Of a DNA stretch of 64,000 nucleotides, positions 1 to 64,000 are shown piece after piece. The DNA lies in the NCBI GenBank assembly GCA_033220425.1, contig CM065649.1, positions 992,001 through 1,056,000 on the forward strand, written 5' to 3'. A program made the translations under genes and the position numbers. This stretch comes from Lepraria neglecta (taxonomy: Eukaryota; Ascomycota; Lecanoromycetes; Lecanorales; Stereocaulaceae). The first letter of the stretch is position 1. Every line of letters starts with the position of its first letter. The notes under the pieces are model-generated. The model was not told the origin of the DNA, searched no databases, and saw only the letters and a list, made by a program, of their open reading frames with translations.

Positions 1-2
1 GG

Positions 3-179
3 AGAGAGCAGCTGCCCCTTGAAGACGGTCGGGAAAGCACATATGGCTGGCTAAGATTGTTTGACGACGTCCTTCGGGATTTTATGGAGGAATCGTACGT
101 AGAGCAATATCGAAAGCGGCCCTTGCCACTGTGGTCGAAGATCGAAGCCATGGCGTGGATATTCCAAGCTGCCCCCTAA
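3..179 (+). CDS. 3' end of an unidentified gene (partial)
   Basis: A reading frame is open from the window edge and ends in TAA at 177-179, giving 58 residues rich in charged and aromatic positions, ending in WIFQAAP. The even composition and lack of stops suggest the last exon of a gene that begins outside the window. I do not recognise a family from this tail. No intron signal is visible in it. It could also be a chance open frame, since only 58 codons are available. Confidence 0.4.
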   Translation, partial: REQLPLEDGRESTYGWLRLFDDVLRDFMEESYVEQYRKRPLPLWSKIEAMAWIFQAAP

Positions 180-881
180 TTAGGGCTCTTGTGGCGATTG
201 GCCAACCAAACAGCGGCAGCATCGATGTATCATGATGATCGGCTCAGCCATTTTGACGACTATGGAGGCAATAATTATGTATAAGCTTTTCAAAGCGAAC
301 TCGACAATTCGTAACCTAGGCTTGGTACTAGCCTTGCTTATAAGATCTATAGGTTCCACCTCGCAAATCGGAGGGTCTGGACCGTCCCACACCGGTCCTT
401 TCAACGACGGGTTGTGCCTCTATAACGAGAACGGACGATTTTACGATTTCACGGTTTTACGATTTCGGCCCATTGTCGGTAAGTCCCTAATAGACTGCCG
501 TAATCATCACGGCAAATATCGCGATTCTGTGGGCGCGTCAGTGACCTGATCACGACATCGGTTTAGAATCTCGCGTCACCTAGTGACGGGTTAATTGCCC
601 GGTCATCTCCCACCTCCCACCTACCGAGACCAATGCAGTGTCTCAGATCCCTATCGCAGAGGCCGAAAGCATTGACTAAAGCATGTTGTCAATACCAATA
701 AAATGGGTAAAATTGCCGGTCAAGGCTGGATGTGTGCGCTAAAGTCTATGTATCACCCCCACACGTAAGGATTTACTACTGCTATGTTTATATAAGCTCT
801 ATCCCGTCTTTCCTTGTCCAACATCATCCCTTGAAGTGCTCTTTCTGCGCCCGAGACATTTTCCCGCTGTTTTTAAGAGCA
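180..881. other. intergenic; upstream region of the MFS gene
   Basis: No convincing gene is seen; open frames here lack family resemblance and splice logic. The stretch separates the partial gene from the MFS gene and holds that gene's promoter. Confidence 0.5.
789..795 (+). promoter_or_regulatory. TATA-like box of the MFS gene
   Basis: TATATAA lies about 90 nt upstream of the ATG at 882, a normal distance for a fungal core promoter, and is followed by a pyrimidine-rich leader. Confidence 0.4.
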
Positions 882-2591
882 ATGGCTAGCCTCGAGAAGG
901 AATCGTCTCCTCCTTTTCCTGGAAAAGATTTTTCTCGAGACAAGATATCCGTTGCTTCTCCTCAACTCGAATCTAATGACGACCTAGGTGCCAAGTTTGG
1001 GGTCGATGAGAAAGCTCTGCTCCGAAAGCTTGATCTCAAATTGTTACCTGCTTTGACCTTGTTGTATCTTTTGTCTTTCCTGGATCGCAGCAATGGTATG
1101 AACTCGCGCTCTCCGGAAACAGCGCGCGGCCGTTTCAATGTTGCTGACGGGATTGGTAGTTGCAAATGCGCGAGTCGAAGGTTTGACGACCGACTTGCAT
1201 ATGAGTAGGCCAAGGACATCTTGATAGATTTGGAGGCAGTTCATTTGACAACGCGCAATAGCTGGAAATCAATACCTCACCGGCCTGACTCTTTACTTCA
1301 TTGGCTATGTCTTGTTTGAAGTAAGACGTCACCCAATGACCTACCAATCGTGTTGCTAACACTCATAGATACCGTGCAATATCGTACTGAAATTGACGTC
1401 TCCCAAGTTATGGCTTCCTACCCTTACGCTCGCCTGGGGAGTGGTTGCGACCTTGCTCGGCATCACACACAACATGGCAGGCTTCTTTGTCGCACGATTT
1501 GTTTTGGGCATGACAGAAAGCGGACTCTTCCCGGGGGTCGTTTTTTATCTGTCGTTGTGGTACAAGAGAGAGGAGCGGCAGTACAGAATATCTCTATTCT
1601 TTAGTGCTGCATCTCTGGCTGGGGCGTTCGGAGGCGTACTTGCATGGGTAAGTGGCTTTCGTCAAGTCCTTTGGAACTTGCTGATTGGGTGTCTTAGGGC
1701 ATTGCTCACATGAATGGCGTCGGTGGTCTTCACGGCTGGCGGTGGATATTCATCCTCGAAGGGATCTTGACCGTCTTAGTCTCGTTGTCTGCCTACTTCT
1801 TCATCACCAACTATCCTTCAACTGCCAAATTCTTGACAGAAAAGGAAAGGGCCTGCATCCAGGCTCGGCTAGAATCCAACAGCGACGCTACAAGGGATGA
1901 GGCTTTCACGTGGACAAATGTCTCTTTCGCTATCAGAGATCCTAAAGTCTGGCTTTACGGGCTAGGTTTTCACACCATGAGCCTCCCACTTTATACCCTT
2001 TCGCTATTTCTCCCCACCATCATCAAAGAATTGGGGTACACAGCTGCTCAGGCTCAATTGCTTACGGTCCCACCATACGCAGTTGCTACACTACTCACAA
2101 TCGCTGTCGCCGTAGCTTCCGAGAAGCTAAAGCGCAGAGCACTTTTCATCATGGGATCCTCATCCCTCGCTGCAATTGGCTACATCATCCTGCTTTCCTG
2201 TACTAAACCCGGAGTAGCCTACTTCGGTACTATCCTTGCTGCGGCTGGTATCTATCCTGCTACCGCGATTGTTCTGTCTTGGCCTGCGAACAATGTCAGC
2301 GGACAGACCAAACGAGCAACGGCAAATGCGATGCAGATTTCGATCGGGAATCTTGGGGCGGTGCTTGGTACGCAGCTTTATAGAAGCACCGATGGACCAA
2401 GATATTTTCTTGGGCATGGCTTTGCCTTGGGATATTTATGCGCCAACGTATTGGTGGTGGGGACTCTCTGGACAGTTCTGAAGAGAGAGAATGCCAGGCG
2501 GGACAGAGGCGAGAGGAACGAGAGACTTGTGGGAGTTGGTGAAGAAGAGTGGTTGGGTGATGATGATCCGAGATGGAGGTTCCAGACATGA
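882..2591 (+). CDS. MFS transporter, Dal5-like anion:cation symporter family
   Basis: Five exons (882-1095, 1160-1204, 1262-1320, 1369-1647, 1698-2591) join in frame to 496 codons. All introns are GT-AG and 48-64 nt long. The protein has a polar N-terminus, then the family block LLYLLSFLDRSN continuing into VANARVEGL across intron 1, and about 12 hydrophobic spans. FVLGMTESGLFPG is typical of allantoate/pantothenate-type (Dal5) permeases. The ATG is chosen because it opens the long polar N-tail and follows a TATA box. It probably imports a small organic anion across the plasma membrane. The TauD-type dioxygenase 450 bp downstream on the same strand makes a shared substrate plausible (inference). 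The substrate cannot be read from sequence. Confidence 0.88.
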
Positions 2592-3039
2592 ATATGTAGA
2601 GCGGTAACATGGTGCCTGATGTTTCATAAGAGCGGCAAACGACGTCACTGGGCAGATTAGTGGTTTAGATCTCGGAATCTTATCTCGCTTCGTACTTTCG
2701 GAATATGTAGCTTGTTCTTATCGTGGTACACATGCAGGGAGACGCACGTCGCCAATCGACCCCAAGGACTAAAAGAATAGATAGGTATCGCGAGGCGGCA
2801 TCCAGAGCGGAAGATCCCCCGCTTTTGCGACATATTCCCAGCAATTGCGCCATAGGTAACTAAGAGCGTTGATGTCAACAGCGATCCATGGGTATCGTTT
2901 TCTGCACAATGACGTTGACTGCGGGTAACTTAAGTGGAGCATTCAACGCATGTTATCACGAAGCGCTGCATCGTTCACCTGCATGAGTATGGAGCCTCTC
3001 CCCTTCCTCTTACCTTCAAACACCTCCTAACATAGAGCA
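2592..3039. other. intergenic spacer between MFS and TauD-like genes
   Basis: About 450 bp without a supported gene. It contains the terminator region of the MFS gene and the promoter of the dioxygenase gene; nothing else stands out. Confidence 0.5.
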
Positions 3040-4412
3040 TTGACTATGGCGCCGGGACTGACTGCAACTCTGCCACATCAAGGCCCTAGTAGCAAAGAAC
3101 ATGCTTTAAAGTTAGTCTTTCCAGACGGTATCAAGACCTCTGGGCAACATCCTCCGCTCTATGAGCAGCTCAGGAGTTATGACGATTTCCCTGAGGAGAT
3201 CACTGGTGCTACAGTCTGGGATGCCGAAGATTACAAATGCAATCCAGAGAGATGGACGCATTGTCTAGCGGAAAACGAGATCGAGGAATTGAGCGAAGCT
3301 GCAGATGAATTCAGAGCTGCCACAATTCCATTGACCGGTATCTCGAAGGTCCGTCTTCGTTGAGATTCTTACCATTTTTTCCCGGTGTTGACATGCTATC
3401 AGGAGAACTTTAAACTGCCTCGGCTCGCGAGCTTTCTCGAGTCTATGCGCAATGAACTAATTAACGGCAAGGGATTTATCCTTTTTAAAGGCTTCCCAGT
3501 TGAGCAATGGGGAAATCATAAATCTGCTATTGCATACATGGGGCTGGGGACGTACCTTGGATATTTCGTTAGTCAAAATGGCAAAGGCCATGTTTTAGGG
3601 CACGTGAAAGATTTGGGAGAGGATGCGAAGAAGATCGATAAGGTCAGGATATACAGGACAAATGCACGGTACGTTTCTTTCTACGGTATCCTCTTGATCT
3701 AGAATTGATTCGTGGTAACAGTCAGTATTTCCATGCCGATGACTCGGATCTCGTAGGCTTGCTGTGCATTGCGCGCGCTTTAGAGGGCGGCGAGTCCGAT
3801 ATTGTCTCCTCTCACCATGTATACAACGTACTCCGACGCGAGCGACCAGATGTCCTGAAGACGCTCATTCAGCCAATATGGCACTTTGACCGAAAAGGCG
3901 AGGTTAGTAAGGGTGAAGATCCATATATTCGGACCAGTGTCTTCTATCTCGAGCCTGGAGGAGAAAGAAGGGTGTATTGCAAGTATGATCTTCTCTTCGA
4001 AAGAATGATGCCGTCCGTCTAGAGAGATTTGCTAACTCCCTTTGGAAGATGGGACCCATATTATATCCGTTCATTGGAACGTTTCTCGTCCGCAGGGCTC
4101 ATACCTCCACTCTCCCCCGCGCAGCTTGAAGCAGCAGACGTACTCGAGTCAACGTGCCAGCGGTTGTCACTGCACATGGTTCTGGAAGTCGGAGATATCC
4201 AGTTTCTGTCAAATGCACAAGTGCTCCACGCGAGAACCGAATACAAAGATCATGCGCCCCCAGCGCCAAGACGGCATCTGATGAGGCTTTGGCTGGCGAC
4301 CCCAGAAGGAGAAGGAGGATGGAAGTTGCCATTCCATGATAGCGAAGAGAAGAAGCGAGGAGGAATCCAGGTCGATGATGTCGGCCCTGTGGCACACTTG
4401 GACGCCGAATAG
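3040..4412 (+). CDS. TauD/TfdA-family Fe(II)/2-oxoglutarate dioxygenase
   Basis: Four exons (3040-3348, 3403-3668, 3722-3982, 4049-4412) give 399 residues, a usual length for fungal TauD-like enzymes. QYFHADDSD across intron 2 carries the HxD iron ligands. VLHARTEYKDH supplies the distal His, and RRHLMRLWL the arginine expected to bind 2-oxoglutarate. Intron 3 (GTATGA...AAG) is needed to restore the family block YCKWDPYY. Family members hydroxylate sulfonates, phenoxyacetates and related acids, with succinate and CO2 as by-products, in the cytosol. A second Met two codons in (3046) could be the real start. The upstream Dal5-like permease suggests a small catabolic pair. Confidence 0.88.
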
Positions 4413-4625
4413 TGATGCTGTTGTCAATCGAGGCTGCAATCTGAGTATATTTTGGTAAGCCTAACAATGGGTGACGATTTAAAAAAATGTCAACTCGAGG
4501 GTGAAAACGTGGGTCTGCTGCTGCTGCTGACTGGAATAAAAGAGGAAGCGCTGTCAAGGGCGAGTCCTAGATATGTTGCCGTGTTTCGAGATGTGGAGGC
4601 AGACTTTCTCCTTGCAATGTGTGAG

Positions 4626-5071
4626 TTAGAGCCCGGCGAAGCCTGTCCAGCATGAATACCAGACACTGAAAACTCTATCAAAACTTTTCCGCGAGTTAAC
4701 CCGCTGTGTTCCCAAAGGAAAAGAAGACTTGAAATGATACTTACTTGATGCGAAGCAATAACCGAAACGATAGTAGCAAAACTCCTAATTAAACGGCGAT
4801 TTTCAATCTTTCCATTCTGCAAGGAATCTAAAAGGTCTTGCTGGCGACAAATCTGCCGTGAACCCCAAGCATTAAGTGCCGCTTGCAGTGTTTTTTGGAA
4901 CGAGAACAGTTTATTTACGTCTAACATAACGTAGTCTGCCTCACTCACTTCCGTGGTAGCGTGGCTCGCCACGGAGAAAAGCCTTGCAACTTGGTGAAAT
5001 TTCGCCGTCAAAAAAACGTCAATCCCAGATACTGGACCTGAGTGATTATAGTCCCGCGCAGCATACCGCAT
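4626..5071 (-). CDS. small hypothetical protein, two exons
   Basis: On the reverse strand an open frame starts at an ATG at 5071 and runs to a clear GTAAGT donor (exon 5071-4745). It can join in phase to 4703-4626, ending in TAA, for 134 residues. The product is helical-looking, with a C-terminal part rich in hydrophobic and aromatic residues. I recognise no family. A consensus donor, a CAG acceptor and an in-phase join argue for a real gene, but the N-terminus could extend further and the call rests on coding logic only. Confidence 0.33.
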
Positions 5072-6058
5072 TGCGCGTAACAATGATGCCTAGCGCTTCA
5101 AATTCTCGCGGCTTAAGGATAGCTCCTCTAACCGAGTTGGTAGGGCCAGCAGTATCAATTATTCGATGAAATTGCAGAAGTCAGTGATGCAAGATTGGGT
5201 TACACTTCATGTAGATTGTCAGCTAAATTCATTTCGAGGATGAAATTGAAAAAACGGACAAGGGAATTGGGATTACGAGTGGTTGTTGTGTATGGATAGC
5301 AGCAGTAGATGCGACCCAACTTGAAAGACAAAATCATGTGTTCTCCAGATCTTCTTCAGTGGCTCGCCTGTATTGTCTACACTAGCGAGAAATAACTTCT
5401 GCATCCTAAACAACATGGATTCCAGTAGAGTAAGCATGGTTCTCACCCGGATTAAGGTTTAGCTGGTTTGCCTATCATCATTACGTATGGGGCCAGAACC
5501 AGCTCGCGAGATTCTCGCGCTCGACGTCTTGACCGTGATGCTAGCAGTCCGGAAGATCAGACACCACATGGCTCCACAGCCGGAGACAGGTCCGCAGTAA
5601 TTAATGGTTTTGGTCGCGGTAGGAACTCGCCAAGTCCCACGTCTATATTTATCCTAATTCTAATCCCAAGTGGGGTGTCATCCGTAGACAGGGGATGAAA
5701 ACGAACATCTAAAACCAAAGTAAAATTGGTATATCAGTAAATAGTACGTAAGCCGCTCGATATGATATTAACAGTATACCTAAGTCAGTATTGAAAGTTA
5801 ATGAGTGAGAAGATTGCCAGTCGATTTTTGTGAGAATTCTAGCAGAGTCCGCCGTTTCAGCCTTGCTATATGCTTCGGTTGTCAACGAGTGAATCCTCTG
5901 TTTCATGTCTTTCAGCCCCACGTCGGGGAATCATCCCCTTCCTTCCTCACTAGCGACAACTTTAGGTTATCCTGGACCCCGCCGCTGATGTGTATTTCGA
6001 ATCGTCGTTCATGTTGATTTTTTTCGTGCTCTTTGGAGTACTATGTTCTATTCTCCAT
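5072..6058. other. intergenic, nothing recognised
   Basis: About 1 kb between the small hypothetical gene and the stop codon of the DUF6590 gene. Short open frames have no family resemblance and no consistent splice sites. No repeat was noticed. Confidence 0.45.
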
Positions 6059-7491
6059 TCATTCAATCTCGTCCAGCTCTTCGTCTTCGACTTCTACATT
6101 GTGAACCTTCGTCTCCCGATTAACACGGCATGGCTCCAGGTGCTGCAAAAGATCTATTATGGAGTCTATATCCACCAGTCCCACGTCTTTGCATCTTACA
6201 TTGTGCTCAACCTCACATAGTCGGCGGTAGTCGATACGCGCTTGCAATGGTAGTGCAGCGGAAGGATGAGTGGCATTTACTCTGATAGGTGGTTTGACCA
6301 TCCCAGTCTCGCCGGGCAACAAGGACGGACATTGGCTCCCTGTGAAGATGATGCCGTAATTTTCTTGATCTGGCTGTTGGGAGCAGCCTCGAAGACCAAG
6401 CGTGCTTACTGGCCTGCATACACATCAATCAAATACCCGAGCTCGGGAACAGGGAGTACTCACAAGCAATAGCTCGACCGAATGCCTTCATGGACAACTA
6501 GGAATCGCCGTACAGTCGTCGGTCCTGTGACTACGCGTTAGTGTTCCCTTTACGTCCACTCCGTGTTCGCGGATTGAATACCTGTGTACGGGCCAGTATA
6601 GTAATTTGCATACCTCGTGCGGGCTATGCGGTCATCTTCGATACTCGGCTGATCATCAGCAACGATGTGTGCTTCTTTCACGAGATCCTCCACGTTCCAT
6701 AGCATCATAAAGACTTGGCCGATGCGGAAGAAGTCTCTGGCATCCTTGAGATGGGAGTAGAAAGCTTTCAAGTCCATGTCAGTCATTTGCCTCCTATCAC
6801 TGACCCATTGATCAGTGGAATGCCTTACCTGGATCATGATATCTGGTCCCTCCACTTCTTAGACCGATATGTTCGAATACCACAAGATCACTGTCATAGT
6901 CAGGAGCAGGGATGGTTTTCTCGTCTTCGAGGGCGCAATCCGATCCCAGTTCCTGGGCCCCATAGACGGTCATAAATACAGAGGTACCAGGTGGCTTTGC
7001 AACAAAGCTGTAAAAAGATCTATTAGTTGTCTGAGCTGCTTGCCTCCATAACGAAAATCTTACTAGCTCGCAGTCGACAGTAGAATATTAATCGAAAGAA
7101 GTCTCAGCTGAAGCACATCCCGCAACGCTTTCACATCGTCTTTCTTGTGAAGACTCCATCCCATCTTCCGCCAACTATCTTTCACTGACGACCCTAAGCC
7201 TCCGCTGACGCCAAGACTGCGTCTATATTTCTCTGTCTTTTCGAGAAAAGCTTCTATTGGCGCTCTGGCGCTGTCGACTTGATGTCTCAGTGCATTGATA
7301 GTGGACTGGTTCAGTTGATTTGCAGCTTTCATTTGCTCTACTTGTAGTAGTGTTCTGTGCACGCAGCTTAAGTCTTGGATTAATTGCTGGTATTCCATGC
7401 TTGAGCCGCTGCTTTCGGAGAGTGCGGAGATGAGCTTGTAGGCTAGGCTGGCGGCGGCGATGAAGTCGCCGGCTGAGAAGCCGAAAGACAT
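6059..7491 (-). CDS. DUF6590 protein with STAND-type N-terminal domain
   Basis: Five exons on the reverse strand (7491-7064, 7007-6829, 6764-6582, 6530-6464, 6413-6059) join in phase to 403 codons. The first exon begins MSFGFSAGDFIAAASLAYKL, an N-terminal helical domain common in fungal STAND and ubiquitin-like-domain proteins. Later exons carry DUF6590 hallmarks: FFRIGQVFMMLW, VRRFLVVHEG, YCLPVST, NYGIIFTG, LLPGETGM and the C-terminal VEHNVRCKDVG. The 51-nt intron 4 (GTGAGT...GCAG) is required to join YCL to PVSTLG. No nucleotide-binding domain lies between the two parts. The intron 2 acceptor (AAG) is the least certain boundary. Function is unknown. Confidence 0.78.
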
Positions 7492-8467
7492 GGCTGATAG
7501 CGAGATGGTGCACTGTTTGGCATTCAAGCTCTTCCTCACCTATAGTGTTTCACATCACAGCGCGATAATCGACAAGATCCGTCTAGGCAGCCGTAATAAC
7601 AAAAGATGACATCCCAGAACCGGCTTTTACGAAGATCATATCATTGATGCCGAATTGCATCTTTCAAGCATGGGAACAAGCTTAGGCAAAGGCTGGCTGT
7701 TGAGACAAGCTTTTGGAGCGGTTGACCAGGGAGCGGGGCTGACATCTCATCGCCTCATCGCCTCTTGGCAAACGATACTTCAATGTATGCTGATATCATC
7801 TACATGAGAGATGAGGACTTGAGTGGTTGCTTCGAAATGGGAGTCCTTCTCTTCAGAGGCAGATGTCTATCCGAGCTACCCCACCTAGTCTTGGCGTCAA
7901 TGACAACGGATCGACGCCAGGGAACAGCGCCATGGGTTGGTTCTATGGCAGGATTTTGGTCACCTAGTTGCCAGTGCCGTCGACAATCCTGCGCAACCAA
8001 TCTCAAAGGGATTTGGCGTTCCTCTAGCTCTGCAGACGACAAATCCTGGAGGCCCCAAAGGTCATCTCCCATTGGTATGGTCGTTAACGGATGCGGCGTG
8101 GTGGGATTTTAGGATCCGAAACCGAGTCGCGGCCGATCGATTTGACAACACTGTAGCTGCTACCACGTCTTGCCAATCGTTTCTGTCCTACTTGGTCCGA
8201 CTCAGTGCGTTCGTCCGAGATTACAGATCAAGCCAGCGTTCTGCAGAGGCTTTACGGTCCGTTGACAATGGTGCAATATGGCATTTCTAATTCATGTTCG
8301 GGAGGAGGTATATCCGAGTTCCGAAACAGAAGCCACTAATATTAATGAGCGTTGCCCTTCAACTTCTTACCACTTCCTTGTTTCTTCTGGGAAAAACAAC
8401 AATTTGTGTCTACCTGCTTTTCTTTCCATCGTCTCGTCTCCTCTAACATATCAAACATCTACACACT
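7492..8467. other. divergent promoter region, no supported gene
   Basis: About 1 kb between the starts of the DUF6590 gene (reverse) and the Gal80-like gene (forward). Open frames of up to 117 codons on both strands have no domain resemblance and are read as chance. The stretch probably serves both genes as a shared upstream region. Confidence 0.45.
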
Positions 8468-9741
8468 ATGGCTATCCGTCTTGGTATCATTGGTCTTTCA
8501 GCAGACAAAGCTGCATGGGCTACAAATGCTCATGCTGTCCCTCTCAAAGCTCCTCCTTTATCAGAAAAGTACACTATCACTGCTGTGGCAACTTCTTCCC
8601 CAGAGTCAGCCAGGGCTGCCGCCAAATCCCATGGTGTGCCAGAAGAGAAGGCATATAGCAGCCCAGAAGCCATTGCCAATGATCCTGATGTAGACATGGT
8701 TGTCGTTTCAGTCAAGGTAGATACCGCTTCAATTGGGGAATTATATGGGTGCGGAGGTTGACCGAGCGTGTGCAGGTACCCTTACACAAGCAGCTTACTA
8801 TCCCTGCTTTAAAGGCCAAGAAAGACGTCTTCGTCGAATGGCCTCTGGCTAATGGACTCCAAGAGGCTGAAGAGCTTGCTGCCTTAGCCAAGAAACAAGG
8901 CGTCAAGACTGTTGTCGGTCTTCAGGCAAGGCTTACTCCGAGTATTCTCAAGGTTAGTCTTACTATATGCATCTTCCACCTTACTGTTTCTGCAAACAGA
9001 GGCGCTGATTCGAGGGTAGGCGAAAGAGATCATCGATTCGGGTGCTTTAGGCCGCATTATAACTACTAGCATCGTTGCATCCACATCACTTTTCCAAAAA
9101 CTCGACGCCAAAAACTCTTACATCAATGATCCGAAGAACGGTAAGCAATCTTGTATTGTTCGAATCCAGCCAAAGGCCACTTGATACTTACAAACGTTAT
9201 CATAGGCGTAAACTTCATCACTATCCCAACCGCCCACGCACTTGACCCGCTTTGTTTCCTACTTGGCGAGTTCAAGTCTCTTAACGCGACCGCCGCTACG
9301 AATTTCCCTACCGTTCAATTCACGAGGCCTGATGGCACTGTGACTGAGCCAGAGAAGCGCAGATTTGTAGATTCAGTGGCTGTCCAAGGCGTTCTTGAGA
9401 GCGGAACGACCGTCACCTTTTCCTCCACGACCACTACAGATGCTACGCCAGGCCAATTCGAGTGGATTATCGCTGGCGAGAAGGCGTCACTGAAATTTGA
9501 AGCACCGGTGATGTTCATTGTGTTGCACCCGCCCGCTCTGTATCAGTATACGCCTGGCGAGGGCGCAAAATGGGAGGAGGTTGAAGTCGTCGGCGGTGGT
9601 GGCGGCGGTATTGGTGAAGTGTACGCTGCATTTGCTGAGGGGAAGGAGGGGGTGGTGGATTTTGAGGAGGCGCTCAAGAGGCATAGGATGGTAGCGGCGA
9701 TTGAAAAGAGCGCTGCGAATGGGACGAGGGAAAGCTATTAA
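8468..9741 (+). CDS. Gal80-like Gfo/Idh/MocA NAD(P)-binding oxidoreductase
   Basis: Four exons (8468-8716, 8776-8952, 9020-9140, 9206-9741) give 360 residues. The N-terminus RLGIIGLSAD is the start of a Rossmann fold, with Ser-Ala in place of the usual GxG glycines, a feature of fungal Gal80-like members. FVEWPLANGLQEAEELA is the EWP block (the Gfo/Idh/MocA EKP motif replaced by EWP in this subgroup). The C-terminal half is the substrate-binding or dimerisation domain. Relatives are either sugar or alcohol dehydrogenases or, like yeast Gal80, transcriptional repressors that bind NAD(P) without catalysis. Without the Lys of EKP I lean to a non-classical or regulatory role (inference). All splice phases close correctly. 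Confidence 0.85.
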
Positions 9742-10866
9742 ATAAATATTTCCTTGAAGGCTGCTCTACAGATTCATTAATGAAGAAAATCTAGATAATT
9801 GGTCAACGCCGTTAGTCTAGTATCCATCTAAACACGGCCCACATCTGGGGTAGAGAACAGTGCTAGCTTCGTGCGAGACAAAAGAATCGGGCAACCCTTC
9901 AAACTACACGTCGACGAAATCCTGCTACTATTTGTCACCAAAAGACGGGGATATAAAGCTTCTGCGTACAGCTTTCGTACTCTGAAGGTTTCTAGTAGAT
10001 TGTATATACATATCAAGATCATTACTTTATCTGTGGTGAAACAGTGCTGTAGTGCAAGCAGCTGAGGTTTGGAAATGAGTCTAGCTTGGGGGTTGATATA
10101 TCATACCTTTGCTAGGTCGACATAATAGTGTACGCCTAGCAATTTCATTCTCCACAAAAACCGGCAACTCGTTTCATCCAATTGAAGTGGAAATTTACTC
10201 GGCTTGCTATCTGTCAACGAAAGTCTGTTCAGTTAAAGATCTGCTTCTTATCCCCAGCATTCATAGGCATTCTTCATGCTCAGACACGTCTTTAGCTGCG
10301 GAGCTGAAAACTCCGAAGTTGGCAGTGCCTAGACTCCGCCCCAAATGGACTTGCAAGCCCCGGAGTGAACTGAAACAGATGATAGATCAGAAGAGAGAAG
10401 GTGTGTGTAATGATGACCTTTGAAAACATATTTTGTAGTTGAAGCAGAGTGGAAGACATTGAATCCACCCAGCAGGTGATGCAAGATACTAGTCAAACTC
10501 GTGTTCTTTCAATATGTTTTTTAAATGGAGCTAAGACATGACCCATTTTGATTGGAAGACTAACTATGTCGGACAACTGTGCCAAAAGCTGGAATGGTGG
10601 GCCCTGCGATCAGGCTGGCCCCCACCTGAATGAGTCACAAGCATTTAAAACCCCGTGTTCTCCTCTCCCAAACATTAATGGTAAACCCGACCCATCCAGA
10701 CGAAGGTTAAGCATGAGCATGTACTCTGTCTGGTGAAAAGGCTTTTCGAAGAGCTTTGATGCCTTGGCGCCCGTTCTCTTCTTTAAAGATAACAGCAACA
10801 TTTGTACGCCATCAAAACCTCTGACTGCCGTACGCAGAGTCATGGACCCATTGCTGAACTCCAGGA
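9742..10866. other. intergenic, nothing recognised
   Basis: About 1.1 kb with only short open frames (the longest about 104 codons at 10109-10423) without domain or splice support. Confidence 0.45.
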
Positions 10867-12757
10867 ATGACGATGTGCAACTACGTACCTATGAAAGAGG
10901 ACAAAGTCCGCAAGCCTACGCTAAGGCCTGTCCAGAGTCCTCTGCCCAGATTCGAAAAGTTTGTGGGACTCTCCATGATCTCTGAGGTTCCATTTGACCT
11001 ACTATTCACCATTACAGCGATACTCTTCCTTGCCTTTGGAATTTTTGCCCAGCTGGCTCATGAAAGATCGGTCGAATCAATATCATATGCCGAGAGCTTA
11101 TTGTCTGCTTCGCGCTTTGTGAGTACAGCAATGACAGGGTCCTACGGTGTTCCCAATCCTCTACGCGTTGAATGCAGGACGCCTGATGAAAGCCATAGCT
11201 GCTTGGAAAATCGAACGAGGTGCCGATGTCGCTACAATCGAACGATTGTTGGGTAGCAGGGCCATCGGCTCAGCCCTGATCACCGCATTCCAGATGAAGT
11301 CGATCAATCTTTTAGGACTCGCCCTCATCTTGCTCTGGTCTCTGTCGCCGCTTGGCTGTCAAGCAAGTCTGAGAACACCCAGTCTCGGATCATCGCCAAC
11401 ACCAGCACTATTAGACTTCTACTATATTGGCTACAACACAACATACAACATGGGCTACGCTGATCAAAGGGAAGAACAGCTTAACGTTGTGAGAGCGATC
11501 TACAGCGCGGCATTGATTGGTTCGGCGTCCGGAAAGCGATCTCCTCAAGATGCATGGGGCAACGTGAAGATTCCTGTCATCGAGAAAATACCTGGCTATG
11601 ATGCATCAACATTCTCTTAGTGGTTACCGGTTAATAGCTCGGGGGATGTCACTTATTCCTCACTTGTCGGACTCCCAATCACCCTTCAAACGACAACACT
11701 GAATGCGTCTTATGGGCTAGAGACAATGTATATGTCTCTCAATTGTCAGAACCTTACGATGACACCCGACCTTAAGCCCTACACTATCGAGGGTCCCCAA
11801 GTTGGTTGGGCAGTGGTGTCAAACTTTGACTACTTCCAGCTTGCCACAACAACCGATAACCGGAATGGAAGCGCACATAGAGTCCCCAATGTACCACGGC
11901 CAATCACTCTCCGCGCTGCATCATTTGAGAACGAAAACAACTCTATAGCCACAGCCATGTGTAACCTCACCACGTCTAACGTTGAGCTCAATGTCACATG
12001 TGTAGGGGTTCAGTGCTCAACAGTAGCAATTCGTGCTTCTCAGGAACCCCACAATCCGATAAACTGGTCGCCACTTGACTTTGCAGAAATTTCCAACTCA
12101 ACTTACATTGCCCTCAGCTTCTTGTAAGACTTTGTCAATACAACTGTACCCATGCATGAAGCCACGTCTTCTGTACCCGAGTATTATCTTGTGTATCCGG
12201 ACACTCCATTCGACCCACCCGGGGGAACAGGAGACTCTACGGTGGACTTCTCAAATACTACTAACAGTGAACTTTCGACGCGGCTCACACAACTTCTGAA
12301 TTCATATTACCTTGCCAGTATCGTCCCTTTGGCTATTCAAGGGGACTATTCTACTCAAGACTGGGCGGGCCAGGATTACAGTTTCAGTAATGCTACGGGA
12401 CAGTTAATCAGTCCACGAACTATATTCGTTTGCAATCAGGCTTGGCTTACGATCTTGTTCATTTCCTCGCTCGCGATGATGTTCTGTGGGATCGCATCCA
12501 CAGTGTTCGTCATCCATCGACGTGGTCCGGACATTCTCGACCAATTTTCTTCGTTTACTAGGGATAACCCGTATGTGACAGCGAATTTTCCTCTCGGCGG
12601 ATCGAACATTGATGGCATCGACAGGACAAGGTATCTAAAGGACGTCAGGGTTAAGCTGGGCGATGTGGCACTAGAAGCCGACGTGGGACACATTGCGATT
12701 GGCACTCTGGACACGCAGAATATTGCAACTTTGAGGCGTGGGAGGCTATATGATTAG
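10867..12757 (+). pseudogene. large multi-span fungal membrane protein, decayed copy
   Basis: Translated blocks match a common Pezizomycotina family of large membrane proteins of unknown function. There is a short polar N-tail, then a span PFDLLFTITAILFLAFGIFA, then GPTVFPILYALNAGR, IERLLGSRAIGSALITAFQ and QASLRT. An Asn-rich extracytoplasmic region with many NxS/T sites follows, with a C-terminal span (AWLTILFISSLAMMFC) and a short cytoplasmic tail. The frame is broken by TAG at 11618-11620, TAA at 12125-12127, and a frame change at about 11119-11137, where a GTGAGT...ACAG segment of only 19 nt sits at the expected intron. I read this as a recently inactivated host gene. Sequencing error is unlikely to explain three breaks. 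Confidence 0.7.
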
Positions 12758-13520
12758 CATTGAGTCTCTTAGATCAGGAAAATGTGGCAGTGAGCTAGAA
12801 GACACGTGCTTAGCAGCCTCCTTGATCACGAGTTCATCTCTAGAGGGACTATAAAAATCGTAAAACACCGATCCCGATGCCCCCAACCAGTGCCGTTGAC
12901 AGAACCAGGCTTTGGGAATTGTGTTCGAAGGATCATCTAGGCCATGTCGAACAGCTCTCATGGTCTGCCACCCTTAGTTCTCATTTCACCAAATGCCTTC
13001 TGTCTCAGATCACGTGCTTCACTTAGCAATAGCCGAGGTGGATTTTTATTCGTGCGGTTATATCTGCCTGCATAATACCTCGGAGAATTTCTGCGGGGAT
13101 GCGGCGACAGCTACACTTTCCTTTGGCTGGACCCATCCATCTCGTGCTCGAAAACAATTCCCTCTGCAAATCAGAGACAATGATGTCGACCAGGCCGTTG
13201 AATTCACGACAACTACGAGCCGTTCCTTGCCAATCTCTGCCGTTTCAACAGGACGGACTCGCTCGGCAGTTGAATCGAAGAGGGTTAGAAGCCATGAAGA
13301 ACGACCGGCGCGAAAAAGATCGATAATGACGCATGGTTAGCTCATGTGGCTCAAGGAATTCCCTCCAAGGCTTCCACCTCACGCCAACCTCATGTCATGA
13401 CTTTGAGCTATTCTCTTACCGTCTTCAACCGTTGTATTCGCTCCCTTCACGCTTTAATGTTCTCATAAAATTCTGGAGAATGATTGTTAGGTCTGTTTCA
13501 GTGCTTCCTCGCCCTGTGTC
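12758..13520. other. intergenic, nothing recognised
   Basis: About 760 bp upstream of the rhodopsin-fold gene. Open frames at 12993-13340 and neighbouring positions show no family resemblance. Confidence 0.4.
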
Positions 13521-14854
13521 ATGTCCGATAGTGCTGAGACGATCCCTTCGTCTGGGGACACCAACTTTGGACCCGTCCTTATTGGCGTCAACTGGGCAGT
13601 CTTCGGTCCCTCGACGATACTGGTGGGCCTGCGTTTGGTAACGCGGGTATGGATCACTCACAACTTCGGCTGGGACGATACATTGATACTGTTGGCACAG
13701 GTAGGAAGACAGATCTCTAAACGGAAGCAGACGGCTAACTCTTAGCCAGATAGTCAATGCAGTTGGCATGGGCTTTGTGATGCTCGAAGTCTACTATGGA
13801 CTCGGAAGACATGTTCAATACCTCCCTGCCGATCACTACGTGGGATTCCTCAAATACAACTTCCTTGACTGGGTCCAAGTCTTCATGGTACTCGCCCTCT
13901 CTAAAATATCGATATGTCTATTCCTACTGCGGATATCCAAGTTCGAGAGATGGCGGAACTTCCTTTTCGGACTCATTGGGTTTATAATCATCACGCACAC
14001 GCCTCTAACGATCCTCTTCCTCCTCCAATGTATACCGCTGAACAAGAATTGGGATACTTCGGTGCCAGGTCACTGCTTTTCAAAACCGTCTGTGGAGGTT
14101 ATCATTATTATTCAGGGAGTTATCTCAGTTATAACAGACTTCATTGGCGCCGCATTCCCGATACTGCTTCTCTTGAACGCGAAATTGCACCTACGTACGA
14201 AAATCGCGCTCGACCTGCTCATGGGTCTTGGCGTTGTCACTGGCACGGTTTGCATCGTTAGGACTGCATACTGTTGGGAGATTCTCTCTGACGACGTGAC
14301 GTGGGTGGGCGTAGGGAACGCTCTGACACGAATGTAAATCTCCCAAACCCTCTCCATTTGGACCTCCCACTGACTTGACTCTCAGACTCGAAGTCAACTT
14401 CGGCATCATAGGTGCCTGCGCACCTATCATGCGCCCCCTCTACATCCACCTCCGCGCCCGCTTCTTCCACCTCAAAGCCCGCGAATCTCTCGACTGTGAT
14501 CAAACACCAGCCTCAAAACTCCAATGGTACTCCCCTCCCACCTCTACACCCTGGTACAAACGCATCTTCCACGCTCCTGCGGCGACAGATAAGCCGGATG
14601 TTATAGCAGAACCTGCTGCGAATAATTATAATCAGCCGATGCCGAAGCAGAGATGGCCTAGGCCAATGGAAAAGCCTGACAATGCTATTTGGGCGAAGGA
14701 TAATAAAGAGCCGGATCTAAATGATAGTTTTGATCTGCCGCTGCAGGGGACGAGGAAGAGTGGATATAATGATAATGGTAATGGTGACGAGGAGGAAGCG
14801 GACCCCGAACTGGATGTCTTTGAGACATATCGGTATCATAGGGGTTGGGTGTGA
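13521..14854 (+). CDS. rhodopsin-fold (Pth11-like) seven-span integral membrane protein
   Basis: Three exons (13521-13700, 13750-14333, 14386-14854) give 410 residues. The protein has an N-terminal extracellular stub, about seven hydrophobic segments and a long polar acidic cytoplasmic tail. Family marks are the tract WITHNFGWDDTLILLAQ at the first intracellular turn, YGLGRHVQYL, LALSKISICLFLLRI and NFGIIGACAPIMRPLY in the last span. These proteins resemble Pth11-type receptors but lack the CFEM domain, so this belongs to the large group with unknown ligand. Introns are 49 and 52 nt with clean phases. A second, decayed member of the family lies at 24.7-26.1 kb. Confidence 0.85.
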
Positions 14855-15465
14855 GATGTGTGAGATATGTGTAATGTTAACATGTACATGAAAAGCGGAA
14901 TATAGATATTTTCCAGCTCAAAACACTTCTTGTATGCGTCATTTGCTGCTCTGTGTACAATGCCGATTTGCTGTTCCACGCTCAAATCTTGAGGGAACGA
15001 AAACATCCTGACCAGAAAGCTGGAGTATCAGCACTTTTCTCCATTGGCGAGGTACTAATTGGCATGATCAACGACAGTTGAGCTGAGATGGTCGGGGCTT
15101 TGACCTGGATGGAGCTGAAAACAGTCAGCTTCACAGTGGTCTGAAGCAAGGAACTGCAAATACCCAAGTTGAATAAAACTTCGGATTTGGCCATTGGATC
15201 CACGTGCTGGGTTTTTCTGGCGCGATCTTGGCCCTTCCAGCTAGGACTCTGTTGTCTTTGATGCTCTGGTCCAATATTCTCTGACATGATCCTGGCTTGA
15301 CAGCCTGGTAAGAGTTGCCACACGGATTTGCAGACACATCTCAGAAGTCGAGCCGTATGTGGTGGTTGAGTTGCCCAGATATTGAGAGGAGAGACGATTA
15401 TAACCATAGCCTCGCCGAGTCAAGTGCTGCCAATTTTGTGGAGCCTAATCCTCAACCCGCGCCTG
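14855..15465. other. intergenic, nothing recognised
   Basis: About 600 bp. A reverse open frame of 141 codons (14982-15407) has no recognisable domain and no splice partner and was not called. Confidence 0.4.
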
Positions 15466-15762
15466 TCAAGTGAAAGAGAAGACGATAGCAGCCCAGACAA
15501 TGAGTGCAAAGATCCCTAGAATCGCAATAGACAGCAAGCCGTGCCGGATCAAACCTTTCCATTGTGCGTCGTCCGTAGTCAACTCTCCCTCTTCGATGTC
15601 CTGCAGCTGGCTCGGCCTGATGTATCTCGGACGACTTGAAAATCTGACCCGTTGAGGTGTGCCATATACCATCGATCCCCAGAGCAATGGTGAGCTCTCA
15701 TTCGTCCGTCCTTCAGGTGCATGATCTGGGCCCGCTTCGTGAGGGAAAGACATGAGCCACAT
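15466..15762 (-). CDS. small single-span membrane protein
   Basis: Single-exon frame of 98 codons. It encodes a polar, basic and acidic N-terminal three quarters (motifs FSSRPRYIRPSQL and EEGELTTDDAQW) and one C-terminal hydrophobic segment, HGLLSIAILGIFALIVWAA, followed by five residues. This is the layout of a tail-anchored protein. An alternative start is the Met four codons in. I do not recognise a family. The neighbouring rhodopsin-fold gene is on the other strand, so no shared transcript is implied. Confidence 0.5.
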   Translation of the reverse strand: MWLMSFPHEAGPDHAPEGRTNESSPLLWGSMVYGTPQRVRFSSRPRYIRPSQLQDIEEGELTTDDAQWKGLIRHGLLSIAILGIFALIVWAAIVFSFT

Positions 15763-16380
15763 GGGTCATAGCTGAATATCTTTTAAATGAGAGAGAGAAC
15801 AATAGTAGTAGAGCAGTAAGTGGAAGGAAGGAAGGAAGGAAGGATGGATGGATTGACGTTGCATTTGAGTGAAAACTGTAGAGTATAAAAGAAAAGCTCG
15901 GACTTGCTTGGATTTACCTGATAGATCGTGTCGTGATTTGAAGGCTGAATTAATCATGATTCGTTGTTATCGAGTATTGGACGGATTTATTCGGATATGC
16001 TTGGTAAGGCATTGACTTGTATTGACCATGACATCAAAGCATTCTCCGTTGGGACCCAGCATTCTGGCTATCTCATGGGATGGAAAATGATGGCTTATCG
16101 ATGTGTGTGAGCGCGAGTGTATTGTAGGGATACGCGCTGCTGGCTAAGAGGGCATGGGAGGCATTTCCGTGGCCGTCATAGGCAGCAGCCATTGTGACAG
16201 GCCTACTTTGCTAGAGCACATAAGAACAGCTGTCACTGTACTTTCGCTACTTACTGGACTTTGAGACTGGTATGTTGCAATAGAAGGGCAGCTGGAAAGC
16301 GATCCTGTTGGGCTTGGGTCGCCGTGAGGGTTAGTGATCGAGGTGATCAAGATTGCATGACGCTAAGGATAGAAGGGTTC
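15763..16380. other. intergenic with a short microsatellite
   Basis: About 620 bp upstream of the tail-anchored gene (its promoter side) without a supported gene, other than the GGAA repeat listed separately. Confidence 0.4.
15820..15853. repeat. (GGAA)n microsatellite grading into (GGAT)n
   Basis: About five consecutive GGAA units followed by GGAT units, in the presumed 5' flank of the small membrane protein gene. Confidence 0.85.
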
Positions 16381-16668
16381 ACCCCTCAACCGGCTGCACC
16401 CTTCAACCAGCTAGCCTTATAGGGCTGCCGCCCGGAAATCTCGATCTTTCTGCTCCGGGGGAAAGCTCCAGGGGCTCTCAGGGGTGTATATAGTGGAAGT
16501 CTACAGCTTTCTACAGCTCGCCAACTTCGTAAGTTTCGATAAAGTCTTTAGTACGAAGCTTATAGAGATTGATAATATCTACAATAGCATACGGGAAAAT
16601 TTATTATCAAACGCTATATCTGTAGAGCTAGAGGAGGTAGACGGTTGAGGGGTGCAGACGGTTGAGGA
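16381..16668. mobile_element. short inverted-repeat DNA element (MITE-like)
   Basis: The left end (CCTCAACCGGCTGCACCC, about 16384) and the reverse complement of the right end (CCTCAACCGTCTGCACCC, about 16665) match over roughly 25 bp with two differences. This gives an element near 290 bp with terminal inverted repeats. The inside is AT-rich apart from a GC-rich left part. The right half keeps an open forward frame of about 45 codons that ends in TGA inside the right terminal repeat, as if this were the last piece of a transposase. A precise target duplication is not clear. It is most likely an internally deleted derivative of a larger DNA transposon. Confidence 0.62.
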
Positions 16669-17034
16669 ACTCTTCTATTAGATGCACGACGATACTGTCC
16701 TGTCCATAACGAAATGCTTTCTTGAACTCATCTGGTGTCAGCTCCTCATATCAAGCATCAAGCCTGTTTTACTCAACAAAAATCCGCATTATGAATAGAT
16801 GCGGCATCCCCGCCAGCGCCGGCTACAATTACCGCAGTCGTCGAGGTACGTGGGGCCATGGCTGCTAAGTGAACGGTGGTTGAAGTGGATTATCAATGCT
16901 GCTTACAAAACTCCCTACATCTAATATAGCAATGGTCTTCCCTTGTGATACAATGCCCTCATTCCTGCCATATCTTTCGAAGACCCAACCATTTTCGAAG
17001 CATTTGCAGATCGACAGTTTCTATAAACAGCACA
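16669..17034. other. intergenic; upstream of the NmrA-like gene
   Basis: About 370 bp without a supported gene. An in-frame upstream Met exists for the NmrA-like gene, but the local sequence reads as leader. Confidence 0.4.
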
Positions 17035-17943
17035 ATGGCCTCACAACCCTCTGTCCTTGTCCTCGGCGCCGGTGAGCTCGGCACAGCAGTCTTCGAAGCA
17101 CTCGCAGCGCATCCTCAGCACGGCCCAATCACCGTCCTCCTCCGTTCGTCTGCAATCACAAGCTCCGACCCTACCAAACAGGCACAAACCGCCAAGCTCG
17201 CATCCCTCGGCATATCTACGCTGGCCGGTGACATCGTCAACGCAACCGAGGACGAGCTCAGCACGCTCTTCGCTCCATACCACACCATCATCGGGTGCAC
17301 AGGTATGGCATACCCAGCAGGCACCCAGCTCAAGATCGCTCGCGCTGTCCTCGCTGCGGCAACTCGCCGCTATCTTCCCTGGCAGTTTGGTGTGGACTAT
17401 GATACCATTGGGCGCGGCAGCTCGCAGGACTTATTCACTGGGCAATTGGATGTGCGTGATTTGTTAAGAGGGCAAAAAGAGACGGAATGGGTGATCGTAT
17501 CGACGGGCATATTCACAAGCTTCCTCTTCTGGCCCCCCTTCGGCGTTGTGAGTGAGGGTCGCAAGACTGTGAGAGCGCTTGGCGGATGGGACACCAAGGT
17601 CACTGTGACGACGCCGAGGGATATTGGCAGGGTGGTTGCGGAGGTTGTGTGGGCTGTACCTGAGTTGAGGGGAGTGGTGTTCACGGCTGGTGAGACTGTC
17701 AGCTACGGGCAGGTGGCTGCGGTATTGGAGAAGGTCCTTGGAGAGAAGGTGAATCGGGAGCTGTGGAGTGTAGATATGTTGAAAGAGGAGTTGGTGAAGG
17801 ATCCGGAGGATGGGTTGAAGAAGTATAGAGTTGTCTTCGCAGAGGGACGTGGGGTGTCATTCAATGAAGCGACGACTTTCAACCATCAGCGAGATATGGA
17901 TCTGCAGGGCGTGGAGGCCTGGGTTCGTGAGAACATGAAATGA
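17035..17943 (+). CDS. NmrA-like / isoflavone-reductase-type NAD(P)-binding protein
   Basis: Single exon of 302 codons from an ATG in context CACAATGG. The N-terminus SVLVLGAGELGTAVFEAL has the GxGxxG dinucleotide motif of an atypical short-chain dehydrogenase. GCTGMAYPAGTQLKIARA and FLPWQFGVDYDTIG-type blocks follow (seen as YLPWQFGVDYDTIG), characteristic of NmrA-like and isoflavone-reductase-like proteins in ascomycetes. Members are either NADP-dependent reductases of small aromatic compounds or redox-sensing regulators, usually cytosolic. The frame extends 30 codons upstream (16945), but that part has no family resemblance, so the later Met is preferred. Neighbours give no pathway hint. 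Confidence 0.85.
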   Translation: MASQPSVLVLGAGELGTAVFEALAAHPQHGPITVLLRSSAITSSDPTKQAQTAKLASLGISTLAGDIVNATEDELSTLFAPYHTIIGCTGMAYPAGTQLKIARAVLAAATRRYLPWQFGVDYDTIGRGSSQDLFTGQLDVRDLLRGQKETEWVIVSTGIFTSFLFWPPFGVVSEGRKTVRALGGWDTKVTVTTPRDIGRVVAEVVWAVPELRGVVFTAGETVSYGQVAAVLEKVLGEKVNRELWSVDMLKEELVKDPEDGLKKYRVVFAEGRGVSFNEATTFNHQRDMDLQGVEAWVRENMK

Positions 17944-18123
17944 GCGAGTGACCGAGACAGTTGTGCGAGGAGTCGTATTGCCGACGACAGTGCTTTAGAC
18001 ACGGAGAACCTTTCAGGAATGAGCGTCTCGCCTTTGGTCATTGTGGGATATTGCCTGGCACGACGAGAGATGAACGTAGGTGGTAGGCTCATTTCATATT
18101 TTTTCGTTCTGCAGCTCTTCATG

Positions 18124-19277
18124 TCACCACTTTCTGACCCAATCGCGCATCGGGCGCCCCTCTTGAATATATTTCGCATTCACCCTCGTCGAGTATTGCA
18201 ATGTTTTACCCCCCGTACCTTCTGTCCCCAATACACTTGCGTCCCCCATACTCGACTTGCCCTCGGCCATACTGAAAATCCGAGGATACGTCGCAATGCA
18301 CTTCAGACACCCATCACCGCATTTACGGCCTATGTACAAATCGATCATTGTATTCGCCTCTTCAGCCAATTTTACTATTTTCCGCGCTCCGCGAAGACTG
18401 ACTGCATAGGCATGCAGGCAGAGTGCGTTGCGGACGTTGGTGACGAGACGCGTGCGGGGGAGGCGCTCTCCGGGCCCAAACTCTTTGACTCCGAGCTGCT
18501 CCGTTATTATTTGGTGTTATTTGTGGTACGGTGTTGCTGTTGTATCGTTGTAGGCGTAGAAGATGTCGCCTTGGGCGCCACAAGTTCCTAACCAGAGCAT
18601 GTCCCAGTCGTTTCCGTAGGGGCTAGCGTTGATATTTTTATCGATTGATGAAGCCCGGAGGTCTCCGCTTATGTCGACGAAGTTGGTCATTGGCACAGCT
18701 GCTTCGGAGAAATTCGTGAGCTGTGATTTTATGCGTGGGTCCCAGTCGTTGTCGCTTTCCCTTATTAGTGCTGAGGTGATGTTGTTTCGCGCGATGCTTT
18801 TGCCAGCGTTAGCTTCACTCTCCTGCACAGCAGTGTTGAGTCCATGGGCTTACTGTTGCCAAGTATGAAGATGTGAGATAAAACAGCCGAAATGGTCCGC
18901 TACGAGACGGGGGAACGATGGTGGTCGTTCATTCTCGACTTCCTCCGTCTCTGTGTGCTTCGAAGATTGTTATGTCGATCCCTGTGGCGTTGGCAGCCTC
19001 TATCAGAGTTTTCCTTCTGTCTAGGTGATCAGGAAGCACTGAGGTGAAGAGATGCTGGAACTGTGGTTTTTGTTAGCTGATGGATGGCGAGAAAGATGGC
19101 TTCGGATGTCTGTACGCCGAGAGTCCTATTGTGGATCGGATTCGTATCCTTGGACGGGGCTCGCAGAGATGTGTGAGGCAGGGCTAGTTGGAAGTGATCT
19201 TTTCCGAAAAACCAAAGGTTCCATATCAATCCAAGTATGAAGCAAACTGGTACTAAGAATCGTTGAATGTTAGCCAT
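18124..19277 (-). pseudogene. GT25-like glycosyltransferase, decayed
   Basis: The reverse frame opens with a signal anchor (IQRFLVPVCFILGLIWNLWF). A phase-0 intron (GTACAG...CACAG) joins NRTLG to FQHLFTSVLPDHLDRRKTL. Next come GIDITIFEAHRDG, VADHFGCFISHLHTW, NNITSALIRESDNDWDPRIK, SPYGNDWDMLWLGTCG, and LCLHAYAVSLRGARKI near the end. This order is that of fungal glycosyltransferase family 25-type Golgi proteins. Breaks include a one-base frame change after AHRDG, another between HTW and the NNITSALI block, and an in-frame TAA after the NDTTATPYHK block near 18510. The acidic metal-binding patch also reads RESDNDWD instead of the usual EDD-type. Host gene, probably inactive. Confidence 0.66.
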
Positions 19278-19570
19278 GTTCCGACGGACGCTGCACTGTG
19301 CGTAGATGTGCAAAACGATAGGAGTGAAATAGTATTGTTATTGTTGCTGATAACACAAACTACATGAATCAACTATCGGCACCTATGTTACAAAGGGTGT
19401 TCAAAATATCCCATTCCATGGAAAGGGAGTTATTCTGTGGATGGACCCCTGTTTAATGAATAGATAGTCTCAACTATACCGTAGATGAAATATTGTGGTA
19501 AATTACAGCTGATTTATCCGACACAAAGATCTTCTCGGATGGGATTTCCCTGGAGCAGCCCACGGACCAC
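19278..19570. other. intergenic
   Basis: About 290 bp between two glycosyltransferase relics; nothing recognised. Confidence 0.35.
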
Positions 19571-19855
19571 CTAGAAATACGCCGTAGCAATGTCTATGCT
19601 TACCCCCACGGCCATAGTAGCTAGTATGACCTTTGGAGGTGCTGCTTTGGTGTCAAATTTCGTTGTGGAAGGTGGAGACAGATGCTTCCGCGGAGAGGCG
19701 GTGAAGAGGCCATGAGCGGAATCGTTGGTGAACTTCAGGCCACTATGTGGCTCGGATTGGAAAAGCTGCGCGGTGTAGTCTTTTGAACAGAAGAGTAAAA
19801 CACAAAAAAGAGCGACGGTCAGGATCGAAAGGCCTCGCGCTGTTGTAAGCACCAT
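19571..19855 (-). pseudogene. N-terminal remnant of a GT34-like membrane protein
   Basis: A reverse frame of 95 codons begins with a signal-anchor sequence (LSILTVALFCVLLFC) and a polar stem. It ends just after PPKVILATMAVG, the block that opens the catalytic domain of fungal galactosyltransferase GMA12/MNN10-type (GT34) enzymes. The frame then stops and no catalytic domain follows on this strand. It is therefore either a truncated copy or a first exon whose remainder was lost. The fuller GT34-like copy lies at 22.1 kb on the other strand. Confidence 0.42.
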
Positions 19856-20269
19856 AATAGAGAGAATACTAAAAGATAAGACGGAGTCGAAGATAAAGTA
19901 TGCGATGAAGAATCCATCTTGCAGTGCACGCGAGCCATGTTGATATACAGATATCTGTGAGACGGGGTGTAGAGTGGCACGACTGGGGCTACTAACTAGC
20001 ACGACTTTTATTCGAGTGCTAGCCCGGCAACTATGCAAGGGCCACCGCTAAGTACGTAGCAGACGATCTGAAGTCATAGCTTGTCGGTTCGAAGCATGTT
20101 GACCGAATATGGGCCCATACTATAATATAGCTTCTTCAGGGAATGGAGAGTATCCCACGTTCTGAGGATTAGCGCAGTACGTTGTCGGCAAGAACAGTGT
20201 AGCAGATGCATGAGATAGGCCGTGTCAATTGTAGAATCCTCACTATACAAAGCGTTCATAGTATCAAAT

Positions 20270-21364
20270 TCATTGGCTATCTTGAACGGAACGAGAAACA
20301 GGGATGTCCACGAGCTCTCTCATAAACTGTACAACTTCCTCATCTTTGCTCTTCTCATAGTATGCCCCAATATTGATATCCAGCTTCCCTGGGAGACCTT
20401 CCTTGTCTGGTTTTTCTGTCGCTATATATCTCAAGTACTCGGGGGTCAGGTTCGCCGATAGGAAACGTGCCTTAGTATCGCAGATTGAAACCACTCGTAT
20501 CTATAAGCAGCCACACATCAGTCCTTTCCTTGTCATCTCGATATAAGTACATCACTTACAGGCAATAAACCGTATTTTCTCACACGACGGGCGAAATACG
20601 TCCCCCAGTATATCAAGGTGAGTAGCTCGGTGAGCACGAGGTTGTCAGGAGGTCCTTGTTGTGGCTGGATGGATATAACAGTAATATGGGGCCTGGGAGG
20701 CGAGCAGAAGACCATAATACTTTCCACAAATATCTGATGATAGACGTATAAATCCCTGGGCGCGAAATTAGCACCGCACTGTGCTCTGAGTATCCTAGGT
20801 TGGGGAAGAGAGATAGAGCGCATACTCAAAGCAAAGGAATTCACACTGGCCGGTTTCGGTGTCGCAAAAGTCGTCGCTGTGAAAGATGCCATTGGATGCA
20901 TAAGTGAGGATATCGGCGTGAGTGCTCTTGCTTCTGCGGTACGCGTTGTGTATCTCGAAAGATTTTCCTACGGGCGGAAATAGTAAATAGGCGGGAAGCT
21001 CATATCGTTCGTCTCTGACTTTGCTGACCGTATCACTGAAGGCGTCTTGGTTAAGAGGTCGAGGTATCCAGAAGACTTGACATTTTTGAGGAATTAATAT
21101 TAGCCGAAAAGTGTTGGAAAGACTATCTGAGATCGGGTCTCCTTGAACTCTGGTATCGTTCCCGAATGAGGCGTGGAATGACCGGACGAGGTCAGAAAGC
21201 TGAAGAAGTCCGCTTCTCGTGTTTGTATCCATTGTAGTCGTGATGCAATGGTTGATAGATGCCAAATTGTTGGCAAGTAAACATCGCGGCACACTAGCGC
21301 AGACTAGTATCGCTAGAGCAACAAGGACGGGGGCATGACGAACCATCCTTGGCCTCACCACCAT
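20270..21364 (-). CDS. unknown secreted or type II membrane protein, three exons
   Basis: Exons 21364-20847, 20794-20560 and 20500-20270 join in phase to 328 codons. The N-terminus MVVRPRMVRHAPVLVALAIL is a signal peptide or signal anchor; an inner Met at 21349 is an alternative start. The mature part has several Cys residues, NxS/T sites, a GQCEF-free join ETGQ-ILRAQCG, and the C-terminal segments RYELPAYLLFPPVGKS and PGKLDINIGAYYEKSKD. I recognise no family. All three donors and acceptors are canonical and the frame is intact, in contrast to the broken glycosyltransferase genes on both sides. It may be a Golgi-lumen or secreted protein. Confidence 0.58.
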
Positions 21365-22138
21365 TCCACTAGAGTTTTGTATGATCGACGTCCGTTGACA
21401 CTCGCCGCTGCCTACCCTTAGGGCCAAGCATCTTTGGCTGAGCAAAATAGCCGGGGCCGTCAAGGTATATTCAAGCATTTTCTTAATATTCGGATGACAA
21501 GATATCGCTTCAACCACTACAGCGCAAGTATACTGGCTCTGAAAAAGAAAGACGAGGTTTTCTGAGTGTTGGATATTTATCTCTGCTGATGGTCTTGCTG
21601 AGTATGTTGTACTTCTTCTCGTAAAGGTGGCTGATAGCACTCAGCTGTTTGGACTCTGCAAAAACCGCGACCCCCTCTAACCTAGATCGTTATAGCGTTC
21701 TCTTGGCGTGATTGGCGTAGTTTTAGATTTAGACGGCCCGATTTCGTCTAACATCACTCCACCTATAACACAGCTCCGACATTGAAGCCCCTGGAGCAAA
21801 TCTGAGACGGCACAACACCACATCAGTTGGGCACAACGCTTCTCCCTTACCTAAGCTCCGTGGGACTGAGAGGCTCATTTGCAATTGGATTCTGGCTAAT
21901 TCATTTGTCGTATTGGTTGCACCTTCCTGATAAGCTTTTACCATTGCACCACCGGGATTACATTCTTACGCATTATGGCGCAGCTAAGGAGGTGGAGGTC
22001 TCTCTTGAGTAAAATGGAAGTTGGTGGGAATAGGATACCAAAGCAGGTCCAGGCGACATCAAAGCTCGTGGAAGGACATACACACGGTCAATCGTGCCGG
22101 GAGGGAGCGATCGGCTCCTTCGACTCGTGCTCCGCAAG
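21365..22138. other. divergent spacer, nothing recognised
   Basis: About 770 bp between the unknown secreted-protein gene (reverse) and the GT34-like relic (forward). The reverse frame of the first exon stays open upstream to 21640, but that part reads as leader. Confidence 0.4.
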
Positions 22139-23309
22139 ATGCTACTCACATCAAGACTTGGCTCCTTACCAGCAGGTCTCGCCCTCCTGATCTTGTTCGC
22201 CCTCCCTGCCCTTTTCTACTTCCGGGTACCACAACTTGAACGCCTCAAACTCTCATCCATAACAAGCTTGTTCTCTAATTCGCTCCTGAGAGACAATTCG
22301 TATTTAATCGAGCAAGATGGCCTCTTCGACGTCCAGATGGAAGGAGGGCCTCGGATACGGCAGGCAACAATGCTTTTTGGTACCGATCGCGACAGAGGGG
22401 AGAATGTTATGTATGAACGAGCGACGAAAACACGCCTCAGGCATGGTGAGCGGTGGAGCTACCCAACTCATATCCTGCGACAGGATGTTGTGGGAACAGG
22501 AAACTGGAAGAAGCTGCTACAAAACCTACAAAATTGGTCCACACATATCGTGGTACAGATTGGGGGAAATTAAATGGACAACTAGCTCTTCGGCAAGCTC
22601 CTGTACATGCTGTCTCTCATCATTGCTGAAATGGCCCAGCCGTATGGCAAACGTGCAGAGTGGTTGGTATGAGTCGATCCATGCTTTACCAGATGAATTG
22701 AAAGGGACTAATAAGTCTTCACAGCTGGTTTGATGCCGCTACCATAATCCTGAACGAGAACATCCCATGGAAACCTTCCTGCCACCCAGTGGCCCCTTCC
22801 GCGAAATCAACTTGCTGGCAAGTAAAGACTGGAACGGGTTCAATTGTGGAGTCTTCTTCCTACGCGTCAACGAATGGAGCGTCAACTTGCTCACAGCGGC
22901 TACTGCATTGCGTTTGTTGCGGCCAGAGTTAAATATGGTCCAGCGAGGTCCCAATTACGAACAGGATGCGATGGTATGGGTATTGGAGCAACAGGAACAC
23001 CTGAAGCACGTGATTTATCAGCCACGCGAATGGTTTAACCTCTTTGAGCTCCACCACGACCAAAACACGTTGAAATACAAACCTGGTGACTTGTTGATGC
23101 ACGCCGTTGGTGCGCAGGACAAGTACCAGGCTATGGGCCATTGGCTCGATAGGCTGGATAACTCGCCGGAGGAGCTGCAGCTACAGTTGAGTAATATCAG
23201 CTTGAAGGGGGATGTTGACCGCTTTTGGAGCATACTGAAGGACGCCGATAACCTTCTGGACATGGCGAAGACTTTCAGGCAGGAAGCGGATATAAAGAAG
23301 GCTTTTTAA
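22139..23309 (+). pseudogene. GT34-like (GMA12/MNN10) glycosyltransferase, decayed
   Basis: The ATG at 22139 opens a signal anchor (LPAGLALLILFALPALFYF). GT34 blocks follow in order: QATMLFGTDRDRG, RHGERWSYPTHILRQD, LLYMLSLIIAEMAQPYGKR, WFDAATIILNENIPWETF, DWNGFNCGVFFLRVNEWS, NYEQDAMVWVLEQQ and a C-terminal helical tail to 23309. Two segments (around 22520-22575 and 22668-22732) contain stops and GT...AG sequences that resemble introns but do not join in phase. The expected metal-binding DxD reads DAA. The enzyme family transfers galactose or mannose in the Golgi. Host gene with damaged splicing or frame; a mis-set intron boundary could explain part of this. Confidence 0.6.
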
Positions 23310-23698
23310 CGCTGATTCAGGCCTGGCAAATCAACTCACAGAAGCGCAAGAGGAACTTGAAAGACTGTGTCTTGAAGAAGCATTCGACAGATGATGAGAG
23401 ATGCGCAGAGGAAGCTAGAAGCCGAGATTGGTAATGTCGAGGCTACAAAGGTAAAGAAGGAAGCTGAGGATGCCCAAGCCAAGATGAAAGAAGCGGAAGA
23501 GAAAGCCTGGCAGAAAGAGGTAGAACATAATCGGCTCAAGGGTAGCCTTGATGCAGCACACAGTTCAACCAAGATGGGAGGGGAGGCCACAAATACTACT
23601 CAGCAGGAGAACGGCCTTAACATACTGCCCGATATCGCTCAAACTGGCAATGGAAGCACCAATGAGATGAAGAGCAGAGTGATTCTGATCAGGTCCTG
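23310..23698 (+). other. coiled-coil coding remnant downstream of GT34-like gene
   Basis: Directly after the GT34-like stop, a forward frame (390-codon region core at 23391-23698) encodes an Ala/Glu/Lys-rich coiled coil (KKEAEDAQAKMKEAEEKAW). Some fungal GT34 proteins carry a helical C-terminal tail, so this may be the former end of the same gene, separated by frame changes near 23310-23390. It has no start of its own with good context. Confidence 0.35.
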
Positions 23699-24700
23699 AA
23701 TTCGCCCGAGGTCGTTGAAGACACAACATCGGGTCAAGCTCAAAGTCACCCCATGCCATTGAAAGTCTCGCCGAAGCGAAGGTGGAGAGTAAGATTAACG
23801 GCCAGCAAGAAAATGGTCACGCATCTTGTTCTGGGCGAGGTCTGCGCTAAAATAGATCGCGCCATCGCCTATCTCCATTGTCCAATCCGGTTGGGCTTTA
23901 ACCAGATCCTTCGAGCCTTACCCTAGTTTCAGGATGACTGCGGAAATCCAAGCTGAATCCTCTGAGATCGACAAAGTGCAGCGACTGCCGCAGGAGTACA
24001 GCTACTGCGGACCAGGAAACATCTGTGCTGGGTAGATACACTTGCTGATAAGGATCTGATTCTAAGGAAGGTCCGGTAGATCTACATGGTGACTACATAC
24101 GCTTCCATTCTTGAAACATTCGGATGCGGCGTGGTTAACGAAGCTTATCGTTCAGTACCTATCAAAATGTACCCTCCACGGTGCACAGTGTTGAAAGGAT
24201 TTATGCAAAAGCATCGGTCCCCGATCGCCCTGCGTTTATGCCCGTTCTGATCATGTTTCACGCCACAATCCTTTGAAAATATCTACACCCCACGGGCACG
24301 GATGTAATCAGTATGCACTTTGCCTCCTACACTCAACCTTACAGACTTCATGTGTGGGTATTAATCCTCAATTGAATCTACCAGGAATCTCAGCCTCGTC
24401 GTACGGATCGTGCTACCGACCAGACAATCCTAGGCTATGAGGGGCACAGTTCCTGAATGAGTGATGTAGAGGATCATCATATTCGGTTTTGCAAGAGGGC
24501 AGATACAATTCTTTTCTCCACTCACCAGCTGATATGTGGAGCGAAGACGTCATATTCTTCCCAGCCCCCCAAGAGATCAAAAGGTAGTCTAGAACCCCTC
24601 TGCCCCACTGCAATCTTCCTTCATTTTCACAACCTAGCCTTAGTCACTCAAGGTGGCTTCCTCATTTCCACCAGGGCTCAATCCAGATATAATTCCATCA
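23699..24700. other. intergenic, nothing recognised
   Basis: About 1 kb of unremarkable sequence between the GT34-like relic and the second rhodopsin-fold gene. Confidence 0.4.
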
Positions 24701-26065
24701 ATGGCCCCATCGCCCGGTATTGAACCTGACTTCGTCAATCCAGTCACCCTTATACATCCAATTGTTGCTATGAGTGCTACGACCTCGGTCCTAGCATTTG
24801 TCCTGCTGTCAATGCGATTATACTCAACCCTCAGAATCACGCGTCCGGCTCCTGGAACATGCCTTCCACATTCATGGATCTTCTTGAAAGAGTATTGCTG
24901 AGTTCGAAATGCCGCAGGCTTGCTGTCAATATCAGGGACGACGCAAGGCATGGCTGGGACTTACCTTTCACACCCAGGTATTTCAAGAGAATCTTAGTTG
25001 CTACCATTGTTGCAGCCTTTGGATTTCTATTCTCCAAAGCCTCCATCCTTCTTCTCTTGTTCTGACTTTTCTCTCCAACCCAACAATTCCGCTATCTCGC
25101 CTATATCGGCATCATCTGGGCCACTATCGTCTCCCTCGCATCAATAGTTATCGCACGCGCCTTGTGCGCACCGCGGCAAGGCGAGTCTTTCAGCAGCATA
25201 ACGGTAGCTGAAAAATGTCAACACGAAGACATGGGCCGTTGTTCAAGGCACTCTTAATATGTTATGGGATTTCTATATCTTTTATCTACCTATTCCGATG
25301 GCATTGAAGCTTCAGATGGGACAGAAGAAGAAGATTGGAGTCATGGCAATATTCATGACGGGCCTCATGTAACCCTCTCTTCACACCTATCATTGTCTCT
25401 GTCATTCCCACTCGTGATCTCTGGTACTGATATTCAAACCTTGTAGTGCTTGCGCCGCCAGCACAGCGGGTCTTGCCTACAAGATTAAACTAGTGAGCAG
25501 CACTGACACACTTTGGACTTTGTCCATCGTGGACATCCTTAAGTGAGTACCTACTTACTCGAACCCTGGGATCTGCTGTCCCCGTTCTTTGCCGCGAAGT
25601 CTCATATTATAACAATCGAACCGAACTCAATCCAGCAGTGTCGAGCTCAACTACGCGATCATGGTCGCATGCATGCCGGCCTCTGCTTCTTTTTCCCGAC
25701 ATTTCTTCTACAAATTCAGAATCATCTCGTTCATTAAATCTCGATTTTCCTCCTCTCGGAGCAGCAAGCAGAAACTCTCGAAATCAGAATGCAGCACTAC
25801 GGCTCCATCAGCATCGAACGGAGCTTCAGATCCTGGAGGGAAATACTGGAGGATCAAAAACCCATTCTCCGATGGAGGAGATGGCGCGCCTCCTCAGATT
25901 ACTATGAATAAGAAACATCGGATCCTTCAGACAGTCGAGTTTGATGTTTTTGACAATGGTAAGGATTTTGGCTTCGCACATAAAACTAAGCGGGCTCCTA
26001 TAGAGCTAAAGGAACCTTCCTTGGAAGGAGAGAAGATGGCACCGGCACCACATGATATGGTGTGA
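24701..26065 (+). pseudogene. second rhodopsin-fold membrane protein, decayed
   Basis: ATG at 24701; the coding blocks are PDFVNPVTLIHPIVAMS, RHGWDLPFTPRYFKRILVAT, FLFSKASILLLLF, LFSPTQQFRYLAYIGIIWA, ALCAPRQGESF, AVVQGTLNMLWDFYIFYLPI, QKKKIGVMAIFMTGL, ACAASTAGLAYK and VELNYAIMVACMP, then a polar tail ending at 26065. This is the order of fungal seven-span rhodopsin-fold proteins. TGA at about 25063 replaces the codon after LLLF, where relatives have Leu/Arg, and an extra base after CQHED shifts the frame. The first intracellular loop (usual GWDDY) is missing. The last two introns are intact. An inactivated paralogue-type gene of the 13.5-kb protein. Confidence 0.65.
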
Positions 26066-27350
26066 TTTTTTGATATTTCGAAGAAATTCACAGTGAAGGG
26101 GTTTGAAGAAGACAGCGAAACGGTTCATTTTCCTCCTACGCGGGGGTCCGTGAGCAAGTGGCATTCAAATAATAGAGGCGCAAGAACTTTGGACATGGGT
26201 AATATGTCAATGGTACAGGAAGGTATCCAAGCACATCTAACGAGTGCAGTGCGTTCAGGCCCTGAAGGTTGAACGCTGGCGCTTTCACCATTGGCCCCAC
26301 CATGAGAGAACTTAACACAGGTGTAATAGATGCTTGAGACAAATGGACGTAGAAGAGGAGAGATGCTGATCTATACTACGTATCATACTTACTAAATTAA
26401 GAGATCCGGCTTAGATTCCGGCTAAAAGATCCTCCAAGCCTCTAATCTTCACGTGAACCAATTTCGAAGGTGCATAGCCCCAAACAACAACACTAGCCGA
26501 ACCACGTTGTAAATACCTAGATCTAGAAATTCTCTCCAGACCCGTTGTTGTCTACTGTTCTAAGTCGCACCAAAGGTGTTATCACAGCATACAAGTTCAG
26601 AGTCAACGGTAGAGCTTGAATACGTGATGTTGAAAGAAGGAACAAAGAAGACTTTAAACATCGGGCGAGACTTCGGGATCGCCATCAACGCCCAAGCATT
26701 TTGGGGCCAAAACTCAGCCCGCGCTGACAGCAACAGATACAATTTCAATTCCTCACACAAACGGCCATTTTCTGTGTCTCAGGGTCAGCGCTTCCCCAGA
26801 ATAGGCTGGAATGCTGCATGAAGCGTGGCTAATCTGGCTACTCTGAGAAGCCATGGGGACGGGACATTGAAGCATCTTAGCTGCTCCACTGCGGAGGAAG
26901 GATGTAACATGGATCCATGGCAGGCTTCCATTGGAATACTATTCTATTTGGAGCAACAAATCTCAGCTGAAGAATCTGACACCTTGTCTCCTCCGTTCCA
27001 TGTCTTGACATTCTTGCATCCCTTTCATCTGGTCCCAATGTGCTACCCATGCATTTGACAGTTCTCTGGCATGACGACCTTTGCATTCAGACCTCTCACT
27101 CCAATTGACCATTAAAAGTGCGGATGATCCTGCTGCGATTCTTCGCAAGGTCTTCTAAAGCATCTTAAATGTCATGGAGTAGACACAAGCTGATGAGCAT
27201 ACCCTACACAAATCAGAACCTTCACAGTCGTCAGAGCACTCAGCATCCACATTCGTCCCTTCCCCACTGTCCAACCTTCACTATCGGCCTACCTACCTTC
27301 AGATACCTACATTTCAAGAGGAGGGAATTGTATACAACGGGAGTGAAGGC
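26066..27350. other. intergenic, nothing recognised
   Basis: About 1.3 kb. Several short open frames on both strands, none with domain features or splice logic. Confidence 0.4.
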
Positions 27351-29845
27351 ATGTCAACGGATGAGAACATGGGAGGAAGGGCACGGGAGTCAAGAGCCCA
27401 GGGACTGGGCACACAAGGGTCATCTGCTGAGTCTGCAGTCAGTGGGGAGAGCACTCCAAATTGGCCTGAATCTGCGAGCTTTTTGCTGTCGCCAGCAATG
27501 GCGCAGTTTCAGAGACAGTATGAGAAGAAAACCAGCGATCCGCTTGAAGATATACATGATTTTGAACACCGTGGACACGCTCGCTATGTTTCTTTGGGCA
27601 GCTCACATGCTTCGGAGAATGATATGGAGCTATCTCCTAGTCTGGCTGGGAAAGAGTCAAATGCAGCGCCCGAGGAGCCACAAGGTACATAGACCCATAA
27701 GTGCTATCAGGCCCATGATCTTGGCCCTTTGCCGCGAACGGCTGGAGCTACCTCTACCCAACTCAACGCGACTCTTCAGATACTGACACTATTTTGGGAT
27801 AGGTCCAGGCCATGACTTTACTTGCAGAGCAAAACAGGGAATTCGTCATCGACGCTGCGAAGCATCTTCAGTCATAATATTCATGGCCTCTGTCTGGTCT
27901 ACCATCTTCTCAGGCATCTGGTTCTTCACCGCAGCTATCAAACCACACTACGGCCAAATCATTAGACCTAATGGCCCGCTACCGCTTTATACGGCGTCTT
28001 GGCTAGTTGCGGCTTTTGCAAAGAGTATTGAATTGACTTTCGTCACGGTGTCTGTTGCTTTTCTTGGTCAGATGCTTAGCCGAAGAGCTTTCAAAAGCAA
28101 GTCAAACGGTATCACAATCGCGGATATGCAAATACGAGCCTGGGTACTACAGCCGGGAACATTGTTCACGTCAATCGCCACGGTCCGCTATGCTGCTCTC
28201 ACTCTTTTGGGGGCGGCTGCGCTCACAGCTGCTATATTGGCAATGCTCTACACAACCGCCTCTGATGCGCTGGGTAAGTCGCTGAGTCTCCGATAGACTA
28301 GAACGCATCTATCAGTGCCATTAGATATTCTGCTTACGCAAACCTTAGTGTCTCCAAAGCTTCAGTTCATCAAAACGAATGGTCAGGTGCTGAGCGGTAG
28401 AGTCGCTGCGAAATTCGCCGATGTGACATACCAACAAGAGCAATGCTCAACGCCAATATCGAACGCGACTGATCTGCTACATCGGGGTCAGACGTGCTCG
28501 GCAATCGAGAACTCTGGTCAATCGTAAGGATTTGGTTGTTCCATGCCGATTCTGACCATGTCCACTAATGGTCTACAGGTTTCATAACTTTGCGGGATAT
28601 TTAACAAACTGGACAGGTTACATCAGTCAAGGTAATGTCTCGGCAGACCTGGCAACGAGGCCTGGACCGCGCTTTTAGCCCTTGAAGGTTGCTAATTTCC
28701 ATCTGTAGGGTCTGGGTGAATACTACCTCCAAGCTTCAGTACCGTCACCCTCCGTCAACGTCCTCTGCGCCAACATGACGAAAGACGAGCTTGCACCAAT
28801 AGTGATAACTGAGTGGCCACAGTACGTGGGATTGCCTTTCAACGGTAGCAATGAGACACTCAGAGTTCCGTCCTTCCCGAGCTGGATCAACTCTACCGCT
28901 GTGGACGATTTATTCGGGTTCGGGGAGAAATACAATCGCACGCCTCCTGTCTTCGCCAAATTCCCAGAACCCTACAATACCATTACCAACTTTACCTCCT
29001 TTCCATTGGTTAGTGACTCATTTTATGTGCTAGCGACGTCGGAAAGTTCGCAATACTTTTTATGCTCCTTGAGAGCCTCCCTCACACCTGACTGTTCTAC
29101 GCAGTATCACGAAACTATGATTGGCGGATTCTTGACCAGCAACTGTGAAGATCCAGATGACGAGCTGGCTTACAGCAGATCTCATCCAGATGCTACCAGT
29201 GGTGTCACAAACCAGAACTGGCGTGATGTTGCAGCACAGTGGGCAGTGTCTACGAGTCTCAATGGGGGCGTTAGCGACGACGATGCCAGCAATGCCCGCC
29301 TGCTTACCCAACTTATACCTACCGAACTCTCCCTCAATCCGTCTCTTCCATCGATCGCAGAAGGCCTGGCAGTACTCGCAGGCTCCACCCTCCTCCTCAG
29401 CAGCATCGACTCACCTTTCATCCACTACTGGCAATACAACAACTCAACATCCGTTCTCGACCCACCCACATACGAATCCTTCCAAGCTACCCTAAGAACA
29501 CATGACTATTCCTCCGGCGGCACTCAACACGGACAGGAAGTCTTCTACCCCGTCCTCGCGCTGGTCTTCCTGGCCAACTTGTTCTGTCTCGTCTACTTTC
29601 TCACCCGCAGGAGTCTCGTCACCGATTTCGTGGATCCAAAAAATCTGCTGGCTTTGGCGTTGAATTCGTCTCCCAGTCGAGTGCTTGAAGGTGCTTGTGG
29701 TGGATTGGAGGATGAGCAGTTGAAGACGACTTGGCAGATTAGAGAGAATCAACAGCAGCATTTTTATATTCAGCCATCGACGCCGAGGACGGTTGGGATG
29801 GGGTTAGACGGTGGGTTTGAGATGGAGGAAAGACCACAAGTGTAG
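27351..29845 (+). pseudogene. large multi-span membrane protein, probably damaged
   Basis: The main coding part starts with MASVWSTIFSGIWFF at 27883 and follows a conserved fungal multi-span family (sometimes labelled 'formylmethionine deformylase-like', an unhelpful name). Exons are 27883-28273, 28349-28523 and 28579 onward, with a last exon 28709-29845. Blocks include LYTASWLVAAFAKSIELTFV, FLGQMLSRRAF, LGAAALTAAILAMLYTTASD, VSPKLQF, GLGEYYLQASVPSPS, TAVDDLFGFGEKY and a C-terminal span. Between ATRPGPR (about 28675) and GLGEYYL, 40-60 residues expected in relatives are missing and two in-frame stops occur, although a good intron end (GCTAAT...CTGTAG) survives. A polar frame at 27351-27692 may be its N-terminal exon. 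Possibly a splice variant rather than a broken gene. Confidence 0.55.
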
Positions 29846-30634
29846 GGAGCTTAGAATTACGTCCAGCTTTCGAAAATTAATTTGAGATGGCGATATGTAA
29901 TTGAGGTATTTGGCTATATGGGTTATACATGGCTTAAATCCACCAACTTTTGGGTTCAAAGCCGAAGACTCGAGCGTTAAAACGTGTCATTTGTGCCTCA
30001 TAACGACGAGACAGAATCGAGTTTCCAGCTCCAATCTTGCCATTGGTTTCCAGTTCGAGGGTTCTTGAGAGCGATAATTGGCGAGAAATGTTTAGGTGAG
30101 AAGCTGGATTTATGGCAGATCGGATTTGAGGAGGCAAGTATCTCTCAATGCTTACGAGGATGTTGAGCAGCAGAATAGTCACTTGTGGACTTTTCTTGAG
30201 CACCAGGTGCCAATCCGCCAGCTTCGATCTCGGAGAAAATGTTATCTCGCCCGCTTGTTGGACCTGGATATGTGTGAGGTAGTATCTTGGATGGCTTTCC
30301 AGATCTTTAGCCCGGCCAGCGCGGGTAGTGAAAAAAATTTGCCTATCGAAAAAACTCTTTCTGACAACATCGTCATGTTTGTTTATCTAGGTTACCTACT
30401 CAATAGTAGCACTTGATTAATAGACGACGCGTTCTCAAGGCTACCTTGTTTTATAACAGGACATGCTTCCCTTCACCGCATTTCAAGTTTACCTGTCTAA
30501 TGTAGTTGCAGGACCTAAACACTCACCGCATCTCGTGTTACATGTGTTGTTGCAGGACCTGCTCTTCCTCAGTCACCATTCGCTCTCACTCTCCTGTCCT
30601 CACTCATCGCCAATCCTTGCACCATCCTATATAA
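29846..30634. other. intergenic, nothing recognised
   Basis: About 790 bp, no supported gene. A TATATAA-like string ends only a few bases before the next ATG (30635), so either that ATG is internal or the string is coincidental. Confidence 0.4.
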
Positions 30635-31254
30635 ATGGCATCAGCACCCAACGCCGGCAAGCAGGCAGTCAAGCCAAAGTCTTTCCCCGGTCGCCCATCA
30701 GGCTACAAGGTGGACTTTACCCTTCTGTCATTCATGGACGAAGCGTCAGAAGGCGCGAACGCGGCGCCCTGGATCCCTCTGCCATACAGGTACGTATTTT
30801 CGGGGTCCGATTTCATTCCTTGGGCACAGTTGGTTGCATTCTAAGGCTTCAAGCATTTCACGCATCTAAATTAATCCTTGAACGGGCAGTACTAACTCAA
30901 ACATCTTCGTTTAATGACAACAAGTATTCCCCCAAAGCAGGTTATAATGTTGGCCCTGTGGTATTCAACGGCCTGAACGTCACCATCAAGCAAATAGCCA
31001 GTAAAGGCATATACATTCTCGAAATTGGTCCTAACGATTATGAAAATCCTCTCGTCAATGAAGGTCCCAATCCTAATGTCGACGACTTGGTCGTCACACT
31101 TCGATGTGTACAGAATCCCGAGTGCAGCTTCGTAGGAAAGAACCATACCAGGCATCTGGCATTATACTGGCGAAAGACTTCTCGCTGGCCAAAGAATCTG
31201 GCCGCTTCTGTATCCTGGAGCTCAGGCTGCAATGAGGAAGTGCATGAATATTGA
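30635..31254 (+). CDS. hypothetical protein, two exons
   Basis: Exon 30635-30789 (MASAPNAGKQAVKPKSFPGR, then a Trp/Pro-containing segment) joins in phase to 30846-31254 through a GTACGT...CTAAG intron of 56 nt, giving 187 residues. The second exon includes YNVGPVVFNGLNVTIKQIA and two Cys (TLRCVQNPECSF), resembling a compact beta-rich domain. I recognise no family. The join is in phase, but the acceptor is weak, and an alternative acceptor further on does not keep the frame. A coiled-coil exon 240 bp downstream might belong to the same gene. Confidence 0.4.
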
Positions 31255-31491
31255 CGGTACCATGATTAAGAGCGTCTCCCAATGGAAAAACCACATTCAA
31301 TTCTGCCTGTCCTTGGGGAATGCATCTCAGTGAATTACCTAATGGCTTGTATTGACAACATGGTTCAAGATCAATAACTGACACTTTTCGGCCTGTCTCA
31401 TCGCCCCCTTGCTCGCGCTGCTAGTCAAGCATCAAGCCTTCCGTCGCCTGGTGGTAGCGCTGTCAACGCACTACTATTTTCCGTAACTGAG

Positions 31492-31737
31492 TTGTTGGAA
31501 GATCTAACGAAAGAGCATAGGGCAAGTATACAGAAACATGAGAAGGAGGTTGAGAAGTCTCTTCAAGACTTAGTGGTGGCTCAAGAAGTCGCACGGAGAG
31601 ACTTAGCCGGGGGTCAAGCACACGCACGGAAAGAGTTGCTGGCGAGGCTTGAGGCCGAGAAACACGGAATTGAGAGGGACTTCGAGTCTGCGAGACTGCG
31701 GCTAGAGGGCAAGTTGTTGGCGTTATCGTTAGGTTAG
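31492..31737 (+). CDS. coiled-coil open frame, possibly a 3' exon
   Basis: An open frame with heptad-like Lys/Glu/Leu/Ala content (EKEVEKSLQDLVVAQEVARR) ends in TAG at 31735-31737. It stays open upstream to about 31377 without an in-frame ATG of good context, and an acceptor-like CTGCTAG is present near 31422. It is more likely the last exon of a gene, perhaps the one starting at 30635, than an independent gene. Its function cannot be told. Confidence 0.35.
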   Translation: MLEDLTKEHRASIQKHEKEVEKSLQDLVVAQEVARRDLAGGQAHARKELLARLEAEKHGIERDFESARLRLEGKLLALSLG

Positions 31738-31987
31738 CATTGGAGAGAGAGAGGGGCAGGAGGCTAGAGGGAAATGGTATTCGAAGAGATGCAATAGAGT
31801 CACGAGATCAGATTATGCTTGCTTCACGGTATCCATCACTGCTATAATTACTATGCCGATGCTACGCTAATCTTCAAGGCCATCACCAGCTATGCAAGCT
31901 AATATATTTCGTATCATCACTGCATGATTTTCCACATCAAGATATGCCGCCACTTTTGTAGCAACTTCCGTCTATTTCCTCCTGGCC

Positions 31988-32689
31988 TCACTCGTATTGA
32001 TATGCAGCCGCCCCATTCTCATATGTATCTCCCAACGCATCGAATCCCAAACAGGCACTCACGTTCTCTCCCGGCACATCTTTATTGCCAAGGTTCGGCA
32101 GAGCAGCAAAAATCTGCCACGGCGCGGTACCATTGAGTGAGGGACATGCCACGAAGCCAGTAGCATTGAGCCCAGTGAAGCTGAATTCTCCTAGGCCACC
32201 ATCCGTGCTGTTGGTGTAGCTGAAACCGGTTGTAGTGCCATTTTCTCCCCCTTCAGTATGGGGTTCAGTGAATCTGAGGGCGCCGTTGGTGGCAGAGATG
32301 TATACGTCTTGGCCGCCAGGGACATCAGCGCCCTGTTTGTAGAAAATGCGTAAGCGGCTTGGGAACACTATGTAGCAGGATGCAGCAAGGGACATAGTTC
32401 TTACCATACTGGCTCTTCCATCTCCAACGAGCAACGCTGTAGCTGTCCCGGGCGGACAGTCACCTGCTGGAACTTCTGGGATACAATAGCTAAGCGTTGG
32501 CTTGCCGATCCAGAAATCGCCGTTGTTGGCGTTGATGGACTGAAGGTGGATTGGACTGCCTGAGCGGGCTGCTATGAATGTGAAGGGTGTGGCGGCTGTG
32601 TTTTGGCGGTACTGGAGATTGGAGTCTGTGGGGAGGGCGATAGTGAGGGTGAGAGGGAGGAATAGAGCGAGGAAGGTGGTGGACAGCAT
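31988..32689 (-). CDS. secreted IgE-binding-protein-like protein
   Basis: Two exons (32689-32405 and 32332-31988) joined by a 71-nt GTAAGA...ACAG intron give 209 residues. MLSTTFLALFLPLTLTIALP is a clear signal peptide. The mature part carries the fungal IgE-binding-like signature: SGSPIHLQSINANNGDFWIG, a CPPG turn (DCPPGTATALL), VPGGQDVYI, GFSYTNST, ATGFVACP and the C-terminal block CLGFDALGD...GAAAYQYE. Relatives are extracellular or cell-wall proteins, first described as Aspergillus allergens; their role is unclear. NxS/T sites suggest glycosylation. The reading frame is intact, and the conserved ending supports a full-length product. Confidence 0.82.
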   Translation of the reverse strand: MLSTTFLALFLPLTLTIALPTDSNLQYRQNTAATPFTFIAARSGSPIHLQSINANNGDFWIGKPTLSYCIPEVPAGDCPPGTATALLVGDGRASMVRTMSLAASCYIVFPSRLRIFYKQGADVPGGQDVYISATNGALRFTEPHTEGGENGTTTGFSYTNSTDGGLGEFSFTGLNATGFVACPSLNGTAPWQIFAALPNLGNKDVPGENVSACLGFDALGDTYENGAAAYQYE

Positions 32690-34062
32690 TGTGGTTGTTT
32701 GTGGCTGTGTTGTTCGAGTAATGGAGGATGGGTTGGTAGAGTGTTGTGGAAAGAAGATGATGGATGCTTGTTTGTAATGCTATTGCGGTTCGTGACTGGT
32801 AGGGTCGTGTAACTGGTCCTTCCTGTAAATTTATATCTTCATACGGCCCAATGTAGTTTCCCGGACATATGAGATTCGATACCGCAGGTAGGATGTAAGA
32901 TGTTAGCAAATACAGCAGCAGCACTTCTTATCAAGCCGTTGGCCTCTACAATAAGCTTGATCCTTTTCGTATCGAGATTCCCCGGATTGATCGACAACGC
33001 AGGCTGACGTCACATCTGCAGCGCGACCTGCCTTGAGCCGTCTGATTCGCCGGCTTTCGCAAGGCACGAAACAACTTCCCGACAAGCGTGGGGTGTGATG
33101 AGGCTCATGACTCGCCAGTGTTGTATCTTCAGTAAGCGAATGACCTCACCTGCTCGTATCCCTTGCGGAAAAGAATCGTAAACGGAATCCGCATGACCTC
33201 GGATCCTCGATAGGCTCGGGTTTTTCAAAGAGAGAGAGGGCATCTGCACCGAGGCTAACTGCAGGCTCCCCGGCCTTTCGTTGCATGAGGTCCAGCGAGC
33301 AACGAGCTGAGGCTGTGAAGAAGCAGATGCAAAACATCAATTAGCAACGAATACGATAAGACACGATGGATGATCGTTCAAACATCCTGCATCAATCAGA
33401 CCCTTAGACAGCTAAAAATAAAACTGCGCTAGTCTTGTTTAGCATTGCCCGGGCTTGGCATTTTGGCAAACCAGCGTATCAGCGATGCATCACGCATTCG
33501 ATGTTACAGAGACTGCCTGATTTTCAATTCAGACTAAGTAATGTGTCCTTCACGTTGTACTCGGCCCGAGCAGAAGTTCTGTAAAAATCTCCTTCTGCGG
33601 AGTCAAAATGCTCTTATTTTTTCCTCTACTTGAGTGGGTACTTCTTAACCGTGTACAGCTTTCCCCTTATTGGTCTTTCTGCCGTATCAGCATACACCAA
33701 TCCAATATGACCAACACCCTCATCCCCATCCCCATCAACGACCCCAAGCCGAAGTCTAAGATCCTTCAACAATCTCGCGCACTTCATTACCATCCAGCGT
33801 ACCACCGCCATGCAGATTGAGATACCGGGAATCTCGCGTTAGCGAAGAACAATAACCCAAAATGTCTGGAATGCGAGCTTGGACCCCGCACTACACTGCG
33901 AGAAGCGAGCCAGCAAATATGGCTAACGTTGCAGAAGTCAGGACCTTGAGCCAGCCCCATGAATATCTGTAAGAAAGAAACTTGTTCCTATTCCACTGCC
34001 AGTCCTCGATTGTTTCCTCCCTCCATTGTCTACTTCTCCCTGAAACAACTCCGATGTCGTCC
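32690..34062. other. intergenic, nothing recognised
   Basis: About 1.4 kb between two reverse-strand genes. Short frames only; no repeat or RNA gene noticed. Confidence 0.4.
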
Positions 34063-35922
34063 TTAGTCGGTAGTACTCTGTATACCAATCGCCTCACCAT
34101 TGCCTTCTTCTTCTCTCCCCTCTGATGAGTAATCAGGTTCAGCTTGGGCCGCTGCCAATGCTGCCTCCAAATTCTCGACTGCGCGTTGATTTACCCTTGG
34201 GCGGGGATTATAGCGGCGTATTCGACGACTCTCTAATTGGACGTCAGGGCCGTACACGTCTTTCATGATAGCGTACCGTTGGATTGGACTGGACGGCGGA
34301 GGCGGAACCCGACCTTCTAGCCTCGCTAAGGCAAAATCGAAGTGTGTGGCATGCTCTGGATCTTCATCTATTGTAGGCTGTGCCGTGGAGGTACTATCTT
34401 CTGGGGGCTGCGATCGTTGGGGCTCGTTGGTTGGGCTTGAAGGATCGTCGTCGGACAGCGGACCAGTCTGGATTAAATTTTGTTTCTTGGAGCGCTTGCT
34501 GCCAGCCAACAATGCTGGCCACTTTTTCTCGATAAAACCGCGTCGTGACTCTCGATCTGACGCTCCTCCAAATGGTTGGAAGGGCGACCCTAAGTGTGTG
34601 GGACGTACTGAATCGTCCTGAAGCGCTCTGTCGTTGGCGAAGCCGTTCTTTTGCAGGTATCCGGGTCGCCGCAGATTCGAGATATCCTTCAATGCCTGCA
34701 AAGCTGGGAAAGGCCTAATGTTCTTTGGAACAGCCGAGATCTCTCCTCCGTCATCTTCAAAAACACCGAAAGCTCTCTCCTTGCCTTTGGTGTTTTCGTT
34801 CTTCTCCCCGCGTGGTGGAGTCTTGACTCCTTGTAGCCAGGAAGAGACAGAGTCTTTGAGACCTTGAATCTCCAAGAGCTCCACCTGAGTTCCAGAGTCT
34901 GGTGCTGCACCATCCACATCCTTGAGCATTGCCTCCATCGACTTTTCGAACAACGGAGAAGAGCAGTCCAGCTCGCTTCCGCTGCTATGAATGGAAGGCG
35001 TTATAGCCCGTGGCCGCTTGCTGAAGTCTATGGGAATCGGAGAGATGGTGCAAACCCTGCGTTTGCCTTTGTCCATGAAGGCAAGGTACCGACCCTTATT
35101 GCCATATACTCCGTGTAATTGAGGGCGAAGAGGCCTTCGAATAACAGTCGGATCTTGGACCACGGAGCTATGCTCAAGTGCATAGCGAACATTGGCGGCA
35201 GCGACTGCCCTCTCCCACGCATTCGAGGAATCTCTGCTTCTCACCTGCGATGAGCTTGAGCCAACGGATATTATGGAGTTGATGCTCCTCATCCTTCGGC
35301 GACCGTCACCGGGTCTGATAATAGTTCCAAAGTTCTCGGGAGTAGCTGCAATTAACGCTTCTAGGTCACTCTCGACGTCATCAAGCTCTCCCATGTTGTA
35401 TGCTGCAGAGATTTTCACGTCTCCCGTCTCAGGATCAGGCGAGAAACGCAGTTGGCGACCATCCTGGATTGCTGCCATCAGGCGGTCGATCTTGTCGTCA
35501 AGCCCTTCGTTCTCTTCATCCGAGAGGACACGGCTGGGCTCTTCTGAACTCGGAAGACTCCTAAAAGATGGCGGCACATTGGAAGCATTGCTCACATCCT
35601 GGATCGCTGCCATCATTCGGTTGACCTCGTCATCCAAAACCTGGTTCTCTGCGTCGGAGAGGATATGGCTGGGCAACTCTGGGCCTGACAAAATTCTGAA
35701 CGGTGAAGGTATTTCGACAGCATGTCTCATACCGTAATCTAAAGAATCGCTGTCGTTGCTGAGATGTGTTCTCGCTGAGGCGAAGTCTCCATCATCTCCG
35801 CTGGTCGGCATCTTGCCTTTGCGTCTAAGTCTCGGGGTACTTTGGACTTCTTGCGCAATTCGAATGAGACCAATTTCTGAAGTCGACGGTATCACTCGCG
35901 AAGTCTGTCTGATGCTTGGAGG
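34063..35922 (-). CDS. large disordered acidic protein with an internal duplication (5' end open)
   Basis: The reverse frame is open for 620 codons from an acceptor-like CCTTAG (exon edge near 35922) to the stop at 34063. The first in-frame ATG is at 35811 (MPTSGDDGDF). Upstream residues (SIRQTSRVIPSTSE) also look coding, so a short first exon is likely. The protein is Ser/Pro/Glu/Arg-rich and largely disordered. It contains a duplicated ~50-residue module: SHILSDAENQVLDDEVNRMM and SRVLSDEENEGLDDKIDRLM, each ending in MAAIQD. Basic patches such as SRRIRRYNPRPR suggest a nuclear or scaffold role (inference). I recognise no domain. The long intact frame supports a real gene. Confidence 0.62.
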   Translation of the reverse strand, partial: PPSIRQTSRVIPSTSEIGLIRIAQEVQSTPRLRRKGKMPTSGDDGDFASARTHLSNDSDSLDYGMRHAVEIPSPFRILSGPELPSHILSDAENQVLDDEVNRMMAAIQDVSNASNVPPSFRSLPSSEEPSRVLSDEENEGLDDKIDRLMAAIQDGRQLRFSPDPETGDVKISAAYNMGELDDVESDLEALIAATPENFGTIIRPGDGRRRMRSINSIISVGSSSSQVRSRDSSNAWERAVAAANVRYALEHSSVVQDPTVIRRPLRPQLHGVYGNKGRYLAFMDKGKRRVCTISPIPIDFSKRPRAITPSIHSSGSELDCSSPLFEKSMEAMLKDVDGAAPDSGTQVELLEIQGLKDSVSSWLQGVKTPPRGEKNENTKGKERAFGVFEDDGGEISAVPKNIRPFPALQALKDISNLRRPGYLQKNGFANDRALQDDSVRPTHLGSPFQPFGGASDRESRRGFIEKKWPALLAGSKRSKKQNLIQTGPLSDDDPSSPTNEPQRSQPPEDSTSTAQPTIDEDPEHATHFDFALARLEGRVPPPPSSPIQRYAIMKDVYGPDVQLESRRIRRYNPRPRVNQRAVENLEAALAAAQAEPDYSSEGREEEGNGEAIGIQSTTD

Positions 35923-37868
35923 CTAAGGATATGTGGAAGGCGAGAAGGAGACCTTGCCAAAGCTAAGTAGAACACTTACACAGTACACATTTTGAGAGAA
36001 GATGCCTCTGCTTACCTTGGTTTTTGGTCTTATACTAGTGCGTAGGTTAGGGGATGGCTGTCGCTGGTTACTGCTACTAATACCTTTGAAGTGTTCAAAA
36101 TGGCAGAAAGACTTGGGCCTTGAATATGGGCAACCGAGACTCGTTGGGCTTGATGGAGAGGACGATGGAGGAAGAAAGGGAATTACCACGTAGCAATAGG
36201 AAAGACATAGTCAATGAAGTGTCATCCACTATGACACACGCCTTCGATACTTTGGGTCTCGACACGTTACGTCTGCATATAACACGCTCTCACCAAGGAT
36301 GTATGTTTTTAGCGAATGTTCTTTTGTGTCATCCAGAACAGAGGCATTGTACTTGGGCCATGACAGGCAATATCTCTGTGGAAGACTGTGTTTTCATGTA
36401 TTTTGTGTCAGAACCCACTTCGCGTGCCCAATTCCACATCGTGTTGTTTGTATATATAGAGCTATGACACAACGATCAGTCGGAACTCCATGAGCGAAGA
36501 CAAGTAGGTGCAAGAATCTTTGTTTTGCCTCTGAGCTCTGTAATGCTAGCGGAGCGATTCCTCAAGCTTGTCTTGCAGAAATTTTTAATAGAAAGTAGCT
36601 CAGAACAACTCAGATCAGCGACGAAAGCTTCAGCGTAGAACTAGCAGCTTAGGACGGAGTTGCTGAAAGCGCATGAATAGCCTCTTTGCACAGTAAGTAT
36701 CTGCGACATGTAACTCCAACTCGGGACAGAATATTCCTACGTAGGTATTGTATTTGCCCTGTGCTTTGTTCTTGACTCGAGCACCAGAGTAAATGAAGGG
36801 TCCAAAACGAGAAAAACTGTGCATGCAGAATCGAAAGAGAAAGCAGGAAATTTCCTGGAAGGCAAGCTTGGAGGTTTACGAGAGTCGGACGAGCGCCCTG
36901 CAGGATACGTGGCCGTGACCATTCATGCCACCCAAATTTGGTGGCGAACTCGCTCAAATTTCCTCAAATCCAAAATCCAATTTTTCAACTTTCCCGAACT
37001 CGTGACCTCCGCCCAAAAAAATCCATTTTTCCAAATCCCTCGATTTCTGCAACTTCTTCGACTTATAGCTAACATAACAGGCCCAGCCCCCCTACTACAT
37101 CCTACCTACCTACGAACGTCCTCTTCAGCGACAGTGAGGTCTATGATGCTAAGACTACTACACTACTACTATGACTAAGCAGAATGGATCCATTAATCCA
37201 TTAATCCACCGCTGCGACCAATCAGGTGTTCATACTAGCTGATCAAGTCACTGGGGATAGGGGAGGAAGGGCATGGTGGTTGGCCCTTCGCTTCTTTGTA
37301 TATGGAACATTCTTATGATGCAATCCACCGAGTAACACAATACTTGCGACAGTGGCATCACTGTCTCTTCAAACATTTTGTCCAGTAGTTGAAGAAAACT
37401 TTTGTTTCCGGCTTTGAGCGGATGGTTTATCAATTTACGCTAGTCACCGGGCCGTCTTTGACTCCGGTCTTATCAGCAAATCTGAGGAAAGGACAAACGA
37501 GGCCAGCCAAGATGCCTCACTAGATTAGATCATGCAGGGACTTCACATATATGCGGAGTTCGATATCTGTTTCTTTCTCAATGCTATATACATGAAGGCA
37601 ACGGCAACGACCGTTGATCAGCGCAGCTATCGGCCTCTCCGTCAGTAATGAGTCGTGCCCACGACTAATGCTGACGGCTCGTGATCTAATGTCTGAAAAG
37701 GAATAGATCAGCCCGCTCTCGGAATTGGGGAGTGTCATCGTCTGTCATAGTCTGACAGGCCTTGTTGGTCCTCCGCAATGCTTATTTCTACCTCCATAAG
37801 CTTATTTTCCTTCCTTTTCTTCACCCTGTTTCTCTTGGTATTCTTAACTTTACGTGGGTCGGACCATC
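35923..37868. other. intergenic, nothing recognised
   Basis: Nearly 2 kb without a supported gene. It presumably holds the 5' exon and promoter of the disordered-protein gene near 36 kb and the promoter of the permease near 37.8 kb. AT-rich, with homopolymer runs around 36.95-37.05 kb. Confidence 0.4.
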
Positions 37869-39862
37869 ATGGCAAGACAGCGCAGCATCGTCCGTCACGA
37901 TGATGACGCACATTTGGCCAAACTTGGCCACAAGGCGGAATTGAAACGCCATTTCTCTCCACTTGCTATGCTTGGCCTGGCTTTCGCTATTCTAAATTCA
38001 TGGACAGCTCTCTCGGCTTCTCTATCTCTGGCTCTGCCTTCTGGAGGACCAACGTCAGTAATATGGGGACTCATTACCGCCGGGATTTGCAATATGTGCC
38101 TTGCGGCGTCTTTGGCCGAATTTTTGAGCGCTTATCCTACCGCTGGAGGACAGTATCATTGGGTGGCCATGATTTCTTGGAAGAAATGGGTGCCGTTGCT
38201 AAGCTGGATCACGGGCTGGATCAACGTATCTGGATGGATCGCGTTGGTGGCGTCTGGAGGCCTTTTAGGAAGCCAACTGATCATTGGCGTCATTTCCTTC
38301 ATGAACCCTAATTACGCGCCTCAGAGATGGCATCAATTCTTGATCTACATTGGCTACAACCTCGTCGCATTTCTGCTGAACGCGTTTGCCAACAACCTTT
38401 TGCCACATATCACAAAGGGAGCATTTACATGGTCGATCAGTGGATTCGTCATCATTTCCATCACTTTGCTGGCTTGTGCTTCGCCGAACTATTCTACTGG
38501 AAGCTTTGTATATACCGAATTCATCAACACGACAAATTGGCCGGATGGGATCGCATGGCTTTTGGGACTTCTCCAAGCAGGTCTCGGGCTTACCGGCTTC
38601 GATGCAGTTGCTCACATGGTAAGTAGAGCCAAAGTGGCGCTGACGGGCTTGCTAACCAGTTCGCGAAGGTGGAGGAGATTCCGAATCCAACCGTTGAAGG
38701 ACCACGCATCATGCTCGCTTGCGTCGCAATTGGAGTCTTCACTGGCTTTATCTTCTTGACTTGTTTGCTGCTTGTAGCGGGCGACGTAACCAACGTCATC
38801 GAAAACGCTGCTGGGCCTTTGCTCGCGATTTTCTATAATGCTACGGGCAGCAAGGCTGGCTCAATCTGCCTCCTGATGTATGTCCCCCAACACGAGTGTC
38901 GAGACACAAATGCTTATCAAGGCATTCTAGCTTCCCACTTGTTTGCCTTCTTTTCGCTACTATCACCATCATGACCACCAGTAGTCGCATGACTTATGCT
39001 TTTGCAAGGTAAATTACATTCCTCAAGGAAAGCGCGTTGAGTCTTCCAACTAATGGCTATTACAGAGATGGCGGTCTTCCTGCATCCAGATTCTTCGCCA
39101 AGGTTCACTCAAAACAGGAAATGCCTCTGAACGCCCTCATCCTGACTACAGCCCTGGTTGTGATCTTCGGCTGCATCTTCCTTGGCTCTTCTAGGTAATG
39201 CCTCAATTTTCCGTACTTGCGGTGACCATTGAGCTTGGCTGACACTCGCAGCGCCTTCAACGCCATTATCTCAGCATCTGTCGTAGCTCTTGGTGTCTCG
39301 TACGCCATTCCGCCAGCCATCAATTGTCTTCGAGGTCGTAAGATGCTGCCGCCAAGGCCATTCGTCTTGCCTGGTCCTCTTGGCTGGTTCTGTAATCTGG
39401 TGAGCCCATTCCTTCGGTCATAGGACGTCACATCATTATTTGGCAATGATCCGAGCTAACCTAGAGCTATGTAGCTCGGCATTGCATATGTAATCGTCAC
39501 GACAGTTCTCTTCCTCTTCCCGCCTGCACTTCCTGTCACCGGTAGTAACATGAGTACGTTCTCTCCCCAATCTTCGTTCATGCGCGTTATTGCTTACACA
39601 CACTCGAAAAACAGACTACTGCATTGTCGCATTCTTCATCGTCATTGTGATCAGCGTGTTCCAGTGGTTCGTTGATGGACGGAAGAATTACAAAGGACCG
39701 CAAATCGAGTTGGTTGGGGAAGATTTGGCGGATGATGGATATCAGAATCGTTATCCTGACAAAGTTGATGACGGATTAGTAGAGGCAGAGGGGGATGGGA
39801 TCGGAGAATTAAATGGCCATGGAATAGGAGAGTTGGATGAGAGGCAAGAAGGGCGGAGTTGA
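37869..39862 (+). CDS. APC-superfamily amino-acid/GABA/choline-type permease
   Basis: Seven exons (37869-38618, 38660-38877, 38931-39008, 39066-39194, 39252-39399, 39475-39553, 39615-39862) join in phase to 549 residues. The N-tail ends LAKLGHKAELKRHFSPLAML, followed by about 12 membrane spans. The blocks LSAYPTAGGQYHW, WITGWINVSGWIAL and GLTGFDAVAHM continue with VEEIPNPTVEGPRIM after intron 1. These are typical of Uga4/Hnm1-like yeast-type permeases for GABA, choline or amino acids. TSSRMTYAFARDGGLPASRF is the conserved loop of the family. The C-terminal tail is acidic and polar. An in-frame GTG further up (37854) was rejected in favour of the ATG. Substrate undetermined. Confidence 0.9.
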
Positions 39863-40277
39863 AGGGGTAGCATCTGGGCTGCGCAATCATTCAGTGGAAG
39901 CGGGACAGCATTGGAGGAGGCTCGTTGGTGAACCAGCTAGGGTTGAATCGGAGTCTTCATTGAATACTTCAAGCCAGATCATCGGTAATCAGAGCAGGAG
40001 ACTTGTCCAAGGTCCAGTCCTTCATCTGATGACCCCCATCAATCCTGCACTGTGTTGGTTACCCTGACCAGAATGAGTTGAATCTTAGGCCGCCGCGGAC
40101 GACTGGATCCGGTTAACGGTATGACAATAAAGGTTCTTGTTGAAACTCATCCTCAACGGAGAGGAGGAACCTAAGGTCGACATATCGCTTCCTGAGCTTC
40201 TCGGCTTGCCTCCGTGCCCTTCGAAATACGCCCTCATCACTGTCCCCAACCAACACTAGCTTCTTGAAATTCGTCGA
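39863..40277. other. intergenic
   Basis: About 415 bp between the permease and the reverse-strand leucine-rich gene; nothing recognised. Confidence 0.4.
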
Positions 40278-41237
40278 TTATTTTGCCTTGAGCTCTCCCA
40301 TTTGAACGACGAGGATGTGCAGAGAGTAGTGATCACGGAGGTCTTGGAAGTTCACGGTTAGACTCTCGAGTGAGGCTGGTAGCATATCGACTTGCTTGCT
40401 GCACCAGTTCATTAGCATGTGGTCGAGCAACTGGTGTTGACTTGTGTGTAATTCCCTTAGAGCCTCAAACTGGGAGAGGCTACCTATATAGTGTCCTTCC
40501 CCGCGGTCCGAGTTGAGTTCTAATACCTCGATGGACTCTTTCGCTTGGGCAAGAAGAGCGGCGCGGATCCGGAAGGGGTCGAATGAGGGCTGCCAATGGT
40601 CTTGGGAAGTACTCGAGCAGCGAAAGACCCTGAGTGATTTCAAGCCGCTGAGATATGGGGTTAGCCATTTTGAATCCACATTACTCCTATCGAAGACGAC
40701 ACTCTCCACGTTGGAAGACTTTGACGGTAGAGGGTTATCGAAGGGGTCACGACTGTCGTACGCAATCTTGAAATTGTTGCCGGCGATCGATCTGACTGTT
40801 CTTAATGCAGAGAATTTGACCACTATGTCGTACGAGGCGAAGTGATCCCACAAGTCTACAGTTGTGAGCGAGAGTCCAATCGAGCTTGGCATTTTCGAAA
40901 GTTGCTGAAGTGCGCTAGAGAGTCGAGGCTGCAGAACTCCCACGCCCATCCCAGTAAGTCTGAGCTTCTTAAGGTTTGGAAGTCGTAGACAACCAGCGGA
41001 GTGAGAGAATACTCAGCTCCGGCTCTAATCCCTGCCATCTATCCATCTATATCCTGGGCAGATGCATAGAAAGAGGATTAGGAGCTACGGGACTACCAAC
41101 TACTTTATCCATCTGGGAACGCAGCTCTGGGAAAAAGACTGGTAGATCTACGATAAGCCGCGGGTGCGATTGGATATATGGGCAAAGATCTAGCTTTATG
41201 TGTTTACTTCCGCAAGAGTAGGGGAATATATCGAGTC
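40278..41237 (-). pseudogene. leucine-rich F-box-like gene, 5' part damaged
   Basis: The reverse frame from about 40933 to 40278 encodes a leucine-rich protein of regularly spaced short repeats (KKLRLTGMGV, LKSLRVFRC, ESIEVLELNS, EALRELHTS, ASLESLTVNF). This resembles the C-terminal part of fungal F-box/LRR proteins. A plausible intron (GTATTC...CTTAAG, about 46 nt) joins it to an upstream exon (LEPEL-KLRLTG). That exon's frame carries a TAG just before MDRWQG near 41043. Upstream coding (LPVFFPELRSQMDKV) continues to about 41237. No F-box is seen, and the 5' end lies next to a Fot1-like insertion at 41.4 kb. I read it as a truncated host gene; identity is tentative. Confidence 0.42.
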
Positions 41238-41414
41238 TACCTGCCGCGCCGGTTCCGGTTGTGGCCTCTATTACCGTATAAGTACACTTCGCAGGATAAG
41301 CTGGCTCTCGAATAAAGGAAACCGCAAGCTAAGATCGCCTCGGATAGGATATGACCTTTAGAGTCTTTCGGAACGAACACGGAAAAGCCGAGTTCGCTAT
41401 CTAGGTTAGAAGTT

Positions 41415-43545
41415 ATCCCGGCCCGACGACACCTCCGGCTCAGCGACACCCTACACGAAAAAATCATCAAATTTTCAATCATGGATTGCTCTACCCACAA
41501 CGCTCGTATTGATCTCGCAGTCGCTGATTTGCATCAGCAAGAGAAGCCTAATTCCAAGGCTACCGCTAGAAAACATGCCGTCAACAATACGACCTTGAAA
41601 CGCCGATACCAACGCCGACAGCTGTCCAAGCAAGCTGCTTCTTCCGAATATCGCTAATACCTTACTTTCGCTTAAGAAGAGACCTTGATAGGCTTAATCA
41701 ATAGCCTAACCGATCGTGGAATACCTCCTACCAGCCAAATTGTACGCAATTTAGCACAAGAGATGATTGGCCGGCCGGTAGGGAAGAACTGGACTGGCGA
41801 TTTTGTCAAGCGCTACAAAACTAGGCTCAGAAGCCTCTATCTACGAAATATCGATAGCCAGCGAATGAAAGCAGAGTATGCGCCTTTATTCAAGTAATTC
41901 TATAACTCGGTAACTCTTCTGAAGCGTTGGTTAGTTAGATTGCTAATATTCAATATAGCTAATCGCCGCTGTCGAGAAATATAATATTACCGGCGATAAT
42001 ATCTACAACTGGGATAAAAAAGGATTCGTGATTGGCTAAGCAGGTACTACACAGCGTATAATAAGCAGGGAAGCCCTTGAAAACGGCCGTATTATATATG
42101 CAAGTCAAGATGGAAGCAGAGAATTCATTAGCTTGCTTGCATATATCAACGCTACAGGAGCTGCTCTCCCTCTATCACTCATCTACAAAGGTGAATATAT
42201 ACTATAAGATATATGGCTAGAGGACTGGCTACCTAAAGATACAGCCTATTTCGCAGTCTCATTAAACGGATAGAGTTATAATACTTTAGGTCTTTATTAG
42301 CTAGAAGCAATATTTTACTATTATATAAGCAAAAGAGCCGGAAGAGGACGTCGTTTATTGATTGTCGATGGATATAGCAGTTATATTAACCTGAAGTTCA
42401 TTGATCTATGTGATAAACTACGTATTCTCGTGTTGGTTTTACCTCTATATTCAACGCATCGTTTGTAACCTCTTGATATATCCCTTTTTGCGCCTTTAGC
42501 GTCTTATTATACTAAGGGTCTCAATGAATTGATAATAAATAGTCTAGCTATGGTCTCTATGTCGAAAAGAGCCTTTTGGAGCGTCTTCTAGCCTGCTTGG
42601 CAGAAGGCATTTATACCTGTAAATATCGCTTCCGGCTTTGAAAAAACTGGTATTTGGCCCTATAATCCAGCGATGACTCTAGATAAAATCACCAAGCCGA
42701 CTCCGACCGAAGCCCCTTCAATAGTAAAGATACTAATAATATGTCGTACTGTCCGCCGAGTCTAACGACAATACTATAATTAACCGAATTCACCTTTACT
42801 TAAGAAGCTTTTTCGAGTGAATAAACGCCTTACTTCTTAGTACTCAGTAGACTAATATATTATTAAAGGCTTAATAGTATCCCTTAGGAATAAAAAGAAG
42901 AAGAGATAATGTGGTAAACGCCTTAATCTGCTTGGTGAAGAAGATTCTAGGCCTTAATTCTTTAGCCTATAGCGAGTATAAGCTGCCTGTTAATTTCAAG
43001 CTATAAAAGACGCTGAAGAAGTACTACGACAGCAGCAAGCCCTTGATAAAAAAGCTTTAGTAGCTACTAGAAAGGCTTAAAAAGAGGAGGATAAGCTATA
43101 TAGGGCAATACTCGCTACCAAAAGACGTCAACTCGCTGCAGAAGCGTTAGCCTAGAAAGCTGTAGATAAGCAAGCTCAAAAAGAGCTAAGAGAAGCAGCA
43201 AAACACCATAGCGCAGGGTAACTAAGCTTAAACAAGTAATCTATAAAGCTTCTAAAAGCTTAAAAGACTCTTAAGAAGCAAGTAAAAGGGTCTAGTCATG
43301 CTATCGTCGCATTATAAGTCGAGGAGGTGATTTCAGCTATATCTCGTAGAAGGAAGGTTTAACGCCCACGGCGCTTTAATATATAAGGATTCTGGGCTCA
43401 ATCATTGTATATACACCTTCTATCTACTATATATTTAATTCTAAACTCACTAATCGTTGCGGTTGTTGATTGGTGACGAATATGGTATTTTAATGATTTC
43501 GTCAAAAGGGTGTCGCCGGGCCGGGGGTGTCGCCGAGCAGGGATT
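41415..43545 (+). mobile_element. Fot1/pogo-like DNA transposon, degenerate
   Basis: Terminal inverted repeats of about 37 bp bound the element. The left end TCCCGGCCCGACGACACC and the reverse complement of the right end TCCCTGCTCGGCGACACC align with a few differences, and TTA flanks both ends, consistent with TA-type target duplication. Each terminus contains two tandem copies of a CGACACC-type unit. Inside, a frame from ATG 41481 starts MDCSTHNARIDLAVADL with a psq-type helix-turn-helix (NSKATARKHAVNNTTLKRRY). The CENPB-type DNA-binding part is at 41685-41897 (GRPVGKNWTGDFVKRYKTRL). The DDE part is recognisable only as fragments, with very many stops and strong TA enrichment, as after RIP. 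About 2.1 kb long, close to a full-size Fot1-type element, not autonomous. Confidence 0.8.
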
Positions 43546-43594
43546 ACGTCTATACGAGATGCCAAAAATATGACGTGGACACCGGAGAAAAGGT

Positions 43595-44640
43595 TTGCCT
43601 CCAAATCACCCCAAATTCCGAGACACTGCAGCTTTACTGACAATCGATCAAATAAACAGGCCGGAACACTCCGTCCACGAGGGCTTAGAGCCTCGACTGC
43701 TTTTCTGCAATCCGGTACTAACGATGCTCGCCCGCACCATCGCGGATAATGTATTCAGGGACTATAGTACTATAGAAGAGCTACTCGACATCGAACCTCC
43801 GGAAACCGAAATATACCATCTCCGGCAGAGTAATAGTGTACTCGATAAGCCCTTCTTCTACATCATTTCCACTGGAGAGATGGAAAAGGCCGACACATTC
43901 ACTGAGGGAGCTAGGAGTTCGCGCTGGATATCTCCGTCCCCCGACCATCCACTACTTCAGGGCGGAGAGCCTGTACCTCGTCGGTATATTCCCGTTGTTT
44001 TCTCTATCCACCTGACTTTTAGGCCTAACCCGAGGTACAGATAAGCTCTATTCGACAGCGCAGAGGATGAAGCACGGTGGACACAGGGATAAGCGCACCT
44101 ACTGCGATTCCTACATGCCTAATAATGCCGGGACCGACCTTCAAGGGGGCTATTTCGATGGAAAGGTTCGCAGTATCGTAAATGATCGCTTTCGCGGGCT
44201 GACTCTACATTATAATCCAGAATTATAGCAGGCACTACCGGCCAGAAAGCAGTACGAGCTAGAGAATACCCCGGAGTTTACCGCCATCGAGGATAAGATC
44301 GAGGCTTTGGCTGCGAAGGCCAAGACTGACTCCACCGCAAAGAATAGTCAGAATACGTTAATAGCACAAAAACGGAAGCTGGTTTCTAAAGAGCTCTGCA
44401 GGTGCCAAAAGCTCCAACCAAGTAAGCTCCTGGCCAGCCCCGACGACGCGGAGTTGATAGGGTACTACCGCACCCAATTCCACCGCGTTCGCCGTCTCAT
44501 ACCCGAACGCGACCGACTGGCATCGAATCTTTTCCTCGTCGCTCCGATCCGGAGTGATAAGGGTTGATCTATCCTCCGGGACATGATCGCCCTCATCAAC
44601 AAGATACCGAACTTCCTTTCCGCCTGGGCCTGGAGCCGGA
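43595..44640 (+). pseudogene. DUF3435 tyrosine-recombinase-like gene fragment
   Basis: Forward fragments match the C-terminal half of fungal DUF3435 proteins, which belong to the tyrosine recombinases of Starship-type and related elements. They read DTAALLTIDQINRPEHSVHE, IADNVFRDYSTIEELL, LDKPFFY, then in shifted frame LYSTAQRMKHGGHRDKRTY, SYMPNNAGTDLQGGYF, RFRGLTLHYNPEL and at the end RRLIPERDRLASNLFL. The GGH...Y segment is where the catalytic His and Tyr sit. Stops and frame changes are frequent, and the N-terminal half is missing because the Fot1-like element abuts at 43.5 kb. It is a relic; whether it was a captain of a large mobile region cannot be told. Confidence 0.62.
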
Positions 44641-45003
44641 ATGATATAGCTGCCTGATCGCTACAGTGGGACTGTGGGTTAGTGTGTCTCATGATCAGAT
44701 GCGGTTTCAGCCATGCGCCATGACCATGGGCCATAGCGAGAGATCCGTGCTTCCTGAGAGCACTATTTGTATGAGCATCCCACCAGCAGTTGGCTCTTCA
44801 GTCGAGTGCATCTCTTTCAGAGCTATAGCAGTTCTTTCCAGCCCACCCGCACCCTATACATAGCCTATATATAGCCTATCTACACTCCAGGTCTATGCCG
44901 CCTAGGCATGGGAGTTTTCTAGCGCTGGGGCACCTGTTGTAGCCTTTCTAGGCCTGCTAGCCCTGGCGTTAGACCGCCCAAGCATCTATTTACATATCCA
45001 CTT
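44641..45003. other. spacer, no supported gene
   Basis: About 360 bp. Contains a short direct repeat (CATAGCCTATATATAGCCTAT near 44862-44880) and otherwise nothing recognised. Confidence 0.4.
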
Positions 45004-45213
45004 GTGCCGGTGTGTATAGCTTCAGGAGTGAGAACACTAATCTTCAATATTGCTGTCTTCATCGGGGCTATCTTCCTCCTGGACTATAGCGCAGAGAAAT
45101 TTATTGACCACACTACGATCGTGGCATCGCGCCTTGGCGTCTCACAAACAGTCGTTGCCTTACTGACGGCAGGCGCAGAGTGGGAAGAGGTAAACCACGT
45201 CCCGATGTGGTGA
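45004..45213 (+). pseudogene. orphan first exon of a Na+/Ca2+ exchanger-type gene
   Basis: The forward frame encodes NIAVFIGAIFLLDYSAEKFI, HTTIVASRLGVSQTVVALLT and AGAEWEE. This corresponds to the first membrane spans and the alpha-1-repeat approach of fungal Na+/Ca2+ exchanger family antiporters. A GTAAAC donor-like site follows GAEWEE at about 45189. No continuation of the exchanger is found downstream, no ATG starts the frame (it opens with GTG), and transposon-derived sequence surrounds it. It therefore looks like a gene end stranded by rearrangement. Intact family members have about 11 spans and two alpha repeats. Confidence 0.55.
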
Positions 45214-46345
45214 AAAACGCTGCGTAATGAAATTTTGTCACGGTACTTTAAGCTTCGATGCTTCTCGCTCTTCACTGACAATACCATTTAAAACTTCAAG
45301 CATACTTAAATGCTCTCGCAGCCATGCTTCCAGCAAAGACATAGTTTTATCCAAATTTACCGAGGGTGTTGCACATTCTTACGCTTGATCACTTTGATCC
45401 ATGCCTGGGGGCCATATTAGAAGTAGCTCCAATACACAGCTTGATGTGGTCCGACGGATATTTCAAGGTATGTATATTAAATTATATACCCGTTGCTCTT
45501 GTTTGAGCAATTCCCAAACCCATTCATGAAGATTAGCCCCATGGATCAAGCTATCTTGGTCATCTCAAGAAGCCTGTAAGGTACTTCTGCAAGGGATCCG
45601 GAAGGCTCGAGTACCGAACTAGAAACCTTGGCACGAAAGACCGTGTTACGATACCAGAGCATTCCGTTCCATTCCATGCGCTTCCTTTTCGTCCTTTCCC
45701 CAAAATCAGTCATGCGGGTGATCTCCGCGCCGCGCCTGCACTTCTTGTTGCGTACCTGCATACTTCAAGTGAAATCAGCCTGATCGACCAGCACCGCTGA
45801 TCAGGGACCCTGCAAATCTTCTTACAACTGTTTATAGTGAAATCACAAAGCAAAAGACTGCTGATATACTATCAGAACCCAACAAATCCACATTGGGGCG
45901 CCACGCTCACGGCACACCTTCGCGAAAAGACAAAGCAGTCAAACAGCAGTACATCACGCCTTGCGAATAAAAGACCTTGCTTGGTTATGTAGTGCGTATA
46001 TCCGAACGTAGATATCCTCTCCTGTCAAATTCCTGCGATCCCGTTCTTTTTAGCTTGTCCTCCCTCACTAATCGTCATTGCGCCCTCTCATATTGGCTTT
46101 TTCTTTCGACCAATCGGTCCTTCGACGATCGTTGTGGGATTTGTCCCTTTCAATTCTTCTTTCTTGCCGTTTCGTAGCCGGAAGTCATGCGACGTCATCT
46201 CTACAACTTTTTCGGTCCTGTGAATCGACACCTTAGTGTAGATCATAAATGTCACACCTAGGGCGATCATAAATGTAATCTCAGATCAATCTGTATCTTA
46301 TCTTGAATCAAGTCCTTCTTGATCCAATGATTGCCTCTGTAATGT
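45214..46345. other. spacer rich in repeat-derived sequence
   Basis: Contains the LTR-like fossil listed separately; no host gene is supported. Confidence 0.4.
45649..45890 (+). repeat. LTR-like fossil
   Basis: A segment that begins TGTTACGA and ends in CA, followed by TTGGGGCGCC, has the outline of a fungal LTR with the start of an untranslated leader. The same TGTTACGA start recurs near 51128 and 51687. No internal coding region is recognised next to it, so it is a solitary and old fragment. The family (Gypsy-like or other) is not determined. Confidence 0.3.
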
Positions 46346-46550
46346 ATGCGCCCCGCCAGCGCTCCGCGCTCCGTTGTCGCTCCATTGTCGCTCCATAGGC
46401 TAAGCTCCTCGCCGGCGCTCCGTGATCGCACCACGAATTCGGCTCCTCGCTGGCGGACCGTTGTTGCGCCCGGGGACTGCGTCTCGCTGACGCTACGACG
46501 TCGGACTACGGGCTCAGCTTCTCGCTGGCGCTACGCTGCTGTATACAAGG
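46346..46550. repeat. GC-rich degenerate short tandem repeat
   Basis: Five or more diverged copies of a unit close to CTCGCTGGCGCTACG (for example CTCCTCGCCGGCGCTCCG and CTTCTCGCTGGCGCTACG) at irregular spacing. This GC-rich patch sits in otherwise AT-rich, repeat-derived DNA. Confidence 0.6.
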
Positions 46551-47243
46551 GGTATTCAAAGACGTGAAGTGGTCATATCACTGGTACAGTATAGGTGGTT
46601 CTGTATTAGAACTAATCACTAAGGATCCCCGGGAAAGAGGTGGGCAGTCCCCTCTTTAAGCTTCCCATGCGGGGTAGACACTGCCGCTATCGGGCAGCTA
46701 GCGCTCTACTGAGCTTAGCTCCCAGTAGCTGCCAAGTTGGTTAAACATCATCCCGATCTACGCCAGCTTTCCGCGGACTAAGAGACACCGGAATAGCTTT
46801 ACTAACAAGGCAGACCCTTCCAATATAATAGTTGGTATTACAGCCTCGCTTTGCCGATGAACAAACCGCTGGCAATACCTAGAGGAACTAGTCTCACGAT
46901 TTGTCACCCTCCGTGCAAAGATCGATTGATCCTGGTTATGACAAAGTGTGCTTCTAGCCCAAGCTCTTCAATTCTCGCCATCGCAAAAGTCTCCTGAAGC
47001 GTTTAGAAGGTTGCCAGAACCGTAGTATCACAGAAATCAACAGAGTCAAAGCCTTCCGAGTTCTGCCAAAATGCCCTTTCTTCTCCGCAAGCATCGAAAC
47101 ATGGCGCTGCAAGTATGCTGTAAAGATAGAATGACCCTCTCCGAGCATCTTTCTATGCCTGTGCATACTCGACACCAGAAGAGTTCTCTGATGTGCATGA
47201 GATGTAGCCGAAACTATAAGATATCTCTTGTGGGCGTGATCGA
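46551..47243. other. spacer downstream of the NB-ARC/TPR gene
   Basis: About 690 bp. A reverse frame at 46954-47262 contains GEGHSIFTAYLQ and similar strings that recall degenerate TPR units of the neighbouring gene, but this is weak. No other feature is supported. Confidence 0.35.
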
Positions 47244-50048
47244 CTATGTAAGCTTTTTCCAAAATCGAGCGAAAGAATCATAAGGCTTCGTGTTCCGGCC
47301 GTTCGGGTGCTGAGTGCAGGATTTGTTTTCAGAATTGAAAGGTTGTCGATACGAGTTTGTTGTGTTTTGAGGACTTTTCTCCAAGTTTGTCAGTGTATAA
47401 GTTGAAGCGATAGTCTCAGGATGCTCCTCGCCCAGTGTTCTCTTCCTTACTTCCAACACTCGCCCCGTCAGCTGCAGCGCCTCCTGTCGTCGACCCGCCT
47501 CGCTGTACCTGATGGCGAGGTTGTGCATCGAGCCGAGGGTCTCAGGATGCTCCTCGCCCAGTGTCCTCTTCCTTACTTCCAACACTCGCCCCGTCAGCTG
47601 CAGCGCCTCCTGTCGTCGACCCGCCTCGCTGTACCTGATGGCGAGGTTGTGCATCGAGCCGAGGGTCTCAGGATGCTCCTCGCCCAGGGTCCTCTTCCTT
47701 ACTTCCAACACTCGCTCCGTCAGCTGCAGCGCCTCCTGTCGTCGACCCGCCTCGCTGTACCTGATGGCGAGGTTGTGCATCGAGCCGAGGGTGTCAGGAT
47801 GCTCCTCGCCCAGGGTCCTCTTCCTTACTTCCACCACTCGCTCCGTCAGCTGCAGCGCCTCCTGTCGTCGACCCGCCTTGCTGTACCTGATGGCGAGACT
47901 GTGCATCGAGCCGAGGGTGTCAGGATGCTCCTCGCCTAGTGTCCTCTTCCTCACTTCCAACACTCGCCCCGTCAGCTGCAGCGCCTCCTGTCGTCGACCC
48001 GCCTCGCTGTACCTGATGGCGAGGTTGTGCATCGAGCCGAGGGTGTCAGGATGCTCCTCGCCCAGGGTCCTCTTCCTTACTTCCACCACTCGCTCCGTCA
48101 GCTGCAGCGCCTCCTGTCGTCGACCCGCCTTGCTGTACCTGATGGCGAGAGCGTGCATCGAGCCGAGGGTGTCAGGATGCTCCTCGCCCAGGGTCCTCTT
48201 GTATACTTCCACCACTCGCTCCGTCAGCTGCAGCGCCTCCTGTCGTCGACCCGCCTCGCTGTACCTGATAGCGAGAGCGTGCATCGAGCCGAGGGTGTCA
48301 GGATGCTCCTCGCCCAGGGTCCTCTTGTATACTTCCACCACTCGCTCCGTCAGCTGCAGCGCCTCCTGTCCTTGACCCACCTCGCTGTAGCTGATAGCGA
48401 GGTTGTGCATCGAGCCGAGGGTGTCAGAATGGTCCTCGCCCAGGGTCCTCTTCCTTACTTCCACCACTCGCTCCGTCAGCTGCAGCGCCTCCTGCCGTCG
48501 ACCCACCTCGCTGTACACGAGTGCAAAATTGCCGGCCATTGTCTGACAATCTTCGCCGATATTTTGAAGCGAGAATACCCCATCCTCTCGAAAACCGAGG
48601 CAAGCATCGATATGTGGCATCATAGACTGTCGGAATCGATAGTCCGTAGTCTCAAAGGTCCACGGGATTGACAGAGCTATTATCGCCGTCGTCTGTCTCC
48701 AGACCATGTCTTCATCTGACGCAATCATCTGATCTCGAGTCCAGGAGTGGACGAGGGGATGAATAGAGATCAAGCCGTTCTTATCACGATAAATAAGAGA
48801 AAATGCTCGCAGAATCGATATCGCTGCCCGAAGAGGGTATACGTTCCATTCCTGATCAGATTGACGGAGTAGCATCTTCAACTGATGTGAAATCATCCAG
48901 TCGGACGGTCTATCATTGTATAAGCCCCGCCATGCACGGCAGAAGATCTCTTCCGAAATGCCCTCATAATGGATGAAGCTGAACATCTGAAGTAATGCAA
49001 GAGCGTCTTGTCCGGCCTCACTCGACATCTCCTCGATCATGCGTCGTGACACCTCCCAAGTCGTGTACACTGTGTATCGATAGTCCTCTCCACCTTGTAT
49101 GGCTTTCTGACTCAAAAGCTTTTTGCGACCCCGAGAGTAAAGAGTGCGGTATTCCTCCATTTTGCAATAGCCCTGTCGGATCACCGCTCCAGCCTGGGTG
49201 ATCGCGAGCGCCAACCCACCCAGGGTCAGAACGACTGATTCCGCAGCCTCTCGTATCGATCGATTGGACATATCATCGGTCCCAGCCGTCCTGAGCAAGA
49301 GCGTCACAGCTTCACCCGTCACCATCGCACCTAGCTCGTACGATCCAACGGTAGCGTGAACCTTACAATCCGGGTTTCGAGTCGTAATTAAGACAACTCC
49401 TCGGTTTCCCCTCGGAAAGTATGAAGAGATGTCCAGACGAGGATCGTCCGCGTTGTCTAGGATCAGGGCCCACGGCTCCGAGATGTTCGACAGCCATCGC
49501 TGGACAACCGAAACCCGAGACTCCAGCCCGCAGACTTCAGCCACCTGTAGATAACCGCGTTCCAAGCTCTCTGCGCTGCTTGCGTCCATCCAAAATATAC
49601 CCCAAAACCTGAAGCACCGTCATTACGAGAAGAGAGGGCAAACAGACCGAACACGCCTACTTATCGCGGTGATCTTCCGCAAACTTGAGGCCTACCTGCG
49701 TCTTTCCTGATCCGCCCAGGCCATGGATCACAAATCTCTTCTGCTGTCGTTGTGTGTTTGGCTTGCTGGATGGCGAGCAGCGGGCGCGTAGCTGTTCGCA
49801 GATCTCTTCTCGCCCGGTGAAGGTAGGGCTGGGATCTCGGGGCACCTCGAAATGCTTGTTACGGAAGCGAGAGATTGGCGTACTTGGACCTAGGACGTGA
49901 TCTTAGCAAGCTTCCTGTTCGACAGTGCGTGGTGTCAAGACCAGCTACACTTACTGGCATGATTGTGTATATCTCCGATGTGTACCTTAGCCTGCCCTGT
50001 GGCATTGAATCTTTCTGCTGTATGACCTCGTGGAGAAGCTGGAGACAT
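47244..50048 (-). CDS. NB-ARC/TPR STAND receptor (fungal NLR) with near-identical repeats
   Basis: Three exons (50048-49955, 49889-49661, 49608-47244) join in phase to 895 residues. Exon 1 is a short Gly/Asn/His-containing leader (MSPASPRGHTAERF, then GQAKVHIGDIHNHA). Next are VPRDPSPTFTGREEI and the P-loop VIHGLGGSGKT. After intron 2 come FWGIFWMDASSAES, Walker B WALILDNADD, ITTRN, and the GLPLA-like GGLALAITQAG, all NB-ARC marks, then a winged-helix-like region. The C-terminus is a kinesin-light-chain-type TPR array: eight 42-residue units of nearly identical sequence (LTERVVEVRKRTLGEEHPDT type) and a ninth that diverges. Such proteins oligomerise on ligand binding and trigger cell death or defence in incompatibility. 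The ligand is unknown. Confidence 0.88.
47484..48491 (-). repeat. eight 126-bp tandem TPR repeats, near identical
   Basis: Exactly eight 126-bp units lie between the GAG codons at 48491 and 47483, and a ninth partial unit extends to about 47367. Differences cluster at a few codons per 42-residue unit: Glu/Gly and Val/Leu near the start, Arg/Tyr, Asp/Glu, Asn/Ala/Ser and Glu/Lys. The rest, including silent positions, is almost unchanged, which points to recent unit exchange. Confidence 0.9.
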
Positions 50049-50280
50049 TAGGCCAGCCGCAGCAGTCAATGTTGGTGCTAATCAGGCGACTTGATGGTGT
50101 CATTCGAGGAATTGCGGTCGCTCCAGGCAATGGCGATGCTGTATAGCATGCAAAGGGTCCTGCGCACTTTTGGTGTTGATACAAGGAACCTGTCGATGTT
50201 GATTGTTGAGGTGATGAGGCTGTAGATGGCGTAGTCTCATTGCGCCAGCTCTGCACACTAAGTAGCTATAAATAGGCTCC
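50049..50280. other. promoter region of the NB-ARC/TPR gene
   Basis: About 230 bp between the receptor's ATG (50048, reverse) and the left end of the MULE relic; no other feature seen. The transposon end therefore sits very close to the receptor promoter. Confidence 0.4.
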
Positions 50281-51130
50281 CCTTCCGCGTACACCCCAAT
50301 TCTGTAGGCGTACACCCTATTATACTACGCGTACATCCCATACTTCCTTAGGCGTACACCCGTTCCCATATACCAAATTCTTCAACATCAAAAACATCAA
50401 ATTCTCGCCCACCCCCACCGCTATGAATCTACAACCGCCCGCCGGAGCACTGGCAAGAGCCTCTTCTCGACAGCCTTATCCTCAGGTTTCAGCGGTATAC
50501 AGGCACGCACCAAAAAATTCAAGAAGACCAAAGAGGACCGCAGAGCTTGGATACGGTGTAACCGCGGGGGGCAAGCCCGAGAAGAATAGCATTACTGACA
50601 GTGTTCCCATCGACTGTCCCTTCAAGATTATCGCCTGGCGGAAGACTGAGGAGGATCTCTGGCAATATAAGATCTCTCATAGTGGGCACAATCATAGGCC
50701 TACCATTGAGGGGTCTTATAATTCCCTACGGCAGATAGCAAGGACAAGAGAGCAGGAGAACGCTATAATTAACCAATCGCGAACAGGCTCCAAGCCGTCT
50801 AAGGTCCTTGCCTCCCTGCGTCTCGGAATAGACGAAGAAAACCCTCTCCTTAAAGCTTCCGATGTCTATAATATCAAGGCGAAAGAACGGGCAGAAGTAC
50901 TAGGCGCATTAACTCTAGTCTAGGCCTTACTAAGATAACTACACCAGCGAGATAATTGGTTCGTAAGGTTTTACATCCACCAGACTAATAGATGGCTAGA
51001 GTATTTATTCTTTACGAGGAAGTCTGCTATAAAAGATCCTATAACTGAATTATGAGGTTATAATTCTGGACTGCACCTATAAGACGAACCGCTACAATAT
51101 CCCATTAATAGTAATTACTGGAGTCACCGT
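50281..51130 (+). mobile_element. MULE-type DNA transposon relic
   Basis: The forward frame at 50423-50923 encodes an N-terminal FAR1/GCM-like zinc domain (DCPFKIIAWRKTEEDLWQYK, ISHSGHNHRPTIEG) and the following linker (LRQIARTREQENAI). Downstream, in frames with stops, are RDNWFVRFYIHQTNRWLEYL and FFTRKSA, the start of the MULE transposase core. The catalytic remainder is absent. At 50285-50372 four copies of a GGCGTACACCC unit, about 22 bp apart, precede the frame and look like subterminal repeats of the element. The 3' limit is not clear. It is AT-shifted relative to its frame, as after RIP. Confidence 0.6.
50285..50372. repeat. four GGCGTACACCC repeats at the MULE end
   Basis: Copies at about 50286, 50307, 50327 and 50351 with one or two differences each. 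They are candidate transposase-binding sites of the MULE relic that starts coding at 50423. Confidence 0.65.
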
Positions 51131-51198
51131 GTTACGATGCCAGTGGGGCATGATCGGGAATACGCCGGGGAATGAACCCTGGTTGAGTCGGACCCTGA

Positions 51199-51315
51199 AC
51201 ATGGTGGTTCATAGGTTTCGAACGTTGAACAACATGAACATAGTGGTTCATGGGTTTCGAACGTTGAACAATATGAATATGGTGGTTCATGGATTTCGAA
51301 CGTTGAACAACGTGA
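51199..51315 (+). repeat. 39-bp minisatellite, three units
   Basis: Three consecutive 39-bp units (core GGTTTCGAACGTTGAACAAC) with a few substitutions each. The forward frame through them reads a 13-residue repeat MVVHGFRTLNNMN, but no surrounding gene supports translation. Confidence 0.85.
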
Positions 51316-51398
51316 GTATGGAAAGCTTGGCATGGTTTCCTATGTCTATATATGCGGAGCTCTGCTTAGCACTTAATATCGTGTTCAACTTAATTTAT

Positions 51399-51832
51399 CA
51401 TATAGATCTCCTACTAGCTACTGAACAAAGTATATCTCTTTATTAGACCTACTAGTGACACTAGTACAACGAAGTCTGCTTTACTCTTGCCTGTTATACT
51501 CCTCTCCTACCGAGACCAATATTAAACGACACGGTCGTAACATCGTAGTTAGTAAGACTTCCGGATATAGGATATCGAGCTCTTCGTATAGATCTTTCAA
51601 CTGCTCTAAAACCTACTGGAAGCTGGCCGTCCTTTCGTTTTTTATGAATGCGAACGCTATATAGTATAACGTATTCAGGGCGGTGTGTTACGACCGTGTC
51701 GTTTAATATTGGTCTCGGTAGGAGAGGAGTATAACAGGCAAGAGTAAAGCAGACTTCGTAGTACTAGTGTCAGTAGTAGGTCTAGTAAAGAGATATACTT
51801 TGTTCAGTAGCTAGTAGGAGATCTATATGAGC
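51399..51832. mobile_element. foldback-type element with ~145-bp inverted arms
   Basis: The left arm (about 51399-51543) and the reverse complement of the right arm (about 51687-51832) match over about 145 bp with only a few differences. Shared strings include TACCGAGACCAATATTAAAC and GAACAAAGTATATCTCTTTA. A spacer of about 145 bp separates them. Outer ends both read TCATATAGATCTCC, and inner ends both read TGTTACGACCGTG outward from the spacer. It is either a MITE/foldback element or two facing LTR-like pieces. Confidence 0.7.
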
Positions 51833-54403
51833 TTTAAAGGGATTGACGGACGGAAGATCTGAGACCCTCGGTTTGGCTGGAAGAAATACGGATGGGTGGT
51901 AAATTGGATTTCCTTGCTTAGAACCGATGACTGTCTCGTAGTAGAGTTTTCAGAAGCTCTAGTGAGCCGTGCGTGGTTCTTTATAGTCCTTGTTTGAGCC
52001 GCCAACCTTCCTATTAAGATCAGGGTCCGATGCAATATGGATTGCTAATTAAGTCGCTTGTGATACTGATACAGAATTGCTGGCCACTTAAACCTCACGC
52101 CAAGTCGAGACCAAGGTGCGTTACCTATTGTGAGTCACTTCTGAATGCGCTACGTGGGATATTGCCCATGCATTAGCGCAAAAGACGCTACAGAAACTCA
52201 TTGGTCATAAGAGAAAGAGCACCTCATCGGCTGGTCAAGGATGCAAGCGGATGACACCTCCTGCATATGTTCTGTGGATAATATGTGTATCCCATCATTT
52301 TTCTAGGATCTAACCCTCGCCCTGGTGTCCACTTCTCTGGGTTCGTTATCAAGGTGACGGCCCGAGTAGCTGGAAGCAGTAGCTGGAAAACTGACGGGAA
52401 AACCAACAAAAGGGAGAACAAGAACCTGATTGGAGGATTGGTCAGAAGTAGTGCTCCAGTGCGGCAGTCACTTTCCTGGACTCTTAACGCCCCACCCGTT
52501 CACCTAGTACCATCTAGGACGATGTAATAAGCTAGAGGAAGATTTGAGGCTTGAGATTCACGCGGTATTACAGGATGAGAAAGGAACGGCCCCAGACGTG
52601 AACTTCGTTTGATCTGCTAAGAGCAGTCTTCCGGGAGAATAGCGCCGCTGTCGAATAGAACTCCGTTTTTGCCCAAGACACTTTATGCATGCAAAGCCCA
52701 CCTCATAGGTTCAACCAGTCAGGGTTGAAGAAGGGACCGATTGTGGAAGACGTGGAGCACACGATTTAACAGTATAAGACATAGAACGTGCTACTAAGGC
52801 TCTTAAAAAGGGAAACGTTGACCGGCGCTGTAATTGAAGGTTGCCTAATGTTTGTTTCCTTTGACATAGGACACATCCTCTGCCAATAAGATGATCAATT
52901 GACCCCCATCTGCATGTGACGGTGATAATATTGGGAGGATCCATAGTCGCTGCTGCGTGCTCGTCTGTGCCAACGGTCGACTGGCCTTGGTGAGGAGGTA
53001 GAGACGCCGGGAATTTCGGGCGACAAAGGCTTTGGTAGTAGTTTCGGTGATAGGTTCAATGAGAGTATCAAGCAAGCGTGCTTCTTTAGCTGTTCCCTAG
53101 AACGGGAGCAGTGCAGTGCCAATCTCAGACTCTATGCTCGTAACCCTAGTAGGAGCGCAGGCCTCGCCAGTGCGAATATCGTTATCTTCAACCATAATTG
53201 GGTAATCTATAGAATGTTAGAGCGATACCTTGCAGCAGAGTAAAGATATGCCATCAAGACTCACCTTGGCTATTATCATATGATTCAGAATGCGAGAAGA
53301 CCGGTGTCTCTGAGCAGGCCAAAACATTGGATCATGTCTAGTGGGGGTGGAATTTGAAGCTGGGACTCCAAAACGCACCGAACGGGGCCAGACGAGAGTT
53401 ATATGCACCCGCCTCTTCCTCTCCAACAACATTAATCGCCGATCTCTGGCCGTCGCCGCTCATTCGCCAGACCGAATACGCTCGATCACCGCTCATCCCG
53501 TCTCTTAACTTGCGGCAAGCGCTGCTGCTGCAGCTCTCGGCCACTTGAGCCTCGTATTCGACCCATGCGCCATACCGGCTGAATCTTCGCTGCGCCCCTC
53601 GGAGATGTCCATCCATCGTGCTTCGTCAGCTGCTGTTGTCTAGATCTTTAAGCTAAGACGGTTATAACGGGTCGGTAGCACTGCCTCTCTCCGATCAATA
53701 GCAAAAGGCCACAATCGCGTCTCGAGGCCACGTCATCCGAACGACGCGTTTGTGGCATCCTTGTCGGCGCAGCCAGGTAGATACGACTGTGGATCGAGGC
53801 GAGGCTAACGCTCCTTCGACCCCATTGGCTGGCTTTGGCTTACCGCCGCTGTTTGGGTTCAAGCTCAGTCCCTTAATGTCAGGTCCTCTGATCATGGGTG
53901 AGATGCGATCCTTATTGGGGGACCTCCTTCGGCTAGGTCGGCGGCGCTGGAGCTGCGCTAGTGAAGCAATCATCGCAGCTATCAAAATACTCTAGATTAT
54001 CGGTTCATTTTCGAGCGAGAGTCGCGAGAAATGTAGCAGGAGTCGACAGCAGAGAGAATGAAACAATAAGAGGGCGCGCAGGCGAAGAAAATAGAGGAGT
54101 GCGACAATGGCGAAGTGGGACAGGCAAGTATTTTATGCGCTGCGCATTTAGTATGGCCCGGTAAATGTACGCCTTGGATGTAAGCAAGGGTGAATTTGTG
54201 CAAACAGTGGCCCGTCCTCTAGGCAGCAGGCGGCCGCCAACGAAGGCAATTGAAGCCGGGCTCAAGGGAGCCCGTTTAGGCTCCAGCGTGCTGCGCCGCT
54301 GCACTGCCCCCCGGGAGCTCACTCCGGCTCAGGGACGGCTCAGGTACGGCTCAGGGCCGCTCACCCTGGCTCACCTTAAAGCGGCTGCAGCTCACCTGCG
54401 AAG

Positions 54404-55400
54404 CTAGAAGTGGAAGGGGCAGAAACGTTTCGTGATCATGTCTAGAGAGGTAGAGACGAAGGCTTTCTTTGATCTGTGGTCTATCAGCAGGGTACACTGA
54501 ATCGGGTGACGAGAATCTGCCACTGCTTGAAGAAATGAAAGCTTCTGCGCTTCCACATAAGAGACGACAGGAGACAGCAATCCGTCCGCGCTTGCTAATT
54601 TGATTTCCTTCTGTAAGCGCTGTAGATGTTTTGGGTCTTCCTTGAGCAAGTAGTAAAAGACCGCCTGCTGGACCGACCCAAGCGTATCGCCTCCAGCGCC
54701 AAGATTTCCAATCGCTGCGCAAAAGTTGTCCTTCTCACTCATACGCTCTGGGTACTTGACATGCTGCGTCATCCAGTGCTCCATCATGTCAACGCGCGCT
54801 TCAGGGTTCTCCTTACGCGCGGCGATATTCTTCACGCACTTGTTGAAGGAATGTTCATTCGGCTGGAAGTCTAGCCAGCGCAGAATTGGGTTACCGAGAA
54901 GGATTGCGTGCAGCCATTGGATGTAGGCCATTGTCGTCAGGTACAGAGCTAGCCCAAACGTGTTCTTAATCGAATCTCCAACGTGCTTACCTTGGTCGAG
55001 GAAGCCGAAGCGACTGGAGAATGTCGCTTCTCCCAGGGTACCCCAGGTGAGGAAGTGGATCTACTGTCCGAGCTGGAACGGCTCCCCTACTTTGCTGAAC
55101 TCATCGAGGCGACTTTCCATCAGCTCGATGGTCTTATCAATGAATGATTCGCTTTTGATGACGCTGGTTAGAGTATACCCCGGTGCTACGTTGCTCCGCA
55201 GGGCTATGGTACGCTTTACGTCAGGTACTGACATGGCATTTTGGTAGTTACTGCTTGGTATGGCGAATAATTTGTAGAAGTCCCCTTTCCGAAGGGAAGA
55301 TGTGAGTATTTGTAATGCGTCTGGGTGGTTGATGCTGACTTCGTTATAGCTGATTCGCACGAATGACCCTGATCGTGTCAGTAGAAGGTGATCATTGTAT
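54404..55400 (-). pseudogene. cytochrome P450, truncated and interrupted
   Basis: Reverse-strand blocks follow a fungal P450: LLTRSGSFVRISYNEVSINH, ALRSNVAPGYTLTSVIKSES, EPFQLGQ-stop-IHFLTWGTLGEA, TFSSRFGFLDQGKHVGDSIK, FQPNEHSFNKCVKNIAARKE and GNLGAGGDTLGSVQQAVFYY (the I-helix AGxDT motif, seen as AGGDT). It ends at VSYVEAQKLSFLQAV. TAG at 55061-55063 replaces the Trp of the usual LGQW. After LQAV (about 54530) the family pattern ends, so the ExxR, PERF and heme-binding Cys regions are missing. A GC-rich repeat-like patch lies just beyond, suggesting a rearrangement breakpoint. Not functional as it stands. Confidence 0.72.
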
Positions 55401-56675
55401 GTGCTTTATGTACTATGCTTTTGATGCAACTTTGCAAGTGTCTCATTCATGTGGCCAGTGTAGATTCCCCAAAGTTGAAAGCATGTCCCAAACGTGCCGA
55501 GGATTGGTCCTGGAATGTGACTGATGGGGGAAAAGTAGCGCTGACGAATCAGTACGCAAGACAAGATTAGGATAAAAAATGACAGGATGAGCTAGATAGT
55601 GCTTAACCTGAACATGACTGGAAGGTTGTTCATGAAAGTTCATGAGAATGCAAAGTTTTCTCGATCCTTGGGACAGCTGAGAAGGACGACGCAGGAAGTC
55701 TGTAATCCAAATCTAGCTCCCCAATGTAGCGCGATTTGTATATAGCATGCCTCAAAAGTGTAATCAATAATGTGCAAGCGAAGTGTAAGATCTCATGCAG
55801 GACAGCAGGAGGAGACCAATCATATCTCCGCCATCCAGCCCTGCAGAGAGCAAGTACATGATAGGCACACACAAGCATTATCACAAGATCTAAAATCAAA
55901 GGATCTAGATCGTCGAAGAAGCGGTTGGAACAACGCTTTTGGTGCTAAGATGTAAGGCGCCCAGCCAACCACGAGCAAGCCCACACCAATTACCACTCAC
56001 TCGCAATATACCGAAACAGACGGAGTAGCACGACCTGTTTAGCTACCTTTTAATTTGTAGTATGCGTATGCTGAGATTTGGTGTGGAAGTAGATGCGAAT
56101 TGGTGTGATTGGTGGTTGGCTTAAGAAAGTTGGCGAACGTTGGATTGTTTATCTTATCTCTTGGCGCCACGCGAATATTGGTCGCAAACTTTTCCTGCTG
56201 CATGAAGTCTAGAAATATCAATGCTAGATCGTGCTTTCCACATACTAAACGACATCTGGCATCAGGTCAGGAGCTTGGCAAGCATGGGAGAATCAGGGTC
56301 TTGCCGAAGTCGTAGAGTCGGTGTTCTATTCCTCCAAAGGGCCGATTTGGCGTGGAGAATACAAGGCACGGGGTTTTAGAATCTACAGAAATGCAGGATC
56401 GGCTAATAACAGACCTTTTAAATGAATATTTGGACGGCGCGCCATAAATCGAGACGCGTTTGCTGACAAAGGCGCGTTCTTGGATGTAACACTTCACATA
56501 ATCCTCAGGGAATGCGGATGAATTATTTGCCCGACTTTGAAACTCGCCGAATTCACAAAACCTCATCGATAAAACACCAACCGGCCTCCATCTCTACATC
56601 AGCTTAGAACCTGGCTCTGAAAACAGACACCCTTATCCACACAAGTCTTGATAATCCTAAAGTACACATTCCACC
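55401..56675. other. intergenic, nothing recognised
   Basis: About 1.3 kb. The 5' part of the P450 may once have continued here, but no N-terminal anchor is recognisable. A reverse frame at 55630-55899 (89 codons, one hydrophobic stretch) has no family support. Confidence 0.35.
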
Positions 56676-57170
56676 ATGGCGAGCGGACTCCTCTTTGATC
56701 CCTTGAAGCTACTCCGCCTAGCACCCCTCATCACCTCCACAGCCACACTCATGTACGCTCATGACCAACATCTCTTCTTCGGTGCCTGGACCCACGAGAG
56801 CTACCGTAAAGAAGCAAACACTTTCCTTCCACGCTGGTTCAAGATCTGCCTCCAACGCGCCATCGTGATCATCTTCACCTTCTACCCCATCACCATGATC
56901 CTCGCTGGAGCTAACATTTTCCTCGGAGATCCTGCGAATCAGAAGGCTACTAACTTCTACTACGGCGGACTAGCTTTCACCTTTGGACATTTCTTGTTTG
57001 GGAAGTGGGCTATGCGGCTTCTCGGCGCCATCGAGAACGATGAATCGAAGGGAAACAGCACTACGGATATGCGGTCTTGGTTGGCTATGAACATGATTAG
57101 GAGCGTGACGGTGGATTTGCTAGGTTTCCTTAGCTTCTTGATGGCTGCGATGGCAAGCTTGAAGCTTTGA
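56676..57170 (+). CDS. small four-span membrane protein (DUF1772-like)
   Basis: Intact single-exon frame of 164 codons with ATG in a good context (CCACCATGG). It has hydrophobic segments near residues 15-27, 60-80, 95-110 and 140-162. The pattern YAHDQHLFFGAWTHE, FTFYPITMILAGANIF, FGHFLFGKWAM and a C-terminal WLAMNMIRSVTVDLLGFLS fits small four-helix DUF1772/anthrone-oxygenase-like membrane proteins of ascomycetes. In those, a conserved Trp and Arg lie before the last helix, seen here as W...R in WLAMNMIRS. Family assignment is moderate. Members act either in secondary metabolism or have no known role. Confidence 0.72.
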   Translation: MASGLLFDPLKLLRLAPLITSTATLMYAHDQHLFFGAWTHESYRKEANTFLPRWFKICLQRAIVIIFTFYPITMILAGANIFLGDPANQKATNFYYGGLAFTFGHFLFGKWAMRLLGAIENDESKGNSTTDMRSWLAMNMIRSVTVDLLGFLSFLMAAMASLKL

Positions 57171-58565
57171 TGGGTTGAAATCTCGAAATGGAGTCGGTGC
57201 CACGTTTGAAGGTCTCGTAGTGGTGGGTCTCCCTGAAGCGTCTCCTCGATACCAAGGTTTCTGCATCCCTTCTAATTTTCCTCAATAGTATCTCAAAAGT
57301 CCCAGCACGGTTTGCTCTATCACCATTACGAAGGTCCTCTTTCGCTTCTGGGAGAGAAGATGACAGATATCAGCATTGAAGGGTTCGCACAGCTCGCTAA
57401 TCACCACCTCATACTCTGGCAGACTTTGCATGCAACGGATAATTAATCCCGTCACAGGACGCTATGCATGCAATTCTTTATTGACCCTCTAAGGGATCAT
57501 CGAAGCAATTGTTCTAAATAAGCTAGTGATGTTCCCCGCAATGCGCTTGTGTTTAGCTGCCGATGCCGTTTAACCTACCCCTCGTTCTGACGTTTGACGC
57601 CTCTTGGCGAGCCCCTCCTCCAACGTTGTCGATGTTGTCCATCCCCCGGACTGAATGCTCTTGCGTGCGCCATTGCATGCGCACTGTGAGGGTCTCGTGC
57701 GATGATTCTTTGAGAGGGTCTCGGCACGAATGACCAGTCTAGCTTCCATTGCACGACTACGCAAGCCTCAACGTGACAGACTCAGTCATCGCCGAAATTG
57801 ACTCCCAAAAGATTCTCTTGTTGGCTTGTGGGTGCTCTGCGTCTGATCGGCTTTTAGTGCCTACCATGCAATTCAGGATCTCGATGAAACTACCCCACAC
57901 TTCCCCAGACGTTAGTCTGAATGCAGGGAAGCTTACCTGAAACTCACTGTTCGTGCGGAATTTTCATCCGTATTGTCAAATACCATGTTTTCTTTTCCTT
58001 GATGCCGTCCAAATCCTTCGTTGATTGGTCAATGGCTACCGTTGGAAAAAGCCCCTCCTGCTGCCAACGTGATCGACGCAGGTTGCTCCAATGGCTTGAA
58101 TTATCGGGCCCTGATTCCATTGCACATCGACAACCCGACTCCAACACTTCCAATAGTACATTCCTGGGGATTCGTCGACATGGCCTGGTATCCTTGACTA
58201 TCTCCTCCCCGGACGCAGAATGGTTGTTGGAGATTTGCAAGATCGTGGCTTACGTTACTGGCTCAGGGTCTAGGAATGCGGAGGAGTCCCACCATACCGA
58301 GATGGGCCTGCAAGATGAGACATTATTCACCCATTAAAGCTGACGAGGCTTCGCGGGGGTGCACGAGGTTCATGCATGCGTTCGTAATCCCAGATTTCGT
58401 GCATAATTCCATATGGCCGAAGGTGGGGCTCCATGTTGTTCTCGAGAGGGAGATATTCATATATGAGCTCTCATACTTGGAATCATTTCGTCTTCCTCAA
58501 GCATTTGATCGAATGCACACTGTAGTCATATTCTGACCTGTGCTGAACTTTCCACTTCATTCACC
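57171..58565. other. long upstream region of the alcohol oxidase gene
   Basis: About 1.4 kb with no supported gene; open frames such as 57921-58337 have no domain. Strongly regulated methanol/alcohol oxidase genes usually have long promoters, so part of this is probably regulatory. Confidence 0.4.
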
Positions 58566-60933
58566 ATGACGATTCCAGACGAAGTTGATATTATCGTGGC
58601 CGGCGGTGTGTATACATTCATTGATACTTGACACGACATGAGGACTGACATTCTATCTAGGTGGCTCGACTGGATGTGTCGTGGCAGGCCGCCTCGCGGC
58701 CCTCGATAGGAACCTCACGGTGTTGCTGATCGAGGGAGGGGAGAATAACCTCAACAACCCATGGATTCCAAAGTAAGCTATTCATCATGCTGCTCTGAGC
58801 GTCATGACTGATACTTTCTAGGCCGGGAATCTACCCAAGGAACATGAAGCTTGACTCTAAGACGGCTTCGTTCTACCACTCTAGACCATCTAAATGGCTC
58901 TCTGGACGGCGTGCTATTGTGCCCTGTGCCAACATTCTTGGCGGAGGTTCCAGCATCAACTTCGTAAGTCCTGCAGGGCTTGGCTACTTGAATCAGGGGC
59001 TAATGAGAGTATAGATAATGTACACTCGAGCCAGTGCCTCAGACTACGACGACTTCTAGGCTGAGGGATGGAAGACGAAGGAGCTCATCCCACTCATGAA
59101 GAAGCATGAGACATACCAACGCTCCTGCAACAACAGAGACATTCATGGCTTCGAGGGCCCAATCAAAGTCTCCTTCGGCAACTACACCTACCCCATTGCT
59201 TGGGACTTCCTTCGGGCCACAGAGTCACAAGGCATTCCTACAACCGATGATCTTCAGGATCTTACAACTGGCCACGGTGCCGAGCACTGGCTCAAGTGGA
59301 TCAACCGAGACACTGGCCGTCGATCAGACTCTGCCCATACCTACATTCATTCCAACATGAGGCAAGTCAGAGAATGTCCCTATAGCTATCGATTTCGTGC
59401 TGACACGCCACCTACAGGAACCATGGCAACCTCCATCTCATGTGCAACACCAAGATCGACAAAGTGATCCTCGAGAACGGTCGTGCTACCGCCCTTCGTA
59501 CCGTCCCCATGAAGGTACTCCACACAAAGCAGCCACAAGAGAAGATCATCAAAGCCCGCAAGCAAATCGTCATCTCCTGCGGAACCCTCAGCACCCCTCT
59601 TGTCCTCCAGCGTTCCGGCATTGGTGATCCCGAGAAGCTGCAGAAGGTCGGCGTCAAGTGCCAGGTCGAGCTTCCTGGTGTTGGTCTAAACTTCCAAGAC
59701 CACTACCTCACATTCTCGGCCTATCGTGCCAAGCCTGACACTGAGAGCTTCGATGACTTCATCAGGGGTGATCCTGAGGTGCAGAAGAAGGTCTATGACC
59801 AATGGAATGTCAATGGAACCGGACCACTGGCTACCAATGGTATTGAGGCTGGCGTGAAGGTTAGACCCACCGAGGAGGAGCTGAGACAGGATTACATGAA
59901 GGAGTTCCGTCCTGGCTGGGACAGCTACTTCGAGAACAAGCCTGATAAGCCTGTCATGCACTACTCCGTCATCTCTGGGTAGGTTCTCCCTCTCAATTGA
60001 CTCAAGGTATGATGCTAATAGTACACAGATTCTTCGGAGACCACGTACTGATGCCCGAAGGCAAATTCTTCACCATGTTCCATTTCTTGGAATATCCTTT
60101 CTCTCGTGGTAGCACCCATATTGTTTCGCCCGACCCATACGAAGCTCCTGACTTCGACGCGGGCTTCATGAACGACGAGCGCGACATGGCACCAATGGTC
60201 TGGGGTTACATTAAGTCCCGTGAGACTGCTCGTCGTATGGACGCTTATGCTGGAGAGGTCACTGACAAGCATCCGTAAGTCTCATCACCACTAGTAGTAG
60301 TAACCCGAAGATTGTGACTTACATCGTACAGATTCTTTGCATACGATTCCCCTGCCGCTGCTCAGGATCTCAACCTTCAAGACACCAAAGCCTACGGCGG
60401 CCCTAACCACCTCTCCGCTGGCATCCAGCACGGTAGCTGGTCCATCCAGGCTAAGCCCGGTAAACCACCCAAGGATAGCTTTGTCCCAAGCAGCAAAGTC
60501 AGCGAGATGCGTGATGACCTTGAGTACACGGCAGACGACATCAAGCACGTTGAAGAATGGGTCAAGCGTCATGTTGAGACTACTTGGCATAGTAAGCTCC
60601 ACCCCTACCCAAACTCCTCACTCAAACCCCAAACTGACGACCACAGGTCTCGGCACTTGCAGCATGGCACCCAAAGATGGCAACTCCATCGTCAAGCACG
60701 GCGTCCTCGACCCCCGCCTCAACGTCCACGGCGTCAAAGGCCTCAAATGCGCTGACTTGTCTATCTGCCCTGATAATGTCGGCTGCAACACTTATAGCAC
60801 TGCGCTCTTGATTGGCGAGAAGGCGGCTATGCTTGTTGCGGAGGATTTAGGATATAGTGGTGATGCGTTGAAGATGGAGGTGCCGGTTTGGCATCAGGGG
60901 ACTTATGAGACTACTGGCATGGCGAGACTTTGA
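58566..60933 (+). pseudogene. GMC alcohol (methanol-type) oxidase, complete except one TAG
   Basis: Eight exons (58566-58605, 58661-58772, 58822-58963, 59015-59361, 59418-59978, 60029-60274, 60332-60591, 60647-60933) join in phase to 664 codons plus stop, the usual length of fungal alcohol oxidase. The FAD motif GGGSTGCVVAGRLAAL spans intron 1, CANILGGGSSINF and the GMC signature ISCGTLSTPLVLQRSG follow, and the C-terminal CPDNVGCNTYSTALLIGEKAA holds the active-site region. The protein ends in ARL, a type 1 peroxisomal signal. The enzyme oxidises short-chain alcohols to aldehydes with release of H2O2. TAG at 59057-59059 (DDF-stop-AEGW) interrupts exon 4. Intron 4 is GC-AG. Either a fresh pseudogene, a polymorphic allele or a read-through case. 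Confidence 0.85.
59362..59417 (+). other. GC-AG intron in the alcohol oxidase gene
   Basis: The sequence GCAAGT...CTACAG (56 nt) sits exactly where the frame must jump from HSNM-R to NHGNLHLMCN. No GT donor nearby keeps the frame. GC-AG introns with an otherwise perfect donor (AG|GCAAGT) are the known minor class. Confidence 0.75.
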
Positions 60934-62117
60934 GTAGCGAGCAATGCGTGGTGGGAGCGCTGATGTATCGAGCTCGGGAAATTAGTTTGTAGTACAATGT
61001 TCCAGCTATAATAGGATATCAAGCTTTCAGCTTCGCGGAATTGGACGTCTGACTCACGAAGAAGGCCACATTTACGAATTGCCCACGACGCATCTACTCG
61101 GCGATTACGACAGCAGCCAAACAGATGATCTAGCACTAGAATTCGGCCCTATAGCCTGCAGAATCTGCCCCAGAAGCAGCCCAAGCTTGCCCCCAAATTT
61201 GCTCCGAAGCCTACCATAGAATTTGTCCCAGAGCCTGTCCCTATGCTAGATAGTGCATTGACAATCTCTACCGCCTTAAGCAATGTGATCGATGACATAT
61301 CGATAACATACATCTGGGAGTCGAAGCTTGCGCCAGGATTCCCTAGGATGGAGGTACTCGATATATTTGTAGCCCAGAAAGCGACCCTGTCGCATTGACA
61401 GAGTAGCTGCTTTGTAAGCAAGACGTCTCATTTGCCTTCTTCGTGAGTCAGGTAACTACTTCACGAAGCAATTCATAAAGTGGTAGGATTGCTTCTGCCC
61501 ACTGCTTAGTTTGACACATTAGCAGCTTCTATTCTACCTGGTATTGTAACCTTTGCACTTATTAGTACCCCTTTCTCGCTATTGGCAGCTTCCTCGCGCT
61601 TAGGTCCAACGCTTTTCGAGCTCCCAATCCTATTGGTATGCGCCATTTCATGCTCTTTCCGCCGCTTTAGATCGTTGTAACTAATTCTCTAACGTGGTGT
61701 TTTGACATTTGCCAACCTTTAGTGCGTTAATGATCAACACTTTTGGCTTCTTTCGTCTCTGCAGCTTGCTCTTCTTGGCTCGCAGCCAGCGCATTCTAAC
61801 ACATTCCCAGCTCTTGCCGCCGTCCATTCGCACTTTGCCTAACTCTCCTTATCCCTACAAAACGCCATTCCACAGCTCGCTGACTTGGTCTTTTGGCATA
61901 CTCCAGCTCTTAATACATCTCATACTGGACAAATGTAGCTTCATCAGCCACTCGAAAGGCGTCATCGACAGGCATAACAGGGATGCTGCACCTTTGACGT
62001 GTAACGACTCCGCGTGGGAACAGTCGAAATTGCAATCCGTTGGCTTGCGATGCTCTGCACCAGCGATGAGCCCGGGCAGCGATCCTGTTCACTCCCGACT
62101 CGGTCACAAAGTTATCT
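60934..62117. other. repeat-like spacer with an inverted repeat
   Basis: About 1.2 kb. An 18-bp inverted pair CTGACTCACGAAGAAGGC lies at 61049-61066 and, inverted, at 61434-61451. Frames between and beyond it (61149-61421 and 61709-62149) contain no recognised domain. The stretch probably contains old DNA-element sequence. Confidence 0.4.
61049..61451. repeat. 18-bp inverted repeat pair bounding ~400 bp
   Basis: Perfect inverted copies of CTGACTCACGAAGAAGGC, with partial similarity continuing outward (GACGTCT near each). They could be the ends of a small non-autonomous element; no target duplication is clear. Confidence 0.5.
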
Positions 62118-64000
62118 TCACCTTATACTTTTCGCTTGGAGGGCTATGATTCCATCATCTCTTACAGATTTGATAAGTTTTGCTGCGTCGTCCATCCCGT
62201 TAGCTTCAGCCAGCTTCAGAGCTTCATTGACATAAGCCTGCGTTTTATAGCTATGCACAGTACCGCTGTACAGCAGCAGTGTTTGCAGGACTTCCACATG
62301 CCTTCCCATTGCTGCAGCACTCAACAGAATGGAGCTAGTGATGATAGCACCGGAGTCCAGCAGTAGACGCACAGTTGTATCATGGCCGTGCATTACAGCA
62401 AAGTACAGTGGTCCATAGCCTGGAAACGAGGTAATGTCATTCACGCCAGCTCCGTGATGAACTAACCAGCGAACAGTTGCATCGTGGCCATTCATTGCAG
62501 CCAGTTCAATTTCTGTCATGCTTAGCAGGTCACTGGAACGTTTGATGTAAAAGCCATGCCGCCGAAGTACTTCCAGGACGTCGACATGACCATTACTCGC
62601 TGCCAAAGATGATGCTATCTCCCCTGTATTATCTATCTTCGTACACATCTCAAGCAGCGCCTTTTTATCGACGCTGCCGCAATTTTCCAGTAAGGCATCA
62701 ACGACGGCACTTTTTCCAGTTTTGGCTGCCTTATGTAGCGGTATTTCTCCATCTTGGTCCTTTTGAGTCTGGTCAGGAGTACTAAGTTCAAAGAGAGTCC
62801 GAACGATTGCAGAATGTCCATTCTTAGCGGCAAGGTGAAGAGGTGTTGTTTCATCTTCCCAAGGGTTCGGTTCAACAAATCCTGCCATGAGCAGTATGCG
62901 AACCACAGCGTCATGACCGTTATAAGCCGCCACTTCTAACGCATCCCATCCTGTGGATTGGTCTCTTTCATACATGTTAAAACCTCTGTCGCATAAGGTT
63001 TTTACCACAGTATCGTGACCACCCTCCGCAGCCAAATATCCGGCTTGACTCAGATAGATGGCTCGATGTTGGCGAAGAATCAGTGAGTCGAGAAAATACT
63101 TCAGCGTGGAAAGATGCCCGAATTTAGCAGCTGTCTCGACCGCCCTCCCCTCGGATATGTCATAGGTGATGTGTTCCATAAAGTATTTTATTACCTCAGT
63201 CTGACCGTGGCGGCAAGCGAGAAGGAATGTTTCGAAGCCTTCGTGCTCATGATATTGTGCAAACAAAGGCCGCAGCAGAACCATATTACCAACCTGAGTA
63301 GCGTAATTGAAAAGAGAAATGTGTGGCAGTTGCATAGTCACGATCGATGACTTCGTACAAGAGCTGCACCCATACGGCCCAAAGTGTTCATTTTCACCCC
63401 AAGGCCGGAACTCAAAAGGTAACGTCTTGTACATTGCCAGATCTTGGATCGCTTTTTCGGATTCGGTCTTCATAGAATTTCTTGTATGGGGTTCCCAGTA
63501 GTTGATGACATAGTCAAGCAACTTGAATTTGTCCTTAATATCTACAGAGGCATTTGCACTTGGATTACCTTGTACGGTCACGTGCTTTGTATAATCGATC
63601 TCCGGTGCCTTCATCGCCGGCTTTCCACCTAGCAATCGATAAGGTATCTGCAACAAAGACCTATGTAGTCCTAGGATACTAGGTATCCCCAGTGGCCCCT
63701 CTGATTCAAGTAGACCTTCACGCTCGAACTTGCGTTTTGGCGGCAGCTTGGTAACTTGCGTCTCGAAATCCGAGAAGCACAGGTAAGAAACACAGAGGGT
63801 TCCAACCCAGGCGTCAGCTTCGTGAAATCGAAAACAAAAGAAGTCGGCGCTTCTATCTGAGACGTCGGAGAGCAGATGTTGTTGAACCGTATGATGTGCA
63901 AATCGTACTGTTCTATCACGTGGATCTCGGACAACTAAGCCTTTGCAAGACTCGATAAGGAGCACTTCGTCCGGGATCTTTGTGACGTCCAAGGATTTTT
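62118..64000 (-). CDS. ankyrin-repeat STAND protein, C-terminal part (runs off the window)
   Basis: The reverse frame is open from the window edge to the stop at 62118, about 627 codons. The first part, IPDEVLLIESCKGLVVRDPR with DRTVRFAHHTVQQHLL, is the segment that follows the NACHT domain in fungal NACHT-ankyrin proteins. After a linker come about eight ankyrin units (GWDALEVAAYNGHDAVVRIL, TTPLHLAAKNGHSAIVRTLF, EIPLHKAAKTGKSAVVDALL, TEIELAAMNGHDATVRWLVH, YGPLYFAVMHGHDTTVRLLL). The N-terminal effector and NACHT domains would lie beyond 64000. Such proteins are candidate immune or incompatibility receptors. The visible frame is unbroken, in contrast to many neighbours. Confidence 0.85.
   Translation of the reverse strand, partial: KSLDVTKIPDEVLLIESCKGLVVRDPRDRTVRFAHHTVQQHLLSDVSDRSADFFCFRFHEADAWVGTLCVSYLCFSDFETQVTKLPPKRKFEREGLLESEGPLGIPSILGLHRSLLQIPYRLLGGKPAMKAPEIDYTKHVTVQGNPSANASVDIKDKFKLLDYVINYWEPHTRNSMKTESEKAIQDLAMYKTLPFEFRPWGENEHFGPYGCSSCTKSSIVTMQLPHISLFNYATQVGNMVLLRPLFAQYHEHEGFETFLLACRHGQTEVIKYFMEHITYDISEGRAVETAAKFGHLSTLKYFLDSLILRQHRAIYLSQAGYLAAEGGHDTVVKTLCDRGFNMYERDQSTGWDALEVAAYNGHDAVVRILLMAGFVEPNPWEDETTPLHLAAKNGHSAIVRTLFELSTPDQTQKDQDGEIPLHKAAKTGKSAVVDALLENCGSVDKKALLEMCTKIDNTGEIASSLAASNGHVDVLEVLRRHGFYIKRSSDLLSMTEIELAAMNGHDATVRWLVHHGAGVNDITSFPGYGPLYFAVMHGHDTTVRLLLDSGAIITSSILLSAAAMGRHVEVLQTLLLYSGTVHSYKTQAYVNEALKLAEANGMDDAAKLIKSVRDDGIIALQAKSIR

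What the first reader, a model, noticed from the sequence alone, without database searches (positions are those of the whole stretch)
47367..48491. NLR-type receptor with eight near-identical 126-bp TPR units
The sequence shows eight exact-length units whose silent sites are nearly all conserved, while a few codons (Arg/Tyr, Asn/Ala/Ser, Glu/Lys, Glu/Gly, Val/Leu, Asp/Glu) vary. In fungal NLRs such 'high internal conservation' repeats are known to be re-shuffled and under diversifying selection at ligand-contact positions. This suggests a rapidly evolving specificity gene.
Basis: partly seen in the sequence, partly recalled or inferred. Interest (0 to 1): 0.72.

Follow-up and report, generated by a model that had tools for sequence, protein, structure and literature searches.

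The report
Fungal immune receptor with prion-like motif
This is an intact fungal immune-receptor gene whose repeated ligand-binding part is being copied and reshuffled, and whose start carries a short prion-like motif that may switch on a cell-killing protein encoded on another chromosome; the gene type is known, but a layout of several receptors and one intact killer gene would be unusual.

Summary
The repeat array is real: nine in-phase 126-bp units (not eight), minus strand 48530-47397, in an intact three-exon gene model (50048-47244) of a 42-Mb fungal genome. The protein (895 aa) is an NB-ARC/TPR NOD-like receptor. Such genes with highly conserved TPR units, concerted evolution and concave-face variation are published (Dyrka 2014), so the array itself is ordinary. 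The genome holds five close relatives, four open. Units are far more alike within this gene than the NB regions are between genes (dS 1.1-1.4), and two recent duplicates (dS 0.05) already have 12 and 16 units. Variation at one published set of TPR contact positions is significant in the four paralog arrays but not in the window array. A motif query found seven places, all next to NLR genes; the matching HeLo doublet was found in two genes, one intact (contig C3), one broken with RIP-type changes. No HeLo match lies in the window; the NLR sits between transposon-like repeats. Best reading: an amyloid-signalling NLR without linked partner, perhaps acting in trans on the surviving HeLo. New member of a known kind; the many-to-one layout is untested.

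The parts
49955..50048 (-). Exon 1 (94 nt): start codon and single HET-s-related amyloid motif r0 (RGHTAERFNATGQAKVHIGDI, first base 50030)
   Evidence: splice model (no transcript evidence); motif; motif criteria from PMC4518210
49890..49954 (-). Intron 1 (65 nt, GTAAGT...TAG)
49661..49889 (-). Exon 2: linker and P-loop (GLGGSGKT) of the NB-ARC domain
49609..49660 (-). Intron 2 (52 nt, GTAGGC...CAG)
47244..49608 (-). Exon 3: rest of NB-ARC, following region, TPR array, C-terminal tail and stop
48531..49589 (-). NB-ARC to pre-TPR region used for paralog comparison (353 aa)
47397..48530 (-). Array of nine 126-bp units (TPR_10, 42 aa each)
47244..47396 (-). Tail after the last unit; its end (FARFWKKLT) resembles that of paralog L034 (FTRLWKKLV)
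50300..53300 (.). Repetitive stretch upstream of the gene (49 matching pieces genome-wide, itself included; MULE transposase fragment, 21.5 bits, below its cut-off of 27.6); no HeLo match
41406..43553 (.). Dispersed 2.15-kb repeat downstream of the gene (19 further places of over 500 bp, 8 of them near full length, 91-99% identical; the search scored 40 of 236 candidates)

Best explanation
The gene encodes an 895-aa NOD-like receptor: amyloid motif r0, NB-ARC switch, nine-unit TPR sensor. Inferred mechanism: a ligand bound by the TPR superhelix makes the NB-ARC domain oligomerise; [quoted passage not shown] Because no HeLo gene was found in the window, the partner is probably the only intact matching HeLo that the searches found, on contig C3 (C3:3000097-3000939), acting in trans and perhaps shared with paralogs. 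The TPR array evolves by unit duplication, loss and conversion within the gene. Shown here: an open gene model, domains, motif, paralogs, HeLo genes and their state, concerted evolution. Inferred: splicing, amyloid folding, templating, trans partner, ligand.
For: The splice model opens an 895-codon frame; NB-ARC and TPR_10. Exon 1 has one 21-residue motif with H3, hydrophobics at 5, 8, 10, 16, 18 and G19, the features given for HRAM3; a strict form of the pattern (written after I had seen the motif) occurs once in the six frames of the window, at exon 1, against 0.03 per Markov sequence (6 in 200). All six family members carry the motif just before the NB exon, in one with a shifted frame, and over the five copies compared r0 has pN 0.22 against pS 0.60. 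A motif query finds seven places, each just upstream of an NLR. The HeLo protein of C3 (PF14479, 179.7 bits) ends in two copies 7 residues apart; searched against the window and five paralog loci at E up to 1, its only window hit is exon 1 (E 0.13). Three of six family loci have a HeLo gene or remnant within 0.9 kb of r0. NB dN/dS is 0.13-0.17 in the four comparisons of the window gene. The TPR model matches Podospora nearly identical TPR-like repeats 4y6c (TM 0.86 by target, 0.43 by query).
Against: No expression, binding or amyloid data. Window r0 shares only 31% and 35% identity with HeLo r1 and r2, and searches with 32 and 58 residues can miss diverged partners; the r0 query did not even return the HeLo motifs. 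The loose HRAM pattern is expected 1.27 times per window by chance. The C3 HeLo lies between two NLR genes of its own (one broken), so it may serve only those. An orphan without a linked effector could be on its way to loss. A 92-codon frame open upstream of exon 1 (50265-49990) leaves room for a further exon; it has no Pfam match.
Confidence: 0.65

Rival explanations
1. Orphan NLR with a lost partner: the linked HeLo gene was deleted or replaced by transposons and the receptor now signals to nothing, or is a decoy, and will decay.
For: No HeLo match in the 64-kb window; transposon-like repeats on both sides; in this family the C6 HeLo is broken with a C-to-T/G-to-A excess (17 of 50 CpA and 29 of 61 TpG sites) and only a 67-residue HeLo remnant was found at C5.
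Against: The window gene is open over 895 codons with its P-loop intact and its NB region diverges from paralogs at dN/dS 0.13-0.17; five of six family members are open and one is broken.
Confidence: 0.17
2. The NLR signals through a different, unlinked effector carrying a diverged HRAM (for example a PNP_UDP or HeLo-like protein), not through the C3 HeLo.
For: HRAM3-like single motifs are reported at C-termini of PNP_UDP proteins (PMC9815663, passages); there are 28 HeLo-matching stretches here and a second HRAM-like HeLo/NLR pair on C8.
Against: The r0 query found only sites upstream of NLRs and the doublet query only two HeLo genes. A pattern scan of 20 of the 28 HeLo stretches showed this doublet only at C3. 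PNP_UDP genes were not searched.
Confidence: 0.13
3. Plain TPR protein (kinesin-light-chain-like) whose repeats are homogenised by neutral unequal crossing-over, without immune function.
For: Sequence hits to kinesin light chain TPRs; overall pN/pS 0.67 and no significant contact-site bias in this array.
Against: NB-ARC switch and amyloid motif in the same gene model; contact-site bias in the four paralog arrays with one of three position sets; HeLo genes or remnants beside three of six family members.
Confidence: 0.05

Closest known systems
FNT1/HELLF of Podospora anserina (r0 - NB-ARC - TPR receptor with a HeLo-like effector)
   Same: Same order of parts: N-terminal HET-s-type r0, NB-ARC, TPR; TPR number 4 to 11 in isolates (PMC7885112 passages; PMC7889193 passages)
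   Different: FNT1/HELLF use HRAM5 and a HeLo-like domain in an adjacent gene; here the motif has the H3 of HRAM3, the candidate effector is of the HeLo family PF14479 and is not linked to the window gene
NWD2/HET-S of Podospora anserina
   Same: Single r0 on the receptor, r1-r2 doublet on a HeLo protein, genes adjacent (PMC4518210 part 1); adjacency is seen at three of six family loci here
   Different: NWD2 has NACHT and WD repeats and HRAM1; the window gene has no HeLo neighbour
PNT1 of Podospora anserina (NB-ARC/TPR, PP motif)
   Same: NB-ARC/TPR with variable TPR number; its intron begins at nucleotide 95 of the ORF (PMC7885112 passage), and exon 1 here is also 94 nt
   Different: PP motif instead of HRAM; one intron, two modelled here
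High-internal-conservation TPR NLRs (Dyrka 2014, e.g. Pa_2_10340)
   Same: Near-identical TPR units, repeat-number variation, variable residues on the concave face (PMC4986451 section 17)
   Different: Pa_2_10340 has a sesB-like effector domain in the same protein; the window array itself shows no significant bias to contact positions
Podospora TPR-like repeats, PDB 4y6c and 4y6w
   Same: Best two sequence matches and first and third fold match of the array
   Different: Crystallised short arrays without receptor parts

Membership tests
Fungal NB-ARC/TPR NLR | NB-ARC domain over the curated cut-off with P-loop | tested here: met
   28.4 bits against 23.5 in the spliced protein; exon 3 alone gives 19.6, below cut-off
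Fungal NB-ARC/TPR NLR | C-terminal TPR array | tested here: met
   TPR_10 377 bits, nine stretches; paired-helix model, mean pLDDT 79.6 for the best of five models, others 44.6-66.8
High-internal-conservation repeat NLR | Units over 85% identical over at least 100 aa (definition in PMC4986451) | tested here: met
   mean protein identity of units 0.859 for all nine, 0.898 for the seven inner ones, lowest pair 0.690; the paper's own program was not run
High-internal-conservation repeat NLR | Concerted evolution of units | tested here: met
   unit pS 0.117 within the window array, 0.32-0.46 to paralog units; NB pS 0.57-0.63; nearest unit in the same gene for 9 of 9 window units, but for only 1 of 12 in L035, whose units match the recent duplicate L036
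High-internal-conservation repeat NLR | Diversification at ligand-contact positions | tested here: inconclusive
   window p 0.14, 0.59 and 0.74 with three published position sets; paralogs 0.001-0.045, 0.016-0.105 and 0.06-0.25
High-internal-conservation repeat NLR | Repeat-number polymorphism among isolates | not testable with these tools
   no isolates held; two recent duplicates in this genome differ, 12 against 16 units
HRAM amyloid-signalling NLR | Single 21-residue motif at the very N-terminus with core hydrophobics and G19 | tested here: met
   criteria in PMC4518210
HRAM amyloid-signalling NLR | Cognate HeLo gene adjacent (common, not systematic: 98 of 155 in PMC4518210) | tested here: not met
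   no HeLo match in the window; three of six family loci have a gene or remnant. The source does not require adjacency, so this does not exclude membership
HRAM amyloid-signalling NLR | Motif forms a transmissible amyloid that converts the effector | not testable with these tools
   needs an experiment
HRAM3 subfamily | H at position 3 | tested here: met
   six of six family members and r1 and r2 of the C3 HeLo; the seventh NLR has N there; the full HRAM3 logo was not compared

The most novel reading that the evidence does not exclude
A many-to-one amyloid immune network: several NLRs on different chromosomes, each with its own reshuffling TPR sensor, keep the same r0 key and share one surviving HeLo executioner, after linked HeLo copies were destroyed by RIP, truncation or transposon turnover. 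It would be a fungal, prion-based counterpart of plant sensor NLRs converging on a shared helper.
Probability: 0.32. Interest if true: 0.64.

Novelty: new member of a known kind. Interest (0 to 1): 0.42.

Why it matters
The repeat biology is published. What this locus adds is a natural experiment: one motif subtype, five open TPR receptors with very different arrays (5 to 22 units), and one intact matching effector found. Published work describes one-to-one pathways in Podospora and predicts, for other species, NLRs with similar motifs activating several unlinked effectors (PMC7889193 section 8); the converse, many receptors on one effector, could be tested here with simple seeding and deletion tests. 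It would show how a genome that mutates duplicated DNA can expand receptors while keeping one executioner.

Tried and rejected
Eight units: rejected, nine in codon phase. Fused effector domain upstream: in the motif's own frame stops lie just upstream of the start codon; a second frame is open over 92 codons (50265-49990) but has no Pfam match, so a further exon is unlikely rather than excluded. HeLo partner in the window: tblastn with the C3 HeLo found none. A gene at 7063-7539 minus was suspected by eye to be HeLo-like; Pfam gave nothing. Solved structures for the NB region: none up to E 0.1; for the r1-r2 doublet: only two hits at E 0.34 and 1.7. A bacterial promoter/terminator scan upstream found nothing and does not suit a fungus. 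A pattern scan had a spacing error (0 hits); the corrected scan is. Contact-site tests dropped the first and last unit of each array (10 of 64 units over five arrays) because edge units are diverged; they permute positions and ignore the relatedness of units, and L035 and L036 are not independent. Positions picked by eye from all arrays (last lines) are post hoc and not used as a test. L037 was left out of repeat statistics because no TPR unit was found in it; L036 (same r0 as L035) and L037 were left out of the r0 comparison. L039 and L040, more distant NLRs, were fetched and not analysed. Species was not determined. Antisense open frames over the array (47401-48375 plus strand and others) follow from a 126-bp unit being a multiple of three and are not taken as genes.

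Full report
Observation. The window is G000:C4:992001-1056000 of a 42.0-Mb, 11-contig genome. TRF reports a 126-bp period, 8.7 copies, 95% matches, at 47416-48516. On the minus strand this is nine in-phase 42-codon units, 48530-47397.

Gene. Two short introns with GT...AG ends (65 and 52 nt) join three exons, 50048-49955, 49889-49661 and 49608-47244, into one 895-codon frame; this is a model without transcript evidence. Pfam finds NB-ARC (28.4 bits, cut-off 23.5) and TPR_10 (377 bits, nine stretches). AlphaFold2 on the array alone gives paired helices, mean pLDDT 79.6 for the best of five models (44.6-66.8 for the others). Foldseek's best match is 4y6c, Podospora nearly identical TPR-like repeats (TM 0.86 by target, 0.43 by query), also second of the sequence hits after 4y6w.

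Paralogs. The NB region finds five close relatives in the same genome (66-75% identity), on C5, C6 (two), C2 and C3; four are open and one, on C3, has three stops. They were fetched as L034, L035, L036, L038 (open) and L037 (broken). Unit counts by pattern are 22, 12, 16 and 5, and 9 in the window gene; no unit was found in L037.

Concerted evolution. Window gene against the four open paralogs: NB pS 0.57-0.63, dS 1.07-1.39, dN/dS 0.13-0.17. Units: pS 0.117 within the window array, 0.32-0.46 between it and paralog arrays. For 9 of 9 window, 22 of 22 L034 and 5 of 5 L038 units the nearest unit is in the same gene; for L035 this holds for 1 of 12 and for L036 for 12 of 16, the rest lying in each other. 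Four-gamete conflicts (13 of 55 site pairs in the window array; 84 of 190, 48 of 66, 92 of 153 and 12 of 21 in L034, L035, L036 and L038) point to exchange between units, though recurrent mutation can add to them. L035 and L036 are recent duplicates (NB dS 0.053, dN/dS 0.60) yet have 12 and 16 units, a within-genome sign of fast repeat turnover.

Diversification. Published ligand-contact positions 2, 5, 6, 9, 12, 13 of the TPR (PMC1261162, passages) map to unit positions 39, 42, 1, 4, 7, 8 if Tyr6 is canonical 11 (my mapping). Their share of amino-acid entropy in inner units exceeds chance in L034 (p 0.001), L035 (0.024), L036 (0.045) and L038 (0.003, only three inner units), but not in the window (0.14). 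The most variable TPR positions of that paper (2, 5, 9, 12, 13, 33, 34) give p 0.06-0.25 in paralogs and 0.74 in the window; the five helix-A positions 2, 5, 9, 12, 13 give 0.016, 0.065, 0.105, 0.034 and, for the window, 0.59. Positions learnt from the other genes give p 0.004 (L034), 0.002 (L035 and L036 together), 0.0045 (L038) and 0.065 (window). Whole-array pN/pS is 0.67 in the window, 0.45-0.80 elsewhere. So the family shares variable positions, many of them in the concave helix; the window array alone does not prove it.

The amyloid motif. Exon 1 holds RGHTAERFNATGQAKVHIGDI. Daskalov et al. 2015 (PMC4518210, parts 1 and 2 of 5 read) describe HET-s-related motifs by hydrophobics at 5, 8, 10, 16, 18 and G19, with H3 in HRAM3; this fits, with alanine at 5 and 10. 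A loose pattern with H3 is expected 1.27 times per window by chance, a strict one, written after I had seen the motif, 0.03 times; each occurs once, at exon 1. All six family members have the motif directly before the NB exon, shifted out of frame in L037; over five copies (window, L034, L035, L038 and the seventh NLR) pS is 0.60 and pN 0.22.

The effector. PF14479 (HeLo) has 28 matching stretches in the genome. The best lies in an open 281-aa protein at C3:3000097-3000939 that ends in two motif copies, RGHNVTDWKAGGSSKMWAGDD and RGHNFARFTVSDHADVHLGNV, 7 residues apart. It stands between the broken NLR L037 and, on the other side, a seventh NLR with an r0-like motif (N at position 3) and a different NB domain. 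The C6 HeLo, head to head with open NLR L038, has five stops inside the match and a mutation bias typical of RIP: of 148 differences from the C3 copy 90 are G-to-A or C-to-T, with G-to-A at 29 of 61 TpG and C-to-T at 17 of 50 CpA (direction assumes that the C3 copy is the less changed). Next to open NLR L034 only a 67-residue HeLo remnant was found. None was found in the fetched flanks of L035 and L036 or in the window. Genome-wide, the r0 query (a composite I wrote) gave seven places, six of the family and the seventh NLR, and the r1-r2 query two, the C3 and C6 HeLo genes. A pattern scan of 20 of the 28 HeLo stretches showed this doublet only at C3. The queries are short and may miss diverged copies: the r0 query did not return the HeLo motifs.

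Setting. The gene lies between repeats: 41406-43553 (19 further places of over 500 bp at 91-99%, 8 near full length) and 44658-45000 (19 further places at 98-100%; the query ended there) on one side (40 of 236 candidates scored), and a repetitive stretch with a sub-threshold MULE transposase match on the other. The 2-kb blocks starting at 42001 and 50001 have the lowest GC and the highest TA/AT ratio of the 32 blocks of the window.

Mechanism. From NWD2/HET-S and FNT1/HELLF (PMC7885112 and PMC7889193 passages; PMC5485727 passages) I infer: ligand on TPR, oligomerisation, r0 beta-solenoid, templating of HeLo, cell death. With no linked partner found, the C3 HeLo in trans is my first choice; it is not shown.

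Novelty. Receptor class, repeats and motif are known. [quoted passage not shown] a 2025 survey finds head-to-head NLR pairs rare in Sordariales (PMC12258605 passages). I did not see many receptors sharing one HeLo described in the passages read after searches, which is not proof that it is not in print.

Noticed in passing
L034, L035, L036, L037, L038 (C5, C6, C2, C3, C6): Linked HeLo genes beside this NLR family are in three states: open (C3), broken with RIP-type changes (C6), 67-residue remnant (C5); none found at three loci including the window.
   Followed up: yes
L070/L037 (C3:2998114-3003108): One open HeLo gene stands between two NLRs: a divergent one with a different NB domain and an r0-like motif, and a broken family member.
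   Followed up: partly
L071, L045 (C8:761523-765910): A second HRAM-like pair: a HeLo protein that by eye ends in a motif doublet and an adjacent NB/TPR receptor of 995 codons; a further r0-like motif lies on the opposite strand nearby.
   Followed up: partly
L035 and L036: Recent NLR duplicates on different contigs (NB dS 0.053, dN/dS 0.60) with 12 and 16 repeat units.
   Followed up: partly
window 41406-43553 and 44658-45000: Dispersed repeats: a 2.15-kb family and a family of at least 343 bp with many near-identical copies across contigs.
   Followed up: partly
window 51398-51542 and 51686-51830: 145-bp inverted repeat, 98% identical, inside the repetitive stretch upstream; a 39-bp tandem repeat lies at 51196-51315.
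   Followed up: no
window 47401-48375 plus strand: 324-codon antisense open frame across the array, a by-product of a repeat length divisible by three.
   Followed up: no
L003 and L004 (C7:21351 and C9:18330): TPR_10 hits with equal scores near the starts of two contigs, with NB stretches holding 3 and 6 stops and HeLo stretches L055 (one stop) and L056 (none), suggesting a duplicated, decaying NLR/HeLo locus near contig ends.
   Followed up: no
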